From: Apoda limacodes
Taxonomy: Eukaryota > Arthropoda > Insecta > Lepidoptera > Limacodidae
Direction of reading: 5' to 3'
DNA: 64,000 nt
NCBI GenBank assembly: GCA_946406115.1
Contig: OX291545.1
Span: 7,888,001 to 7,952,000 of the forward strand
Shown: positions 1 to 64,000 of the stretch, piece after piece
Layout: each line of letters begins with the position of its first letter
How positions within the stretch are numbered: position 1 is the first letter of the stretch
Translations under genes and position numbers: made by a program
The notes under the pieces: model-generated
What the model was told of the DNA's origin: nothing
The model's database searches: none
Seen by the model: only the letters and a program-made list of their open reading frames with translations

Positions 1-1303
1 TAATATCGATATTTAGACAGCTGCCCAATATAGACATGGAAATTGTAATATTTAGAATGTTGTAAAACGCAGTCAGTCTTCTCTTTCGATACTGGCATAC
101 CTTCGACTTAGAAAACAGGATGTTGATACATTTGAAGCCTTTGTCCGTCTGTCTTGTTTTGTATCTACCTGTAGCATCGTAGCTTCAAAATGTATCGATA
201 AACAGATTTCAATATAGTTTAATTTGGACCAAATCGAAAGGTATCAACGAGAATTCTCGCCAACAAAGATAGAGCTAGTGGTAAGTGGCAACACTGTTGA
301 ATGTTCCGAAAACCGCCAGAGAGTTTTTTGTTGTTTTTGGGTTAAAAAACTGTCTATTACTAAAACATAATATATCGATATATCACAGATATAATGTCGA
401 CTTGCAGACATCACTAATTTTAGTTCTATGGACTTCCGTATCTGCCTACAGCGCCAAAATGGCATTATTCAAGTCGGCACAAAAAACGTTTGACAGCAGC
501 CAGTCCAGTGGGTAGTAGTAGAGGTCAGTGATAAACATACATACATAGATATATAAATGTACTAGGTAACGAACGTCTTTTTCTCCTTATTGTTATTTTA
601 ATTTTCTTAATATTTACTGTATATATCTGTGAAACGGAGGCATTCCAGATGGCAGGCGATTTAATTTTTAGCTTTCTGCCTGAAAAGGCTCTACAATACG
701 AATTGATGCTCAGAGATGTATAACCTGCTACTAAAATTGATCTTAAAATTATCACTTGATACCATAATATCTAAGCCCATTAGATGTTCACGAAGATATC
801 GATCAGATATCGAAATTACTCAAAATCTGGAAGGCTAAAGTTGATTTAATATCCATATCTAGCGTACAAATAACAAAAATTCACGTGGAAGCTATTTTCC
901 AACATTTACTGCTAAGACTTTCTAGAATCTGTGTATGTGAAGACCAGGAGGAATCTGTGGTAGAAAAGTTCTCAGACCTCTCGAAAGACTATACTAAAAT
1001 CGCAAAAATGTACATCGAATTATGCAATGGCTATGTCGAAAAGTAGATTCTAAGCCTTGTATGTCTGTTTCTCCTTCTAATGAAAAAATTGTCGTAAATG
1101 AACGCTCTCCTTTATCTGGTTTTAAGAAGTTCAAGTACGATAGTCAGTCCTGTCCAATTGAAATTCGAGAAACGTAACTGAAATGGCTTTATTTAAGTCT
1201 GTCCCGTCCGCGTAAACCTACTCTGGTCGCGGATACCTACTGGATGCGGACGTCGTGGGAGATATCATCGATCGGGCTTTAGGCCGAAGAATTTGAATGT
1301 ACT
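1..1303. other. gene-free flank, no recognisable gene
   Basis: AT-rich sequence with only short open frames on either strand and no protein family that I recognise. A moderately GC-rich patch at about 1200-1280 precedes the poly-T run that marks the 3' end of the minus-strand LINE. I see no RNA gene, array or clear regulatory signal here. Confidence 0.5.
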
Positions 1304-1932
1304 TTTTTTTTTTTTTTATAGAACTAAAGTGGCAAACAAGCTAACGGTCCGCCTGATAGTTAGCGGTCACCGTAGCCTTTGGACGCTAACAATACCAGGG
1401 GTATCACTCGCGAATTACCGACCCTTCAGAAATCTAATAACTTCCTTCTTGAAGAACCCCATACTGTAGTCTTTAGGGAAAAACTTGGCAGGGAGCTCAT
1501 TCCACAATCCAAGCGTTCACGGGAGGAAGTTTCTCTGACACCGCACTGTACGCGACCATTTCGGTTTTAAAGTCTAAGAATGAATTAACTGCCGATGGCG
1601 AGCGGTGCGATGGTAGAAAAAAGCCGTGGGCATCAAAAAATTCCTCAGAACACAAAACTATTGTACAAGCGGTAGAACACACACAGGTAGGCAAAGTCTC
1701 TCCTCATACTTAAGGGCTCGATACCGCAAATAGTTTGGAATCGTCGACAATTCTTACAGCCCGTCGTTGAACCGAGTCAAAAGGGCCAAGCTGGTATCCG
1801 GCTGCACCCACCCACTGATGGCAGCAGTTCTCCATATGGGGCCGGACATGCGACTTGTAAAGTAGCAACCTTTGCCCCGACGTGAAGTACTGCTGCGCTC
1901 TGTTGAGTACACAAGTTTTTAGGACGCCCGCT

Positions 1933-3133
1933 TCACCTTGTCTTGCAGATAATCTCGGAACTGAACATCGCTGGAGATGTCAAGGATCCCAATGCTCTTG
2001 GAGATGGAGAGGGGAGTGTTCTGGAATTGTGGGACCACAGTGAATAAGGTTTACTTAGCGGTGAACGCGCAGACTTGTGTCTTTGTAGGGTTGAATCGGA
2101 CCAGATTTTCCCGTCCCCAGTCAGAGACAGCGTGATTTCGATTTGAAACACAAGTTCTTCGTGTTTTTCCTCCACAACCGAACGAGGGAAGCTTACTCGC
2201 CCCGTGTAATAAGAGTCTCCAGTACTGTCATCTGCATAGCAATGTATGTTGTTGATGTCCAACATATCATTGATATGCAGTAGAAACAGCGTAGGAGACA
2301 GCACAGAGCCTTGTGGGACGCCAGCATTAATGGCCATGCTATCAGATCAACTACCGTCAACTGTGGCTCGTATGCGTCTGCCGGACAAAAAGCTAGCAAC
2401 CTATTTGCACAAACCCTAGGGCACTCAGTAAGATGGCAACTTCGATAGAATACCCCGGTGCCAGACCCGATCGAACGCCTTCGCTATATCCAAGCTACAT
2501 GCCAATTCCTCCCCCTGACTCTCAATGGCTAGTGCCCATCGGTGTGTGAGATACACTAGAAGGTCACCAGTCGAGTGACCGTGGCGAAAGCCATATTGAC
2601 GGTCACTGACCAGGTCGTATTCTTCTAGGTATCTTAGAAGCTGTGTGTTGATCACACGCTCCATCACCTTGGAGAGGAGAGAGGTAATAGCGATAGGCCT
2701 GTAATTCGATGTATCTGATCTATCGCCCTTTTTGGACACCTGGTACACATTCGCAGTCTTCCATGATTACGGAAATCGCCTAGTATGGTAGGAAAGTGCG
2801 AAGAGGCGCGTGAGTACAGGACATAACTCAGGAGCACACTGATTAAGCATCACTGCTGGTATACCGTCTGGCCCACTCGACTTATGAACGTCTATAGAAA
2901 GCAACGCCCGCCGGACCTCCCGATGTGTTATGGAGATTTCCGGCATGGTCTTACCGCACCTCGGTATAGTAGGTGGTACAGCGCCTTCATCGTTCATATT
3001 CGAGTTTGAGGCAGAGACTGCCCAGTAGATCGGCTTTCTCTTTAGCACTATGGGCTAAATCACCATCGGTCTTTCGCAGTGGTGGAAACGACGATTGGCA
3101 AAAGTTCCCTTCGGCAGCTTTGGCAGGCGACCA
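1933..3133 (-). pseudogene. LINE reverse transcriptase domain, broken frames
   Basis: Three minus-strand frames together cover a reverse transcriptase. The first (3048-2767) has the SSGPDGIPA motif that opens LINE RTs. The second (2748-2425) has NYRPIAITS, then YGFRHGHST, then LDIAKAFDRVWH, which holds a catalytic aspartate. The third (2337-1933) has GVPQGSVLSP and the catalytic YADD box. Frameshifts between the blocks, and a stop soon after YADD, make it non-functional. Downstream on the same strand (1900-1400) the C-terminal RT tail can still be followed in pieces up to the 3' tail of the element. Confidence 0.85.
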
Positions 3134-3514
3134 CCCAAGCAACATTATAGCGTCAGTTGCAGGCTTAATTATAACTTAAATCTGTTCAATTGAGTAATAA
3201 TGGTCTCAATTATAGCTGAAAACTATAAAGAGTAGTTATAACATTAAACTGAACTCCAATAGTTATTGTAGAACGTTAATGTTATGCTTTTAGAGTTAGA
3301 GTAGTTCTAATCACAGCAAGTATATTTAATATGGTATTGCTTAAACCTGTTGTAGAATCTAAACCTGTATAACTGTGCTCGCTGATTTTTTTTAGCACTT
3401 TTTATTGTTTAGCTGTTGCCATGAAGTGTCTTATAAGTATTAAGGTGTTATATTGCCTGTAAGGTGCAGACATAGGTTGTTAAAAAGAGTTAGCCAAGAG
3501 TGTAGTAACACATG

Positions 3515-3772
3515 ATGCTAAAAGTGTTGAACAACTCATTTTTGTGAGTATAAGCTGCAATGTTAAAGTTAAAAGTGTCAAACAGCTCATTTTTGTGAGT
3601 ATAAGCTGTAAAGTTAATGTTAAAAGTGTCGAGCAACACATTTATGTGAGTATAAGCTGCAACGTTAATGTTAAAAGTGTCTAACAACTCATTTATGAAG
3701 TTATAAGTTGTAAAGTTAATACTAAAAGTATCGAACAACACATTATTATTGGTTATAAGCTGCAGTGTTAAT
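3515..3772. repeat. 51-bp minisatellite, about five copies
   Basis: A unit of about 51 bp, of the form TAAAAGTGTC..AACAACTCATTT..GTGAGTATAAGCTGCAANGTTAA, recurs about five times with substitutions. Because 51 is divisible by three, the minus strand stays open and encodes a degenerate 17-residue repeat (DTFNIN..AYTHKNEL). I read this open frame as a by-product of the repeat, not as a gene. Confidence 0.8.
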
Positions 3773-4227
3773 TTTACTAAGGAGGTAAGTACCTTCCTTC
3801 CTACAGGTTACAGATTTTGATTATTTAGTTGAAAAACCCTAATCGAATCCGTAACTAAAATGTTTACTCGGTTGTATTGGCTTGGCTATAGTGAAAGTAG
3901 TTACTTGAGTCTATTATTACACTGCTAAGTTTACTCAAGCCTGCACAATGCTCTTGACTAAAGAGTTTGTATCACTCAAAATGTAACAGATAACTTACGT
4001 GAGAGCATAAGCTTTATTATAACGTCGCCATTATTTTGGTGGACTAACCTATAAATTGACTACATTAATTATTAATTAACAAAAAAACATTTGTTATTAC
4101 ATACATTATTTATAAGATATTTGTCATTCTACTAAAGCAACTTAATTTATGATGCGATTGGTATGAAAAACGTATAAAAAATTTAGGTGTCTATTTTATA
4201 TTATTAATAGTTTTATTTAAATTCCTG

Positions 4228-4450
4228 AATTCAATTCAATTCAATTCAATATAATTTTATTCAGATTAGGCTACAATAATTGAGCACTTATGAATGTCAC
4301 TACGCCATCGGTTCGTAAGTCTACAGGGCGGGAGACCTTGTACTGAGAAGAACCGGCAAGAAACTCAGCAAGGGCATTTCTTTTCTCCCTTTCTTTTACA
4401 GCGTCCAATTAAAATATTGGAAAATGCCCTCCCTATCATAAAAGGACACT
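4228..4450 (+). repeat. lepidopteran dispersed repeat (GAGAAGAACCGGCAAGAAACTC core)
   Basis: After a short (AATTC)n run the sequence holds a core, GAGAAGAACCGGCAAGAAAC, that I know from many lepidopteran interspersed repeats. A diverged relative lies at 27905-28140 with GAGAAGAGTCCGGCAAGATACTC. I cannot say whether the family is a SINE or a LINE end. Confidence 0.6.
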
Positions 4451-5362
4451 TTCCATTACAAACATAAAAAAACATGAAATATAAAACACAAGCACAACAT
4501 AAAAAAGTATCTAATATAAACAAAAGACAGTTTATGTATTCATCACTAAGAAATAATCAATGTCTTACAGTATTAATAAACAAAACAAAAAAGTAAGACT
4601 AAATACTAAGAATACCAAGGAGTTTGCTAGAGCAGACCAGCCTCCACAGGCGGCACCCGTTCACGAGTATGACACATGAATCAGCCATCGCTTCGCTCAA
4701 CCATGTTTTGAATAAATGCAGAGCGCGTTTAAATTGAGATGGAAAACATGGTATATGTTTACAGTAAAATCACAACGGCAGGTGGTTTTGACTTAACACA
4801 ACAAAACAAATTTGAATATTTTAGACTTTGTTATTAATACCTACTCCATTTAATCGTTAGTCGCCATGAGCTGTGCTGAATATCATAAATTATCACCGTA
4901 GTATTTAAAACGAACAGTACATTACAAATATAAAGTACTATGTTGCTAATAATGTACTCAGGAAACAATAAGATGCTGCCTTGAGACTATTTTGATTATT
5001 AGTATGCGTCAAAGTGTCAAGCAAGTATTTTTAACCAGTCTATTAAAGTTTTTACTTATAAATCATTTTTCGTGAACGTTTCTCTACGAGCTATAGTATT
5101 AACCAACCCATGTACAACCACCGTTATACAGGTTAAAGTTGTAGCTGAGATTGAATTAATACTCTTTTACAAGGACTTTAACACCGTTATATCAACCTTC
5201 TACAACCTTTACCCGTAAATCGGGGTGCCTAAATCGTGGTTCTAAGAGTGTTAGAGCATTCTCTAACACCCGTACTACAGGTATTCTTAATGCTTTGAAT
5301 CTCAATTGAAACTGATATAAGAATGTTATACAGGTTATTTTAACGCTAAGATGTTACTTGGA

Positions 5363-6532
5363 CAGAAAGCACGACTCCCAGAAGGATAGCTCGCAAGTCG
5401 CCCACCTATTTTGCCAATGAATCGGAATTTTGCTCTGGCAGTTGCTTTCTTACTGAACCTCGAGGCAGCATTTAATTTGCGTTTTACCTCAGAAATATTC
5501 GGATCCTTATTATTACGAGCCGTGGTCAGAGCCTCATATGCAGTTTGTTCTCTGCAAGACCTATTAAACCACGGTCGTTTTTTGGCAGCTACTCGCAGGT
5601 TAGGAATGAAATATTCCATACCAGCGAGGATTGTTTCAGTGACTGCGTCTGCGCAGACGTCAGGATCTTCTGAGCTGAAGCAGATCTGCCTTCACGGGTA
5701 CAATGCATAAAATTCTCGCAATCCATCCCAGTCAGCCGACTTATAATGCCACACACGACGCCAATTAGTTGGCCCAGATGGATCGGGTTGCTTGCATGAC
5801 ACTTGAGTCCGAACGAGACAGTGGTCCGAGGAGCCTAAAGGGGCATCCACTGAGACGGAATATCCGTCCGGACGGGTAGTTAGCAGAAGGTCTTACTGGA
5901 CTGGGAGGTCGTATGGTCCCCTATATCTGGTATTCTCGTTGGAGAAAGTACCAGCTGAGAGAATTAATAGGTCAGAGCAAATTAATGAGCAGATATCCCT
6001 GCATAGTTATTGGTTCGAGAACTGAGCCACTTATGATGGTGGGTCTTAAAGTCTCCCAAAATAACTATTGCTGCTGTGGGATATTGCTTTAGAACTTTGT
6101 CAATCGTCAAACTCAGGTGTGTGAAGAGTCGAGTTACGTCCGTGTCACCGCCATGACACTTGTATATAGAGACCTGTACGCATAGACACGAATGCGGCCG
6201 CCGTGATCTACGCGCACCAACAATATCGACAGGTCCCTGTCTTCAAGGCTATGAAGGCGGCGACAGCAGATATCCTCCCGAACGAACATACATACACCGG
6301 CACGACTCACAAAATCGTCCTCAAGTTTGTAGCCAGGATAATGAAGGTATGATGTATCAGCCGGGCAGGATATCTGCGTCTCCGTTGGAAAAAGAATGGT
6401 CGGCTGCGCAGTCTGTAGGTGGTGGTGGACTGCGTTAAGATTTGCGTATATACCCCTAATGTTGCAAAAATCCACATAGAATGTGGATGGAGTGGCCGCT
6501 GAAAAAACTCTTTTTCTTTTGTTCCTTGCCAT
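5363..6532 (-). pseudogene. LINE endonuclease and linker, broken frames
   Basis: The minus-strand frame 6532-6134 begins with an ATG and resembles the N-terminus of an apurinic-type LINE endonuclease: it has NIRGIYANL and then the PTETQI position, equivalent to the catalytic glutamate region. About 6110-6050 on the same strand encodes ILGDF, the conserved GDFN-like box of this nuclease. After stops and shifts, frame 5619-5335 gives the basic linker between nuclease and RT (RPWFNRSC..). It runs straight into the end of the nested element at 5362. These domains nick DNA for target-primed reverse transcription; this copy cannot encode an intact protein. Confidence 0.75.
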
Positions 6533-7395
6533 GTATAAAAAAGTTACTTAGACTAAAGATGAGGATTCACTGCACAGACAGCTTAGAGGATAAAAGGTGC
6601 GGTACTAGATCTGCCGAAGCTCGGCATAGATGATACGGTTGCTGGCACGGCGGGCGGAAGGGCCCCTGATCCACTCCGGTCTCCTTCCCCGGCACGACTA
6701 CTACTTCAGAGACTTTGCACAGGCTGGCGGTTCAGCTTCCCAGGGCGGAGATTAAGTAATCCCTGGCTTTGGAACCCGTCTAACCTGTGGGCGGCCAGCG
6801 GTTAGCCGTTTCATCAGGTCTTCCTGATCGCCGTGTCTACGCCGAGCAATGACAGCAAAGAGCACCGCCGGTCCTCCGCTGCCCGCAACCTTACCTACCC
6901 ACCGCCAGAAACACATTATGGCCGCGGTAAGGTGGAGGTACTTCCCCAGTTCGGGCCGCTCATTCGAGCAAGTACTACCTACCTCTCTCAAAAACTTTTT
7001 CTGTTTTAATATATATTTTGAAAACCTTCTATGTAGAAATCTGTATAGGCAGGCTTACGGTTTTCTATCTTTCTGTATAGATAGGTAGTTTTTAATATTG
7101 TAAATAGATACTTTAATTTCGAGATTTCGAGGGTTACGAATCACCTTAAGTGATTAGGTTTTACTGCTAATCATTAAATATTGTTAATATAACCTTGAAC
7201 GAGTATGAATTGAACGACTTTATTTTACTTGCCTCTGAACCCACTCTACCTGAATCTCTCGCTCTTAAGCACCAAGCCGGTGCATCGGTAACAAAATCTC
7301 CTTCTTTGCTATAGTTATAGTTATAACATAGTTTATAAGTGTGTATACTACAATACCTATGAATGTACAAATTATATCTAATAAGCTAATTGCAT

Positions 7396-8655
7396 CTAAT
7401 AAGGGCCGGGTTTTTGGAAATCCTTATAAATCAATTTTGGGAAGTGTGTTAGTTTGTAAGACAACATGATCAAATAAACTGTTTTATTTGAAGAGAAAAT
7501 ATTGTACAAAAATAAGGAACCAATCGCCAGTTAGGTACTTACAAAAAAAAGTTTTTTAAAAGCTTGTCTTTGGTCCTTATTGAGCACTAGGGCTCTGAAT
7601 AAGGTCCATAATTGAACTGCAAGATTTAAGGCTTTGTATACCAGAAAAATCACATCTTTAGAAAGCAACATTTTTGACTACTATTAAGTTTGTAGCTTTT
7701 GAATAATGAAATGAAAATTCATATAAATTGGTGTCGTGGCCCTTATAAAGTCTGAGGAAATGTATATAAGCTATAACTTTTCTAATTTCTAGTCATAAAT
7801 GAAACAAATTGTAGTTTTATGCTTATTTTTATTAATTCTAGTAAAGAAAATAACAAAATGTAACTAATCAGTCATTTTTTCAGTCTTAGTCCTTGGACCT
7901 TATTAGGTATAATACATCTTTAATCACAGTCGGGACCTTATTTAGTGTTTGAAAATAACAAACATGGCAACTACTAGCAGCTAAGTATTAAAAGATAAAT
8001 ATGCACGTACTCTTAATCACAGTGTGTATTTACTTATCCTTATTATAAATTTTTAACTTTAAAAAACTCGAAATGCGACTGGATTTTTTTTTAACATTCG
8101 TTGAAGTCCACGGAAGGAAAGGCGTCTAGTCAAGTTTTGTGCGATAGAAATGACCCAGCGTAGCGAAAGGTCGTTATCGTAAAACAAAAGTGCCACTTGC
8201 TAGGCCAGCTGCTTATTTACACTTATGTAAGTCATTTACCATGTCTATTTTAAAACTTCGTAACCCTAATAAGGTCCGTACCTTATTTGGGGACAACAAC
8301 CCGGACCTTGTTAGGCACTTAGATATGTCCTGATAAAACCAAACAAAATCGAAATAAAAAGCAACAATTTTAGTTACTTACCTCGTCAATCCACGTGCTT
8401 AAAGTATTTTTCACATCCCTATTGCAGAGAAGAAGAAAAGACCGGCTTTTATTACTAATACCACGCAAAATTCAAACTAAATATTTTATAAATGGAGTCG
8501 CGTTGACCGCTTCTGAGTTAACACAGCCACTGACAAAATGACCGACATGAATGTCGATGCGCTTTTATGATTGGTTACTGGGGAGGGCCCGCGCGCTATT
8601 CGTTTTGGTTTAAGCGTTAAATGCGGGAAGTTTAAAAAGATGGACCTTATTTCGA
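7396..8655. repeat. cluster of a GGACCTTATTAGG-like motif in both orientations
   Basis: A core GGACCTTATT, or its complement AATAAGGTCC, recurs about ten times with small changes: near 7397, 7572, 7597, 7738, 7894, 7931, 8264, 8280, 8302 and 8641. The best copies extend to CGGACCTTATTAGG. The spacing is irregular and the surrounding DNA does not match between copies, so this is not a simple tandem array. Short open frames on the minus strand run through some copies (for example 7672-7530 and about 8330-8215), bounded by plausible GTAAGT or CAG signals. I cannot connect them into a gene. Confidence 0.55.
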
Positions 8656-8709
8656 ACCGACTCTTTTTAGTCGCAACTACCTTAGTGGGAATTCCCGGAA
8701 GATACTTAC

Positions 8710-8802
8710 ACCAGGTGAATCATCCGCAGCCAACGCCCAGACCGCTAGCGCTGCGCCTGCGGCTCCAGCGGCACCGGTCAGCAACAATCTTCTACGTGAC
8801 AT
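8710..8802 (-). CDS. candidate first coding exon of an unrecognised secreted or membrane protein
   Basis: On the minus strand, a CAG-like acceptor (TTATTTTTAG) ends at 8806. It is followed by AAC and an ATG at 8802, 31 codons, and then a consensus donor GTAAGTATC starting at 8709. The codons give MSRRRLLLTG, an alanine-rich hydrophobic run, and AADDSPG, which looks like a signal peptide or signal anchor with an acidic start of the mature part. The exon is distinctly GC-rich (many GCN codons) compared with its surroundings. I do not recognise the protein. I could not find a phase-0 downstream exon: the nearest exon-like piece (8413-8377, minus, DVKNTLSTWIDE with a GTAAGT donor) needs a different phase. 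An isolated or dead exon, or chance, remains possible. Confidence 0.4.
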
Positions 8803-8879
8803 GTTCTAAAAATAATAAAGTATTATCATCACTCACTGTTGTTTGAAATTATTCGGTAATTACTTAGGTATATTTTGTT

Positions 8880-11800
8880 ATTATTATCTAAAAAAAAAAG
8901 AAACCACACTCGCGATGACCCCCTGCCAGAATAACCTGCGAGCTTTTTGGGAACTAAAATGTATGGAAGTCCTTCCTATACTTACCTCTCGAAACCCATG
9001 AATGTACTTGCATACATTTTTCTCTCGAATTTCAGAGTCCGAATAGCTCGAGACTGTTCCCAATACGCTCCCTGTTATGGAGTCCACGAGAAAAACAAAC
9101 AAAATCCAAGCAGTTACGGCCACAGTATTAATATTACTACCTACTAAAATTAATAATGTGACTGTGCTTGCTGACACAAAAGTAAAATATTCAGGGGGCT
9201 ACAACTTTTTCCTCGAAAGCCGTGAAAGTACTTGTATAAATTTGACTCCCAAATCCAAGGTACTCGAGACAGTTCGCAATAAGCTTTGCGGAAATGAGTA
9301 AGCATAAAGTAAAAATAAATGCATGCCTACGTACCTATGTACCTACTAACAATATGTACCCAAAAAAGATTCAAAACATAGATAAAGATGACACGTACAA
9401 TTATTTTATTAATTTAAGAGGGTTTTTGATGTCAACTAGCGCCGCTTCTTTCATTACATATTTAAATATATTTTTTACAAAGATAAACAACGTCATGTTA
9501 AAAAAAAAACATCTGGTAAAAATATTGTATTAGATATATGGAGGTTGCACTTGAACTCTGCGACTATCATACGCAACATAGGTAACGAATAAAATTTGGC
9601 ATCGAAACATAAATACGTGCAATAACAATTAGGCTAGTGTCCCACGCCGATAACCGAATTTAGGGCGGGCTAATTAAGGAGTAAATCACTGTACTGTGAT
9701 TAAATAAAGGAGTCCCACGCCGATAACCGAATTTAGGGCGGGCCGAGCCGCTGGCAAAGCAGTATAATTATAAATGCTAGTCAATAGGATGCCCCGGAAT
9801 TCCCGGAAACGACCAAAAATAATTTCCGTTTCCCGGGAACGCGAAAATCCTGAGTCCGAGCCTAATATCGGATATACTTACACTAGTATATCGTTTCATT
9901 ATGCCGTCAACATTAAAAAGAGGGGCAAACAAGATCATGGAAGTAGCTAGATTTTGATTAGGGTTGGGGCAAAAAAAATTTAAATCTAGAGTAGGTACCG
10001 CAAAATTGCTCCTTTTAATCATCGATGGAAAAACTATTTAAAACCACTTTATAAAATAGTTTTTACAATCAACCTTAGCTTTTTATTTTTAAATTAAGAT
10101 TTTTGTTTATTGGCTACAATAGGTCATGCATAAGCTACGGCCATGCACAGGATTACATAATATCATCAAAAACACTAAAAAAATAAGGCGATGTGAAATA
10201 TTTGCATGTATATTTATTTGCTCTTTATAACAATGTCTATTGGTCCGAACATAACGCAATAATTTCCTTAATAAGTAGTATGAAAGTGACATTTGGAAAT
10301 GGGTAGACCCAGTCCATTATTCTGATCACAGGTTTCCGTTAAAACCACTGAGCGAAACTTGTTTCTTTCTAAGATCAAGCTAATTATAAAATAGGTACTA
10401 AAATGTTAACTTCGATAAAAAACGTAAAACAGGAAACCGACAGATGTAACTGTAACACGTCGCATCATTTATTGGAAAAGTACCTATTCCCGTGGGAACT
10501 TTTGATAGGGATAAAATTATTCTATATCCTTTTCAGTCCCGTCCCACCAGCTGTTTCTAAACCAAAAATAAGCCACCCCATTGCTTCTTTGCAGCAACGT
10601 AAAAGTACAGTGATTTTGCTCCTTCGACTTAATATCAAAAATATTGATATCAGAAACAAATAACTTAATTTAATAATAACAGATAATCGCCTGTGATACT
10701 CATCGGTTGCATTCCTTCGTAAGTTTCAGCCGATCCGCGTAGGAAGGAACGCCACTCCATTACCTTTCTTACCCATCGGTTATCGGTTCGACGAGCGATG
10801 TGGCCTGCCGTGGGCCTGCCCAATAAATAGGTGGTATGTACCACTTCAGCTTGGTAACTGTTTGAACTATGTAGGTAACTTTGGTTCTTCGAATTTCCTC
10901 GGTTCGATTTTTATATTTATTACATAATATATATAACTATTCCCTTCATAATGTTAGTATAGACGTAGCGTAATCTATGGTATCGATTATTATAGGAAAC
11001 CTTTCCATATAAAATATTTTTTAGACATATCTACTTGTTTATAAAACGTTGATTGAATGATTTGCAAACAAGGATAGTTGTTTATACCTACCGTAACTTA
11101 TTATCTAAGCTTATAGTTTCAAGGCTTTTCCTTATTTGTATCAAACTTGAATAAAATGTAGGTAAGTTCTTATTATTCAGCATATGGGAAAGGTCTCACC
11201 AAGTCCTCGTGACTTTAACTCTCACAGCATTGATTTTACGGAAAAATTAATCTTAACCTGCATTATTTATCAATTTATATCAATATTCCGATCAGTTATT
11301 GATAAAAATGTGTAGTGAACTGACATGGCTTAATACTATAGGCATATCCACAATCGCGGGTCCCAGACTGTATGGCTATTGCGAGTAATTGCGAGCGAAG
11401 ACGCCGCTGCCCAAATGGGTTTTAAAAATTGTGCAGTATTTCAGTACTTATCAAATTCAAGAGGAAACAAAGATATCAAATTTCACCACTTTCCTTCTCA
11501 TGCAGGGTACCTAAGTTTTAATAATTCCAACTTATTATAGTTCATAAACTAAATCATTCCTACTTCATTTTGAATCTAGGTTATTATTAGTTATAATAAA
11601 AACGAATTCAAATCTATACTTAAGTCACAATAGGTACATACCTCCCACAAACATTATTTTTAGGGTTCCGTATTTTAGTAATAATATCTATAGCACGGGT
11701 TTGGCTGATTATGACCTTATCTTTACCTTTGTTTACTATCTGTACCTATACCTAAGCATATTAGTTTAATTTTAATTTGTTTTTAGTCTTGGTAAAATTA

Positions 11801-13560
11801 TATTAATACCATCACTTAAGTAATACTTACAGCACAGATTATATAATACTGTACAAGCTTATAGTAAGTATACTTGAGTGAGTAGTAAATTACTTGAGCG
11901 GCTAACTTCCCACCTGTTTTAATTTTATGTTTATGTGTTTTCTCTATTTAATTACCAAAACATTTTATTCGATTGCTATGAATCTTTGGTCCATACTGTG
12001 GCGGCCGACGCCAGAAAGTTTTCTAGATTAGTAAAAACATTTGAAATCAGGTGGTGCGTGCGGTCAGTTTCAGCAAATGAGTGTATTTGAATGTAAAACT
12101 ATTAAAGATGAACAAGATGTTGAATTATTTACTTAGTTATGAAAACTATAACCTTTCAATAGCATTTTATTCTGTTGAACATAGGGCGCGTTCGTTCTTG
12201 GATTAAGAGTTTCCACGAATGATACTTTCACACTTTTGATAACGCCAGTTTTGCCACCGACACCTACCGTTCGTGTAGCTTGAAACGTTACTAACCAAAT
12301 TTTTGGTTACAAAAATACTATAATCTCTATTATCTCTTTTACTAAAAACGGTTTTAAACATCAATCGATCCACAAGACTTTCAGATTTAAGCAATAATTT
12401 CAATTCTACGGAACCCTACGAACGAATGAAATGCGTATACAACATGTAACTTGGCCGGCTTTTTTTCAAAATTGTAGGTAGGGAACCCTTAAAATTGTTT
12501 GAAGACCTTGTAATATAAATTCAGCCAGTCATTAACGAATATTAATTAAAATCAGATTCCAACAGTTTTATATTCTTACGAAACACTTACGCTAAATACA
12601 TACGTAGCTTACCTGTATATATGTAAAATTACACCCAGACAAAACTAAAATATAATTATAGCTGCGTGTGGTAAATTAAAATTTACCACTATAAAAATAT
12701 CGTAGTAAGACTTGCTATGACTTTGTTCATGTTGTATGTACGTATGTGGATTAATTTGGATAAATATTGTGCAGGATTACATTTGTGATTATTAATCATA
12801 CAGCCTACAAAATAATACAGCTATTATTTAACCCACAAGCGTAGCGACAACCCTTTCGTTAATGAGCAGTATCGCTTAAATAACTACACAAAGCGGCGAG
12901 CCTGAAAATTAAAGGAAGACTTACTACTGTATATTATTATGCTGTGGCGTAACCGTGTAGATAAAAAATGGCTTTTAGATTAGATTTTTATCAGAAAGGT
13001 ATGTGTATGCACACGTTGAATATTCTCTAACACCCCAGTACGTAATGATTATCACTTCCTAGTCATCTACGTCGTCACCGCCGCGTGCAAGCCCTATTAT
13101 TCTCCTAGGTTGATAATATTCAGGGCCATATCAATATATGTAACAGTGTACACGCTTGTCACCTGTTGCAGTTTACATTGACACGTAGTCTTATAAGATC
13201 ACTCTCGACTCTATGATCGTCCGTCCGTTACATCGTGACAGTCATCTTAAAACTGTCTGAATAGTTTAGACTTGAATGTTCTTACTATTATCCAGGAAAA
13301 AACCGCACCGAAGGTTCCGTACAAACTTATCAATATATATAGATAGTTCTTTCATCATAAGATAAATTCTAACAGGTTTATGCCTAAATTATAAGTTTTT
13401 GGATTTTTTCCTGTATTTGTCATGTAAAATCTTGCTTCTTGCCAAATGTGCAACAAAACTGGCCGTATTGTGGGCATATTTTTATTGCATAGACTTAGAA
13501 GCTTGATTTTGTTCAAAGTCTAAGTGATCGTCCACTTAAGTATTTGAATATCTGGAAGAC
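8880..13560. other. gene-free AT-rich stretch with minor repeats
   Basis: I find no supportable gene. Present are a 32-bp direct repeat (9642 and 9713), an inverted CCCGGAAACG..CGTTTCCCGGG near 9790-9840, and fragments of the 'AGGGTTCCGTA' family near 11665, 12407 and 13310. A GC-richer patch at about 10730-10820 has no clear identity. Open frames here are short and show no family resemblance. Confidence 0.5.
9642..9744 (+). repeat. 32-bp direct repeat pair
   Basis: GTCCCACGCCGATAACCGAA, extending through TTTAGGGCGGGC, occurs at 9642-9673 and again at 9713-9744. The intervening 39 bp is AT-rich and unrelated. The GC-rich units stand out from the neighbourhood. Their origin is unknown; a short transposon end duplicated in place is one possibility. 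Confidence 0.75.
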
Positions 13561-13689
13561 CAAGCTTTGCTCGTTTTTTTTTTAACAACGCCATCTATTG
13601 TTAAGTAGTTTTAGTGTTGCTGTGTCGGTAAAAATAATAGTATTACTACTCGCCATAGATTTCAGAAAGAGTCATATTTTTTAGTTTAT

Positions 13690-14255
13690 CATTGCCTGAA
13701 AACACGGATAAAACGTTTTCTAAAAATGAAACCTTATCGCCCCCGAAACCCCCTGCATGCTAAATTTCATGAAAATCGTTGTAGCCGTTACCGAGATATA
13801 GATTATATATGTATATACAAGAGATGCTCGTTTAAAGGTATTAGATATTAATTTCAACTTGATCCTCCACATTTTCTTGAGCAAAAGATTATATATGACA
13901 GACAGAGATTGTGATGACCTTGCTTCGTGTCAAATTTCATGATTCTAGGATAACGGAAAGTACCCAATAGGTTTTGATTTATTTGTGAATGTCAAAATAT
14001 GCGTCAAAAATGACGGTATTTATTCTGCTCAAACGGTTCCTATTTTTTTTGTGTTGACTAAGAAGCCTGATTTTTTTACAGCTTCAAGGGACCGTAGACC
14101 TTAGTAGGTATTTGTTATTAATTTCAACTCGATACCTTTACGCGTTCCTGAGAAATAGGGTCTTGACAGACAGACGGACAACAAAGTGATCTTATAAGGG
14201 AGGAACCCTTATAGGATCACTTTCCTTTTGGGGTACGGAACCCTAAAAATAGTCA
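13690..14255. repeat. 'AGGGTTCCGTA' lepidopteran repeat family copy
   Basis: The segment has AATTTCATGAAAATCGTTGT, then CAGACAGACGGACAACAAAG, then GTGATCTTATAAGG and GTACGGAACCCTAAAAAT. This set of phrases is typical of a dispersed lepidopteran repeat. A second, shorter part ends near 14648 (TACGGAACCCTAAAAAC), and a diverged relative lies at 34570-34655. It is non-coding. Confidence 0.6.
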
Positions 14256-14261
14256 AAAGTA

Positions 14262-14340
14262 TTATGTATGAAAATATATCACCCTCAGTGAGGATAGGCC
14301 GTGTCCCAACAGTGGGGACGTTTGAGTCTAGTAGATAAGG
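14262..14340 (+). repeat. fragment of a 'CCTCAGTGAGG' lepidopteran repeat
   Basis: ATCACCCTCAGTGAGGATAG followed by GCCGTGTCCCAACAGTGGGG matches the sequence at 24181-24225 closely (ATCACCCTCAGTGAGGGTAG..). Both are pieces of a dispersed element also hinted at near 33300-33400, where ACTGGGCCCGCCTGTGGACT precedes it. It is probably a LINE or SINE end. Confidence 0.55.
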
Positions 14341-14659
14341 ATTATACCTATATATTAAATAATTAATAGATAGGTAAGTAAACATATTTTTTAATTTTTT
14401 AATTTTACGTTTGGATACCGAACAATGATTTTTTTTAATATAAACATGTTTAAAAAATTTGTTGTCAGACCCTGTTGCAAGCAATTAAGAGGTGTCAAGT
14501 TATTTCTTACGTCTTAGCGTCAACTATAAACGTCTCCGCATTTCACGTCATATGATTTCTCGAATAGTTAAAGATTTTGAATGTTTAAAGTAAAAATATT
14601 AGAATCGAACAATCCTTCTGAAAGTAAAAATACGGAACCCTAAAAACAGTCTAGAAATT

Positions 14660-17640
14660 GAGTTCGGTGGTGGACCACATCGGTCACCAAACGGTATCTC
14701 CAAAGCGCCTCAAGCAAATAAGAAGTAATATCTATATGTGGAGTATCCACACACACAACGGACTTCTACAGTCATATCCTCGTAAGCTGGAGTGCCCCTG
14801 TCAGACAATGGCTAGTCATGGTTCTGTAAGGCTGCTAAAAAAGTGTATCTAACTATAATAAAATCAGTTCGTGAATCATATTTTAACCACGTTTGTTTAT
14901 AATGCAAGAAAGAAATAGATGTCTTAAAAGATAAATCGCATCGCCCACCCACCACCGAATAATAATTATGTCTCCATTCCAAACTCTAAACAGTTAAGTG
15001 TCTATTCTATTAGTAGAAACCTATTCAATTAAAAAGCTATTTCCACTGTGATATGATAAACTGATAAATAAACAACAGGTATGACACAGGACATGTCTGC
15101 ACGTTCAGTAGTCAATGACCTACACCACTGATGCGATGCCAAAAATACATCTAATTACAATACGTGTCGTTAGTAATGATTCATTACTCAATTTTTAACG
15201 CTGAATTATTGTAACAAAAAACCATTACCAATTGCAAAAATTGATACACATAATTGTTATTTTTGAAAATAGTATTTATAAAGATTTTGGCAACAGTTCG
15301 ACGTAAGAAGAATTCAGTTCCAATTTAATTTGAGTTGTCTGCGATCCTTTGCACAACGTCGCCCACCCCTCACCCGGTTATTGAACTTGCTCGCTCAAAT
15401 ACAATTTATACCTTCTACTGTAATGTAACTACAATTTTTTTATAGCACCAAGGGTGGCAAAGAATCATACAACCCGCAGGATATTAAGAGGATACACTTT
15501 GCGGCGCCCCGCAACGGGCTCAAATTTACTGATCAATCACTGTGAAATGTCTTATTCATAATCCCAAGCCAAATACCTATGTCTGTGGTTTTCCAAAATC
15601 TTGCAAAATGTTTTTATTAGTTAGAAATCTTTTTTAAACCATTTGTATGAAAAAATTGAATCCTGTATAAATTTTGTACTATAAAATTTAAGAGAAAACT
15701 AACACACTGTAGACCTAGATATTTCTTACTAGAATATGCCTTCAAAGTTTCGTGGTGTTTTATCTGGAAGCGTCAAAAAAAGTGAAAAATTCGTTTGTAA
15801 GCACGCTGAGAGGCGCTCCGAATCGTATTCTGTTAAGCGGTTACCGTAATAGCCTATACGTTACCGTAAATAGTTTCCGAGATAATAGAAGCCTTGCAAC
15901 AAGCGCTGTCAATTGATATTTAATATTTCCTCTGCGCATAAAGCGAATATAAAAAATATGCTATTACTAAGGCTCCGTCTGTCACCAGGCTGTATAGTTA
16001 GACAGTTGAAATTTACCCAGATGCTGTATTTCTGTTGCCGCTATTTATTTATTGTTGCTTGCTAGTTTATTCTTACATTTATACTAGTAAAAAAAATATA
16101 CAATAATCTTGAACATAATGTATAAAAATTTTAAAGCAAACACAACTTGCATAATACATTAGTCTCTTAATCGACGTTTTTTTTATAGAAAGATTTTTTG
16201 AATGTACACAGCATATTATTTAAACAACAATAAAAAAGAAGAAATAATATAAAAAACACACGACAAATTACAGTAACAAAGAAAAAACCTCAAAAAATTA
16301 CATTAAAAAAGAAAAACACAAAAAAATTAACCAAACATAATTAAAAAGAAAACACAATTGGCCTGCAAGCTAAATGCTGTTCTCAATAAACCTACGAAAT
16401 TGGTTTAGCGAGCTAGCAAATATGTCTACTGGCTCGTGACAATCTACGAGTCTTAACATATTTATTAGGTATAAGAAAACCGATGTCATCAAAAAGAGTA
16501 AGATATTATGCAATAAACTTTCAGTATATAATTATTTTACATGCACATCGTTTTTGTAACCAATTTTTAATTCTCTTTTTAAGGGGAGCTCGGCCTTAGT
16601 GTCATATTTTGTAAGTGTACACATTGAGTGGTTTTTTTCTATTCTATTCAAGCAAATTTAAATATAATAAAATCTCTCTTTTTAGTAGAAGGTACGCAAA
16701 GTAGTGTACAAAATAAGTTTAGTTTTAACAAAATTAAGACACTAAGTTGCCTTCTTTAGGTGTTCATAGGATTTGAAACTACATAAGTAGGTATGTAGTT
16801 AGATAAAATAATAGCCAACGTGCCCCGTTTCTAAAGCCAATACCAAAATAGCCCGAACTAGTGAAATAATAGTGTCACACGCTGGCTGTACTACACGGGC
16901 ACGGCATACAGTCAGGTGACTGTTTCACCTTGCGATTAGTAACTAATTAACGAAGGTACCTAACACTGTTATAGTTCTTTCTACTGCTTACTAATTATAG
17001 TTAGTTATTCATAAATCTAGTACGTATGTTAGTAAAGTTATATTATAATTTTATCAAAAACTTTTTTTTTTGAGTCCTTGATTTTTTTTAAATAGGCGCT
17101 AAATATATAATTTTTTTAATATTAAATCAATGTAAATTCATCAATTAATTGAATTATTCGCAATGACGCAATATATGCATATATATATATTGGGTATATC
17201 CGCCCACATTTTCAATGTAGGCACTTGTTTTCTGTCATAAATAATTTTACTACTTAGATAAAAAACAGTAGAAAAATTAAAAACTATATACCTATGTTAG
17301 TACTTATGTTTATTGCTGCAAGTATAAATTAAATACTGATGTTAGACATTTTAGATAATAAAAAAATGTGTTATATATATAAATTGACTTACCTTGAATA
17401 AATCCTATTGTATCAAATGATCATAAAACACTATATTTGCTGTCACAAAAAACACAAACCAATTTTGGTACGCAACGATATCCACTCAGCAATAATATTA
17501 CACCTAATAATGCGAAAATAATTGTAGCTATTCTAGTGTGAAAAACGCGAGTACATTGTAGCAAAATAATAGTTCACAATACTAATCAACTTTAGCTATA
17601 AGTAAGCTTTTAAAAATAATAGTGTTAATAAATCAACTTC
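14660..17640. other. gene-free AT-rich stretch
   Basis: I see no gene with family support. An open frame from 14658 to 14852 (64 codons) has no recognisable motif. Homopolymer- and AT-rich tracts dominate, for example the A-rich 16200-16340 segment and a short (TA)n near 17175. Confidence 0.5.
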
Positions 17641-18205
17641 TTTAAATGAATGGGGTGACCTTTACGCGTGCGCGTGGAACCGGTATACATTGGCCCGGTT
17701 TACCCTACTGACTGGCTGGTGACGGTGACCCCGGCACACGGAGTACATTGTTCGGCATTTCCTTCGATCGCGAGGAGTGCAGAGCGATGTTATGTCATTT
17801 TTGACACCATGGCTAATTTAAAAAGCAGTGACATCTAGTGTTGCCCGTCTAAAATAATGATCTTCTGCAAAAAACTTTGGTAAGCGCCATCTATCCGTGA
17901 GTAGATATTTATAGAACTTCGACATAGTTATTTTCTGTCAGAACTAAAGAACCAGTGTCAGTCTGTTTAAGAAAATATAGTGATTATATTCTCTTTAAGG
18001 TCAGTTTTTAGAACGCGCAGGATGTTAGTTTAGCTGCGTTTTGTTGGCGGTATCGCATAATCTTTGAAATCGTTCTGTTCACCAAATTTAAATAAACAAT
18101 ATGGCCGTTCACTATTTTGACAGGGCATTCACTGCTCTACCTCCCGAACAAGGCAAGTCAATGCGTAGAATGCGGACCGGAAGTAAACCGGCCGACCGGC
18201 CATAG
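17640..18205. promoter_or_regulatory. CpG-rich patch, possible promoter region
   Basis: Between about 17660 and 17790, and again near 18160-18200, the DNA is unusually rich in C, G and CpG for this window, with motifs such as ACGCGTGCGCGTGG and TTCGATCGCGAGG. On the minus strand a TCAGTA inside CCAGTCAGTAGGG resembles the arthropod initiator. On the plus strand an ATG at 18101 in good context opens a 34-codon frame (MAVHYFDRAF..). That frame contains a possible GC-type donor, CAAG|GCAAGT. No downstream exon could be joined, so this is only a candidate for a transcription start. Confidence 0.3.
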
Positions 18206-18794
18206 CCCACATTATAAGTCTGGGGTGTACCCCACATAGCCCATTTATTCTTGGTCACCAGAAAGATTTAATCTGCGTATAAAGCGCATTCAATGCGTAT
18301 AATGCTTGTCAACAAAACGCCACTTATAATATGGACTTTTTATCAGCATTTAATTATCATTTGCTATGATGTCAATCACCAGCAACTTCAAGATATATAC
18401 GTCAATGATTATAATAAAGCAGTAGATATTCTATCTACTTTATAAGTTTGATACATCTTCTATTGCAGAGCTGAAATAGTTTTGGGGAAATAATTTCTCC
18501 TAATCTAACAATTTTCCAAATGGAGTAGGGTTCATCAGTATCAGGGTTCCACTTTGGCATATGAAAATTACTTATAATTAGTTATAGCTAGAAACCCAAG
18601 TTGGGACTAACGAGTGGTTCCCATTTCGTGTACGGTAGGTACAAGAGAGCAAATTAAATAAATATAGGGTTTTATAAAATACAGTAAGTCAGCCGGCCAC
18701 GGACTCCATAGCTTTTAGAATATTGCATATATTACAAGTAAAACCGAAAGTAAACAAAACTGCTTGAGTCATGAACTGAAATATGCTGTTTGGG

Positions 18795-18945
18795 ACATCC
18801 TCCTACTAAGTGGACAGACAACCTCCTTAGAACTTCAGAAAGCCACTGTACAGAGGCGGACTAAGACCGGCCGTTGTGAAGACATAATATGATGGAGATC
18901 AAGTTCAACAGTGGATGTCCACAGGCTTCGATGATACACTACACT
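18795..18945 (+). pseudogene. RTE-like LINE C-terminal fragment
   Basis: A short degenerate stretch encodes TKWTDNLLRTS and later DGDQVQQWMSTG on the plus strand. That corresponds to the extreme C-terminus of RTE-type LINE polymerases (a WTDDL..QQWT pattern). There are stops inside. It is a 5'-truncated relic. Confidence 0.55.
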
Positions 18946-19170
18946 ACAGGATGATACATCCCAATATTTACATTTCGATTTTCTGGCACGTTTTCCGTTC
19001 ATTGGTTTTTATCTTATCTTGCAAGTGTTAAATAAAAATTTAATTAATATTTTTGGAGATTCCACACAGCGACGTCTTATACTATACTGTAGAATAATTG
19101 AAGAAAGAAAATAATATATGGAATAACAGGTTTGGGCTTAATACTACATATATTCATGAATTAGTTGGAT

Positions 19171-19554
19171 TTAATGGTGTATTACGGCCAGGGGTTGCAC
19201 CATGGATATTTGACCGCCGTTGGCTGCTTGGTGTTTTTTTGGATATGTGTGTGCACATATTTGCATAGATAGTGTGGATTTAATGGCGCGGTTTCTGCAT
19301 GATTGATTGGCAACAGGTGGACAAGGTGGAAGCTTCTTGTCACTTCTTCTTCCCAAAATAGCTTTTTTCCAAAATGACTGTAAGTTAAATGATTTGCATT
19401 TATTGCCAGACTGTCGTGTGGTAGCTGAGCTACTTCGTGATTTAAGGCAGTGAATATCTGTATGCATATGCATGTTTGTGTGATGCGTCCTCTCGCGTTT
19501 GGACCGTCTTTGGCACCGGGCGGCCGATGGCGGATTACAGCAGGTTATTAACAA
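19171..19554 (-). CDS. unidentified 127-codon open frame
   Basis: An ATG-started open frame with basic and Cys/Ser-rich composition, including RRSKRERTHHTN and KSRSSSATTRQSGN. I recognise no domain, signal peptide or membrane segment. No neighbouring exon with matching phase was found, and there is no clear start context. It could be part of a retrotransposon ORF1 or chance; a real gene is the less likely reading. Confidence 0.15.
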   Translation of the reverse strand: MLITCCNPPSAARCQRRSKRERTHHTNMHMHTDIHCLKSRSSSATTRQSGNKCKSFNLQSFWKKAILGRRSDKKLPPCPPVANQSCRNRAIKSTLSMQICAHTYPKKHQAANGGQISMVQPLAVIHH

Positions 19555-19559
19555 CTATT

Positions 19560-20900
19560 TTTATTATATTTATTAAATATTATTATACTTGTACATATGA
19601 AAGTTTACTTTTTTTTAGTTCATTAATTCTTAATATATATTTATTTGTGTATATGTATATTTATGTGTGTATTTATGTATTTAATATATTGTAAACATAG
19701 CGTACCGAAGATTGAGATATTGATTGACTGATTTAAATGCTTCGTAGTTTATTAAAACCTAATAAATATAAATGATATACAATAAATGTACTGAAATACC
19801 TATAGTCTATGAAATATTGTGTATAATAAATATATTTAGTTTTATTTTCTTTCACGACAAAATCGCAATAGTTTAAACATTCATACTTTGTCAAAAATGT
19901 TTTTGACCACTGAACACAAGCTAAAAGGTCAATGTACGAAATTCTTCGTGCTTGAGTACGATAAATATCTCAATTTTCCTTCACAAGATTGAGGATATTT
20001 GACGCTTCACATTGCGCATCCTCTATGCTACATAAAATCAAAAAATAATTATTAACATGTGTATACACAACTTCGTTCTGAGTAGCTTTACTAAATAACT
20101 TATATTACTAAGTGTTTCTATACAGATTGTATACTTGTCAGCTGATTAACAAAGTATTGTATTATTACTTCAGTTTTGTTTCTTGCCGGCTCTTTTGGGC
20201 AATTTTATTACATTGTTAAATAGATTGTATTGATGATTTAAGTGTTCACAAAAACCTACTTTAGTAACTTTTACGTAATTGATTAAAAAAATTAACTATT
20301 ATAAATTGTGTAAACACATTATTATTATATTAAACGGGTATTTACATGAAACATTTTATTTATTTCCAATATTTCGACACCGAAATAAATACTTGTGTGA
20401 TACTATTAAAAAACTCGTGTTTTTAAACCCCTTATTTCATAAACTACTATTTTATAATAATTGAATATACATACATATTATACATAGAAAACGCCCAGAC
20501 TCACGACAAACACAAATGTTCACAACATAAATGTTAGACAATAAAAATATTTTTTTTTTTGAAATTTGCATTGCAAATTTATTTCACCAGTATAAGTTTT
20601 CAGTTACTTCCAGCGTTAGTATTAAATGTAAAACCGTCAAAAGGATTAGAACAAGGTTTGTTTCCTTGTTCACTCCAGGCACTATATTGTAAAATCTATT
20701 CGTAACTCTATCCATTCATAATAAATTTTCTTTCCTCAAGATGTAATATTACATTACAGACATCAGCAAAACACATTTATATCCTTTTTTTTTATAAATA
20801 CATATTATACATAAAATTTCATATTATACATAGATTCAATCATTTAAGCATTTGAATACAACCTTCATTCAACATAGCTTCAGTCTTTATTGAAAAAAAA
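19560..20900. other. AT-rich intergenic stretch before the SPCS2 3' end
   Basis: Very AT-rich, with T-runs and short non-coding frames. A near-palindrome, AAATTTGCATTGCAAATTT, lies near 20563-20581. I see no gene. Confidence 0.5.
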
Positions 20901-20914
20901 TGGTGCTCACATTA

Positions 20915-20920
20915 TTTATT
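20915..20920 (-). terminator. poly(A) signal for SPCS2
   Basis: AATAAA on the minus strand (TTTATT on plus), 56 bases beyond the stop codon of SPCS2. A second candidate lies at about 20886-20891. The distance fits a short 3' UTR. Confidence 0.5.
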
Positions 20921-20975
20921 TTTAAAAAACAAGTACATTTCAGACCTTATAAAAATAATGAGATAGTTTAAGTAA

Positions 20976-23900
20976 CTACTTCTCTTTCTTCTCAGAAGAT
21001 AAGGAGTTGTACAACTTGGTGACTTCGCTGACCACGATCGACTGAACGACTAAACCGTTGGTGTCAATGAAGTTGGCAAAAGACTTATTGATGGAGGCCT
21101 CACGAGTCTTGCCTTTAGCATCATGCAGAACCAATACAAGATTGTATTTGTCATCGTGTCTGCAAAAAAAAGGGGTAACATAATGTACAATTCCAAATTT
21201 TACAGCATGTATGGTTTAGGTCTATAGAGCTACAAACTTTTCTGGACTCTGTGTTTGTTCGCTAGTGTCGATGTAAGTTAACACCATTTCAATATGGCTA
21301 CTGGAGTTTTGATTTATGACCACTGGCTCAAAAAAAAATGTTGCACTGAAGTTGTAAGAATGCTTTTTAGGGTTCCGTAACAAGAGGGTGCCAACAAAGC
21401 CCTATTATTAAGCCTGCACTGCCTGTCTGTCCGTCTGACTATTAAAAGGGTCTATCTTTTATACCGAAATAAGTAGGAGCCTGAATTTTTCACAGAATAT
21501 GTGTTACAATAAGGAATTATTTAGCAAATAATAAAAAGTTAAATTTAAGGGGGGGTCCCCATACAAAAAACACACTTCCGATGTTTTTGCTCTATTGTAA
21601 AAACAGTAATAGGTACACACAAACTTCAAACTTGCATTTTCGATTCGATTCTTGAAAGTAAAGAAAAAAATGCATCCTCAATTTTAAAGGAAAATGATAA
21701 AAACACATGGTTTTATGCACTATTTACCGAAATAGCTCCCCATCCCCCCTTTTTCCCATATAGCTTCCTTAGCTAAAATAAAGAGTCCCAACTTACTTTT
21801 TCACATATGAACTTGCTTCCCATGTCCTTGTATTGTTTCCAGACTTTTCTTTGGCCACCACAAATATACCTTTCTCTTTGAAGGTGGTATACAACGTCAG
21901 AATTCCCATAAGTACGAAGTACGACGATACGCAAATTATTAGAACCAATCTGAAATTCAAATTATTTTAAAATTTTCAACCCTCTTCATGTAGTACCTCG
22001 TTTTCATATTTAAAGTGCAGTAACTACCTAACTAGCGCCGCCAAAGATATTCTTTATTTCCTCTTTGTACAAAACACATTTCTAAAGTGTTAAAACCAAT
22101 TACAGTAAAACCCGCTTAATACGATTTCTCGTATTTTACGTCAGTCCCTACAAAATGAAGCATGTTTTTATACATTTTTTCACGCTTAATAAGATTCGCC
22201 ACCCGTTAAATACGCCATCTGTACACTTTTATAATCTCATGTAGCAGCGGTTACTCATTAATGTTAGCGAAAAGCATTGTCACTTCAGGGTAAGATGAAT
22301 GTATTGCACGTTTGATAAAAACTCACTAACAAAAAATCAAACACAGTTAGCTACTGAGCTTCAGTTTCTCTTTGGAAATGTGATTACTTTGAGTAATGTC
22401 ATCAATACTATGATGTAACGCAATTTGATAATTAAACACACAACATTAGTATACTAGTAGTAATGTTTTATTTTCGCTATCCCCGCTTAAGACGCGTTTT
22501 TGGCTGGGTCCCTATGAAATCGTCTTAAGCGGGTTTTACTGCATTTAGTTATTAGCTATTTTTAGAATGTTTTGTATTATATCAGGAATATACCTGAGAG
22601 TTGTAGACTATCTACAACTTACAAGTATATTCTAGAAACGACGTAAAACGTTCTAAAAATAGATTATAACTGGTTTTAAATAATTTGTTACTAATAAAAA
22701 ATGTGTTTTGTACAAAGAGGAAATAAAGAATATATTTTGACGGCGCTAGTTAGGTAGTCACTGCGCCTTCAGTATATGTTGTTTTATAGTGTATAGAGTG
22801 GATTTTGTAAGTTTGTTTATACATATTATTTAATATTATGTTTATGACGAACAGGGACTATAGCGGGGCAACTTTCACCTCACTCTCACACTCCACTTAT
22901 ATTTTGTAATTTACCACACACCTCACACTTTGTACCCTTTGTAATTTACCACCATCTAGGTAATAAATAACAAATCAAAACATAAAGGTAAATCTGACGT
23001 AACTTTTTTCATACAACATTTTGTGTGTTACATTAAATATTTTTAACTATAAAGATTTTGCTACTCAAAATGTGTTATTACCACATATCGCTATATACCA
23101 AGTCGCTTAAAGCACAATCATCCAAAAAAAATCAGTACAGCCAAGTATGTAACAAATTAATTGAATGTACTCATATGCATTCAACAACTCTGGTTGTTTT
23201 ATAATATGCTTTTGTAACTATAGTAAATAGCGATCAATGATAATAACGTATTTTTTTTACTGGTGAAATTATTATAAATTATTAAATTTTTGTTAGGGAC
23301 AAAAAGTAGCCTTTTTCCGAGAGAAAGTCCTCCAGCTATGGTATTACAAAAATATGGTCATACCGAGGTCTCATTATGACCTGAAGGAATAGTGCCCTAC
23401 AGTATCTGCAGAAAAACTCTCAATCACTATACAAAATATTGTGTGTCCTAATCCGCCCATCGATCTATTGCTTTGCGAAAAATCAGATCAACTAGTTTCT
23501 TGTGGCTGCAACATTAAGGCTCAATCAATCAATATCTCAGTAAAGCTTCTTCTCAAAACCTATAGTGTGGATAGTAAAAAGTGATTTAAAATTGTAGCTT
23601 TGAACATATGAATACCTTGACTGTGGGAATGGATACAAATAATCCCAGAGGAGAGCATATAAAGCAACACCTACAGCTACAGCACACAGGAACAGTCGTC
23701 CGTCAATCAGTGCAAAACTTTCCTTGCACTTAAGATCTTCAGTTAGAACCTGAGAAAAAGAAATTTAGAAATAAATTTATAAGTTACATTTATTTTTCTC
23801 TACCTTTTGCCCAGTGCCCAGATGTTTGCGTGGTAAATACCATGTTGCTTGCTACTATCATAATGCTTGCAAAACACCTTCCTTATTTAAAAAGCAAATG

Positions 23901-26900
23901 CAACAGAATAAAATACCCATTCTCTAGCCACCAAAAGATTTTGTTAGAATTCACTAAAATATTTGTTTAACCTTTAAGCATGGATCTTTTAACCACTGTC
24001 AAGCAACATCTACATGATGGCTGACATAATATACTAACATACTTCCAGGTTCGAATAAATTGATTATTTACACCACTGGCTTTTTGGTAAAGGTAAACAT
24101 TGTAATGAAATCTGCATAGGTTAAAAAGACATATGTAAAGTCCATAATCCTCACTGGGCCCGCGGGTAGACTATGACCCAAATCACCCTCAGTGAGGGTA
24201 GGCCGCGCCCGAACAGTGGGAATACGAGACCGATAAGGAATGGAAGTACTTGGTCCTGAGTTAAGGTAATTGGTTCAAGAATTCAAATTATAAAATAAAT
24301 TATTTATACCTCTCTGATGGCATCATCAATCGCATTTTTGGCAGCTGATCCATCCCATTTATTTATTTTCACTACCTGTAATTTTTAAAGGCAAAATTAT
24401 TATTGAATTAAACATCATTTTTCCAAAATATGTAACGGAGTATTGGGTTGAAGTACAAAGTAAGTATGTCCGTCCTTCCTCCAACTACATCTGTACAAAT
24501 AAGGTCAATTGAATGCTCCGCTACAGCATTAAGTAATAGAAAGCAGAACTTCACACTTATATATTATGTAGTTATAAGATAAGGAGTCAGTGAAGCTTAA
24601 ATATTTTGATAATAACATACAAGTAGGAAATTTTTCTATATATCACTATGTCTTGAGACATCCTGACAGTTGATGCCATGACTAGCAAATCACATTTCCT
24701 ATTCCTAAGGTTTAAACCCATGATAAAAATGTAAGAAATGTTTGTCAATAAAGGCTATTTTATTTTTTAAGATGGCGAACAAGAATACGGCCCCATGGAT
24801 GGTAAGTAATCATCATAGCCTAAGGATGGTTATAACAATAGGGGCATTACTAGTGTACTCGAGTTTAATTTCAAGAGGACCCCTATACTGTTAGTACTGG
24901 TGTTGAATTCCTGAATCTAAAGGTTTGGGGGATGAAGTTCCTTAAAACCCCATTGTTGGTGATGTAATTTTGGTTCTATGGTGTGAGGATAATGTTTCTA
25001 TAGCAAGCAGCGCAATGTTAGATGTAGCCGTGGAAATAATTTCAAACAATTTCCTCAGAAGAAAGAGGCAAAATACACTTAGAACTACTGGATAAAATCT
25101 TTAAAGTCTGTTACTATTTGAAAGGTACATTACACGAGGCGTCCATAGGCCACGGTGACCGCTTACTATCAGGCGAACCATAGGCTTGTTTGCTACCTAA
25201 GTGATATATATAAAAAGAAAAACAACTAGGATTATACTTTTAAGTTATGAAAACAATGGTAGGGTAATACAATTTAGCATTACCTATTAAGTACAAGATA
25301 CTGTAAGTTGCAACACCTCTGTTGCTAATAACAGTCATAAAAAAAAAGTAATAATTAAAGTTTGTTTTACGTTTTTATCAAATGACATGTCTATTTTAGG
25401 GTTCCATACCCAGAGGGTGCCAATAGAGCCATATTACTAAGCCTATGCTGTCTGACTGTCTGTCTGACCATTAAAGGCTCTATCTTTAACACTGAAATAG
25501 GTAGAAGCCTGCATTTTTCACAGAATATGTGTTATAGTGAGGGATTATCTAAGAAATAATAAAAAGTTAAAATTTAAGGGGGATCCACATACAAGAAACA
25601 CATTTTCGATGTTTTTGCTCTATCGTAAACAGAGTAATACATACAAACTTCAAACTTGCAGTAAAAAAAAGTGTGAACTATAAAGTATAACAATAAATAA
25701 TAAAAATCGGCTAAGTGTGAGACGGGCTAAAGCCATTGCAAATTACCGGTCCAAAGCCATCCAGCAATAGTCCATAAGGTATAAACAAGAGACAGATTTT
25801 CGTAGTTTAAAATAATGTGAACTCTAAAGTATTACAACAAATGATAAAAACCGGCCTGTTTTAAACCGGTACAGCGCCATCTAGCTTATTATTAAGAGAA
25901 ACAGTAACATATTTGTTTATTGGAACGATATTCAAAGTCAAGCAACGTCGAGTCAGTACTTGGATGGGTGACCACTTAGTGGATCATTTTTTACGAAAAT
26001 TCTCTTCAGTTTCACAAAATTTCATGTTATATTGAAAAATAATAATCAAAATTTAAATTGAATTGAATTATCCATTTTATGGTATCAATAAAAACCCTAC
26101 TATGCAGGCGGCAACTGGTTGTGGAATTTTAACAGCCGGCGACGCCCCCACTCTACTGCAGTTAGAACATGCAGATTAAAAATCATGGATAATAAAATTA
26201 TTTTAGTCATTCTAACAATGAAAAAACTCTATCTAGAAACTTTTTATTTAGAATTTTGCCCGCACATTTTGGTGTGTTGAGCAAATCATTATCAAAAATA
26301 TCAACATTTCAGGTTAAAATCAGCGTGTACCAATAAGTCTTTTCTAAATTTCTAAAGTACACTGATTTATTTATTCACACCACTGGCTTATCGGTGAAGA
26401 AAAACATTGTGAGGAACCTATAGAATAGAATAATATTAAATATGTATTTATTACACGACTGTCTTTACAAGATGTTAAGATATTATCTAGAACAGTAAAA
26501 TATTATCCAAACAGATGGGCAAACTTTCTTTATGGGGGGCCAGAAAGTTTAATGAATTTTAAAACAGGGTTGGAATTGCAGCAAAAATACATTTTGATCT
26601 GGAACCGATAACTAATCATATAAAAGTATAAAACATTTTTTATTTGATCATATAAAATTATAAACATTATACACTAGCGCAAATGTTACTTACCTACTTA
26701 AAAATTACAAATTAACTTTTATTTAAAGACCCTGCTATAGTCGGTGTGTGAGACATATAAAATTGTTTATGTTTTGCCATAATATCGTCAAATGCAGGTT
26801 CGAGTTGCGAAGAAGTAACTTTCAAAGTCAAAATGTAATTATCGCATTTTGAAGGACCGCTAACCTACTCACTATCTTCAAGCCAAGCGATACTTCTTGT

Positions 26901-27599
26901 GTGCAACGGAATAATGATGCACAGTTGGCTCCCCAGATATCCAAGGCCAACGTTGGATATGACTCTCTCAATAATAGAGTGATCTCGTTGGAACAAGCTA
27001 TCATAAAAAGTTATAGATGAACCATCCATCAAAAGTTTCAAAAATAGACTTGACGAGTGAATTAAAGACAACAATTACTGGTGACAGTGAACTATAAAAA
27101 AAATTATATTTATCAGAAATGAACAGATACACACCAACCTAAATATAGGAAAATCAGCTTGTGACTGCTCGCCTATTATTCTATTATAATAGTTAAAAAA
27201 AAATTCCTCATTGCTTCCCTTAAAGCAATACTTAAAGTCTTTTCAGCGCCCCATTTAGTACACCCCAATCCTCCATTTAAGTTACTGTAACTTGTAGTTT
27301 CCTCAATCAGGATGATCTTGGGTTTTGTGGCTGGTAAGTATATTTTGACTTGAATGTAAGAAACTTGCCTTCAAAACCAACATGGTTAGTCAATAACTAA
27401 AATTTCGAAGTCGTGTTCAAAATTCGATTGTTAGTTGTTTAAACTTTCACCAACAATCAACTTACTACAATAATTAGATACGAATCGTATCATTGTTTGC
27501 CACTGAAAAGGTGTACTGAAAAATACTGAGTCCTAAATCATGACGTGTCTATCGGTATAAACGAAATAAATATGAAAATACCTCAGGTGTCTCAGACAT
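20976..27599 (-). CDS. SPCS2: signal peptidase complex subunit 2 (SPC25 family), complete, 5 exons
   Basis: Coding exons on the minus strand are 27599-27582, 24375-24310, 23749-23616, 21949-21797 and 21159-20976 (TAG stop). All introns are GT-AG and the phases agree, giving 184 residues, close to other insect family members. SPC25 is an accessory subunit of the ER signal peptidase complex, which removes signal peptides at the translocon. Visible family hallmarks are [17 protein letters not shown] near residues 9-25, [10 protein letters not shown] (38-47), a first membrane helix at 47-63 ending [10 protein letters not shown], a second helix at 74-96, [15 protein letters not shown] after it, and a cytosolic C-terminal domain with [11 protein letters not shown] and [10 protein letters not shown]. 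The basic, lysine-rich C-terminus (SSEKKEK) is typical. The first coding exon is only 6 codons, separated from the second by a 3.2 kb intron full of repeats. The start ATG is the only one that gives the family N-terminus. I am very sure of the assignment. Confidence 0.95.
21232..21343 (+). mobile_element. MITE family A, copy 1 (SPCS2 intron 4)
   Basis: About 110 bp sharing the interior GCTAGTGTCG..GTAAGTTAAC..GGAGTTTTGATTTATGACCA with copies at 44459-44579 and 61686-61800. The left end ACAAACTTTTCTGG is clear; the right end (GGCTCAAAAAAAAATGTTG) is eroded. It has no coding capacity. Confidence 0.65.
21363..21700 (+). repeat. 'AGGGTTCCGTA' repeat copy 1 (SPCS2 intron 4)
   Basis: Begins TTTTTAGGGTTCCGTAACAA, then GAGGGTGCCAACAAAGCC, a GTCTGTCCGTCTGACTATTAA block, TTTTTCACAGAATATGTGTT and AAACTTCAAACTTGCA. 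The same order of phrases occurs at 25395-25665, so these are two members of one family about 4 kb apart in the same gene. Confidence 0.7.
22018..22766. mobile_element. MITE with about 65-bp inverted ends (SPCS2 intron 3)
   Basis: The left end CAGTAACTACCTAACTAGCG, extending through CCGCCAAAGATATTCTTTATTTCCTC, is matched in inverse by GAGGAAATAAAGAATATATTTTGACGGCG and CTAGTTAGGTAGTCACTG at the right end. The arms continue through TTTGTACAAAACACATTT on both sides. It is about 750 bp, non-coding, and carries a second element inside it. I see no convincing target duplication. Confidence 0.75.
22103..22541. mobile_element. pogo/Tigger-like MITE nested in the larger MITE
   Basis: CAGTAAAACCCGCTTAATAC, continuing GATTTC, is mirrored by GAAATCGTCTTAAGCGGGTTTTACTG. 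Ends starting CAGT with a CCGCTTAA-type interior are typical of pogo/Tigger elements. The left flank is TA and the right flank CA, a decayed version of the expected TA target duplication. There is no transposase. Confidence 0.7.
24050..24260 (+). repeat. lepidopteran dispersed repeat (CCACTGG..CACTGGGCCCG..CCTCAGTGAGG)
   Basis: Contains TTTACACCACTGGCTTTTTG, GGTAAACATTGTAATGAAA, CCTCACTGGGCCCGCGGGTAGACTATG and ATCACCCTCAGTGAGGGTAG. Parts recur at 14262, 26375-26430, 33285-33405 and, inverted, at 42825-42895. It resembles the common lepidopteran RTE/SINE-type repeat with CCACTGGTGTGAAGGAAAAC. Confidence 0.6.
24772..25215 (+). mobile_element. LINE 3'-end fragment
   Basis: The terminal part (25140-25205) reads GGCCACGGTGACCGCTTACT, then ATCAGGCGAACCATAGGCTTGTTTGCTACCT, then an A-rich tail. 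This is the inverse of the poly-T tail at 1304-1380, so it is a 5'-truncated LINE in the plus orientation. The upstream part has the looks of a degraded 3' region and holds no intact frame. Confidence 0.6.
25395..25665 (+). repeat. 'AGGGTTCCGTA' repeat copy 2 (SPCS2 intron 1)
   Basis: TTTTAGGGTTCCATACCCAGAGGGTGCC, then a TGTCTGACTGTCTGTCTGAC block, TTTTTCACAGAATATGTGTT, TAATAAAAAGTTAAAATTTAAGG and CAAACTTCAAACTTGCA match the copy at 21363-21700 in the same order. It is non-coding. Confidence 0.7.
25672..25908 (+). repeat. imperfect direct repeat of about 95 bp
   Basis: GTGAACTATAAAGTATAACA..AATAAAAATCGGC followed by ACCGGTCCAAAGCCATCCAG (from 25675) recurs as GTGAACTCTAAAGTATTACA..ATAAAAACCGGC followed by ACCGGTACAGCGCCATCTAG (from 25818). 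The two are about 143 bp apart. They immediately precede the 5S-like fragment and may belong to the same element. Confidence 0.6.
25932..25978 (+). ncRNA. 5S rRNA-derived fragment (SINE3-like or pseudogene)
   Basis: AAAGTCAAGCAACGTCGAGT directly followed by CAGTACTTGGATGGGTGACCAC matches the 3' half of 5S rRNA, including the box C part of its internal RNA polymerase III promoter. The central GGGC..GGT portion of a real 5S gene is missing, and the sequence after the match is AT-rich without the 5S closing helix. It is therefore not a functional 5S gene. A 5S-headed SINE or a captured fragment are the likely explanations. Confidence 0.55.
26850..27070 (+). pseudogene. LINE reverse transcriptase C-terminal fragment
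   Basis: The plus-strand translation has SRWNKLS, then [16 protein letters not shown], separated by a stop. This is the WNxLPxxVVxAPSxNSFKNRLD end of CR1/RTE-type LINE proteins. It lies in SPCS2 intron 1, just downstream of exon 1. It is a relic. Confidence 0.65.
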
Positions 27600-27904
27600 G
27601 TTGTGGTAGACTTAAATAAAATTAAATTTGTATTGATGAAGACGATATGTGGTATTTCAATTTAATTTATGAAAGTATCAGCAAATCTTGGAGCAAACTT
27701 TGAAGAATGTTTTTCACAAACTTATGTGTAACAAAACGCAAAACGTCAAACGTCAGCACCACCACAGATAAAAGTATATATTTTTTATTTTTTTGCTGTA
27801 TGACTAACACAGTTTAGCTGACGCAGTCATTACTGCTCCACCGGGCTTTTGGAGCGAGACTCTTGCGCTCTTGGACTTCCCAACTTTTGGGGTGAACCTT
27901 GTCA

Positions 27905-28140
27905 AAGTCAAAATGTTTTATTTAAATAAGGATTTTACAATCACTTTTGAATCGTCAAAGTTAATAAATATTATTTTTTGAACCATCCCACCCTCCATCC
28001 GGTTCACAATGTTGTTGATTTCTACCGAGAAGAGTCCGGCAAGATACTCGATAGTTACTCTTTTAAAAAAAAATCATAAACACTAAAAATACAATCAATG
28101 TTTTAAATAAAAATTTTAAGCTACAATACAATACAATTTT
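27905..28140 (+). repeat. lepidopteran dispersed repeat, second copy
   Basis: Begins GTCAAAGTCAAAATGTTTTA, has CCACCCTCCATCCGGTTCAC and the core CCGAGAAGAGTCCGGCAAGATACTC. It is related to the copy at 4228-4450. It lies between the SPCS2 5' end and the BEL/Pao element, so it may be close to the SPCS2 promoter. Confidence 0.6.
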
Positions 28141-28291
28141 ATATTATTTCCATTTTAATTTGGTTCACCTAAACAGTAATTGAGCATCTTCAGTCCCAAG
28201 GATTTTTATCATTAACACAGTCTAAAATATTGTAGTATGCTTTTTTACAAAGTACTTGTTTGATAAAAGATTTAAATTTACTTATTATTAA

Positions 28292-28579
28292 TGAATCGTC
28301 TTGGTGTTCGGATCGTTCGAGCTAGGCTTTCGTTCTTTGCATACTCTGTGCGCTAGTCAGTCGTCATTAATCTGTGCGTCTCCTCGCGGCTACGTTTTTG
28401 TCCTTGCGCTAATTTTTATATGTAATAGTTATAGTGAAACTAATCACACACAAGAAAACAAACATACTACTCACTACACCCCATTTTACACAAAAAACGT
28501 TATCAAAAACATATGACGCCAAATTTGGGTAAGTCCATGCAATTTTCTTACGGCCTACGTGTGGCCTTTTTAGTAAACA
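28292..28579 (+). repeat. 5' LTR of the BEL/Pao element
   Basis: Starts TGAATCGTCTTGGTGTTCGG and ends GCCTTTTTAGTAAACA, the TG..CA form of LTRs. It is longer than its partner at 30973-31224 because of about 38 extra bases near 28490-28535. Confidence 0.9.
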
Positions 28580-29176
28580 AGTTGGTAGCAGAGCGTGGTT
28601 CGGACCAGATATAGGTATTTGGATCGTATTACAAATTATTTTAAATTGTCGGTTAGTTTGTTTTCGTCGGATTTACAATAAATTACAATTTAAAATTCGT
28701 TACGTCGTATAGTTCACCGGTCTTATCTCATATAATCGTTCGTCGGACATAATAATATTGGCTTATGACTTACCTACCTCTTTGTTATTGCGGTTGAAAT
28801 AGATTGGAATAAATAGGTTTTAAAATAGTTGTTTTGTTAGGATTACGATAACGTAACAATTTGTGTAATTGTGTAGTCGGGGTTTTTGTACATGGTAGTT
28901 AGAGTTTTTTTGGGGTTTATATAGTAACTTGGTTGCTGTAACAAACTGTTTATATAACAAACAGAGTCGTTCGTTTGTGTCTTTGTTTTTGTTTTGAATT
29001 GTTTATTGTTTATTGTGTGGCTCGTTACACGGGAAGATCGGACGTTTGCATTAAGGCAAAGAGCAGAATAGTTTCCGACAAGAGTAAATGAACTGGAACA
29101 GGCATACCAGGGTATCTTATCGTTAACAGATGATGAAACTATCCTAAAGACGGTAAATTCTGACTATGATTTTTGT

Positions 29177-30383
29177 ATGTCAGTAGAGGACGAGGTTAAC
29201 GAGGCTATGTCGACATTAGAGACTAGCCCGCAGCCGGCAAGTAGGAAGGTTTCGGTACAAAAATGCAACGAACGATTGCCAACTTTGGATATTCCTCATT
29301 TTAGCGGATCATTGGATGAGTGGACTATTTTTATCACACTTTTTGGTAGCATTGTGCACCAACGGACTGACTTATCTGACTCACAAAAATTAAGTTACCT
29401 TTTAACGTCTATCAGGGATGAGCCTCTCTGTTTGATAAAACATTTGCACATCACTGATGTCAATTATAATATTAACAGGGAGTTATTAGTGAAGCGGTAC
29501 CAAAATAACCGTCGCATTGCGGATACTCATGTGGCTGCCATTTTAGAGATTCCTCAATTGTCATCAGTTAACCAGCTGCGGTCGGATCTGCTCAAGGGGC
29601 CTAAAATTCCCTGTAACAGAGTGATCATTTTAATTGTTGCACATTGTACTTAACAAATTGCCCAATGACGTACAATTGCACGGAGGTGACTTGGCGTCAC
29701 ATATACCTACTTTTGACACTTTAGTGTCGTTTTTGGAGGACCGGAGTAGGAAGCTGGAGAATTTACCCGCTGAGCCACGATCGGGACCGTCACGATTTTT
29801 GGCCCCGTCTGGACTCCGTCAACAACCTCGTCCCGGGACATCGCGAGGTACCGATAAACGATTTTTGACCCGTAGGCTAGGCCTATGTTATTATTGTTTG
29901 GGGGAGCACCTGGCCAAGGACTGTCGACAGCTGCGACCTTGTACAAAGTGTGGTGGAGGTCACCACCCGGACTTATGTATGCCCATCCGAGAGGATGGTC
30001 CTCGGATGACTCATGCAGGTGTGTCTACGGCTCGCACGGGCGGGGGTTCAACCCAATCGCTCCCGTCCCCAGTGCGACATCGACCTTCCCCGCCCCGTTC
30101 ACCGCGGGCGAGCCCACGGGATGGTCGTCGGTCACCACCCTCACGTGCCCCTTCCGCTCAGGTAGGTATTGCGGAACGGGCACATTACGCGGAGTATGAG
30201 CCTCTGCCCCTCCCTATCGTGGAGCGTCCTCGCGTTAGTCGCGAGTTGAGGGCGGGATCGGGTGGCTATCGGGCGCCGCCGATGGCACGCGCGTCTCGGC
30301 ACCCACTTATGTCCGCTTGGGACCCGTATGCTTATACGGGTTCAAGCGTGGGGCATTATGAGCCACAGGAGCCTCGGGGCTAA
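29177..30383 (+). pseudogene. BEL/Pao gag remnant (two overlapping frames)
   Basis: The first frame (29177-29653) has the DUF1759-type gag core: LPTLDIPHFSGSLDEW, then SDSQKLSYLLTSIRDEPLCL and LLVKRYQNNRRI. The frame is lost near 29610 and continues in another from 29634, with LNKLPNDVQLHG and a double zinc knuckle (CYYCLGEHLAKDC and CTKCGGGHHPDLC). After it comes a low-complexity Arg/Pro/Ser tail. Gag packages the element RNA; here the frameshift alone makes it defective. Confidence 0.8.
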
Positions 30384-30649
30384 GTACGGCGCTCGGGTCG
30401 GGCCAACGCACGTTGACTCGAGGCAACCGCTTCACCAGTCTCTCCACCACCTGTCACAACAGTTTTGCCCACCGCGCAGGTTCTAGTTCATTCTCCGCGC
30501 GGACCTGGTGTGGCCATTTTTGGACTCAGGCGCTCAGTGGTGTCTGATGTCGCTGTGGCTGGTGAAGCGTCTCCACTTAAAGGTAAGTTCGCGGAGTCAT
30601 GGGATTTCTGGAGTAGGGGGTCTTCAGGTGGACAACGTCGTGGGTACGT

Positions 30650-30930
30650 ACGTCAGTTAATAGGTTATCGCGTTTTCAGTTGCTTCAACAAATTACGCAA
30701 TTGTTCCACCGTCGGTGGTCTTCGGAATATTTACTTTTGTTACAGCAACGGGTTCGGTGGACGGATAAAACCAACCCTAGCTCTTTTAAAGGACTCAAAT
30801 TTACCGCCTTTGCAATGGCGTTTAGGTTCCATCGTGCTATTATTCCCCGGGATTCAGTACTAAACCGTGCCGTCGCGACGCTTTCCCGATTGCCAGTTGA
30901 TTGATGGCTCTGGCTCGGGTTATCCTCATC
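30650..30930 (+). pseudogene. BEL/Pao integrase C-terminal remnant
   Basis: LFHRRWSSEYLLLLQQRVRW in one frame, then LPPLQWRLGSIVLLFPG in the next, match the end of BEL/Pao Pol downstream of the integrase core. A frameshift separates the two. Since gag tail and integrase end are less than 300 bp apart, most of pol was lost in one or more internal deletions. Confidence 0.7.
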
Positions 30931-30972
30931 CAGACATGGTCTGGCTGGGGCGGGGGTTTGTTTAGTAAAGAA

Positions 30973-31224
30973 TGAATCGTCTGGTTGGTGTTCGGATCGT
31001 TCGAGCTAGGCTTTCGTTCTTTACATACTCTGTGTGCTAGTCAGTCGTCACTAATCTGTGCATCTCCTCGCGGCTACGTTTTTGTCCTTGCGCTAATTTT
31101 TATATTTAATAGTTCCAGTGAAACTAATCACACACACGAAAACAAACATACTACTCACTACACCCCATTTTGGGTAAGTCCATGCAATTTTCTTACGGCC
31201 TACGTGTGGCCTTTTTAGTAAACA
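30973..31224 (+). repeat. 3' LTR of the BEL/Pao element
   Basis: Direct repeat of 28292-28579 starting TGAATCGTCTGGTTGGTGTTC and ending TAGTAAACA. The number of base differences from the left LTR suggests an old insertion, though deletion differences complicate the dating. Confidence 0.9.
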
Positions 31225-31399
31225 GATAGATTTTGAATATTATTGGGAACTTTGTTGTAAAAGTGTATACATTGAACCATAAAAGAGTTACTTACTTTGT
31301 GTAGACGTGTATCTTGCACCAACAGCTTATTTTTACTTCTAGTATTTACTTTGTGAACGTCACTTTTCTTGCTGAACTATTGATATCTTTATGTACATA

Positions 31400-32130
31400 T
31401 AAAAGATTTTCATATGTACTGCGACGCTAAAGTTAAAATATTTACTTCCCTAAACCTATCCCTGAGAGATATCGTAGATCCTTATTTATAAAGAGCACGA
31501 ATTGCCCTTTTTTGTAACAAAAATATTGTATTTACATCAGCAGCGCTACCCCACAATAGGATACCATATGTCATTAACTATGGAAATAATATATACTATT
31601 TTTGCAGTGTCTACATCGGTCAATTGTCTTATTTTCTTGATCGCATACACCGCAGAGCTAAGTTTTTTGTCTAGGTTATGAATATTGCCACCCATACCCA
31701 TTGAAGTTTGGAGTCCAGCGTTATGCGAAGACAGACTGTTGAATTGACAAGTTCTAATTGCTCGCCATTAACATAAATACATGTCTGACTAACATTTGGT
31801 AATGTAAATTTAACACATTTGGTTTTTTTTTCATTTAGTAACAAATTATTAGCGTTAATCCTATTTACAATCTTAGAAAAGGCATTATGTAATTCATCAT
31901 TACATGCCTATCATCTCTTAACTTTAAAAAGTAAAGAGGTGTCATCAGCAAATAAGACAATGTCATGGTTTTTTACATGATATGGGAGATCGTTAATGTA
32001 AATAAGAAATAGAAAAGGACTGCTGATCCCGGAGATATTTCACCGTTGACATCTATTTTCTGTACTCTGCTACTCATGTAGGAGGTCATAAGGTCGAGAG
32101 CTTTGCCTCTAATACCATTGGCTTGGTTTG
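31400..32130 (-). pseudogene. LINE reverse transcriptase C-terminal half, degraded
   Basis: Minus-strand frames give ISPGSAVLFYFLF near 32020, then a YVNGEQLELVNST block, ITLDSKLQW, and LMTYGILLWGSAAD followed by LLQKRAIRALYK. This is the thumb and C-terminal region of a LINE polymerase of a different family from that at 1304-6990. Many stops are present. A GC-rich segment of unknown identity (32130-32480) adjoins it. Confidence 0.7.
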
Positions 32131-32581
32131 TCGGTCTTGGGGTCGTCCCTACAACCAGCGTGAGCCTCGGACCCGAAGGTGAGTCAGCGCCAGGAGGGGA
32201 GGGGGTCAGTTTCCCGTGAGTGGCAGCCTAGCACTTTTTGATACCTCGTATATGAGGTGAGCATGTGGGCTAAAGGTCCGTGCGTTTGCTGATGAAACCA
32301 GGGACAGTTGTGTGAGGGTAATTAATCGGTTCAGGTGATTGGGTGTACGCTCGAAAAAGCGGACTGCCTGGTCTTTGAAGTATTAGGGAATCGTTGGGAG
32401 CTCGAAGTCCCTGTCTAGGTTTGCATTCCGGACGAACCAGGGGTTCCGGAGGCCGCTCTCAGGAGGCGGTTTTATTAGTATATGGCACCCAAGAAGCTTA
32501 TATATGGATGACACTGAAGCGTGTACTACGAACAAATAGTGGAAGCCAATTTATGTTGACTTTTTTGACCTTCTGAGTGGG

Positions 32582-32821
32582 TTGTGGGTTATAAACATTC
32601 CAGATAATTTCCCTCATTATAACTACGCTACGCAACCTATCATTACGCTCATGATAAACACATGTATTTCGAAATCAACTTACCCGGACCAACTAAAATT
32701 AGAAATAATAAGACCCAGCTATAAAAATGGCAGTCTTAGCGACATAAATAACTACAGGCCAATAACCATACTGTCATGTGTTGATAAAATAATTGAGACG
32801 TATTTCGTTAAAAATAAATAA
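32582..32821 (+). pseudogene. LINE reverse transcriptase N-terminal fragment
   Basis: An open stretch on the plus strand has LKLEIIRPSYKNGSL and NNYRPITILSCVDKIIE, the opening fingers motif of LINE reverse transcriptases. It ends at a stop after 79 codons. Some further similarity may continue to about 33200. It is opposite in orientation to the RT fragment at 31400-32130, so the two did not arrive as one copy. Confidence 0.7.
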
Positions 32822-33284
32822 ATATTTAAAAGATAATTTATCAATGAAAAACAGTACGGTTTTCAAACGTTAATAAAAATAATATACTAACAGACGAATT
32901 CAATAAAATAAAGAACGTAGTCGAAATAAAACTACATGATCACTTACGAAAACTAAGCTACCTTTCATGTTATGTTTTATAAAAAAAATAACAATGTACA
33001 TGGAAAACGAACGTTTAAATATATTTTCCCGGAAATATTAAATGGACTGCCCCAACATAAATTGCAAAAATAAAAAATTTGTAAACCTATAGAATGTAAG
33101 AGTAGTTTTAAAAAGTAATTTGTCTCAGAGCAAAGCGATCTCGACTATGCGCAAATAAGTCCTGTGAAGTTTCAACGGAATGCAATAAATTTGTAAATGT
33201 AATTAAATTGTTGTATTGAATAAATAAATTAAAAAATGCCATGAGTAAGTATGTTGAAATACATCATTCAAGTACACTAATTAT

Positions 33285-33405
33285 TAACATCACTGACATA
33301 GCGGTGAAGGAAAACATCGTAAGGAAACCTGTTTATGTCAAAAAACATACGCAGTCCACAACCCACACTGGGCCCGCCTGTGGACTATAGTCTAAATCAC
33401 TTTTG
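33285..33405 (+). repeat. lepidopteran dispersed repeat (GGTGAAGGAAAACATCGT)
   Basis: GCGGTGAAGGAAAACATCGT, then AAGGAAACCTGTTTATGTC and ACTGGGCCCGCCTGTGGACT form a typical lepidopteran RTE/SINE-like repeat body, related to 24050-24260. It is non-coding. Confidence 0.65.
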
Positions 33406-33409
33406 AGAC

Positions 33410-35040
33410 TAATAATAATATATTACCCTAAACTCAGGTACTAGGTCAAAATGACTGATATTTATTGTGTTATTTCGATCACAAATTTTCTTGTAGATTT
33501 CTGTGTCAATTTTAGAGTTAATTATAAAATAAGGAAAGTGCTTTATAGTTCGGTGTTGCAGAAATGTATGGAAAACAGGTCGTGGCATCAAATTCACAGG
33601 TTTATTAGGTTAAATATTTGCACCAAATCAGACTCATGTCCTCTATTGTTTGGGCACGGCTTACTCTCACCGAGGGGTGATTTGGGACATTTGTTACTGG
33701 TCAAACCAGATTTCAGGAAAAATTGGTTGGAACGGGTTCATCCTTAGCGTGTCATGATATACTTGTTTGGCCCAGGACAATCTAGTTTGGCCTAAATGCT
33801 TTAGTCTTAACTAGTTTTGCCAAGGCCAAACTGATTTTGAATTGTCATTTTAGTAAATTAATGTTTAAAATTAAAAGGCAATAAATTAGATGCGCGATAT
33901 TTCTTCACACATAGTCTTACTTATTTAAAAACAGAATTGATTAAAAGTTATCCAACACTTGTACAAAACTATAAAATAAAATCAGTACTTCTAAGTGTTA
34001 TGTATTCTGACTTACTAACATAAATTATTTTGCAGAATTTTAATTTTTCACTTCTTCAGATAGTTATGTGTCGAAAATACTATGTTTTTAATCATTATTC
34101 AATAAAACTGGCACTTAAGATTGACATTTAGTCTATGAGGCTGAATCTAATATTGCTCCAATTTAATTATGATATTTAGCAGCTAGCTAAACGACCGTGA
34201 CCATGTGTTTCTTTATATATTTAAATACGGCATAAAGGAACTCAAAACATTATTATTTTGGGTAGTTCTTGTGGACATTTTAATTTGTTCATAATTTTTT
34301 AAATATCTATTATTATCAGATGCAATAAGGATATGCCATATCTAATTTGCGATGTGTTTATTATAAAACTACTGTTTTCTATTTATAAGTGACAAAAAAA
34401 ATGCTCATTTAAATCTGAGGGATTTCGAGCAATTTTTTGAGCAATGATAAAAATAAAATAAGTACGTACTTGAATATTCTTCGCATCAAAATTGAAATTT
34501 CCAAACACAAAATGATTTTTATTAAATGATTTCAATAGTTAAAAAAAATCATTAAATTTGCCTCTTCCTACTCTGTGACAGACGAACGGAAGGACATGAG
34601 AGTGATCTGATAATGGTTCTGTGTTTCTTCTTATGAAACAGAACCCTAAAAATGTAGAAATACTATATACCTACAAAATTTTTGAAAAAATGTAAAAAAA
34701 TATCTCTATCGTAATTTCACATGTATCGTGGACAATATATTTACAATTAATAACATTTACAATCTAAATTGTCCTAAATTATTGGTTTTATTTTAATTTG
34801 TTCATTATTTTTCTTTATATCTGTAAATGCCAAAAAAATAAAAAAGAGTTCATCAAAATCTGAAGAAGCTATTATACGAGCAATTTTTCGAGCAATTAAT
34901 AAATTAATAATAGTAATATTAATTTTATATTATAATATGAATATTATTTTACAAAGTTTCCAAAATAATATGAGTACTTCAATATTTTTTACCTCAAACT
35001 TAAACAAAACATAACAAAATGATTTATTTTTTTTCGATGG
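33410..35040. other. AT-rich gene-free stretch
   Basis: No gene found. A 98-codon plus-strand frame at 33451-33747 shows no domain. The segment 33640-33840 repeats short TTTGGCC/GGCCAAA words. An eroded 'AGGGTTCCGTA' family member lies at 34570-34655. Confidence 0.5.
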
Positions 35041-35640
35041 ACGGACGGACCGACATGACAGTTTTCTGAGAAAAGGAAATTTGACACTCGGGAGCCATTT
35101 TATAGGTTGGCATAGAAGAATGAGTTGAGGAGCTACTTGCTTCCTGCCGGTAAGGATAGTTTGTGTCTTCTCTACGTTAATTGACAACCGCCATTTGGTA
35201 AACCATTCTGGCGTTTTCATGAAGCGTTTTTTGCACTTTTCTTACTGAGTATTTCAGGTTTCTACCAGTGACACAGAAAGGGCCAGTCGAACACCAGCCA
35301 GTGCGGAGATGTCATCTGTGAATCTAGAGTAACATCCTGATGAAAGGCAGCTGCCTTAGGGTACATCCGCTTCAGCTTTTCATTCATAAGAGAGGGTTCC
35401 TTCAACTGCTACATGGAATTTGCGATCCTTTAGGAAGGAGGCAACTACCTTGACTAGTAGATTTGGAGCGCTGGATATCGATAGTTTGTAAATTAATCCC
35501 TCGTGCCACACTGTCCACTGTCGAACGCCTTCTCCATGTCCAGAAGGACCTTAATTGTGGCTTCTTTGTTATGACGGGTCCTTTCAAAGCCGTGTGATCA
35601 CCCGACGATAAACTTGCCGTTCAATAATTCGAAGCGACGC
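35040..35640 (-). pseudogene. jockey-like LINE reverse transcriptase fragments
   Basis: Minus-strand pieces include HNKEATIKVLLDMEKAFD near 35580-35525, carrying a motif-A aspartate (the usual KAFD box). Further on, WFTKWRLSINVEKTQTIL lies at about 35205-35150, the palm-to-thumb segment. Frames are shifted and stops are frequent. A GC-rich flank up to about 36000 has no clear identity. Confidence 0.65.
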
Positions 35641-36430
35641 ACACGGTGAACGCACCGTATCGTTCAATAAGCTGGTGAATACCGTCGAGCACTAATCACA
35701 CTGTGAAATCGGAGGGTGAAAGTCGCACTCTGACAACTAACGATAAAGCGTACTTTTTGTTCACTGACTAATGAGGAAGGATGATAAGTGGAGACTATAA
35801 CAGAATACTTGATTAATAGAATCTTTTTATAACCTCAATTTACATTGACTAGTTGAAGCCGTGCAGTTTTAAAAGTCACGTAAACCGCACCAAAGACCGG
35901 CGATCACCGCTCAAAGGACGAACGGTTATACCCAAAGTGAACGTAGCCCTGGGAACAACTCTACACGTGCGGGAACGCGCTTAAAGCTTGCAACACTTTA
36001 ATGTTTTCTTTTTATCTGTGGTGCAAAGATGCGAGATGGGAAATTTATTGCAAAAGTATTTTACCTTTTAGTGCATTTATTAAATTAGTAAAACTATTCA
36101 TGAACTTCATAGGAAAATAACTGCTTATAATAAGTTATGGTATGTTCGGTTATATGCTTAGTTCATTTTAACAAAGAAAGCTAATGGCCGGTGGTAATGA
36201 TTCCAAAACTAATCCAAATTTTAGTTTATTAATAATAAACTAGAAATATTATGTATCTTTACACATCAATTTTACAATTTATTTCAATTTTGATTTAAGT
36301 AAATTGCCATACTTATAGAGGAGCCGAAATATAAAAATAGGTCACAATTGTTCAGCATGTCTTTCCTGAGTGAATTTTAATTTATCGTTTTTTATTTACA
36401 GAATTATCATTATACCACCGTAACACTACC

Positions 36431-39400
36431 ATGGCAAGGAGGAAAAAACCTGCACCTCAACCTGGATCTAGGCGCTCAGCTCGACATTCTAAGCAAGAAG
36501 ATGGTTCTTCAAAAACTGAACTCACTAGCCCTGCTGAGACAGCTTCAGCTAGTGGTTTAAACGAACAAGAACCACCTCTATCATCATCACCTTCATTATT
36601 ATCTAACATAGAATCTGACTCAGTTGAACAACCAAATCCTGAAGAGACTATTAACAAACTTACTCTAACTCCAGTTGTTGCATTGCATAAGAAATTTGGT
36701 AAATACAGAATTTTGTTTAAAAATGATGATGCTACTTCAGGAAAGTCAGATATTGGCAGTGATAGTGAAACCAATAGCAGTATGGATATGAAAGTGATTG
36801 ATCTTTGTGCTAGTTCAGAATCTGAATCTAATACAATTTTAGACTCTCAACTCGAGGAAAACAATGGATCTAAATTTAACATAAGTAATGTGTTACAAGC
36901 TGAATCTAAAACAGGTTCTTCAGTAACATTGAATGAAATTCAATTAGCTAGTGAAGTCTCTGGCTCTAGTATGAATAGTCAAAACAAGGAATCAACACAA
37001 TTCCAAGAAACTATCCCACCAACTGTAGTTCCGTCGCATTTTGATCTTACTGTTGAACCAGAAACTCAAATTCATCTTCCAGTGCACTCAGAATCAAATG
37101 ATTTCAAAAATAATGATAACTTGGTAACTGAACAAAGCTTACAAGACTTGCCAATGGGTGAATACACAGGTGATGATGATGAAGTTATAACTGTTGTCCA
37201 AATTGTAGAAGATGATGTTCAGGATATGTACTATGATATCAAAATAGATAGTCCCAAAGGCGTAACATTCAATCAAGAAACTCAGAAGGATTTTCAAAAG
37301 CATTTTGAAAGACTCAATATAGCAAACATAGAATCAAATACTAATTCATTACCCAATTGTTCAAATCATTATCAAAATAGAGCTTTAAATTCTGCTATGA
37401 TGGATCTACAATTTTACAAAGAACACCATAGTGATATTTTGTCAAGACCTGATCCAAGCTTGACTCCCAGTTCTACGTTATCAGATGACAGCAATTGCTC
37501 TCCAGCTACAGATCAAAATCAAAATAATTCAAATGATTCAGCAGAGTCTTCACCAACAGGGGTTCGGCGATCTAGTCGTATCAAGACCATTAGTAATTTA
37601 AAGCAGAAAACTAAAGGTTTTGGATTAGTTAAAACACCTCTAAAGAAAGCATTGATTACCCAAACTAAACTAAAACTCGAAGAGATGAGCTCTGACAGCC
37701 AAGAAAAGCATAATGATTCAATGCTGAGTAACTCACCAAATTCACCATCTTTTCCTGTACCATCTGATATGCCTGTCAAAGTAAAGTCTCGTTGGAGAAG
37801 GTCCAGTGAGCTGGAAATGGGGGCATATTCTCCTACTTGTTCTCCTTTAGCTAGTCCAAATTTGCCCCGAATGCAAACTGTTACTGAAAATCCATCTGAG
37901 GAAGAAAATCTTTCTACTCTCAGTAAAGAGTCTTATGATATGATAATTGATGAAAGAATGAAGCAGTATCAACATTTGAATGAAAATGAGTATTTATGTG
38001 AAAGAATGATCAGCAAGGAGACCAAGAAAATGATCTGTGACTGTTTTATGACTAAAGAAGAATTAGATCGTGGTGAATTGGGTTGTGGGGAAGATTGTCT
38101 AAATAGGCTACTTATGATAGAATGGTAATAAAGGTTTTAAAAAGAAAAATAAAATAAGGAATTGAATTGATTTTAGATGTGCATTTTTGGTTTCAGCAAT
38201 TCTCGATGTCCTGTTGGTGACCGATGTACTAACAGAAGGTTTCAAAAAAACGAAAATGGACCATTAAAGGTTTTTTATGCTGATAAAAAGGGATGCGGAG
38301 TGGAGGCAACTTCTAATATACCAACGTAAGCGAATTGTAATTTACAAATAGTTTTATCTGTATAATGTCTCTAAAAATTAAGTTATATCTTATATTTGTT
38401 GATTATATCAGTGAAGGTATATTCTGTAGGACATCTGCTAATATGTTTTTATCAAGTCCATATTGAGAGGCCCTAATTTTCTATGTTAACACTGCAGGCA
38501 AAGTAGCACTCTCCATATTGTGTATAATGTTCAATTCAATTATTTCATTTTCAATCATGGTTAAATTGCTTGGTAAACCTAATAACATCATCATTTTTTT
38601 AGCAATTGGGTGAAGTACCTGGGTTCTTTGATGCAGGCAGATTTACTACACCCTGCACCACTTTGAGCTTTTTATATCTAAATAAAATAATAATAAATAT
38701 AAACCTAAAACACAATTGTTATTTCACAAACATGAGCTTAGCTTATTTTAATAAAAAGTAATTAAGGTTTAAAAAAAACAAATTTCAAACATAAGTTCAA
38801 TGTTATTATAATTTTATGATTTCGTTTCGAATTGTATATGTGTGTCAATCCCTAGGAGATAGCTAATTTCAATACATAATTGATTATGTGCACATATGTT
38901 GAGAAGCAGTAACAACTGTTGATTTCCTGAGTTTCTTTAAATTTTGCTATTAACATTTACACACTAATAATCCTTAATAATAATTTCAGGGGTGAATACC
39001 TTATGGAATATGTTGGTGAAGTTCTGGACTATGAACAGTTTTATAAACGAGCTCTAGCATATTCAGATGAGAACAATCCACACCACTACTTCATGTCACT
39101 GAAGGGTGACACATTTATAGATGCAACTCTCAAGGGTAACATTTCACGTTTCATTAACCACTCCTGTGATCCAAATGCCGAGACGCAGAAGTGGACTGTC
39201 AATGGAGAACTCAGAATAGGATTTTTTAGTAAAAGAGATATTATTCGAGGAGAAGAGGTTACATTTGACTACAGGTTTAAAAGGTTTGGGTAAGTAAGAT
39301 TGATTTATGTCCTTTTTGAGTGACCTTATAAAACCATGATACAACTTTATATTGCCTAATATATCAGCAGCTTTATCACAACTTACAATGATTTTAACAA

Positions 39401-42400
39401 TTATTTAAATTATGTCTGGCAACTACTATTTGGAGGGAAGGAATTCAATTATTTAATTAATACTTTATTATATAAATGGGTAGAGTAGGTAAGTTCAAAA
39501 AAAACTAGATCTAAAAGAACTAGATGTTAAATTTATTGCTGATTCACCAAAATTATTAATAGAGTTTGACATTTGTTATATAAGATACATATTTTAGCAA
39601 AGAAGCTCAGCGTTGTTACTGTGGGTCAAATAATTGCCGTGGATGGATCGGTGGAGAACCAGATTCTGATGAAGAATATGAGGAAGAGGTATGTCTTTTT
39701 CTACTTTAAATTTATTGTAAATTAAAAAAAGCTTAAAATGCTAATCTATTAATACTATATTATAATTAATAACAATGATGAATTTGCTATTTTTATTGTA
39801 ACTTCTCAAATTGCATGCCCCAGGTCATTGCGATGTACAGTTCGAAAACCACTGACTTTGTAATATATTGCTTACCGTAGTTTTTTACACAGGAGGGTGA
39901 AGACGACGTAACCACTTCAAAATCAGTGGTAACAGAATCTTTAGAAGAATCTGGACTAGAAACTGGAGAACAACCACAAGTGCCGCAGCCACGACCTAAA
40001 AGAGAACGCAAATTCAAGAAAGCACCAGAATTGGAACAGGATGCTGATGTAAGTTCTTTATACATAATTTTTTGGTAGAAAGAATATTGCCCATTTATGT
40101 CTTACTTATTATTATTACAGAAATGAAAACAAAAAATGGCATTGAAAATAACTTTAAATTAATTAAAAGCTAATAAATCAGTATTTTTACATGACAGATG
40201 AAATGTCAGTTATTTAGTTTGTTTTCCATGGATTAACTTGTATTTATTGCTTTCAATTTCATTCAATTGTATATAAATAAACTCTTACCTGCAGTAGTTT
40301 TTCTAGTTTTATTGCAATCAATGAAAAAGATAATTTAAAAGTACATTAAATATTCTTAATTTAAATGTGCTTCCCAGATTGAAGAAGATCTGGAAGCACT
40401 GAGTCGTACAGGAGTCAAGAACCAAAGCCATACACTTCGTCTATCGCGTACAGTCGTCCGAGCGAAGACGCGTAAAGCTCAAACTGCACTGTTACGACTT
40501 ATGAGAGATGCTGACCTCCCTTGCAGAAGACTGTTCTTGGACTATCGGGGTCTAAGGCTCTTGGCTCCTTGGTGTTCTGATGCATCACTTGAGTTCAAGT
40601 AAGTATTAAATCATGGTTTATTGTTGAAGTTGCTTGTCAAAGTCTTGTATGTCAGGTCATCACTTGACTAAGTTTTACAATTTGCATGCACTGTTAGAAC
40701 ATGATATAAAAGTGTTTTACATTCTGTGAAATTTCTTCAGCTGTGCCTGTGCCAAAAATCAGTTTATTACATTGCTTTGTTGCAACATAAAGGAATAGTC
40801 CTTTTGCTCTTACGACTTTATTTCCAAACATTGATATTGAAACTAAAAACTATAGCTATATATAGATAGTATAGCTTCTTATTAGTGAAAGAATTTTTAC
40901 AATTGAAATTAGTTGTTGCAGAAATTACATACATTTACATTATACCTAAATACATTTTACCTCTTTATAATATTAGTATAGATGATTTAATTTAAAAATG
41001 GTTACACTACAGAATAACTTTTAATAATTCTGTTCTTATAAATATTTTACAATTTTAGAAACCTTTTTAAATTTACAGAATAACAGTTTGTTCTACTGGA
41101 CATATTAGCGATAAGGCCGCCTATTTGTCAATTTACTTTCTTGTTTTTGTTATTTATATGTGCAATAAAGTGTATTCATTAATTCATTCATATATTTATA
41201 GATATTTTTTTTAATTTATAGAATAACTAACAGTTTGCTCTTTTATTCTTTACATTTTCAGACACTTTTTTACTGTGTTTTCAGGTATGAAATTCTGCAG
41301 ACATTGGATAGGTTGCCCATTCCCAACAAGACAATGGTTCAAGAAAGTCGGTTTTTCACAATTATTGAGCGATGGCTCAGCTCCATATCTGCTGAACCCA
41401 CTGAGTTTATTGATGAAGCTACGGGTAATATAAGATGTATTAATTTTTCTTATAGTTAACTCTCTCAATAGTGTTCTAGTCAGCTGTTTTTTTTAATAAT
41501 TTGAAGGTAATCTTAAAATTAAATCAAATTACCTCAGAAAAATTTTGAGATTGATGCTCAATATCATCATATTTTAGCTTCATACCAATGAAAAGTCACT
41601 TAAAACCCATACATAAATTACCTAGGTTTTTTGTGAGCTCTGTTGGTGTAATTAGTTAACTAAAAAGCCAAGCACAGTGCTGCTAAACCGTTAGGGATAA
41701 AGTTTTTTTTTTTTAATTATATTTATGTACAAAAAATATAGTTAATATGCACTAGATAAAGTAAGTAGATCTTTACACTAAATAGTATGGATAGTACTTC
41801 AAGTCATATAGAATTAATAATAAATATAATTGTTTAACAAAATAATGTAACAACATTTGTGTTAGTTCCAACACTGATGTATGAAAGTGAATATTGGGTA
41901 TGGCAAAAGAAGCACAAAAGTAGAATTAATGCCGTGAACATGAGAGCATTGAAAAGTATGTGTGGCTTGACTCTAAATGACAGGATAAAAAATAGTGTGA
42001 TACAAGAGCGTTGCGGGGTGAAAGAAAGTGTGGTGACAAAGATTGAGAAAGGTATGTTAAGGTGGTTTGGACATGTTGAAAGAATGAACGAAAATAGATG
42101 CACGAAACAGATTTATGAATCTGAAGCAATTGGTAGGGTCGGTAGAGGTAGACCTCGGCAAACATATGTAGATCAAATTAAGTACGTTCTCATAAAAGGC
42201 CAGGTCAGGAGTATTTCGAACTGTCGAAAATGTATGAAAGTGTTGATGCGTATAGATGAGGCAAGAGAGGTATGCCAGGATCGTAGCAATTGGCAGTCTT
42301 TGGTCTCTGCCTAACCCTCTGGGAAACAGGCGTGATGTTATGTATGCATGTATGTTTTGTTACAGGTTTGCCAGTTTCGTTACCTTTCGTTGGGACAAGT

Positions 42401-45400
42401 CAAGATAATGCATTGCTTACAGATAAGAACAAAGACATCGGTGTTATGTTAGAAAAAGTCAAAGAACTTTCCAATCAGCTGTTGGAAAGGTGGTCTAGTC
42501 TAAAAGTAAGTATTGAATTTTTCAAAGTATTGTTACCATTTTCGAACAATTAAATCTGTAATCATTATATCATAGACGTAGCCCATTTACTCAAAAAGTG
42601 ACAGTACACCCAAAGTACAATAGGGTTTGAGAGGAACTTCTCACCGCTACTGCTTAAGTTGTGGAATGAGCCTGCCAAGATTTTCTCTAGTGACTACAAT
42701 ATGGCGTTCTTGAAAAAGGAGGGATTAAGATTTATATACACTGCTTCACATCAGGCAGACAGAAAGCATGTTTTTCACCTTAGAGGTAAAAAAAAAATGG
42801 TAATGCCCTAGTGCGGATTGTGAAAATCACTTTTTTGACATATGTAGGTTCACAATGTTTTCCTTCACCTTAAGCCAGTAGTGGTGTGAATAATCATAGC
42901 TACTATTGTTATGGGTAACTACATTCATAATACAGATCAAAAAAAGGCTACATTTTACTTCTGACATTTCTTTTTTATTCATAGGAAATGAATATCTATA
43001 TATCTATGATCTATGACTGCTTTAAACGATTTTGTGAGTTTAATCACTAGTTTTTGTTTTACCTACTTGTTAGTTCATTTTAATAAAAAAATCACTGGTA
43101 TCAATAACAGCAAAAAATCTATCCAGGTTTTTTTTTATATTATTTATTAAATAGGTATATGAGTACATTTTAAAAAAAAATTCACTGGTATCAATATTAG
43201 CAAAAAATCTATCCAGGTATTTTTTTAATATTATTTATTAAATAGGTATATTTGTTTTCTTAATTTAGGAAGTGTTCAAAATACCAAAGAAAGAGAGATT
43301 ACAACAAATGAAAGAGCACGAGCGACAAGCTAACGTAGAACGTCGAGCTGCAGATTCGAGTGGGACCCGAGACAGAGACCGCGATCGAGATCGCGACCGG
43401 TCGAGAGACGACCGGGAAAGAGAGCGGGACAGGGATAGAGATAAAGAACGCGAGAGAGACAGGAACAGAGATAGAGACCGTCATAGAGAAAGAGATCGTG
43501 ACAGAGACAGAGATAGAGATGATAGAGATAGAAGGAAAAGGAAAGGCAGCCCGGATGTTAGAAAGAGTATCAGGTAGGAGTTATATATTGCTTTAGTTGT
43601 TTAAGAAAACTTTCCTTTGGCGGATATGCTATATTTGTCAGTGACCAGCCTATTCCACAATGCAACTCTGCAAATCTAAATTCTTTATTCTTATATTATG
43701 AAGTTTGAATAGTTCAAAGTGAAGAGTTGACAATATTCTCATATTATTTGAGTCTTTAAAAGATTCTTGGACAACAAACTGATTGAGTAGATAGATAGGA
43801 TTTCCAGAGTAAAGAGTTTGAAAAGTTTTCAGTTTATTGTATATTATGACGTTTTTCAAAACACTTGCGCGAAAAAATTAATGAAACATCACAAAAATTT
43901 GCGAAAAATGGCGCGCGGCTTTGTTTCTTTTCGCGCTTGTGAAAGTAAATATACATTATCATTGAAGTAAATGCACTGTCCAGGGAAGGTGCCAGCAGCC
44001 TATTTTTTGATGAGAAAAAAAAATAATGCAACAATACGCACTAGTGCGATTATGTAGAGAAAAAAGCAAGCCTGAATTATATGCTGCATTATGTATGTTA
44101 AAAATCAATGACAGATGTCAATGAATATAGTTTTATATTAAACGATTTACAAGAGTTAAGCGAGGATATGGTTAAAGCTAAAATTAGCAAAGTTGTAACG
44201 CAAAATATCCGAAAATTCAATAAAAATAGAGACAAAGCTTTGACAAAGCTTTTCTTTCCTAATTGCTAATGCAATTTACCTTTTCCATGATATAGGTTAA
44301 TACTTTTATTACAGTTTCACAAAACTGAATAACTTATTTATTATAAATTATCATGAATACAAATAAATATTAAATTTCCTGTTTTTTTACAAATCAATGA
44401 AGTACCATTTGTGCAAAACAATTAAGTTCAAACAAGAAGCAAACAAAAGTACAGTGCAACAAACTTTCCTGACCCCCTAACCTTCGGCCGCTAGTGTCGT
44501 TGAAAGTTGTTCATACCATTTTAATATAGCGTCTGTAGTTTTGATTTTAGACCACCGCAACGGGTCAGAAAAGTTTGTTAAACTATAACTGTTAATAATA
44601 AAAGAGTTGCACCAACTAACATTGACGTTAACCAGTGATTTAGGAGATTGTATGAAAATTGGCAGTCAGCTATTTTTTCAGCTAACCACTAGCTGGTTAA
44701 CGTTGAAAATAGCTGACGATAGAAATTTGCATACAATCCCCCGTTTTTGGCGACTGGCAAACGTCAAAGTTAGTTGGTGCAACCTAGCCTTAGAATAGAA
44801 AATTTTGCCTCTGCGAAACATTTTGTGGGTAAAACATGCAAAAATTACAAAGCTGATTGCGAATGTTTATATTTGGAGTTTGTTATTGCTGATATTTGTA
44901 ACATAAAACGTCAATTCTAAGCAGAGCTATTGTTGCCACCAATTTAAAGTATCATGTAAACCTATAATTTTATTTAACATATTTTTGACATTGACGTGAT
45001 GACATTATTGTTACGCTACAGACAAGAGTGCGCTCGAGAGCGCGTAGTGGCGCCTCCAATGAGTAAGGAAGAGCGCCGGCGCGCTTTTGCAGAGGCGGCG
45101 GCGGCGGCCGAGGAGACAAGGAGGCAACAGGAACAGGCGCCCCCTTGGCAGCCATTTTGGGGCCCTGATGGCATGCCTCAGGTATAGCATTTGTCAACCC
45201 ATTATTATGACAACTAAGCCAGATGTCAGTGTATTTTTCATAAAACATGCCTAAATCAAAATTATGCTTTCCAAATATCTATGTTTTGACAGCTCAATAT
45301 TTTTTTTAATCTAGTTTAGCTAACTAAAAATCTTTTTCCTATTTAGCCTGAAAAAGTCAGTGTATTTTTTTATATTTACCAGAATTGTATTGATAGCTCT

Positions 45401-48400
45401 CAAGTATCAAACCACAATGTTTTCATTTTATAACTGAATTCAATTGTAGTTTCTGAATACTACAAATCATTACAAAATAGAGTAAATAAAAATTAAATGA
45501 ACTGATAATGTAAAAAATGTATTGTTACCATATATTTAAATTTTCTAAATGCTATTATTTCGCAATACAATTGGTATAAGACATTGATTTAACGCGCCTT
45601 AATCTGTACCTTTAAGAGGCTGACACATGCAAAGTACCTAGTCCAGGCTTAATAACAATTTTTAAGGAATAAATTCGTTTTAAGATATATATATACTCAC
45701 GTATATATATATATCTTAAAACGATTCGTATATATATATATACTCACGAAAAAACGGATAAAAAAAAATTCTAATTTGTTATAAAATAATAAATAGCTGT
45801 GTTTCATACTTTCATATGCGGTGGGCGGGTAAATTTTGTTTTAAGTCAGGGTCCTTAGTTCAATATACATGTCCAGGTGATTTCACTTTTAAAGATTTTT
45901 TGTTTTTTTGAAATGTTTATTTTGTGATTTACAGGGATTCCCACCCGGCATGATAGATGGGCCACCAAACATGAATATGCCTAATATTCCCAACATGGCG
46001 AACATGCCCAATATGCCGAACATGCCCAATATGGCAAACATGCCCAACATGCCGACCATGCCAAATATGCTGAACATGTCGAACATGCCTAATATGCAAA
46101 ATGTGCCTGGCATACCCAACATGCCCAATATGCAAGGCCTTCCAAACATTCCTAATATGCCAAACATGCCCAACATGCCAAATATGTTTGGTATGGGCAT
46201 GCCAAACATACCCAATATGGCGAACATGATGCCTATGATGCCCCCAGGTATGGTACCTCCGCCTGGGATGGAAGACATGCCCCCAGATTGGATGGGGCCT
46301 CCTGACTTTCAAGGGCCCCCTGGATTCTGTCCCCCTTTTGGATCAGCACCACCTTTTTGTATGCCTTCTAAGTAAGTTGTTGATAATAAAGTTTAATATT
46401 TCAGAAGTTTTTTAGAACTAGCCTTGCTTGCCTAGTACTTGCCATTTAAGTTGTGTTATATCGTCCCCACACCTACAACTAAAAGCACACCAGGTCAACT
46501 CGGCGCATTCAGATAAACATTTATAGTTAAAAATTACTGTACATTTCTATTGATAAATTTATTAGTATGCCGTAGTATGATAAAGTAATTTAACCAATGA
46601 ATACTTAATCGTGGATAACGTACACCATTAGAGATTTTGATCAGTTTAAAATTTATTTTCTATAGAGTGTGTGTGGCTGACTGTACCTTTTCATGTGTAT
46701 TTTGTTTTAGCATGATGGGTATGGGAGGCTTCGGTATGGGTGGTTTTATGTTTGGTCCTCAAATGCCGCCAGGATTTCCACCCCAACCTGCACCAGTAGA
46801 GGAGCCAGAGACACCGGTGAGTCAATTATACCTTTTTTATCCTTTATCACACTAAACCTTGTCAGAGCCATGGAAGCTTGCTAACTGAAAATGTTAGTAT
46901 AGTGAATTATCCCATACAATCGGGCTGTTTGACTCGAAATATTGTTATTTAAGTAGACTGTTTATAATGCACTTAATTTCACCATCTAGCCACTGGTTTG
47001 TAATACTTTTATCAATAAGTGGAGCTGGCAAGAAACTTAGTTATTCTTTAGAGAAGTGGTTTAATAGTTGCATGCTAAAAATAGTGATAGATAGCTAAAT
47101 AATAAGTTAGAGAAAGATTAAAGAGACTTAGATTTGGTAAAGAATTTATTTATAGTCATAAGTGGTAAGAGTAAACCCCATTTTTTCTTACTTGTCTTAA
47201 TAAACTAAATTCTGATCTCAAGATCAAGAAAACTATGATTTAGGCTAAAAATATTAGAAAGCATAAAATATATACAAATGTAGCCTTTTTTGAACTCATC
47301 AACCTCAATCATAGTTTTCTTAATTTTGAGGTAAGAATTTTGTTTACAAAATAAGGCAAGTAAGAAAAAACGGGGTTTAAACAGTAATTAAGTCATCTGA
47401 GAAGTGATTTTAATTACCAAAATAAAAAAAAACTGTATCTTGGGAACCACTTTTCCACTTGACCATTAGTTAAAATAATAATTTACCTATCTTGCCAAGG
47501 TGCGAGTAACATACTGATACAAAATATTGTCTGATATACAATTTTTATTGCATTTTTTAAAATAGTTTTAGGAAATCTGCATTTATTTATGGCATTCTTA
47601 TAAGTACATATTTGGTTATGGAGCAAGTAGGATATTATTTTAAAATCCCAAATATTTAACGAGAGACAACAACTCCATACAGAAAACAAAGTAATTAGAA
47701 GTACAAAATGTTTTGACCCTGTGTTAAAAACAAAGTTGTGGTGTATTAATGTTTACATTGACAGGTGCTAGAAGAAAGCCCAGAAACAGAGGTAACAGAA
47801 CAAGATGTAGAAGTAAAAGAAGTAGTGCTTCCGTCACTGTGGAGAAGCGCCAAGGACTCGCGAGGGTACACCTATTACTACCACGTGAAGCAACGGAAGC
47901 CACAGTGGACGCCGCCCGAACAACCTGCCGAGCCGGGTTAGTATAGTACAAATTTCGGGAACCCGACAACCTGCGGTCGAGCAGCAATCAGCTGTTTTAG
48001 TCATAAGAATTATGATGCATACGATTTGTTTCATACAAAAATACGCTCCGATGTGATAATGATTTTAAGTGCGCACTGCTCGGCTATCCTCGGGACACAT
48101 CGTGTTCGACGCGTTTCGCTGCATGCCTGAACCCACCTTGCCCCCATCTCCTTTAGCGGAACCAAGCATATCGTCTGTCCTGGTAGGAGGCCTTTAAAAG
48201 TGACGTTCCCCCTGTTCGTGGTCGTCACTCAAAATGCTTTTCAATGAGCATTATGAACTGTCCACTGCTATAGCTTTGCTATTTAAGCTATGTTTTTAGC
48301 GATTTTTTACAGAAGGGATTTTATCGTGCAAAAAAATCCTAAGCATGGGCTTCTTCATCATAGTAAAAGATCATTGTTTTCTGTCACTCAATTATCATTG

Positions 48401-51400
48401 GCAGCGCGAAATACCACCCGAGTGTAGTCGCAAGTCTGGCCCCATATGGAGTACTGCTGCCATCTCTAGGCCAGCTTTGCCCGTTTGACTTAGTTTAACA
48501 ACGGGCTGTGAGAACTGTCGACGATCCCAAACTCACTTGCCGTATCGATCCCTTAAGTCTGAGGAGAGACTTTGCCTACCTGTGTCTGTTCTACCACTTG
48601 TACAATGTGCTGTGTTCTGATGAATTGTTCGAAATAATGCCCACGGCTACTTTCTACCATCGCTCCGCTCGCCATCGGCAGAAACCCATTTAGGTTCTGA
48701 GGTGTGAGTATGCACACCTCAGAACCTAAATGGGGTACAGTTCGGTTTCAGAGAAATTTCCTCGCACAAACACTTTGGTTGTGGAATGAAAAAACGAATT
48801 TTAACAATATTTAGTGCTCCTCCTGTTTTCGGAATTTGGATATCCTTATGAACCTCTTACTAGCCTAATAGTATTTTTACTAGCTACTACTATTACTATT
48901 ACTACTAGCGCGGCGGAATAAAATGTTAAGGTTAAATCAAGTTAAAGCTACTTTTTATACGTAAGAAAAATTAAACTTAGACCATTCGAAAGAGAAAAAG
49001 TAATGGAATGGGGTCAATAAAAAAGTAAAAATCACAATATGTGCCGATTGAGGTCACCGATTAAGGCTAAGTGGTGACCCTAATTCACCGTCGACATACG
49101 AAAGACTTAAAACGTTTTTGGGATCATTCACGCTTTGCTAAGACTAAAATAAGAGCGCTGACATGTTCCAAACCGATTATAAAAGCTTAATAAATCTACT
49201 ATTGTTATAAGGTTAATTCTACTATTCTAAAACTACTTTGCTGGTTGGATAATGCCTAAACCCCTTTAAATATTTTTTATTACAGAAGAAAGCTCTTCAG
49301 AAGAGGACGAAGAGGCTAATGCTATAGAGGCTGCGATAGTGCGACAGAGACGGCCAGTGAAGGGGAAAATGGTCGAAGGCGTCAATGGAATTTATGAAGG
49401 TGACTCTAGACTACACATTAAGTAGTACATTTTTGCCGATTTGAAGGTTAAAAGTAATATACTTAGTACTAAATTACGCTTTTTTTACACGAGGAAAGAA
49501 TATTAGATCGTAATAAGGGAGTAAACTAATATTTTTACGGTGAGGGGGAAATTTCTAATCAAAAGCGCCGCGAGGGATTCAATAATATCTTGTGACCGAG
49601 GAGTACACACTACTATTATACCCCTCTATGCGAAAAGGAAATAAGGAAAAAAAAAATCTTGTGACCAAGTAGTACACACTACTATTATCCCCCTCTATAC
49701 GAAAAGGAAATAAAGTTTTAAGATACAACTCTTAATATCTATATATATAAAAATGAATTCCTGTTTTCCTTGGTCAAGCTGTAACTTTTGAACGACTGCA
49801 CCAAATTCTTCTTATAATTATTTTTTTGTTGTGTTCGTGAAAAAAAGGGGCAAGTGCGAGTCGGAACCGCGCACTGAGGGTAAACCGATTGTAATGAAAT
49901 TTTGGTAAGTTGTGTACACGCCGGGGAAGGTTTTTGAATTCGTACACCCCTTTCTGAATAGGTGGCACGCCAGTTGTTTTAAAAAGCGAAAAAACGTTCG
50001 CGGGGCAGCTCGTATTTATTTAAAATGGTATTTTATTGTATTGTAAAAAGTAAAAATAAATCAATAAAATGAAACTAAATTTATAATGACATTTGGTCAG
50101 TATATCGTTTCCACAAAAAATATTTCGCTCCTTTTGAATTTTTTTATGCCATGAAATTATTTGCTTCGCTTTCAGACTTTTCCTGCAACAACGTGGTATA
50201 GGATTATGTATAACTTTTGTTATGTATACTATAAAAGTAAAAAATATTATTTCAGTGTAATATTTACAAGGTTTTTAAATATTTTGGCTATGCTGACATC
50301 AATGGAAATTACGCTTATTTTGTCAATTAAACTTTAGTAGAAACTTACTCAAGCAGACTAGCACAACAAATAATAATAAATGAATCCTGTCCAAATAACA
50401 ATATTATGTGTGTTTTTTTTTGTGTGTATATATATATTCATGGTTTTAATATCTCAAATGGGTAACCAGTGGATGGATACATACATACCCACAGTATAGT
50501 GTAAGAGACAGCCTAACCACTTAAGTCCTGCGTAATAGGTGGTTAGACAATCACGTCTTTTTTCTTACTTATGAAACAGTTTATATGGACTGAGATGGGT
50601 TTATATATGTCCCATAAGTCTCATATTATATTAATAATCATGTGAATGTCCTATTTCCAGTTGTCAAAGAAAGATCTAACGGTCTTATACCGGATCACGC
50701 GCTCCTCAGCGTCAAACCGCGAAAGAGAAGACCTGGATTGGTCTCCGAGAGACCTATCAGTGTAAGTATATTATTATGTATTAGCTAATACCCGCGACTA
50801 TGGTATACGTAGACGTGGTTCGCATAGACTACATATCTGCCGGTTGCTCTACAAACACTACTATAACTTGAGACTGCTTTCTAAGGTTTTTTTTTTTTAT
50901 ATATACTACTAAGGTGGCAAACAAGCACACGGTCCGCCTGATGGTAAGATGGTACGTCCTACTTTAAGAGAGCTCAACGTAGATATAACTCAGCTTTTAG
51001 ATGACATATATATTTTTTTTCTTTAAAAACTATGTTTTTTGTTTCTTTGATAGTTCAGCATTAAATTTTGCTGTGATCATATTTTATTCCAGTTGGAAAA
51101 CACAATGCTAAGTACATGCTACAGCTGAAAATCAGCATTCTTTGTCCAGTGACACGCAGCTTGTGCTCAGCTGTGGCCTATTTGGCACACTTTCATGACA
51201 CACAGATTTCAATTTATGTTATGTTAGATTTTAGTTTAAAAAACTGGGAATATTTAGTTAAGTACTGACTTTTTATTGATATTTTTTTGTGTGTGGTAAA
51301 TCTATTTATCTATCTGCCTACATATTGCTATAGTTATTTCGAAGCGTAAGCAATCCGTGTCTAAATATTATTCACCGTGTCCAAGTTTAATACTGTTTTG

Positions 51401-54400
51401 TTATGGATGTAATTATTTTTTTTCGTCATAGTATATTAGTCAATTTATTATTCATTATTTATTATATAATCTATTTAAAATAGCATAGTACGCGTGGTAC
51501 TATAATTTTTACTATATTGTAGCCTCTGGTGACCACAATGAAGTGTGAATTCGTAACTTCGAAGACGTAAACTATATCTATATGGGTATTTGAATTATTT
51601 ATAGTTTTAAACGATTAGGTATATTTTATTCTCTGAGACAAAATTACAATATGAAAAGCACTATGCTGTAACAGTCTTACAACTTTACAAAAAATGATAC
51701 AACAAACATTTTTATTAAATACTTTACAAAGAATAGTTGACAAAATTGTGTCTCACTAGATCAAGTTTAATGATTAATGTTAAACTCTGTCAAAAAGAAA
51801 ATGGCTATTATTTATTTAATTTAAGTGAATACCCTGAGCACTTAATTTTTTTTAAATGGAAATACAAAGAAAATTTTACGGGACTTGGAAGATTATGGCA
51901 ATCAAATTTTGAATAAAAAAAATCTATCGCGTTTACCCTTCAAGGCTCAAGAATCTGTTAGTTTTGTATTACTTCCACAATTGTGTTTTGTATAGATATG
52001 TGGAATCTTTAGTAAAGAAAAGTATTGCTAGTTAGTGCTAAGGAGATAGTTTTGGATTGATCTGGACAGTTTTGGAGCTCAGGATTTATAATCAAATCTA
52101 TAAAATGCTTATCTTTTATTTCTTTAGCCAAGAACAGAAGAAGATAAGCTGGCAGGAAAGTTAGAAGTAAAGAGGTACAAGCAGACGAAAGAGAAGCTAC
52201 GCAGAAGGAGGGAGAAGTTAGTGCAGAAAGTAAAATTACTTGCCGCAAAGCACAAGCATGTCAGGGAAATGACACAGCAAGATCTAAAGGTAATCATTAT
52301 TACTATAACAAATATATATTTAATGTTACATAAGATTAAATTCAACTAAGTTGCGTTCGTCTTCGTTCGTTTATACGTCGGACTGGAGAGTTCTTAAGTT
52401 TCGCCTCTAAGTTCGCGGTCTCCACTACAGGACATGTCTACTTTATCAGCCTTTGATTCATCACATAAAATAAATGTTTTTTCTGTGCTGGGCGTAAATC
52501 TGCGTCCTCTGTGCAGCAGGTTGGGTCACCTTCAACCAGGGCGCTAGACATTCAGTTAAGATAACTATGATTTGTGTTAAAGCAATGAATTGAGTAACAT
52601 GATATACCAATACCGTAACAGTTGTATCTTTTACTGAGAGGTTAAATAAACTACTTATGTAAAATTAGCAAAGTTACATTAATTTTTATCACAAATATCA
52701 GCCAGCTGATATGGGATACATACTGAATACTTTTATATTTTTTTGTGTTATTGTTTGGTTACTTAAAAGTAGTGGTATTCAGACTCTCATAACTAAGGAT
52801 GGTGGCAATTTGGTTTAAATTTGGAGGGCACTAATCCTTCATCCTCCTCCATGTTAATCTCACCATAGTGAAAAATTTGAATATTAGTCTAAAAATTTAA
52901 AATGTGAAATTTAAACTAACTTAATAACATCTTCCACTAAAAAGTATTTCATATAATTTGTTTTAATGATTGTGTTAAATAAATCTTCCAATGACTTTGT
53001 CATCTACAGCTTGAGTTGTATATTTTAAGTAACTAATGATTTTCTTTCGTGAGCGACAGACACGATTGTCACTGTGTCCATGCGCGATTGGACCATTTAT
53101 GTCAGAAACAGACCAATCATTATATATTTGTCTTTCCCTTTGCATTGCGAAACTGTTAAAGAATGTGCTTGTTAACTTTCCAATTTTCTTCTACTGAAAT
53201 TAAAAACAATATTGTTAGGTTTTTTCACAACTTTGGGTTCCAAAGAAAAACAATGTATCATATCATACTTGTGTGCTGATGCACAACTTGTAATATATAC
53301 GGCTATTCTTTAAAATTTGAAATATTAAAAAGCCGCTGCAGATTCAAAATGGTGGATATTCACAGCCATGTTTGTTTTCAAGATGGCGGACAAAGGCAAG
53401 GGGTCCTGCCCGCGGAAGGGAAAGCCTAAGGCTTCGCCCGCGGATAAGAATGTTAGCCTAACCCCACCACAAGTGGGCGCCAAGGCTAGTATAAATTTGA
53501 CAAGTACAACTTGGCATGGCTACTGGCATCAGTGTCCTTGCATATGAGATAAAAAAAAAAAGATTTTGAATTTTAAACTTTTAGTGCTTCTTTAATTTTT
53601 CGTTAGGCCATCGCCAAGTTACGTTTATTTTATCATTGATTGTCTGTGTAGAGTAGCTTGCTTAGTGTATGTTAGGAAAATATGCATGAGAGAAAATTGT
53701 ATAGTTTCAGGTGGAGTTTCTATGGGAAAGCATAAAAAACGTTAATTTATATGCAATATTTGTTGACTTAAAAGTTATAGAGTATTTTGAGGCTGCAATT
53801 ACAGACAGTTAAATATAGATATCAGTAAGAAAACACTGGAACATGTATGTGAATGACACAACGCGTATAGACTTAGCAACAAGTATTACGGCAATAGCCA
53901 GTGGATTTTCTAACCGTTATTGTTTATAAAGACTATTACTGTTTTCATTGCCTCGTGTGTATGTATTGTGTATAATTCAATATCTGCGAGGGTGGCAATG
54001 AATAGTAAATGGTGTGGGATTTGACACCGATTCTTATTTTCGTTTTAGTTAGACGATCGAGGTGAATGGTCGATATTTACTGACAAAAACTAAACTACTA
54101 ATGAGTTTTTTACACATTTTAACATTACAGGTGTCAACACAAACATGTCTATAAAAATATATCTAATATTTCCTTGTAATTAAGTACTCATGATAACTTC
54201 TATCATATGAGAGTAGAGGGGATTCGTTGGTTCCGGCGCACTTCCCCTCGCCTAAAAAAAAGCTCACCAACTTTTCTGCTTTGTACGACTCGCGCTTGAC
54301 CACTTTCAAAACATCGTTGGTTCTGGCTCACTACCCTCCAACCCCAACCCCTCACCTAAAAACTTTTCTGCCCCGCACGACTCGCGCAAGACCACTCTCA

Positions 54401-57400
54401 AAACCACCCCTGTGTCTGGGGTGTGGCGACTCGCGCTTGACCACTCTCAAAACCACCCCTGTGTCTGGGGCTATGTCGACTCACGCAACCAACCCCTGTG
54501 TCTGGGGCTATGTCGACTCACGCTTGACCAAAACCACTGCGTGACGTCACAGTGGCTCCTGTGTATAACTTGTCTCTAGTTTTGTTATGTAATTACATCA
54601 TTATCGTAATGGGTTATCATGTTTTTCCCCGTTCATAATAAAGTTATTCCTATTTAATTACAACGATGTTGGTGGTGACATTCCAAAAACTAGTCCCCCG
54701 AGGGTGTATCTCAAGATTTTAGGGGTGTGTCCACTCACGCTTTACAAAAACAACCTGGAGACGGGTCGGTTCACGCTTGATATGACTTGACATGTTATAC
54801 CTACAGAAAATCTTCAATTCAAGTCGGTCGAAGTTTAAAGAGAAAAGCTGATAATAGTGTTAAAGATTTACAACTAGCATTGACCTCATCATGATGTGTC
54901 AAATATGTGATTTACAGGTTAAGCAAAGATTCTATGCTCAGCACTTACGATCTAAGAAACACAAATAGAAATGTCTTATTCTTAATCATAATTTACTTTA
55001 TGTGTCTGTTATATCGCTCGTGAAGTATTTATAGCATCAATTGAAGAATCAATACTATTTTATTATTCATGCAGATTTTGATCAGGAAACAAAAGATTTA
55101 AAAAATTCTTTTGAATTTTTAAATTTGACTATTAGGAATTGGATAAAAAATGGTGAATTAGAAAATTATTCAGAACCTTTAAGTGATGACATTAAAAATA
55201 AAATGTGTAATGACACATAGTGATTTAGAAAAAAAAGAAAATGTAGACCTTAAAAAAAAAAAAAAACAGTTTTTAGAAATGCATGTTAATAAGTTTAATC
55301 CCTTACGGGGATCTTCGTATATTCGTAAAAAAGAACGATCAACAATGTTTTAAGAGGACTATATCCTGCAAATACACATTCCGATAGGGTATCATCATAC
55401 TTGAGGCATTAAAATAAACTAACGTTTAATAATATTCAGTTCCCAATCAAATTATCTGATATACCCAAGGTAGAAAAACAAAATGACATTAGCATTAATA
55501 TGTTTGAATTAGAGTTTAACAAAGAAAAAAAAAACTTTACAAAATGTTCTAATTAATTACAAATTAACTTATTATTTTTAAACAACGGTTGAAATGGTCA
55601 TTATTGTATTTATCACGCTTGGTAAATAAACAAATAACAAATTGAAATGACACTATTCATATCTGGGCCGGTTGCCGTAACTATTTTTAATCTAAAGTTA
55701 ATTTAATTAATCACCAGAAACATGAATGTGCTCAAATTTTTACTGAATAACTAGGAATTCATAAAAAAGAAAAATAATGGTTTAATAGGGAAACAAATAA
55801 TGATGAAATCTATTTTGATAAATTTCAAAGAATATTAAAATTACATTTTATAATATATGCAGACTTTGTAGCTCATTTAAAACCCTCCTATTGTCACCTA
55901 TTGTGTCCCTGATCCATCGAAGTCATATACGTAAACAATACATGAACATGTAGTTTGTTCTTATGGATAATATATAAAATGTTCATATGATGATAAACTG
56001 TCTATATACAGAACATACTCAGAGCCTAATTGTACAAAAATGTTTATGGAAAGCATTAACAAAGATATTAGCAATATACATAGGATAAATTGTTTTCAAA
56101 AATGTCCACTTTCTTTAACTAATGAAGAGGAGGAATCTATAAGAAAATCGCAATTATGTTATATTAGGTGATGAAATCACAGTAGACTATGACTGGAATA
56201 CTAGTAATTTTAGAGGTGTTAGTCACGAATTATTTAGTAGCACAAAGTATCGTGTTCCATTTTTCATTCCTATTCTATTTCACAATCTAAACAATTATGA
56301 TGCTCATTTTATTGTTCATGCTTTGAATTTTAAAGATTGAGAAATAAAAATAATTCCGCAAAATAAGTAAAAATATAATTCATTCTCATGTAAACCTAAT
56401 ATGTCGTATAGTTCATTTGCGGTTTTTAGATTATTTTTAATTTATGATCTACTAGAGTTTAGATATATAGAATATTATATAAAGACCAATTTGTAGAATT
56501 AAGAAATCAATTACAAACGAATTTTAATAAACTTATTAGGAAAGGTGTTTTTCTTCATGAATTTGTTAATTCTTATGAGTCCTTAAAAATTACATCTCTT
56601 CCAAATCAAGACGCTTTCTTTAACTCTTTAATACCAGTGTATCAAATTATAATTATAAACATGCTCAAAACGATGTCAGCCCAATTTAAATGTAAAAATA
56701 TGTTGGAATATTCCAATCTATATTTAAGAACTTATGTAATGCTACTCACTGATATTTCTGATAACTTTAGAATTTTTATATCTAATGTGATATAATTGTA
56801 ATTATTTATTTTCTTCTTTTTACACTAAGCTGTACACCTATCTATAATATATTTTTGCCACGGAAAATGAGCTCTATTTTAAAATTAACCTGTAACCTTA
56901 AGTACCCTGAACATTTACATGATCTTAATTCAGATTTACCTTTATGCCCTGAAAAACATTGTAAACGATTACAGTAAAGATAAGAAATTAGTATCAAAGT
57001 TTTATAATAAAACTAAAATATAATTTACTATAGAAATCTCAAACAATGTTTACAACTTACTATGAAGTTAATTAGGGTTCATAGAGTTTTACAGTTTAAG
57101 CATAGTCCTTAGTTGAAATATATATAGATTTAAATACACAAGTAAGAACTACAGCTAAAAGTGACTGAAAAAGATTTTTATAAATAATACATTCTTTGGT
57201 AAAATATGGAAAATGTTGAAAAACGTGTATTTGTGAAAAAAAGATATTTATTTGGAGAATTATAAGTCGTGTCTATGTATCACAAATGTAAATAGTTCAC
57301 GTGCAGAATTCGAAGTGTGAAACATACTATTTTACACAAAAAATTAAAAAAAATTTGTTGTAGACTTTTAGTTCTCCAAATAAATCTCTTTTTTTGTCAC

Positions 57401-60400
57401 ACTTTTCTTGAAAACTTTAGATTCGGCAATTACTTTAAAGATTGAGAAATAAAAATAATTCCGCAAAATAAGTAAAAATATATTTCATTCTCAAATAAAC
57501 CTAATATGTCGTATAGTTCATTTGCGGTTTTTAGATTATTTTTAATTTATGATCTACTAGAGTTTAGATATATAGAATATTATATAAAGACCAATTTGCA
57601 GAAATAAGAAATTAATTACAAACGAATTTTAATAAACTTATTAGGAAAGGTGTTTTTCTTCATGAATTTGTTATGTCAGCTCAATTTAAATGTAAAAATA
57701 TGTTGGAATATTCCAATCTATATTTAAGAACTTATGTAATGCTACTCACTGATATTTCTGATAACTTTAGAATTTTTATATCTAATGTGATATAATTGTT
57801 ATTATTTAGTTCTCCAAATAAATCTCTTTTTTTTTGTCTCACTTTTTTGAAATCTTTAGATTCGGCAATTACTTCAAGCAATTATAAGTCTACAACAAGT
57901 TTTATTAATTTTTGAGAATTCTGTAGGACTCTCGAAATACTTGTTACGATTTTGTATATTGGAAATATAAAAATTTTGATGTATAACTTTCATTATTATA
58001 CCATGCACAAAAAAATAAGATAATAGTGTCAAGTTATAATACCCTGATACGGGTAGCTTCGTTTAATATGTATTTACAGATAATTTTTATAATGATGTAA
58101 AATCTGACTTAGATTTTTTTTCGATACTTCAGACTATCCTAATGATAACATTTATGGTTACTTTATAATTAAACTTTAATAAAACGAAACTTGCGTATTA
58201 CAATGGTGAAGTATTTCGAGAGTCTACAGACTTACCAAAGAATGTATTATTTATAAAAATCTTTTTTTCAGTCACTTTTAGCTGTAGTTCTTACTTGTGT
58301 ATTTAAATCTATATATATTTCAACTAAGGACTATGCTTAAACTGTAAAACTCTATGAACCCTAATTAACTTCATAGTAAGTTGTAAACATTGTTTGAGAT
58401 TTCTATAGTAAATTATATTTTAGTTTTATTATAAAACTTTGATACTAATTTCTTATCTTTACTGTAATCGTTTACAATGTTTTTCAGGGCATAAAGGTAA
58501 ATCTGAATTAAGATCATGTAAATGTTCAGGGTACTTAAGGTTACAGGTTAATTTTAAAATAGAGCTCATTTTCCGTGGCAAAAATATATTATAGATAGGT
58601 GTACAGCTTAGTGTAAAAAGAAGAAAATAAATAATTACAATTATATCACATTAGATATAAAAATTCTAAAGTTATCAGAAATATCAGTGAGTAGCATTAC
58701 ATAAGTTCTTAAATATAGATTGGAATATTCCAACATATTTTTACATTTAAATTGGGCTGACATCGTTTTGAGCATGTTTATAATTATAATTTGATACACT
58801 GGTATTAAAGAGTTAAAGAAAGCGTCTTGATTTGGAAGAGATGTAATTTTTAAGGACTCATAAGAATTAACAAATTCATGAAGAAAAACACCTTTCCTAA
58901 TAAGTTTATTAAAATTCGTTTGTAATTGATTTCTTAATTCTACAAATTGGTCTTTATATAATATTCTATATATCTAAACTCTAGTAGATCATAAATTAAA
59001 AATAATCTAAAAACCGCAAATGAACTATACGACATATTAGGTTTACATGAGAATGAATTATATTTTTACTTATTTTGCGGAATTATTTTTATTTCTCAAT
59101 CTTTAAAATTCAAAGCATGAACGATAAAATGAGCATCATAATTGTTTAGATTGTGAAATAGAATAGGAATGAAAAATGGAACACGATACTTTGTGCTACT
59201 AAATAATTCGTGACTAACACCTCTAAAATTACTAGTATTCCAGTCATAGTCTACTGTGATTTCATCACCTAATATAACATAATTGCGATTTTCTTATAGA
59301 TTCCTTCACTTCATTAGTTAAAGAAAGTGGACATTTTTGAAAACAATTTATCCTATGTATATTGCTAATATCTTTGTTAATGCTTTCCATAAACATTTTT
59401 GTACAATTAGGCTCTGAGTATGTTCTGTATATAGACAGTTTATCATCATATGAACATTTTATATATTATCCATAAGAACAAACTACATGTTCATGTATTG
59501 TTTACGTATATGACTTCGATGGATCAGGGACACAATAGGTGACAATAGGAGGGTTTTAAATGAGCTACAAAGTCTGCATATATTATAAAATGTAATTTTA
59601 ATATTCTTTGAAATTTATCAAAATAGATTTCATCATTATTTGTTTCCCTATTAAACCATTATTTTTCTGTTTTATGAATTCCTAGTTATTCAGTAAAAAT
59701 TTGAGCACATTCATGTTTCTGGTGATTAATTAAATTAACTTTAGATTAAAAATAGTTACGGCAACCGGCCCAGATATGAATAGTGTCATTTCAATTTGTT
59801 ATTTGTTTATTTACCAAGCGTGATAAATACAATAATGACCATTTCAACCGTTGTTTAAAAATAATAAGTTAATTTGTAATTAATTAGAACATTTTGTAAA
59901 GTTTTTTTTCTTTGTTAAACTCTAATTCAAACATATTAATGCTAATGTCATTTTGTTTTTCTACCTTGGGTATATCAGATAATTTGATTGGGAACTGAAT
60001 ATTATTAAACGTTAGTTTATTTTAATGCCTCAAGTATGATGATACCCTATCGGAATGTGTATTTGCAGGATATAGTCCTCTTAAAACATTGTTGATCGTT
60101 CTTTTTTACGAATATACGAAGATCCCCGTAAGGGATTAAACTTATTAACATGCATTTCTAAAAACTGTTTTTTTTTTTTTAAGGTCTACATTTTCTTTTT
60201 TTTCTAAATCACTATGTGTCATTACACATTTTATTTTTAATGTCATCACTTAAAGGTTCTGAATAATTTTCTAATTCACCATTTTTTATCCAATTCCTAA
60301 TAGTCAAATTTAAAAATTCAAAAGAATTTTTTAAATCTTTTGTTTCCTGATCAAAATCTGCATGAATAATAAAATAGTATTGATTCTTCAATTGATGCTA

Positions 60401-63400
60401 TAAATACTTCACGAGCGATATAACAGACACATAAAGTAAATTATGATTAAGAATAAGACATTTCTATTTGTGTTTCTTAGATCGTAAGTGCTGAGCATAG
60501 AATCTTTGCTTAACCTGTAAATCACATATTTGACACATCATGATGAGGTCAATGCTAGTTGTAAATCTTTAACACTATTATCAGCTTTTCTCTTTAAACT
60601 TCGACCGACTTGAATTGAAGATTTTCTGTAGGTATAACATGTCAAGTCATATCAAGCGTGAACCGACCCGTCTCCAGGTTGTTTTTGTAAAGCGTGAGTG
60701 GACACACCCCTAAAATCTTGAGATACACCCTCGGGGGACTAGTTTTTGGAATGTCACCACCAACATCGTTGTAATTAAATAGGAATAACTTTATTATGAA
60801 CGGGGAAAAACATGATAACCCATTACGATAATGATGTAATTACATAACAAAACTAGAGACAAGTTATACACAGGAGCCACTGTGACGTCACGCAGTGGTT
60901 TTGGTCAAGCGTGAGTCGACATAGCCCCAGACACAGGGGTTGGTTGCGTGAGTCGACATAGCCCCAGACACAGGGGTGGTTTTGAGAGTGGTCAAGCGCG
61001 AGTCGCCACACCCCAGACACAGGGGTGGTTTTGAGAGTGGTCTTGCGCGAGTCGTGCGGGGCAGAAAAGTTTTTAGGTGAGGGGTTGGGGTTGGAGGGTA
61101 GTGAGCCAGAACCAACGATGTTTTGAAAGTGGTCAAGCGCGAGTCGTACAAAGCAGAAAAGTTGGTGAGCTTTTTTAGGCGAGGGGTTGAGGTTGGAGGG
61201 TAGTGCGCCAACGATGTTTTGAGAGTGGTCAAGCGCGAGTCGTACAAAGAAGAAAAATTGGTGAGCTTTTTTTTTAGGCGAGGGGTTGAGGTTGGGGGGA
61301 AGTGCGCCAGAACCAACGAATCCCCTCTACTTATGAGTACCAATATAGGTTCGATAGATTCGTTTTATAACGAATCGATATTTAACAATGTCTGTTGTTG
61401 TACCCTTAATAAAGGTTAGAAATTTTTAGAGTAACTCTTAAATATCAACTTTGTATAGTCTTTTTTGCAGTAGATATTATAATCATGTGTGTATTTAAAA
61501 CTTTTTTTTTCTTAATAGTCTTATGTTAACTAAATTCTAACCTGAAAATCACGAAAACCATGAAATATGAAAGGCCACAAGATAAAGTATAGTTGCATCC
61601 TCTTTTTCAATTTAGCTTTTTTCTCCTTTCTTATATTTTGACTTTTTGAGCCATTGTTTCATTGTTTTAAATAAGACGTATAATGCGACAAACTTCTCTG
61701 ACCCGGTGGTCAAACATCGAAACTACAGTCGCCGTATATAAAAATAATGATGTTAACTTACGCGACACTAGCGAAATACACCGGGTCACTAAAGTTAGTT
61801 CTACTGTACAGTTCGAACCACGGATCTTGGGGTTGCCTGATTGACGATTATCTAAGAACAATCGAGCGAAAAATGTGTGAAAAATTGTAATAATAATTAA
61901 AATTGTATAGATACGGACTATATTTTAAACACTTTTATGGGTTAAAGTTCATGTGCAACTTATAACCTTCAAACTCCAAAATCCGTGTACAGTCAAGTTG
62001 TTTACAAAAAAACGGTGTAGTGTGCTTTGTTTTATTAGCATGTCATATTTATTTGATCTATTCCTGCGTACATAAACTACTATATTATTTTTATATATAA
62101 GTGTATGCTTTGTTACGGATGTAATATTTACATTTGCAACATGTTATTTCTTTATTCATGTTATTACAAGTCAAAAACATTTGCCGCACGCGCGCTTTTT
62201 ACTGAGAAACGTAGCAGAGATACTCACAAATTAAATTCATACATACAAGTTGACTTGAAGTAGTGCATTTTAATATATTTTTCTTTTAGAATAAACATAT
62301 ATTATAGGATTCTATAATTTAATTAAAAATCTAATCTCATTAATATTATTTTAAGAGAGGCAGGGCACAGCGACTACTCGCTCGAATAAGCCGCCCTAAC
62401 AACAACTGGGGAATTACCTCCACCTTACAGAAAACCGCGGCCATAATAACACTAACATTGAATAGTGTTGTGTTCCTGGCGGTGAGTAAGGTTGCCAGAG
62501 CTCTTTGAGCATTCGCTGCGCGAATCGACTGCGAATGTGCACCCGAGCAGGGTTATAGATTAGATCCATCGAATTACAGGCCTTTTGCTATTACCTCTTT
62601 CCTTTCGATGGTGATGGAGCGTGTGATCAACACCACAATTCCAGAACACTACCCTCTCCATCTCCAAGAGCATTGGAATCCTTGGTGTTGACATCTCCAG
62701 CGATGAATTAATGCAGCATAATATACTGGCCTTCTCATCCAACATCTATGACTCTTAATTCAAACTGTCACTCATTTATCAAATAAAATATCATAATCAT
62801 TGTTCTAGGTTAAGTTTATTAACATAGCAATCCGAGAAATATATATATATATAATCTTTATTTTGTGCATTGATAGGACTTAAAATTATATAAACCTTAG
62901 TTTATTGTTTACGCCTTGTTTATTTAGTATTATTTGTTATTATAGTTGATATTTTGACATTAGACTGTAAATCTAAACTGTTATTACCCTGGTAGATCTT
63001 AGTAGTGCAATAAGATCAAATATCATAATACATTAATAGGGCTTTTGAATTTTTCTTATCAGATGGCAGAATTAATTGAGTCAGATAGCGACTCTGACGG
63101 AGATTCAGACGAGGTGGTCGAAGTGCCACAAACCCCCGTGGCTGACACGTCACCTAAGGCAACATCGCCGGCCGAGCCGGAAGACCCGGAGGAGACGGCG
63201 AGAAGGATCAAGGAGCAGTTCAGGAGCAGTATGGCGCGCGTAATGGTACACCACCTAAACCCGTATCGGCATTCGGATGCGCCCGCCGGGCGGATCACAT
63301 GTACGGCGGACTTCAAACATCTCGCTCGGAAGGTCAGATATTTATGGATTTATTCATATAGCGAAAAAGGTAATCGTGAAAAATGGAGACTTTAAAGAAA

Positions 63401-64000
63401 CAAGATAGCATGTTTTTAAAATCTAAACACGCATCAGTTTGTTTCCCGGCGGAATAGGTTTAGTAATTTTCTGTACATCTTTTTTTTTACTGACTTCAGT
63501 GAGTGATAGGTTGAACGCGACTTTACCTCTTTTTTCTTAGCCACTCACTTATTGTAATTGACCTGTAACTTGGGAATGAGTGACCTTATGTTTTAAACCT
63601 ATGTTATGTTTATATAACCAATAGAAATGTTGGTTTGTAACCGCATGTTTTTTTTTTTTTTTTTTTTACCACTAATGTGGCAAACAAGCTCACGGTCCGC
63701 CTGATTATAAGCGGTCACCGCCTCATATTTACTTGACTATAGTCATTGCGCGTTGCAGATCCTTTAAAGATCTTATAACGTCCTTCTTGAGGAATTCCAT
63801 ATTGTAGTCCTTGGCTCATTCTCCTGCCTAAGCGTATTCGATCTATTCTTGTGTAGGCTTCAAAGGAATAGTAAATTTATAGATATAAATACATTAGTTT
63901 TATAATATTGTGAAAAACTATAATATGTATTGTTTACAGCTAACTCACTTTGTGATGCTCAAAGAGCTGAAGCACTGCCGTACTGTCGAGGAGCTCATCG
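36431..64000 (+). CDS. Set2: Set2/SETD2 histone H3-lysine-36 methyltransferase, 18 exons visible, 3' end outside window
   Basis: Exons: 36431-38124, 38197-38325, 38990-39289, 39598-39688, 39893-40048, 40378-40598, 41285-41424, 42366-42505, 43269-43573, 45022-45181, 45935-46371, 46711-46816, 47765-47936, 49286-49399, 50661-50761, 52128-52289, 63063-63332, 63940 onward. All junctions are GT-AG with matching phase, giving 1586 codons so far. The enzyme trimethylates H3K36 in transcribed chromatin, recruited by phosphorylated RNA polymerase II. Order: disordered acidic N-terminus; AWS (about 530-581); SET (to 705) with RFINHSCDPN at 661-670 and FDY at 700-702; post-SET CYCGSNNC (714-721); SRI-preceding linker; RD-rich tract; MPN repeats; WW (1315-1347); SRI, cut by the window end. 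The ATG lies in CTACCATGG, 29 bases after an acceptor at 36401, so a 5' non-coding exon lies upstream. All catalytic residues look intact. An extra exon in the 10.8 kb intron after 52289 cannot be excluded. Confidence 0.95.
38010..39670 (+). other. Set2: AWS-SET-post-SET catalytic core of Set2 (four exons)
   Basis: The core spans the end of exon 1 and exons 2-4. AWS cysteines are C536, C538, C552, C556, C565, C569 and C575, in the zinc-binding pattern of the family; C565 is split by the first coding intron. SET follows with the VGEVLDYEQF cofactor region at 616-625, HYFM at 640-643, and the pseudoknot NHSC (664-667) with the FDY tyrosine (Y702). Post-SET supplies C714, C716 and C721. By comparison with SETD2 no catalytic residue is missing. 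Confidence 0.92.
41859..42314 (+). pseudogene. RTE-like LINE C-terminal open frame in a Set2 intron
   Basis: A 151-codon frame reads YESEYWVWQKKHKSRINAV, MRALKSMCGLTLNDRIKNS, GMLRWFGHVERMNENRC and IGRVGRGRPRQTYVDQI. This is the C-terminal region of an RTE-type LINE polymerase that I know from Lepidoptera. The upstream palm domain is absent, so the copy is 5'-truncated. The open frame still being intact suggests a fairly recent insertion. It is in the same orientation as Set2 and lies 52 bases upstream of the next exon, but splicing skips it. Confidence 0.8.
42610..42800 (+). mobile_element. jockey-like LINE 3'-end fragment
   Basis: GAGAGGAACTTCTCACCGCT..TTGTGGAATGAGCCTGCCAA parallels the LINE at 1304-6990 (minus), whose sequence has GTGGAATGAGCTCCCTGCCAAG at the same place. 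It ends in an A-run near 42790. It is 5'-truncated and non-coding. The next 100 bases (42820-42895) hold an inverted piece of the CCACTGG repeat. Confidence 0.65.
43084..43252 (+). repeat. 90-bp tandem duplication just before a Set2 acceptor
   Basis: AAATCACTGGTATCAATAAC, AGCAAAAAATCTATCCAGG, a T-run, and TATTATTTATTAAATAGGTATA occur at about 43090-43160 and again, with a few changes, at about 43180-43252. The second copy supplies the T-rich stretch leading to the acceptor at 43268. The period is about 90 bp. Confidence 0.8.
43359..43535 (+). other. Set2: Arg-Asp/Arg-Glu dipeptide tract in Set2 exon 9
   Basis: Residues 991-1045 are almost entirely RD, RE and RS pairs, encoded by AGAGAC/CGCGAT-type repeats. 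Such mixed-charge tracts occur in splicing and transcription factors and in insect Set2. The preceding part of the exon (EVFKIPKKERLQQ) matches the conserved segment before the low-complexity region in SETD2. Length likely varies between individuals because the coding repeat is near-perfect. Confidence 0.85.
44459..44579 (+). mobile_element. MITE family A, copy 2 (Set2 intron)
   Basis: AACAAACTTTCCTGACCC at the left end is mirrored by GGGTCAGAAAAGTTTGTT at the right end, an 18-bp inverted repeat with one mismatch. The interior GCTAGTGTCG..TTTTGATTTTAGACCACCG is shared with the copies at 21232 and 61686. It is about 120 bp and non-coding. Confidence 0.8.
44605..44784. mobile_element. MITE family B, 180 bp (Set2 intron)
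   Basis: AGTTGCACCAACTAACATTG, then ACGTTAAC at the left, faces GCAAACGTCAAAGTTAGTTGGTGCAACC at the right. A second internal inverted pair, CAGCTATTTT and AAAATAGCTG, surrounds CTAACCACTAGCTGGTTAAC. The ends match a MITE family that I know from Lepidoptera. It is non-coding. Confidence 0.8.
45675..45724. repeat. TA-rich hairpin in a Set2 intron
   Basis: TCGTTTTAAGATATATATAT and ATATATATATCTTAAAACGA form near-perfect arms around ACTCACGT. Directly after it a second (TA)n with ACTCACG follows (45729-45748). It could be slippage at a microsatellite inside a small foldback. Confidence 0.75.
45968..46228 (+). other. Set2: Met-Pro-Asn tripeptide repeat in Set2 exon 11
   Basis: Residues 1124-1210 consist of N-M-P units with scattered N-I-P, N-M-A, N-M-S and N-M-Q variants, encoded by a 9-bp-like repeat such as AACATGCCC and AATATGCCG. 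It lies between the conserved EERRRAF segment and the WW domain, where mammalian SETD2 has a Pro/Gln-rich stretch. The flanks are also Pro/Met/Gly-rich (PPGMVPPPGM, GMGGFGMGGF). It is in frame and bounded by good splice sites, so it is part of the protein. Confidence 0.9.
47169..47382. repeat. foldback element with about 75-bp arms (Set2 intron)
   Basis: GAGTAAACCCCATTTTTTCTTACTTGTCTTA at the left mirrors AAGGCAAGTAAGAAAAAACGGGGTTTAAAC at the right. The arms go on through CTCAAGATCAAGAAAACTATGATT and its inverse AATCATAGTTTTCTTAATTTTGAG. The loop of about 60 bp is AT-rich. It is likely a MITE. Confidence 0.75.
47765..47936 (+). other. Set2: WW domain exon of Set2
   Basis: LPSLWRSAKDSRGYTYYYHV, then KQRKPQWTPP shows the two signature tryptophans W1319 and W1341, the central tyrosine block and the final PP. 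In SETD2 this domain binds proline-rich partners and a nearby internal segment. Acidic residues (EVTEQDVEVKE) precede it. Confidence 0.93.
48424..48789 (+). mobile_element. jockey-like LINE 3' coding fragment with an internal hairpin
   Basis: The sequence follows the minus strand of 1510-1860: CGCAAGTCTGGCCCCATATG, ACGGGCTGTGAGAACTGTCG, GAGGAGAGACTTTGCCTACC and CCGCTCGCCATCGGCAG all have counterparts there. It is therefore a second copy of the same LINE, plus orientation, 5'- and 3'-truncated. The homology is interrupted at 48685-48734 by a perfect inverted repeat that the other copy lacks. Confidence 0.85.
48685..48734. repeat. perfect 22-bp inverted repeat with 6-bp loop
   Basis: CCCATTTAGGTTCTGAGGTG, extending TG, then loop AGTATG, then CACACCTCAGAACCTAAATGGG. 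Every base of the arms pairs. It lies inside the LINE fragment at 48424-48789, where the related copy at 1304-6990 has ordinary coding sequence. Confidence 0.95.
49588..49715 (+). repeat. tandem duplication of about 65 bp
   Basis: ATCTTGTGACCGAGGAGTAC, ACACTACTATTATACCCCTC and TATGCGAAAAGGAAATAAG occur twice in a row, separated by an A-run. The copies differ at only a few positions. It lies in a Set2 intron and is non-coding. Confidence 0.85.
49737..50013 (+). mobile_element. Helitron-like non-autonomous element (tentative)
   Basis: The 5' side reads TCTATATATATAAAAATGAATTCCTGTTTTC, which resembles the TCTATATATATAAAAATGAAT start of insect Helitrons. It continues with ACTTTTGAACGACTGCACCA and TTGTAATGAAATTTTGGTAAG phrases common in them. 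The proposed 3' side has CGTTCGCGGGGCAGCTCGTA. No helicase or Rep sequence is present. The boundaries are my estimate. Confidence 0.5.
50890..50962 (-). mobile_element. LINE 3' tail fragment
   Basis: A T-run followed by CTAAGGTGGCAAACAAGCAC, then ACGGTCCGCCTGATGGTAAG is the poly-A end, in the minus orientation, of the same tail as at 1304-1380. Only the last part is present. Confidence 0.75.
52290..53580. other. start of the 10.8 kb Set2 intron
   Basis: Mostly AT-rich DNA without family support. At 53383 an ATG (ATGGCGGACAAAGGCAAGG) opens a GC-rich 54-codon frame, MADKGKGSCPRKGKPKASPA, that ends in a stop near 53547. It may be the start of a LINE ORF1, but I do not recognise it. Confidence 0.4.
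54206..54211 (+). repeat. left target-site duplication TATGAG
   Basis: TATGAG directly precedes the element start AGTAGAGGGG. It is identical to the six bases that follow the element end at 61332-61337. Confidence 0.9.
54212..57199 (+). repeat. left inverted arm
   Basis: Nearly matches the reverse complement of 58232-61331. It is shorter than its partner by about 110 bp because it has one fewer copy of the GGTGAGC..GGCGAGGGGTTGAGGTTGG unit near the terminus. Confidence 0.85.
54891..56990 (+). pseudogene. degraded Polinton-type DNA polymerase B, left arm
   Basis: Many frames together show, in order: a C2H2-like finger (C-x2-C-x11-H-x5-H, 54897-54965); SDIPKVEKQND-type text near 55460; an exonuclease-like HNLNNYDAHF near 56285; LYLRTYVMLLTDISDNF near 56720; and YPEHLHDLNSDLPLCPE near 56905. 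These are hallmarks of the N-terminal and exonuclease half of Polinton/Maverick polymerases, a family also found in bidnaviruses and adintoviruses. Stops and frameshifts are frequent. The segment between the last two motifs, where the catalytic palm would start, is missing, so no DNA synthesis is possible. It is an old remnant rather than a working gene. Confidence 0.78.
57367..57877 (+). repeat. third, shortened polymerase segment between 70-bp direct repeats
   Basis: 57438-57797 repeats 56330-56795 in the same direction but lacks about 105 bp (the part equal to about 56566-56671). It is bounded by TTTAGTTCTCCAAATAAATC..TTAGATTCGGCAATTACTT at 57367-57436 and again at 57806-57876. A partial inverted copy of the same boundary word (TTTATTTGGAGAA) lies near 57247-57262. 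This forms most of the spacer of the palindrome. Confidence 0.85.
58232..61331 (-). repeat. right inverted arm
   Basis: Reverse complement of the left arm, with a small number of substitutions and one extra terminal-array unit near 61140-61260. The inverse correspondence begins at TTACCAAAGAATGTATTATT (58232), matching the left arm end at about 57199. Confidence 0.85.
58441..60541 (-). pseudogene. degraded Polinton-type DNA polymerase B, right arm
   Basis: Mirror image of the remnant at 54891-56990, with the same finger, exonuclease-like and linker motifs on the minus strand and the same deletion before the palm. The two copies share their breaks, so the gene was already dead before the arm was duplicated in inverse, or the arms have been homogenised since. 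Confidence 0.75.
61332..61337 (+). repeat. right target-site duplication TATGAG
   Basis: Identical to 54206-54211, immediately after the element end CCCCTCTACT. Confidence 0.9.
61686..61800 (-). mobile_element. MITE family A, copy 3 (Set2 intron)
   Basis: On the minus strand AACTAACTTTAGTGACCCGG, TTCGCTAGTGTCGCGTAAGT and GACCACCGGGTCAGAGAAGTTTG match the copies at 21232 and 44459. It lies only about 350 bp outside the Polinton-like element. It is non-coding. Confidence 0.75.
62345..62760 (+). mobile_element. mosaic jockey-like LINE copy with internal deletions
   Basis: Three parts of the LINE at 1304-6990 follow each other. First the 5' end (ACCTCCACCTTAC, CGCGGCCATAAT, CTGGCGGTGAGTAAGGTTGC). 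Then a piece of RT: TCGAATTACAGGCC, TATTACCTCTTTC and GGTGATGGAGCGTGTGATCA. Then a 3' piece: CCAGAACACTACCCTCTCCATCTCC and AAGAGCATTGGAATCC, ending GACATCTCCAGCGATG. A short extra sequence (TAACACTAACATTGAATAGTG) interrupts the first part. The whole is only about 400 bp. Confidence 0.8.
63063..64000 (+). other. Set2: SRI domain of Set2, split over two exons and cut by the window end
   Basis: The exon 63063-63332 opens with an acidic Ser/Asp run (ESDSDSDGDSDEVVEV). It then enters the SRI fold: RRIKEQFRSSMARVMVHHLN, PYR, and TADFKHLARK at the exon end. The next exon (63940 onward) continues LTHFVMLKELKHCRTVEEL. In SETD2 this helical domain binds the doubly phosphorylated C-terminal repeats of RNA polymerase II. 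The stop codon must lie just past the window. Confidence 0.93.
63648..63832 (-). mobile_element. LINE 3' end with poly(A), minus orientation
   Basis: A T-run of about 20 is followed by CCACTAATGTGGCAAACAAG, CTCACGGTCCGCCTGATTAT, AAGCGGTCACCGCC and CGTCCTTCTTGAGGAATTCC. This parallels 1304-1470 throughout. It lies between the last two visible Set2 exons. It is 5'-truncated. Confidence 0.8.

What the first reader, a model, noticed from the sequence alone, without database searches (positions are those of the whole stretch)
54206..61337. Palindromic, non-autonomous Polinton-like element with perfect 6-bp target duplication inside Set2
TATGAG flanks a 7.1 kb unit on both sides. The unit starts 5'-AGTAGAGGGG and is mostly two inverted arms of about 3 kb. 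Known Polintons are 15-20 kb with single-copy cores and terminal inverted repeats of up to about 1 kb. Here nearly the whole element is terminal repeat, and the only genes are broken halves of DNA polymerase B. Intact ends with a dead core and a clean TSD imply it was mobilised by enzymes in trans after the palindrome formed, which would be a foldback form of Polinton. Seen: ends, TSD, arms, motifs. Known: 6-bp TSD and PolB in Polintons. Inferred: mobilisation as a palindrome.
Basis: partly seen in the sequence, partly recalled or inferred. Interest (0 to 1): 0.88.

Follow-up and report, generated by a model that had tools for sequence, protein, structure and literature searches.

The report
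Mobile palindromic foldback Polinton family
The 7.1-kb insertion in this animal's Set2 gene carries a fold-back junction found at 56 places in the same genome: it belongs to a family of near-perfect DNA palindromes in which one end of a virus-like Polinton transposon, with a broken polymerase gene, stands twice head to head; this form has spread to many sites and is likely carried by the proteins of full-length Polintons that share its ends.

Summary
A 7,120-bp unit (54212-61331) with exact TATGAG duplications lies between the SET- and SRI-coding parts of Set2. Its two 3-kb arms differ by 5 substitutions around a 1.03-kb loop. It is not a one-off. The 800-Mb genome holds 875 matches (up to 2 mismatches) to its 22-nt end. 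Of 20 other family loci read, 18 have inverted arms and 12 have perfect 6-bp duplications. The window's own fold-back junction occurs in 9 of 21 loci and at 56 genomic places. Eight of those nine loci have eight different duplications, so the palindrome formed once and then spread as a palindrome. A related empty site carries a single TSD. Arm and loop read N-to-C through a broken PolB. Of ten 12.7-13.0-kb units with the same ends on three contigs, five hold one of 42 scored PolB frames; they are likely helpers. The two arms of an element are sisters in 14 of 17 elements, so arms are re-equalised. Integrase was not tested. No description of palindromic Polintons was seen in eight searches.

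The parts
54206..54211 (.). left 6-bp target-site duplication TATGAG
61332..61337 (.). right 6-bp target-site duplication TATGAG
54212..61331 (.). whole palindromic element, 7,120 bp, ends AGTAGAGGGGATTCGTTGGTTC in inverted orientation
   Evidence: 875 matches to this end in the genome, up to 2 mismatches
54212..57202 (+). left arm: terminal repeat array followed by broken PolB reading inward
58232..61331 (-). right arm: inverted copy of the left arm
54378..54523 (+). terminal tandem array of left arm (49-nt and 37-nt units)
60909..61309 (-). terminal tandem array of right arm (37-, 49- and 96-nt units)
54897..54965 (+). C2H2-like N-terminal piece of the PolB gene
   Evidence: matches residues 8-30 of P0044; mirror at 60467-60535 (-); weak zinc-finger hits below cut-off
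55210..57238 (+). broken PolB, P0002 residues 80-885 in order, with a stretch from residue 645 to at least 737 missing
58219..60158 (-). the same broken PolB in the right arm
57203..58231 (.). single-copy loop between the arms
57434..57811 (+). 98%-identical partial duplicate of 56329-56811 (104 nt deleted) inside the loop
57878..58155 (+). later part of PolB (P0002 residues 919-1006) continuing the left arm's reading direction
   Evidence: E 5e-5
58220..58245 (+). fold-back junction 26-mer, shared by 9 of 21 loci and 56 genomic places
38931..39293 (+). host Set2: SET domain frame upstream of the insertion
   Evidence: E 6.9e-21
63006..63395 (+). host Set2: SRI domain frame downstream of the insertion
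   Evidence: E 5.1e-6

Best explanation
This is a non-autonomous foldback (palindromic) Polinton-type element: one end of a Polinton, its terminal repeat plus a broken PolB gene, stands twice, head to head around a 1-kb loop, and the palindrome has spread to many sites with 6-bp target duplications, likely by means of the replication and integration proteins of full-length Polintons that share its ends. Shown: the stem-loop anatomy, the PolB order through left arm and loop, the junction shared by loci with different duplications, the broken PolB in every family locus read, PolB frames inside 12.7-13.0-kb units with the same ends, and the sister relation of the two arms in most elements. Inferred: the palindrome was born once for this class when a protein-primed, strand-displacing polymerase switched template and copied back along the strand it had made, so both ends became the PolB-proximal end (origin plus integration site). 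Inferred: helper proteins act in trans on the shared ends. Inferred: the displaced single strand of a palindrome folds into a hairpin whose arms pair, so mismatches are copied or repaired and the arms are made alike again in each cycle.
For: Perfect TSDs in 12 of 20 fetched loci plus the window; both ends were detected in 17 of these 21, and 13 of the 17 have the TSD (in L046 the first base of the left end is read as C instead of A, in L032 an extra AGT follows the TSD). 875 end matches at up to 2 mismatches, control 0. Arm marker 424 + 404 at up to 3 mismatches, control 0 and 1. Of 90 exact arm markers on C1-C3, 64 form 32 head-to-head pairs and 26 are unpaired. All 18 exact end pairs of 4-9 kb there hold an exact marker (15 in both arms, 3 in one); none of the 11 pairs of 12.7-16 kb does. 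Junction 26-mer in 9 of 21 loci (the same nine by a 90-nt probe) and at 29 + 27 places, 53 of them exact, control 0 (two of the 56 lie 0.4 kb apart). Empty site with a single TACAGT in two related repeats. Among the 9 same-junction elements (995 columns free of gaps), 17 variable sites are shared by both arms of one element only, 8 are in one arm, none crosses elements; 1,000 shuffles of arms gave mean 0.93, maximum 12. L035 supplies 8 of the 17; without it 9 against a shuffle maximum of 7. PolB. Long units: 42 scored PolB hits of 3,195 candidates, 32 without internal stops, frames 1,130-1,227 aa; of the 12 on C1-C3, 5 lie in 12.7-13.0-kb units with both ends exact, 4 have one exact end within 14 kb, 3 have none listed.
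Against: No integrase, ATPase, protease or capsid gene was tested in the long units. The rve search did not complete, and their TSDs could not be read. Their PolB starts 1.9-2.1 kb from the end, against about 0.7 kb in the palindromes, and none of the 11 long pairs on C1-C3 has an exact copy of two arm probes (one search read off its list). They look like helpers or cousins, not the direct parent. PF03175 run on this genome gave no hit, although one search then found PolB. Only 6 of the 120 listed relatives of P0002 bear a precomputed PF03175, and 2 of 6 scanned. Three of 17 elements (L031, L034, L043) do not have sister arms, and support for some sister pairs is low, down to 0.66. In 8 of 17 elements (L031, L033, L034, L043, L044, L047, L048, L050) some other arm is closer than the element's own second arm. 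L038, L039, L044 and L050 have no TSD, and in L039 both ends are good. Twelve of 21 loci lack the window's junction, so the family has more than one centre form. Arm identity could also come from gene conversion after insertion.
Confidence: 0.82

Rival explanations
1. Each palindrome formed on its own at its site after insertion, by inward extension of the terminal repeat (gene conversion or break repair), so the palindrome itself never moved.
For: Arms are sisters within 14 of 17 elements, which independent formation would also give; centres differ between groups of loci.
Against: The same fold-back junction stands in 9 of 21 loci and at 56 places, eight of the nine loci with different TSDs and flanks.
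Confidence: 0.07
2. It is a foldback element of another superfamily (cut-and-paste transposase acting in trans, as in Galileo) that captured a PolB fragment.
For: No integrase was shown; foldback-like elements with long, internally repetitive TIRs are known in the P superfamily (passages of PMC3573991); a palindromic hAT-derived MITE is described in passages of PMC12368964.
Against: Broken PolB matches lie inside every family locus read, and long units with the same ends carry PolB frames at a fixed distance from one end. 6-bp TSDs and AGT-type ends fit Mavericks as quoted from PMC8097293 passages.
Confidence: 0.1
3. The arms are kept alike by gene conversion between the inverted arms after insertion, not by hairpin pairing during mobilisation.
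For: Close inverted arms in other genomes convert (recalled); searches show homogenisation but not when it happens.
Against: None decisive; the terminal arrays of the two arms differ in length in the window, so conversion is at least not complete.
Confidence: 0.4
4. Assembly artefact: a palindromic read or a false join made the inverted arm.
For: Palindromic chimaeras are a known long-read artefact (recalled).
Against: Flanks that differ on the two sides with a perfect TSD, an asymmetric loop, arm differences, and the same structure at many sites.
Confidence: 0.01

Closest known systems
Polinton/Maverick self-synthesizing transposons
   Same: 6-bp TSD, long terminal inverted repeat, AGT-type ends, PolB near one end; 12.7-13.0-kb relatives with PolB frames share the ends. 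PMC8097293 passages: 6-bp TSD, (AGT)2 or (AG)3 ends in vertebrates, intact size 12,723-24,620 bp, TIR 46-1,447 bp.
   Different: The palindromes are about 4-9 kb, nearly all terminal repeat, show no single-copy gene set, and PolB is broken in each of the 21 loci read.
Galileo / Foldback elements
   Same: Foldback shape with long, internally repetitive inverted ends; the longest TIRs occur in non-autonomous copies (passages of PMC3573991).
   Different: [quoted passage not shown] here the arms are about 3 kb and consist largely of a PolB gene.
Snap-back (copy-back) defective virus genomes
   Same: Stem-loop with the same terminus at both ends, one junction, helper dependence (recalled). [quoted passage not shown] that defective adenovirus DNA includes inverted duplications is recalled.
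   Different: Here the form is integrated, multicopy and flanked by target duplications.
MITEs
   Same: Transposase-less, high-copy derivatives mobilised in trans; palindromic hAT-derived MITEs are described (passages of PMC12368964).
   Different: MITEs known to me (recalled) derive from cut-and-paste elements; this one derives from a self-replicating element and is kilobases long.

Membership tests
Polinton/Maverick | 6-bp target-site duplication | tested here: met
   12 of 20 fetched loci plus the window; 13 of the 17 loci with both ends detected. Not readable for the long units
Polinton/Maverick | AG/AGT-type ends in inverted orientation | tested here: met
   AGTAGAGGGG at both ends; L032 left end AGTAGTAGAGG; reported vertebrate motifs (AGT)2 and (AG)3 from PMC8097293 passages
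Polinton/Maverick | PolB gene | tested here: met
   present but broken in the 21 family loci; frames of 1,130-1,227 aa elsewhere, in 5 of 10 of the 12.7-13.0-kb units on C1-C3
Polinton/Maverick | retroviral-type (rve) integrase | not tested
   search not answered
Polinton/Maverick | packaging ATPase, protease, capsid genes | not tested
   letters of the long units could not be fetched
Polinton/Maverick | length of about 12.7-40 kb with a single-copy core | tested here: not met
   not met by the palindromes (about 4-9 kb); size met by 10 of the 29 exact end pairs on C1-C3, 12.7-13.0 kb; sizes from passages of PMC8097293 and PMC8969392
Foldback/Galileo (P superfamily) | P-type transposase | not tested
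   no family search was run for it; in the 21 loci no stop-to-stop frame exceeds 162 aa except a 432-aa repeat artefact in L046
Snap-back defective genome | same terminus at both ends, loop single-copy, one junction | tested here: met
   (definition recalled)
Snap-back defective genome | replication dependent on a helper | not testable with these tools
   inferred from the broken PolB and from PolB frames elsewhere

The most novel reading that the evidence does not exclude
A heritable satellite of a self-synthesizing transposon: a snap-back defective genome of a Polinton that became a transposon family in its own right. It carries only origin and integration ends, lives on helper Polintons, and renews itself through a hairpin in which one arm templates the other in every cycle, so its two arms evolve in concert.
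Probability: 0.4. Interest if true: 0.85.

Novelty: new variant of a known kind. Interest (0 to 1): 0.68.

Why it matters
Polintons sit at the junction of transposons and DNA viruses, yet how they replicate and integrate has not, to my knowledge (recalled), been shown directly in animals. A natural family that keeps only one end, twice, suggests what the machinery needs in cis, and its arm history records how the molecule was copied. It also shows that a virus-like transposon can have high-copy derivatives that insert into host genes such as Set2; among exact end pairs on three contigs the short form stands 18 to 11 against the long one.

Tried and rejected
Direct Pfam and PHROG scans of PolB pieces found no polymerase family. 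Searches of solved structures found nothing useful. Protein search of one piece alone found nothing at the cut-off, and no relative was confirmed in viral contigs. PF03175 over the genome gave 0 hits while controls were silent or rang in 1 of 14, hence uninformative. NCBIfam gave nothing and PHROGs only endonuclease VII-like matches and one unnamed family on the Hermetia proteins. The 432-aa open frame of L046 is a tandem-repeat artefact, not a gene. Rejected: assembly artefact, segmental duplication, independent palindromes for the window's class. Rows dropped in the arm comparison: L039 right arm, L042 left arm, both arms of L046 (985 nt matched, cut 1,000) and L049 right arm; 17 of 21 elements kept both arms. 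One search measured inverted arms in 17 fetched loci and the window; L041, L042 and L049 were left out of it (L041 shows both arms, L042 one arm, L049 one arm and a short part of the second). The pattern searches list only the first 100 places, exact ones first, so all per-unit statements hold for exact matches on C1-C3 only. Literature searches for palindromic, foldback or non-autonomous Polintons: (listings seen); passages read in PMC5033970, PMC6431247, PMC2836005, PMC8969392, PMC8097293, PMC3573991 and PMC12368964; none of what I saw described one, but the library is open-access only.
Full report
What was claimed.

The element itself. The unit spans 54212-61331 (7,120 bp) between exact TATGAG copies. 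Arms 54212-57202 and 58232-61331 align with 5 substitutions, three 2-nt indels, and a 14-nt and a 97-nt length difference inside a terminal tandem array. The loop (57203-58231) holds a 98% partial copy of arm sequence (57434-57811). SET and SRI domain hits on either side show that the insertion is in Set2.

PolB. Separate open pieces hit no polymerase family. The 110-aa piece at 56463-56792 finds two Hermetia illucens proteins (E 1.8e-9 and 2.2e-9, 42% identity). Of the 120 listed relatives of one of them, 6 bear a precomputed PF03175; of six proteins that I scanned, two have DNA_pol_B_2 (3.6e-24 and 2.5e-26), both chosen for that label. tblastn of eight of these proteins gives colinear matches on both arms. 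The left arm carries P0002 residues 80-885 and the loop residues 919-1006, in the same direction. Reading left arm then loop thus gives one PolB from N to C, after which the sequence turns back. A stretch from residue 645 to at least 737 is missing from the window. It includes the invariant block D722, N724-G728, which I take for palm motif A (name recalled). In all 21 loci, tblastn matches above 28 bits cover none of residues 650-759 (19 loci) or 9 of them (L038, L045), and every locus has stops inside its matches. These copies are not expected to supply the polymerase.

A family, not a single accident. The window lies in an 800-Mb genome of 31 contigs. The 22-nt end occurs 437 + 438 times at up to 2 mismatches, reversed-pattern control 0. 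Twenty further stretches of 9.5-10 kb were fetched. Inverted arms of 0.86-6.9 kb were measured in 17 of them and are visible in L041; L042 shows one arm, L049 one arm and part of the second. L045 and L046 are palindromes almost end to end. Perfect 6-bp TSDs were found in 12 of the 20: GACGTA, TACGTG, CATACG, TCTGCA, ACCTAT, ACTAAA, GACCAC, TTTACG, GACGTA (two loci share this word but not their flanks), TACAGT, TATGTA, GTAATA. No TSD: L038, L039, L044, L050. Only one end seen: L041, L042, L048, L049. One insertion, L045, sits in a repeat of which two uninterrupted relatives (in the window at 1325-2062 and in L048) carry a single TACAGT at the site.

The palindrome moved. The junction where the window's loop meets its right arm occurs in L033, L035, L036, L037, L038, L040, L043, L047 and the window, and at 56 genomic places (53 exact, control 0; two lie 0.4 kb apart). 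Eight of these nine loci have perfect TSDs, all different. One fold-back event followed by spread explains this; repeated formation of the same junction does not. The other 12 loci lack this junction.

The arms evolve together. Excluding the terminal array, the two arms of an element differ by 0-0.57% (17 elements), against a between-element median of 0.51% over 649 comparisons; in 9 of the 17 the own second arm is nearer than any other arm, in 8 it is not. In the tree, arms are sisters in 14 of 17 elements, with support from 0.66 to 1.0. Among the nine same-junction elements (995 gap-free columns), 17 variable sites are shared by both arms of just one element, 8 are in one arm, and none crosses elements; shuffling arms gives mean 0.93 and maximum 12 in 1,000. 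L035 supplies 8 of the 17; without it the count is 9 against a shuffle maximum of 7. As the palindrome is older than these insertions, arms must have been re-equalised since. Hairpin pairing of a displaced strand during replication is my preferred, inferred cause; gene conversion after insertion is not excluded.

The likely helper. Among the first 100 listed exact ends, 29 pairs were found, all on C1-C3: 18 of 4-9 kb, 10 of 12.7-13.0 kb and one of 16 kb. All 18 short pairs hold the exact PolB arm marker (15 in both arms, 3 in one); none of the 11 long ones does, nor an exact marker from element position 416 (read off). One of the 11 has the exact terminal-array word at both ends. A P0002 search scored 42 of 3,195 candidates: frames of 1,130-1,227 aa, 32 without internal stops. 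Of the 12 on C1-C3, five lie inside 12.7-13.0-kb units with both exact ends, PolB 1.9-2.1 kb from one end and reading inward; four have one exact end within 14 kb, three none listed. So some units with the same ends still encode open PolB. Their layout near the end differs from the palindrome arms, so they are likely helpers or cousins, not its direct source. Their integrase and TSDs remain untested.

How it most likely works. Shown: architecture, common junction, spread, broken PolB, concerted arms in most elements, PolB-bearing long units with the same ends. Inferred: birth by template switching and copy-back in protein-primed replication; replication and integration by Polinton proteins in trans through the shared ends; arm renewal through a hairpin.

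What it is called. By TSD, ends and PolB it belongs with Polintons; by size and lack of a core it fails the definition of a full Polinton, and the integrase was not tested. It is best called a foldback, non-autonomous Polinton derivative: a new variant of a known kind. Eight searches of the held open-access library gave no listing that describes one.

Noticed in passing
G000 C13:18513625-18540946: Four same-strand element ends spaced 9,955, 8,538 and 8,539 bases apart, as in a head-to-tail array of element-bearing units.
   Followed up: no
L041:4235-8611: The centre holds several tandem inverted units about 1,107 nt apart, so the palindrome core itself seems to amplify.
   Followed up: no
L046:3452-4747: Palindrome centre made of short tandem repeats running head to head, open in frame on both strands for 432 aa; a repeat artefact.
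   Followed up: partly
L032:1416-1425: Left end carries an extra AGT (AGTAGTAGAGGGG) inside the TSD; such a repeat could come from slippage at protein-primed initiation (the mechanism is recalled from adenovirus).
   Followed up: no
window 1325-2766 (-): Reverse-transcriptase-bearing repeat (RVT_1 at 2425-2763); 1325-2062 matches the host repeat of the L045 insertion and shows its empty site.
   Followed up: partly
window 29072-29653 (+): DUF1759 frame upstream of Set2, probably from a retroelement.
   Followed up: no
window 3515-3776: Tandem array of 51-nt units, 5 copies.
   Followed up: no
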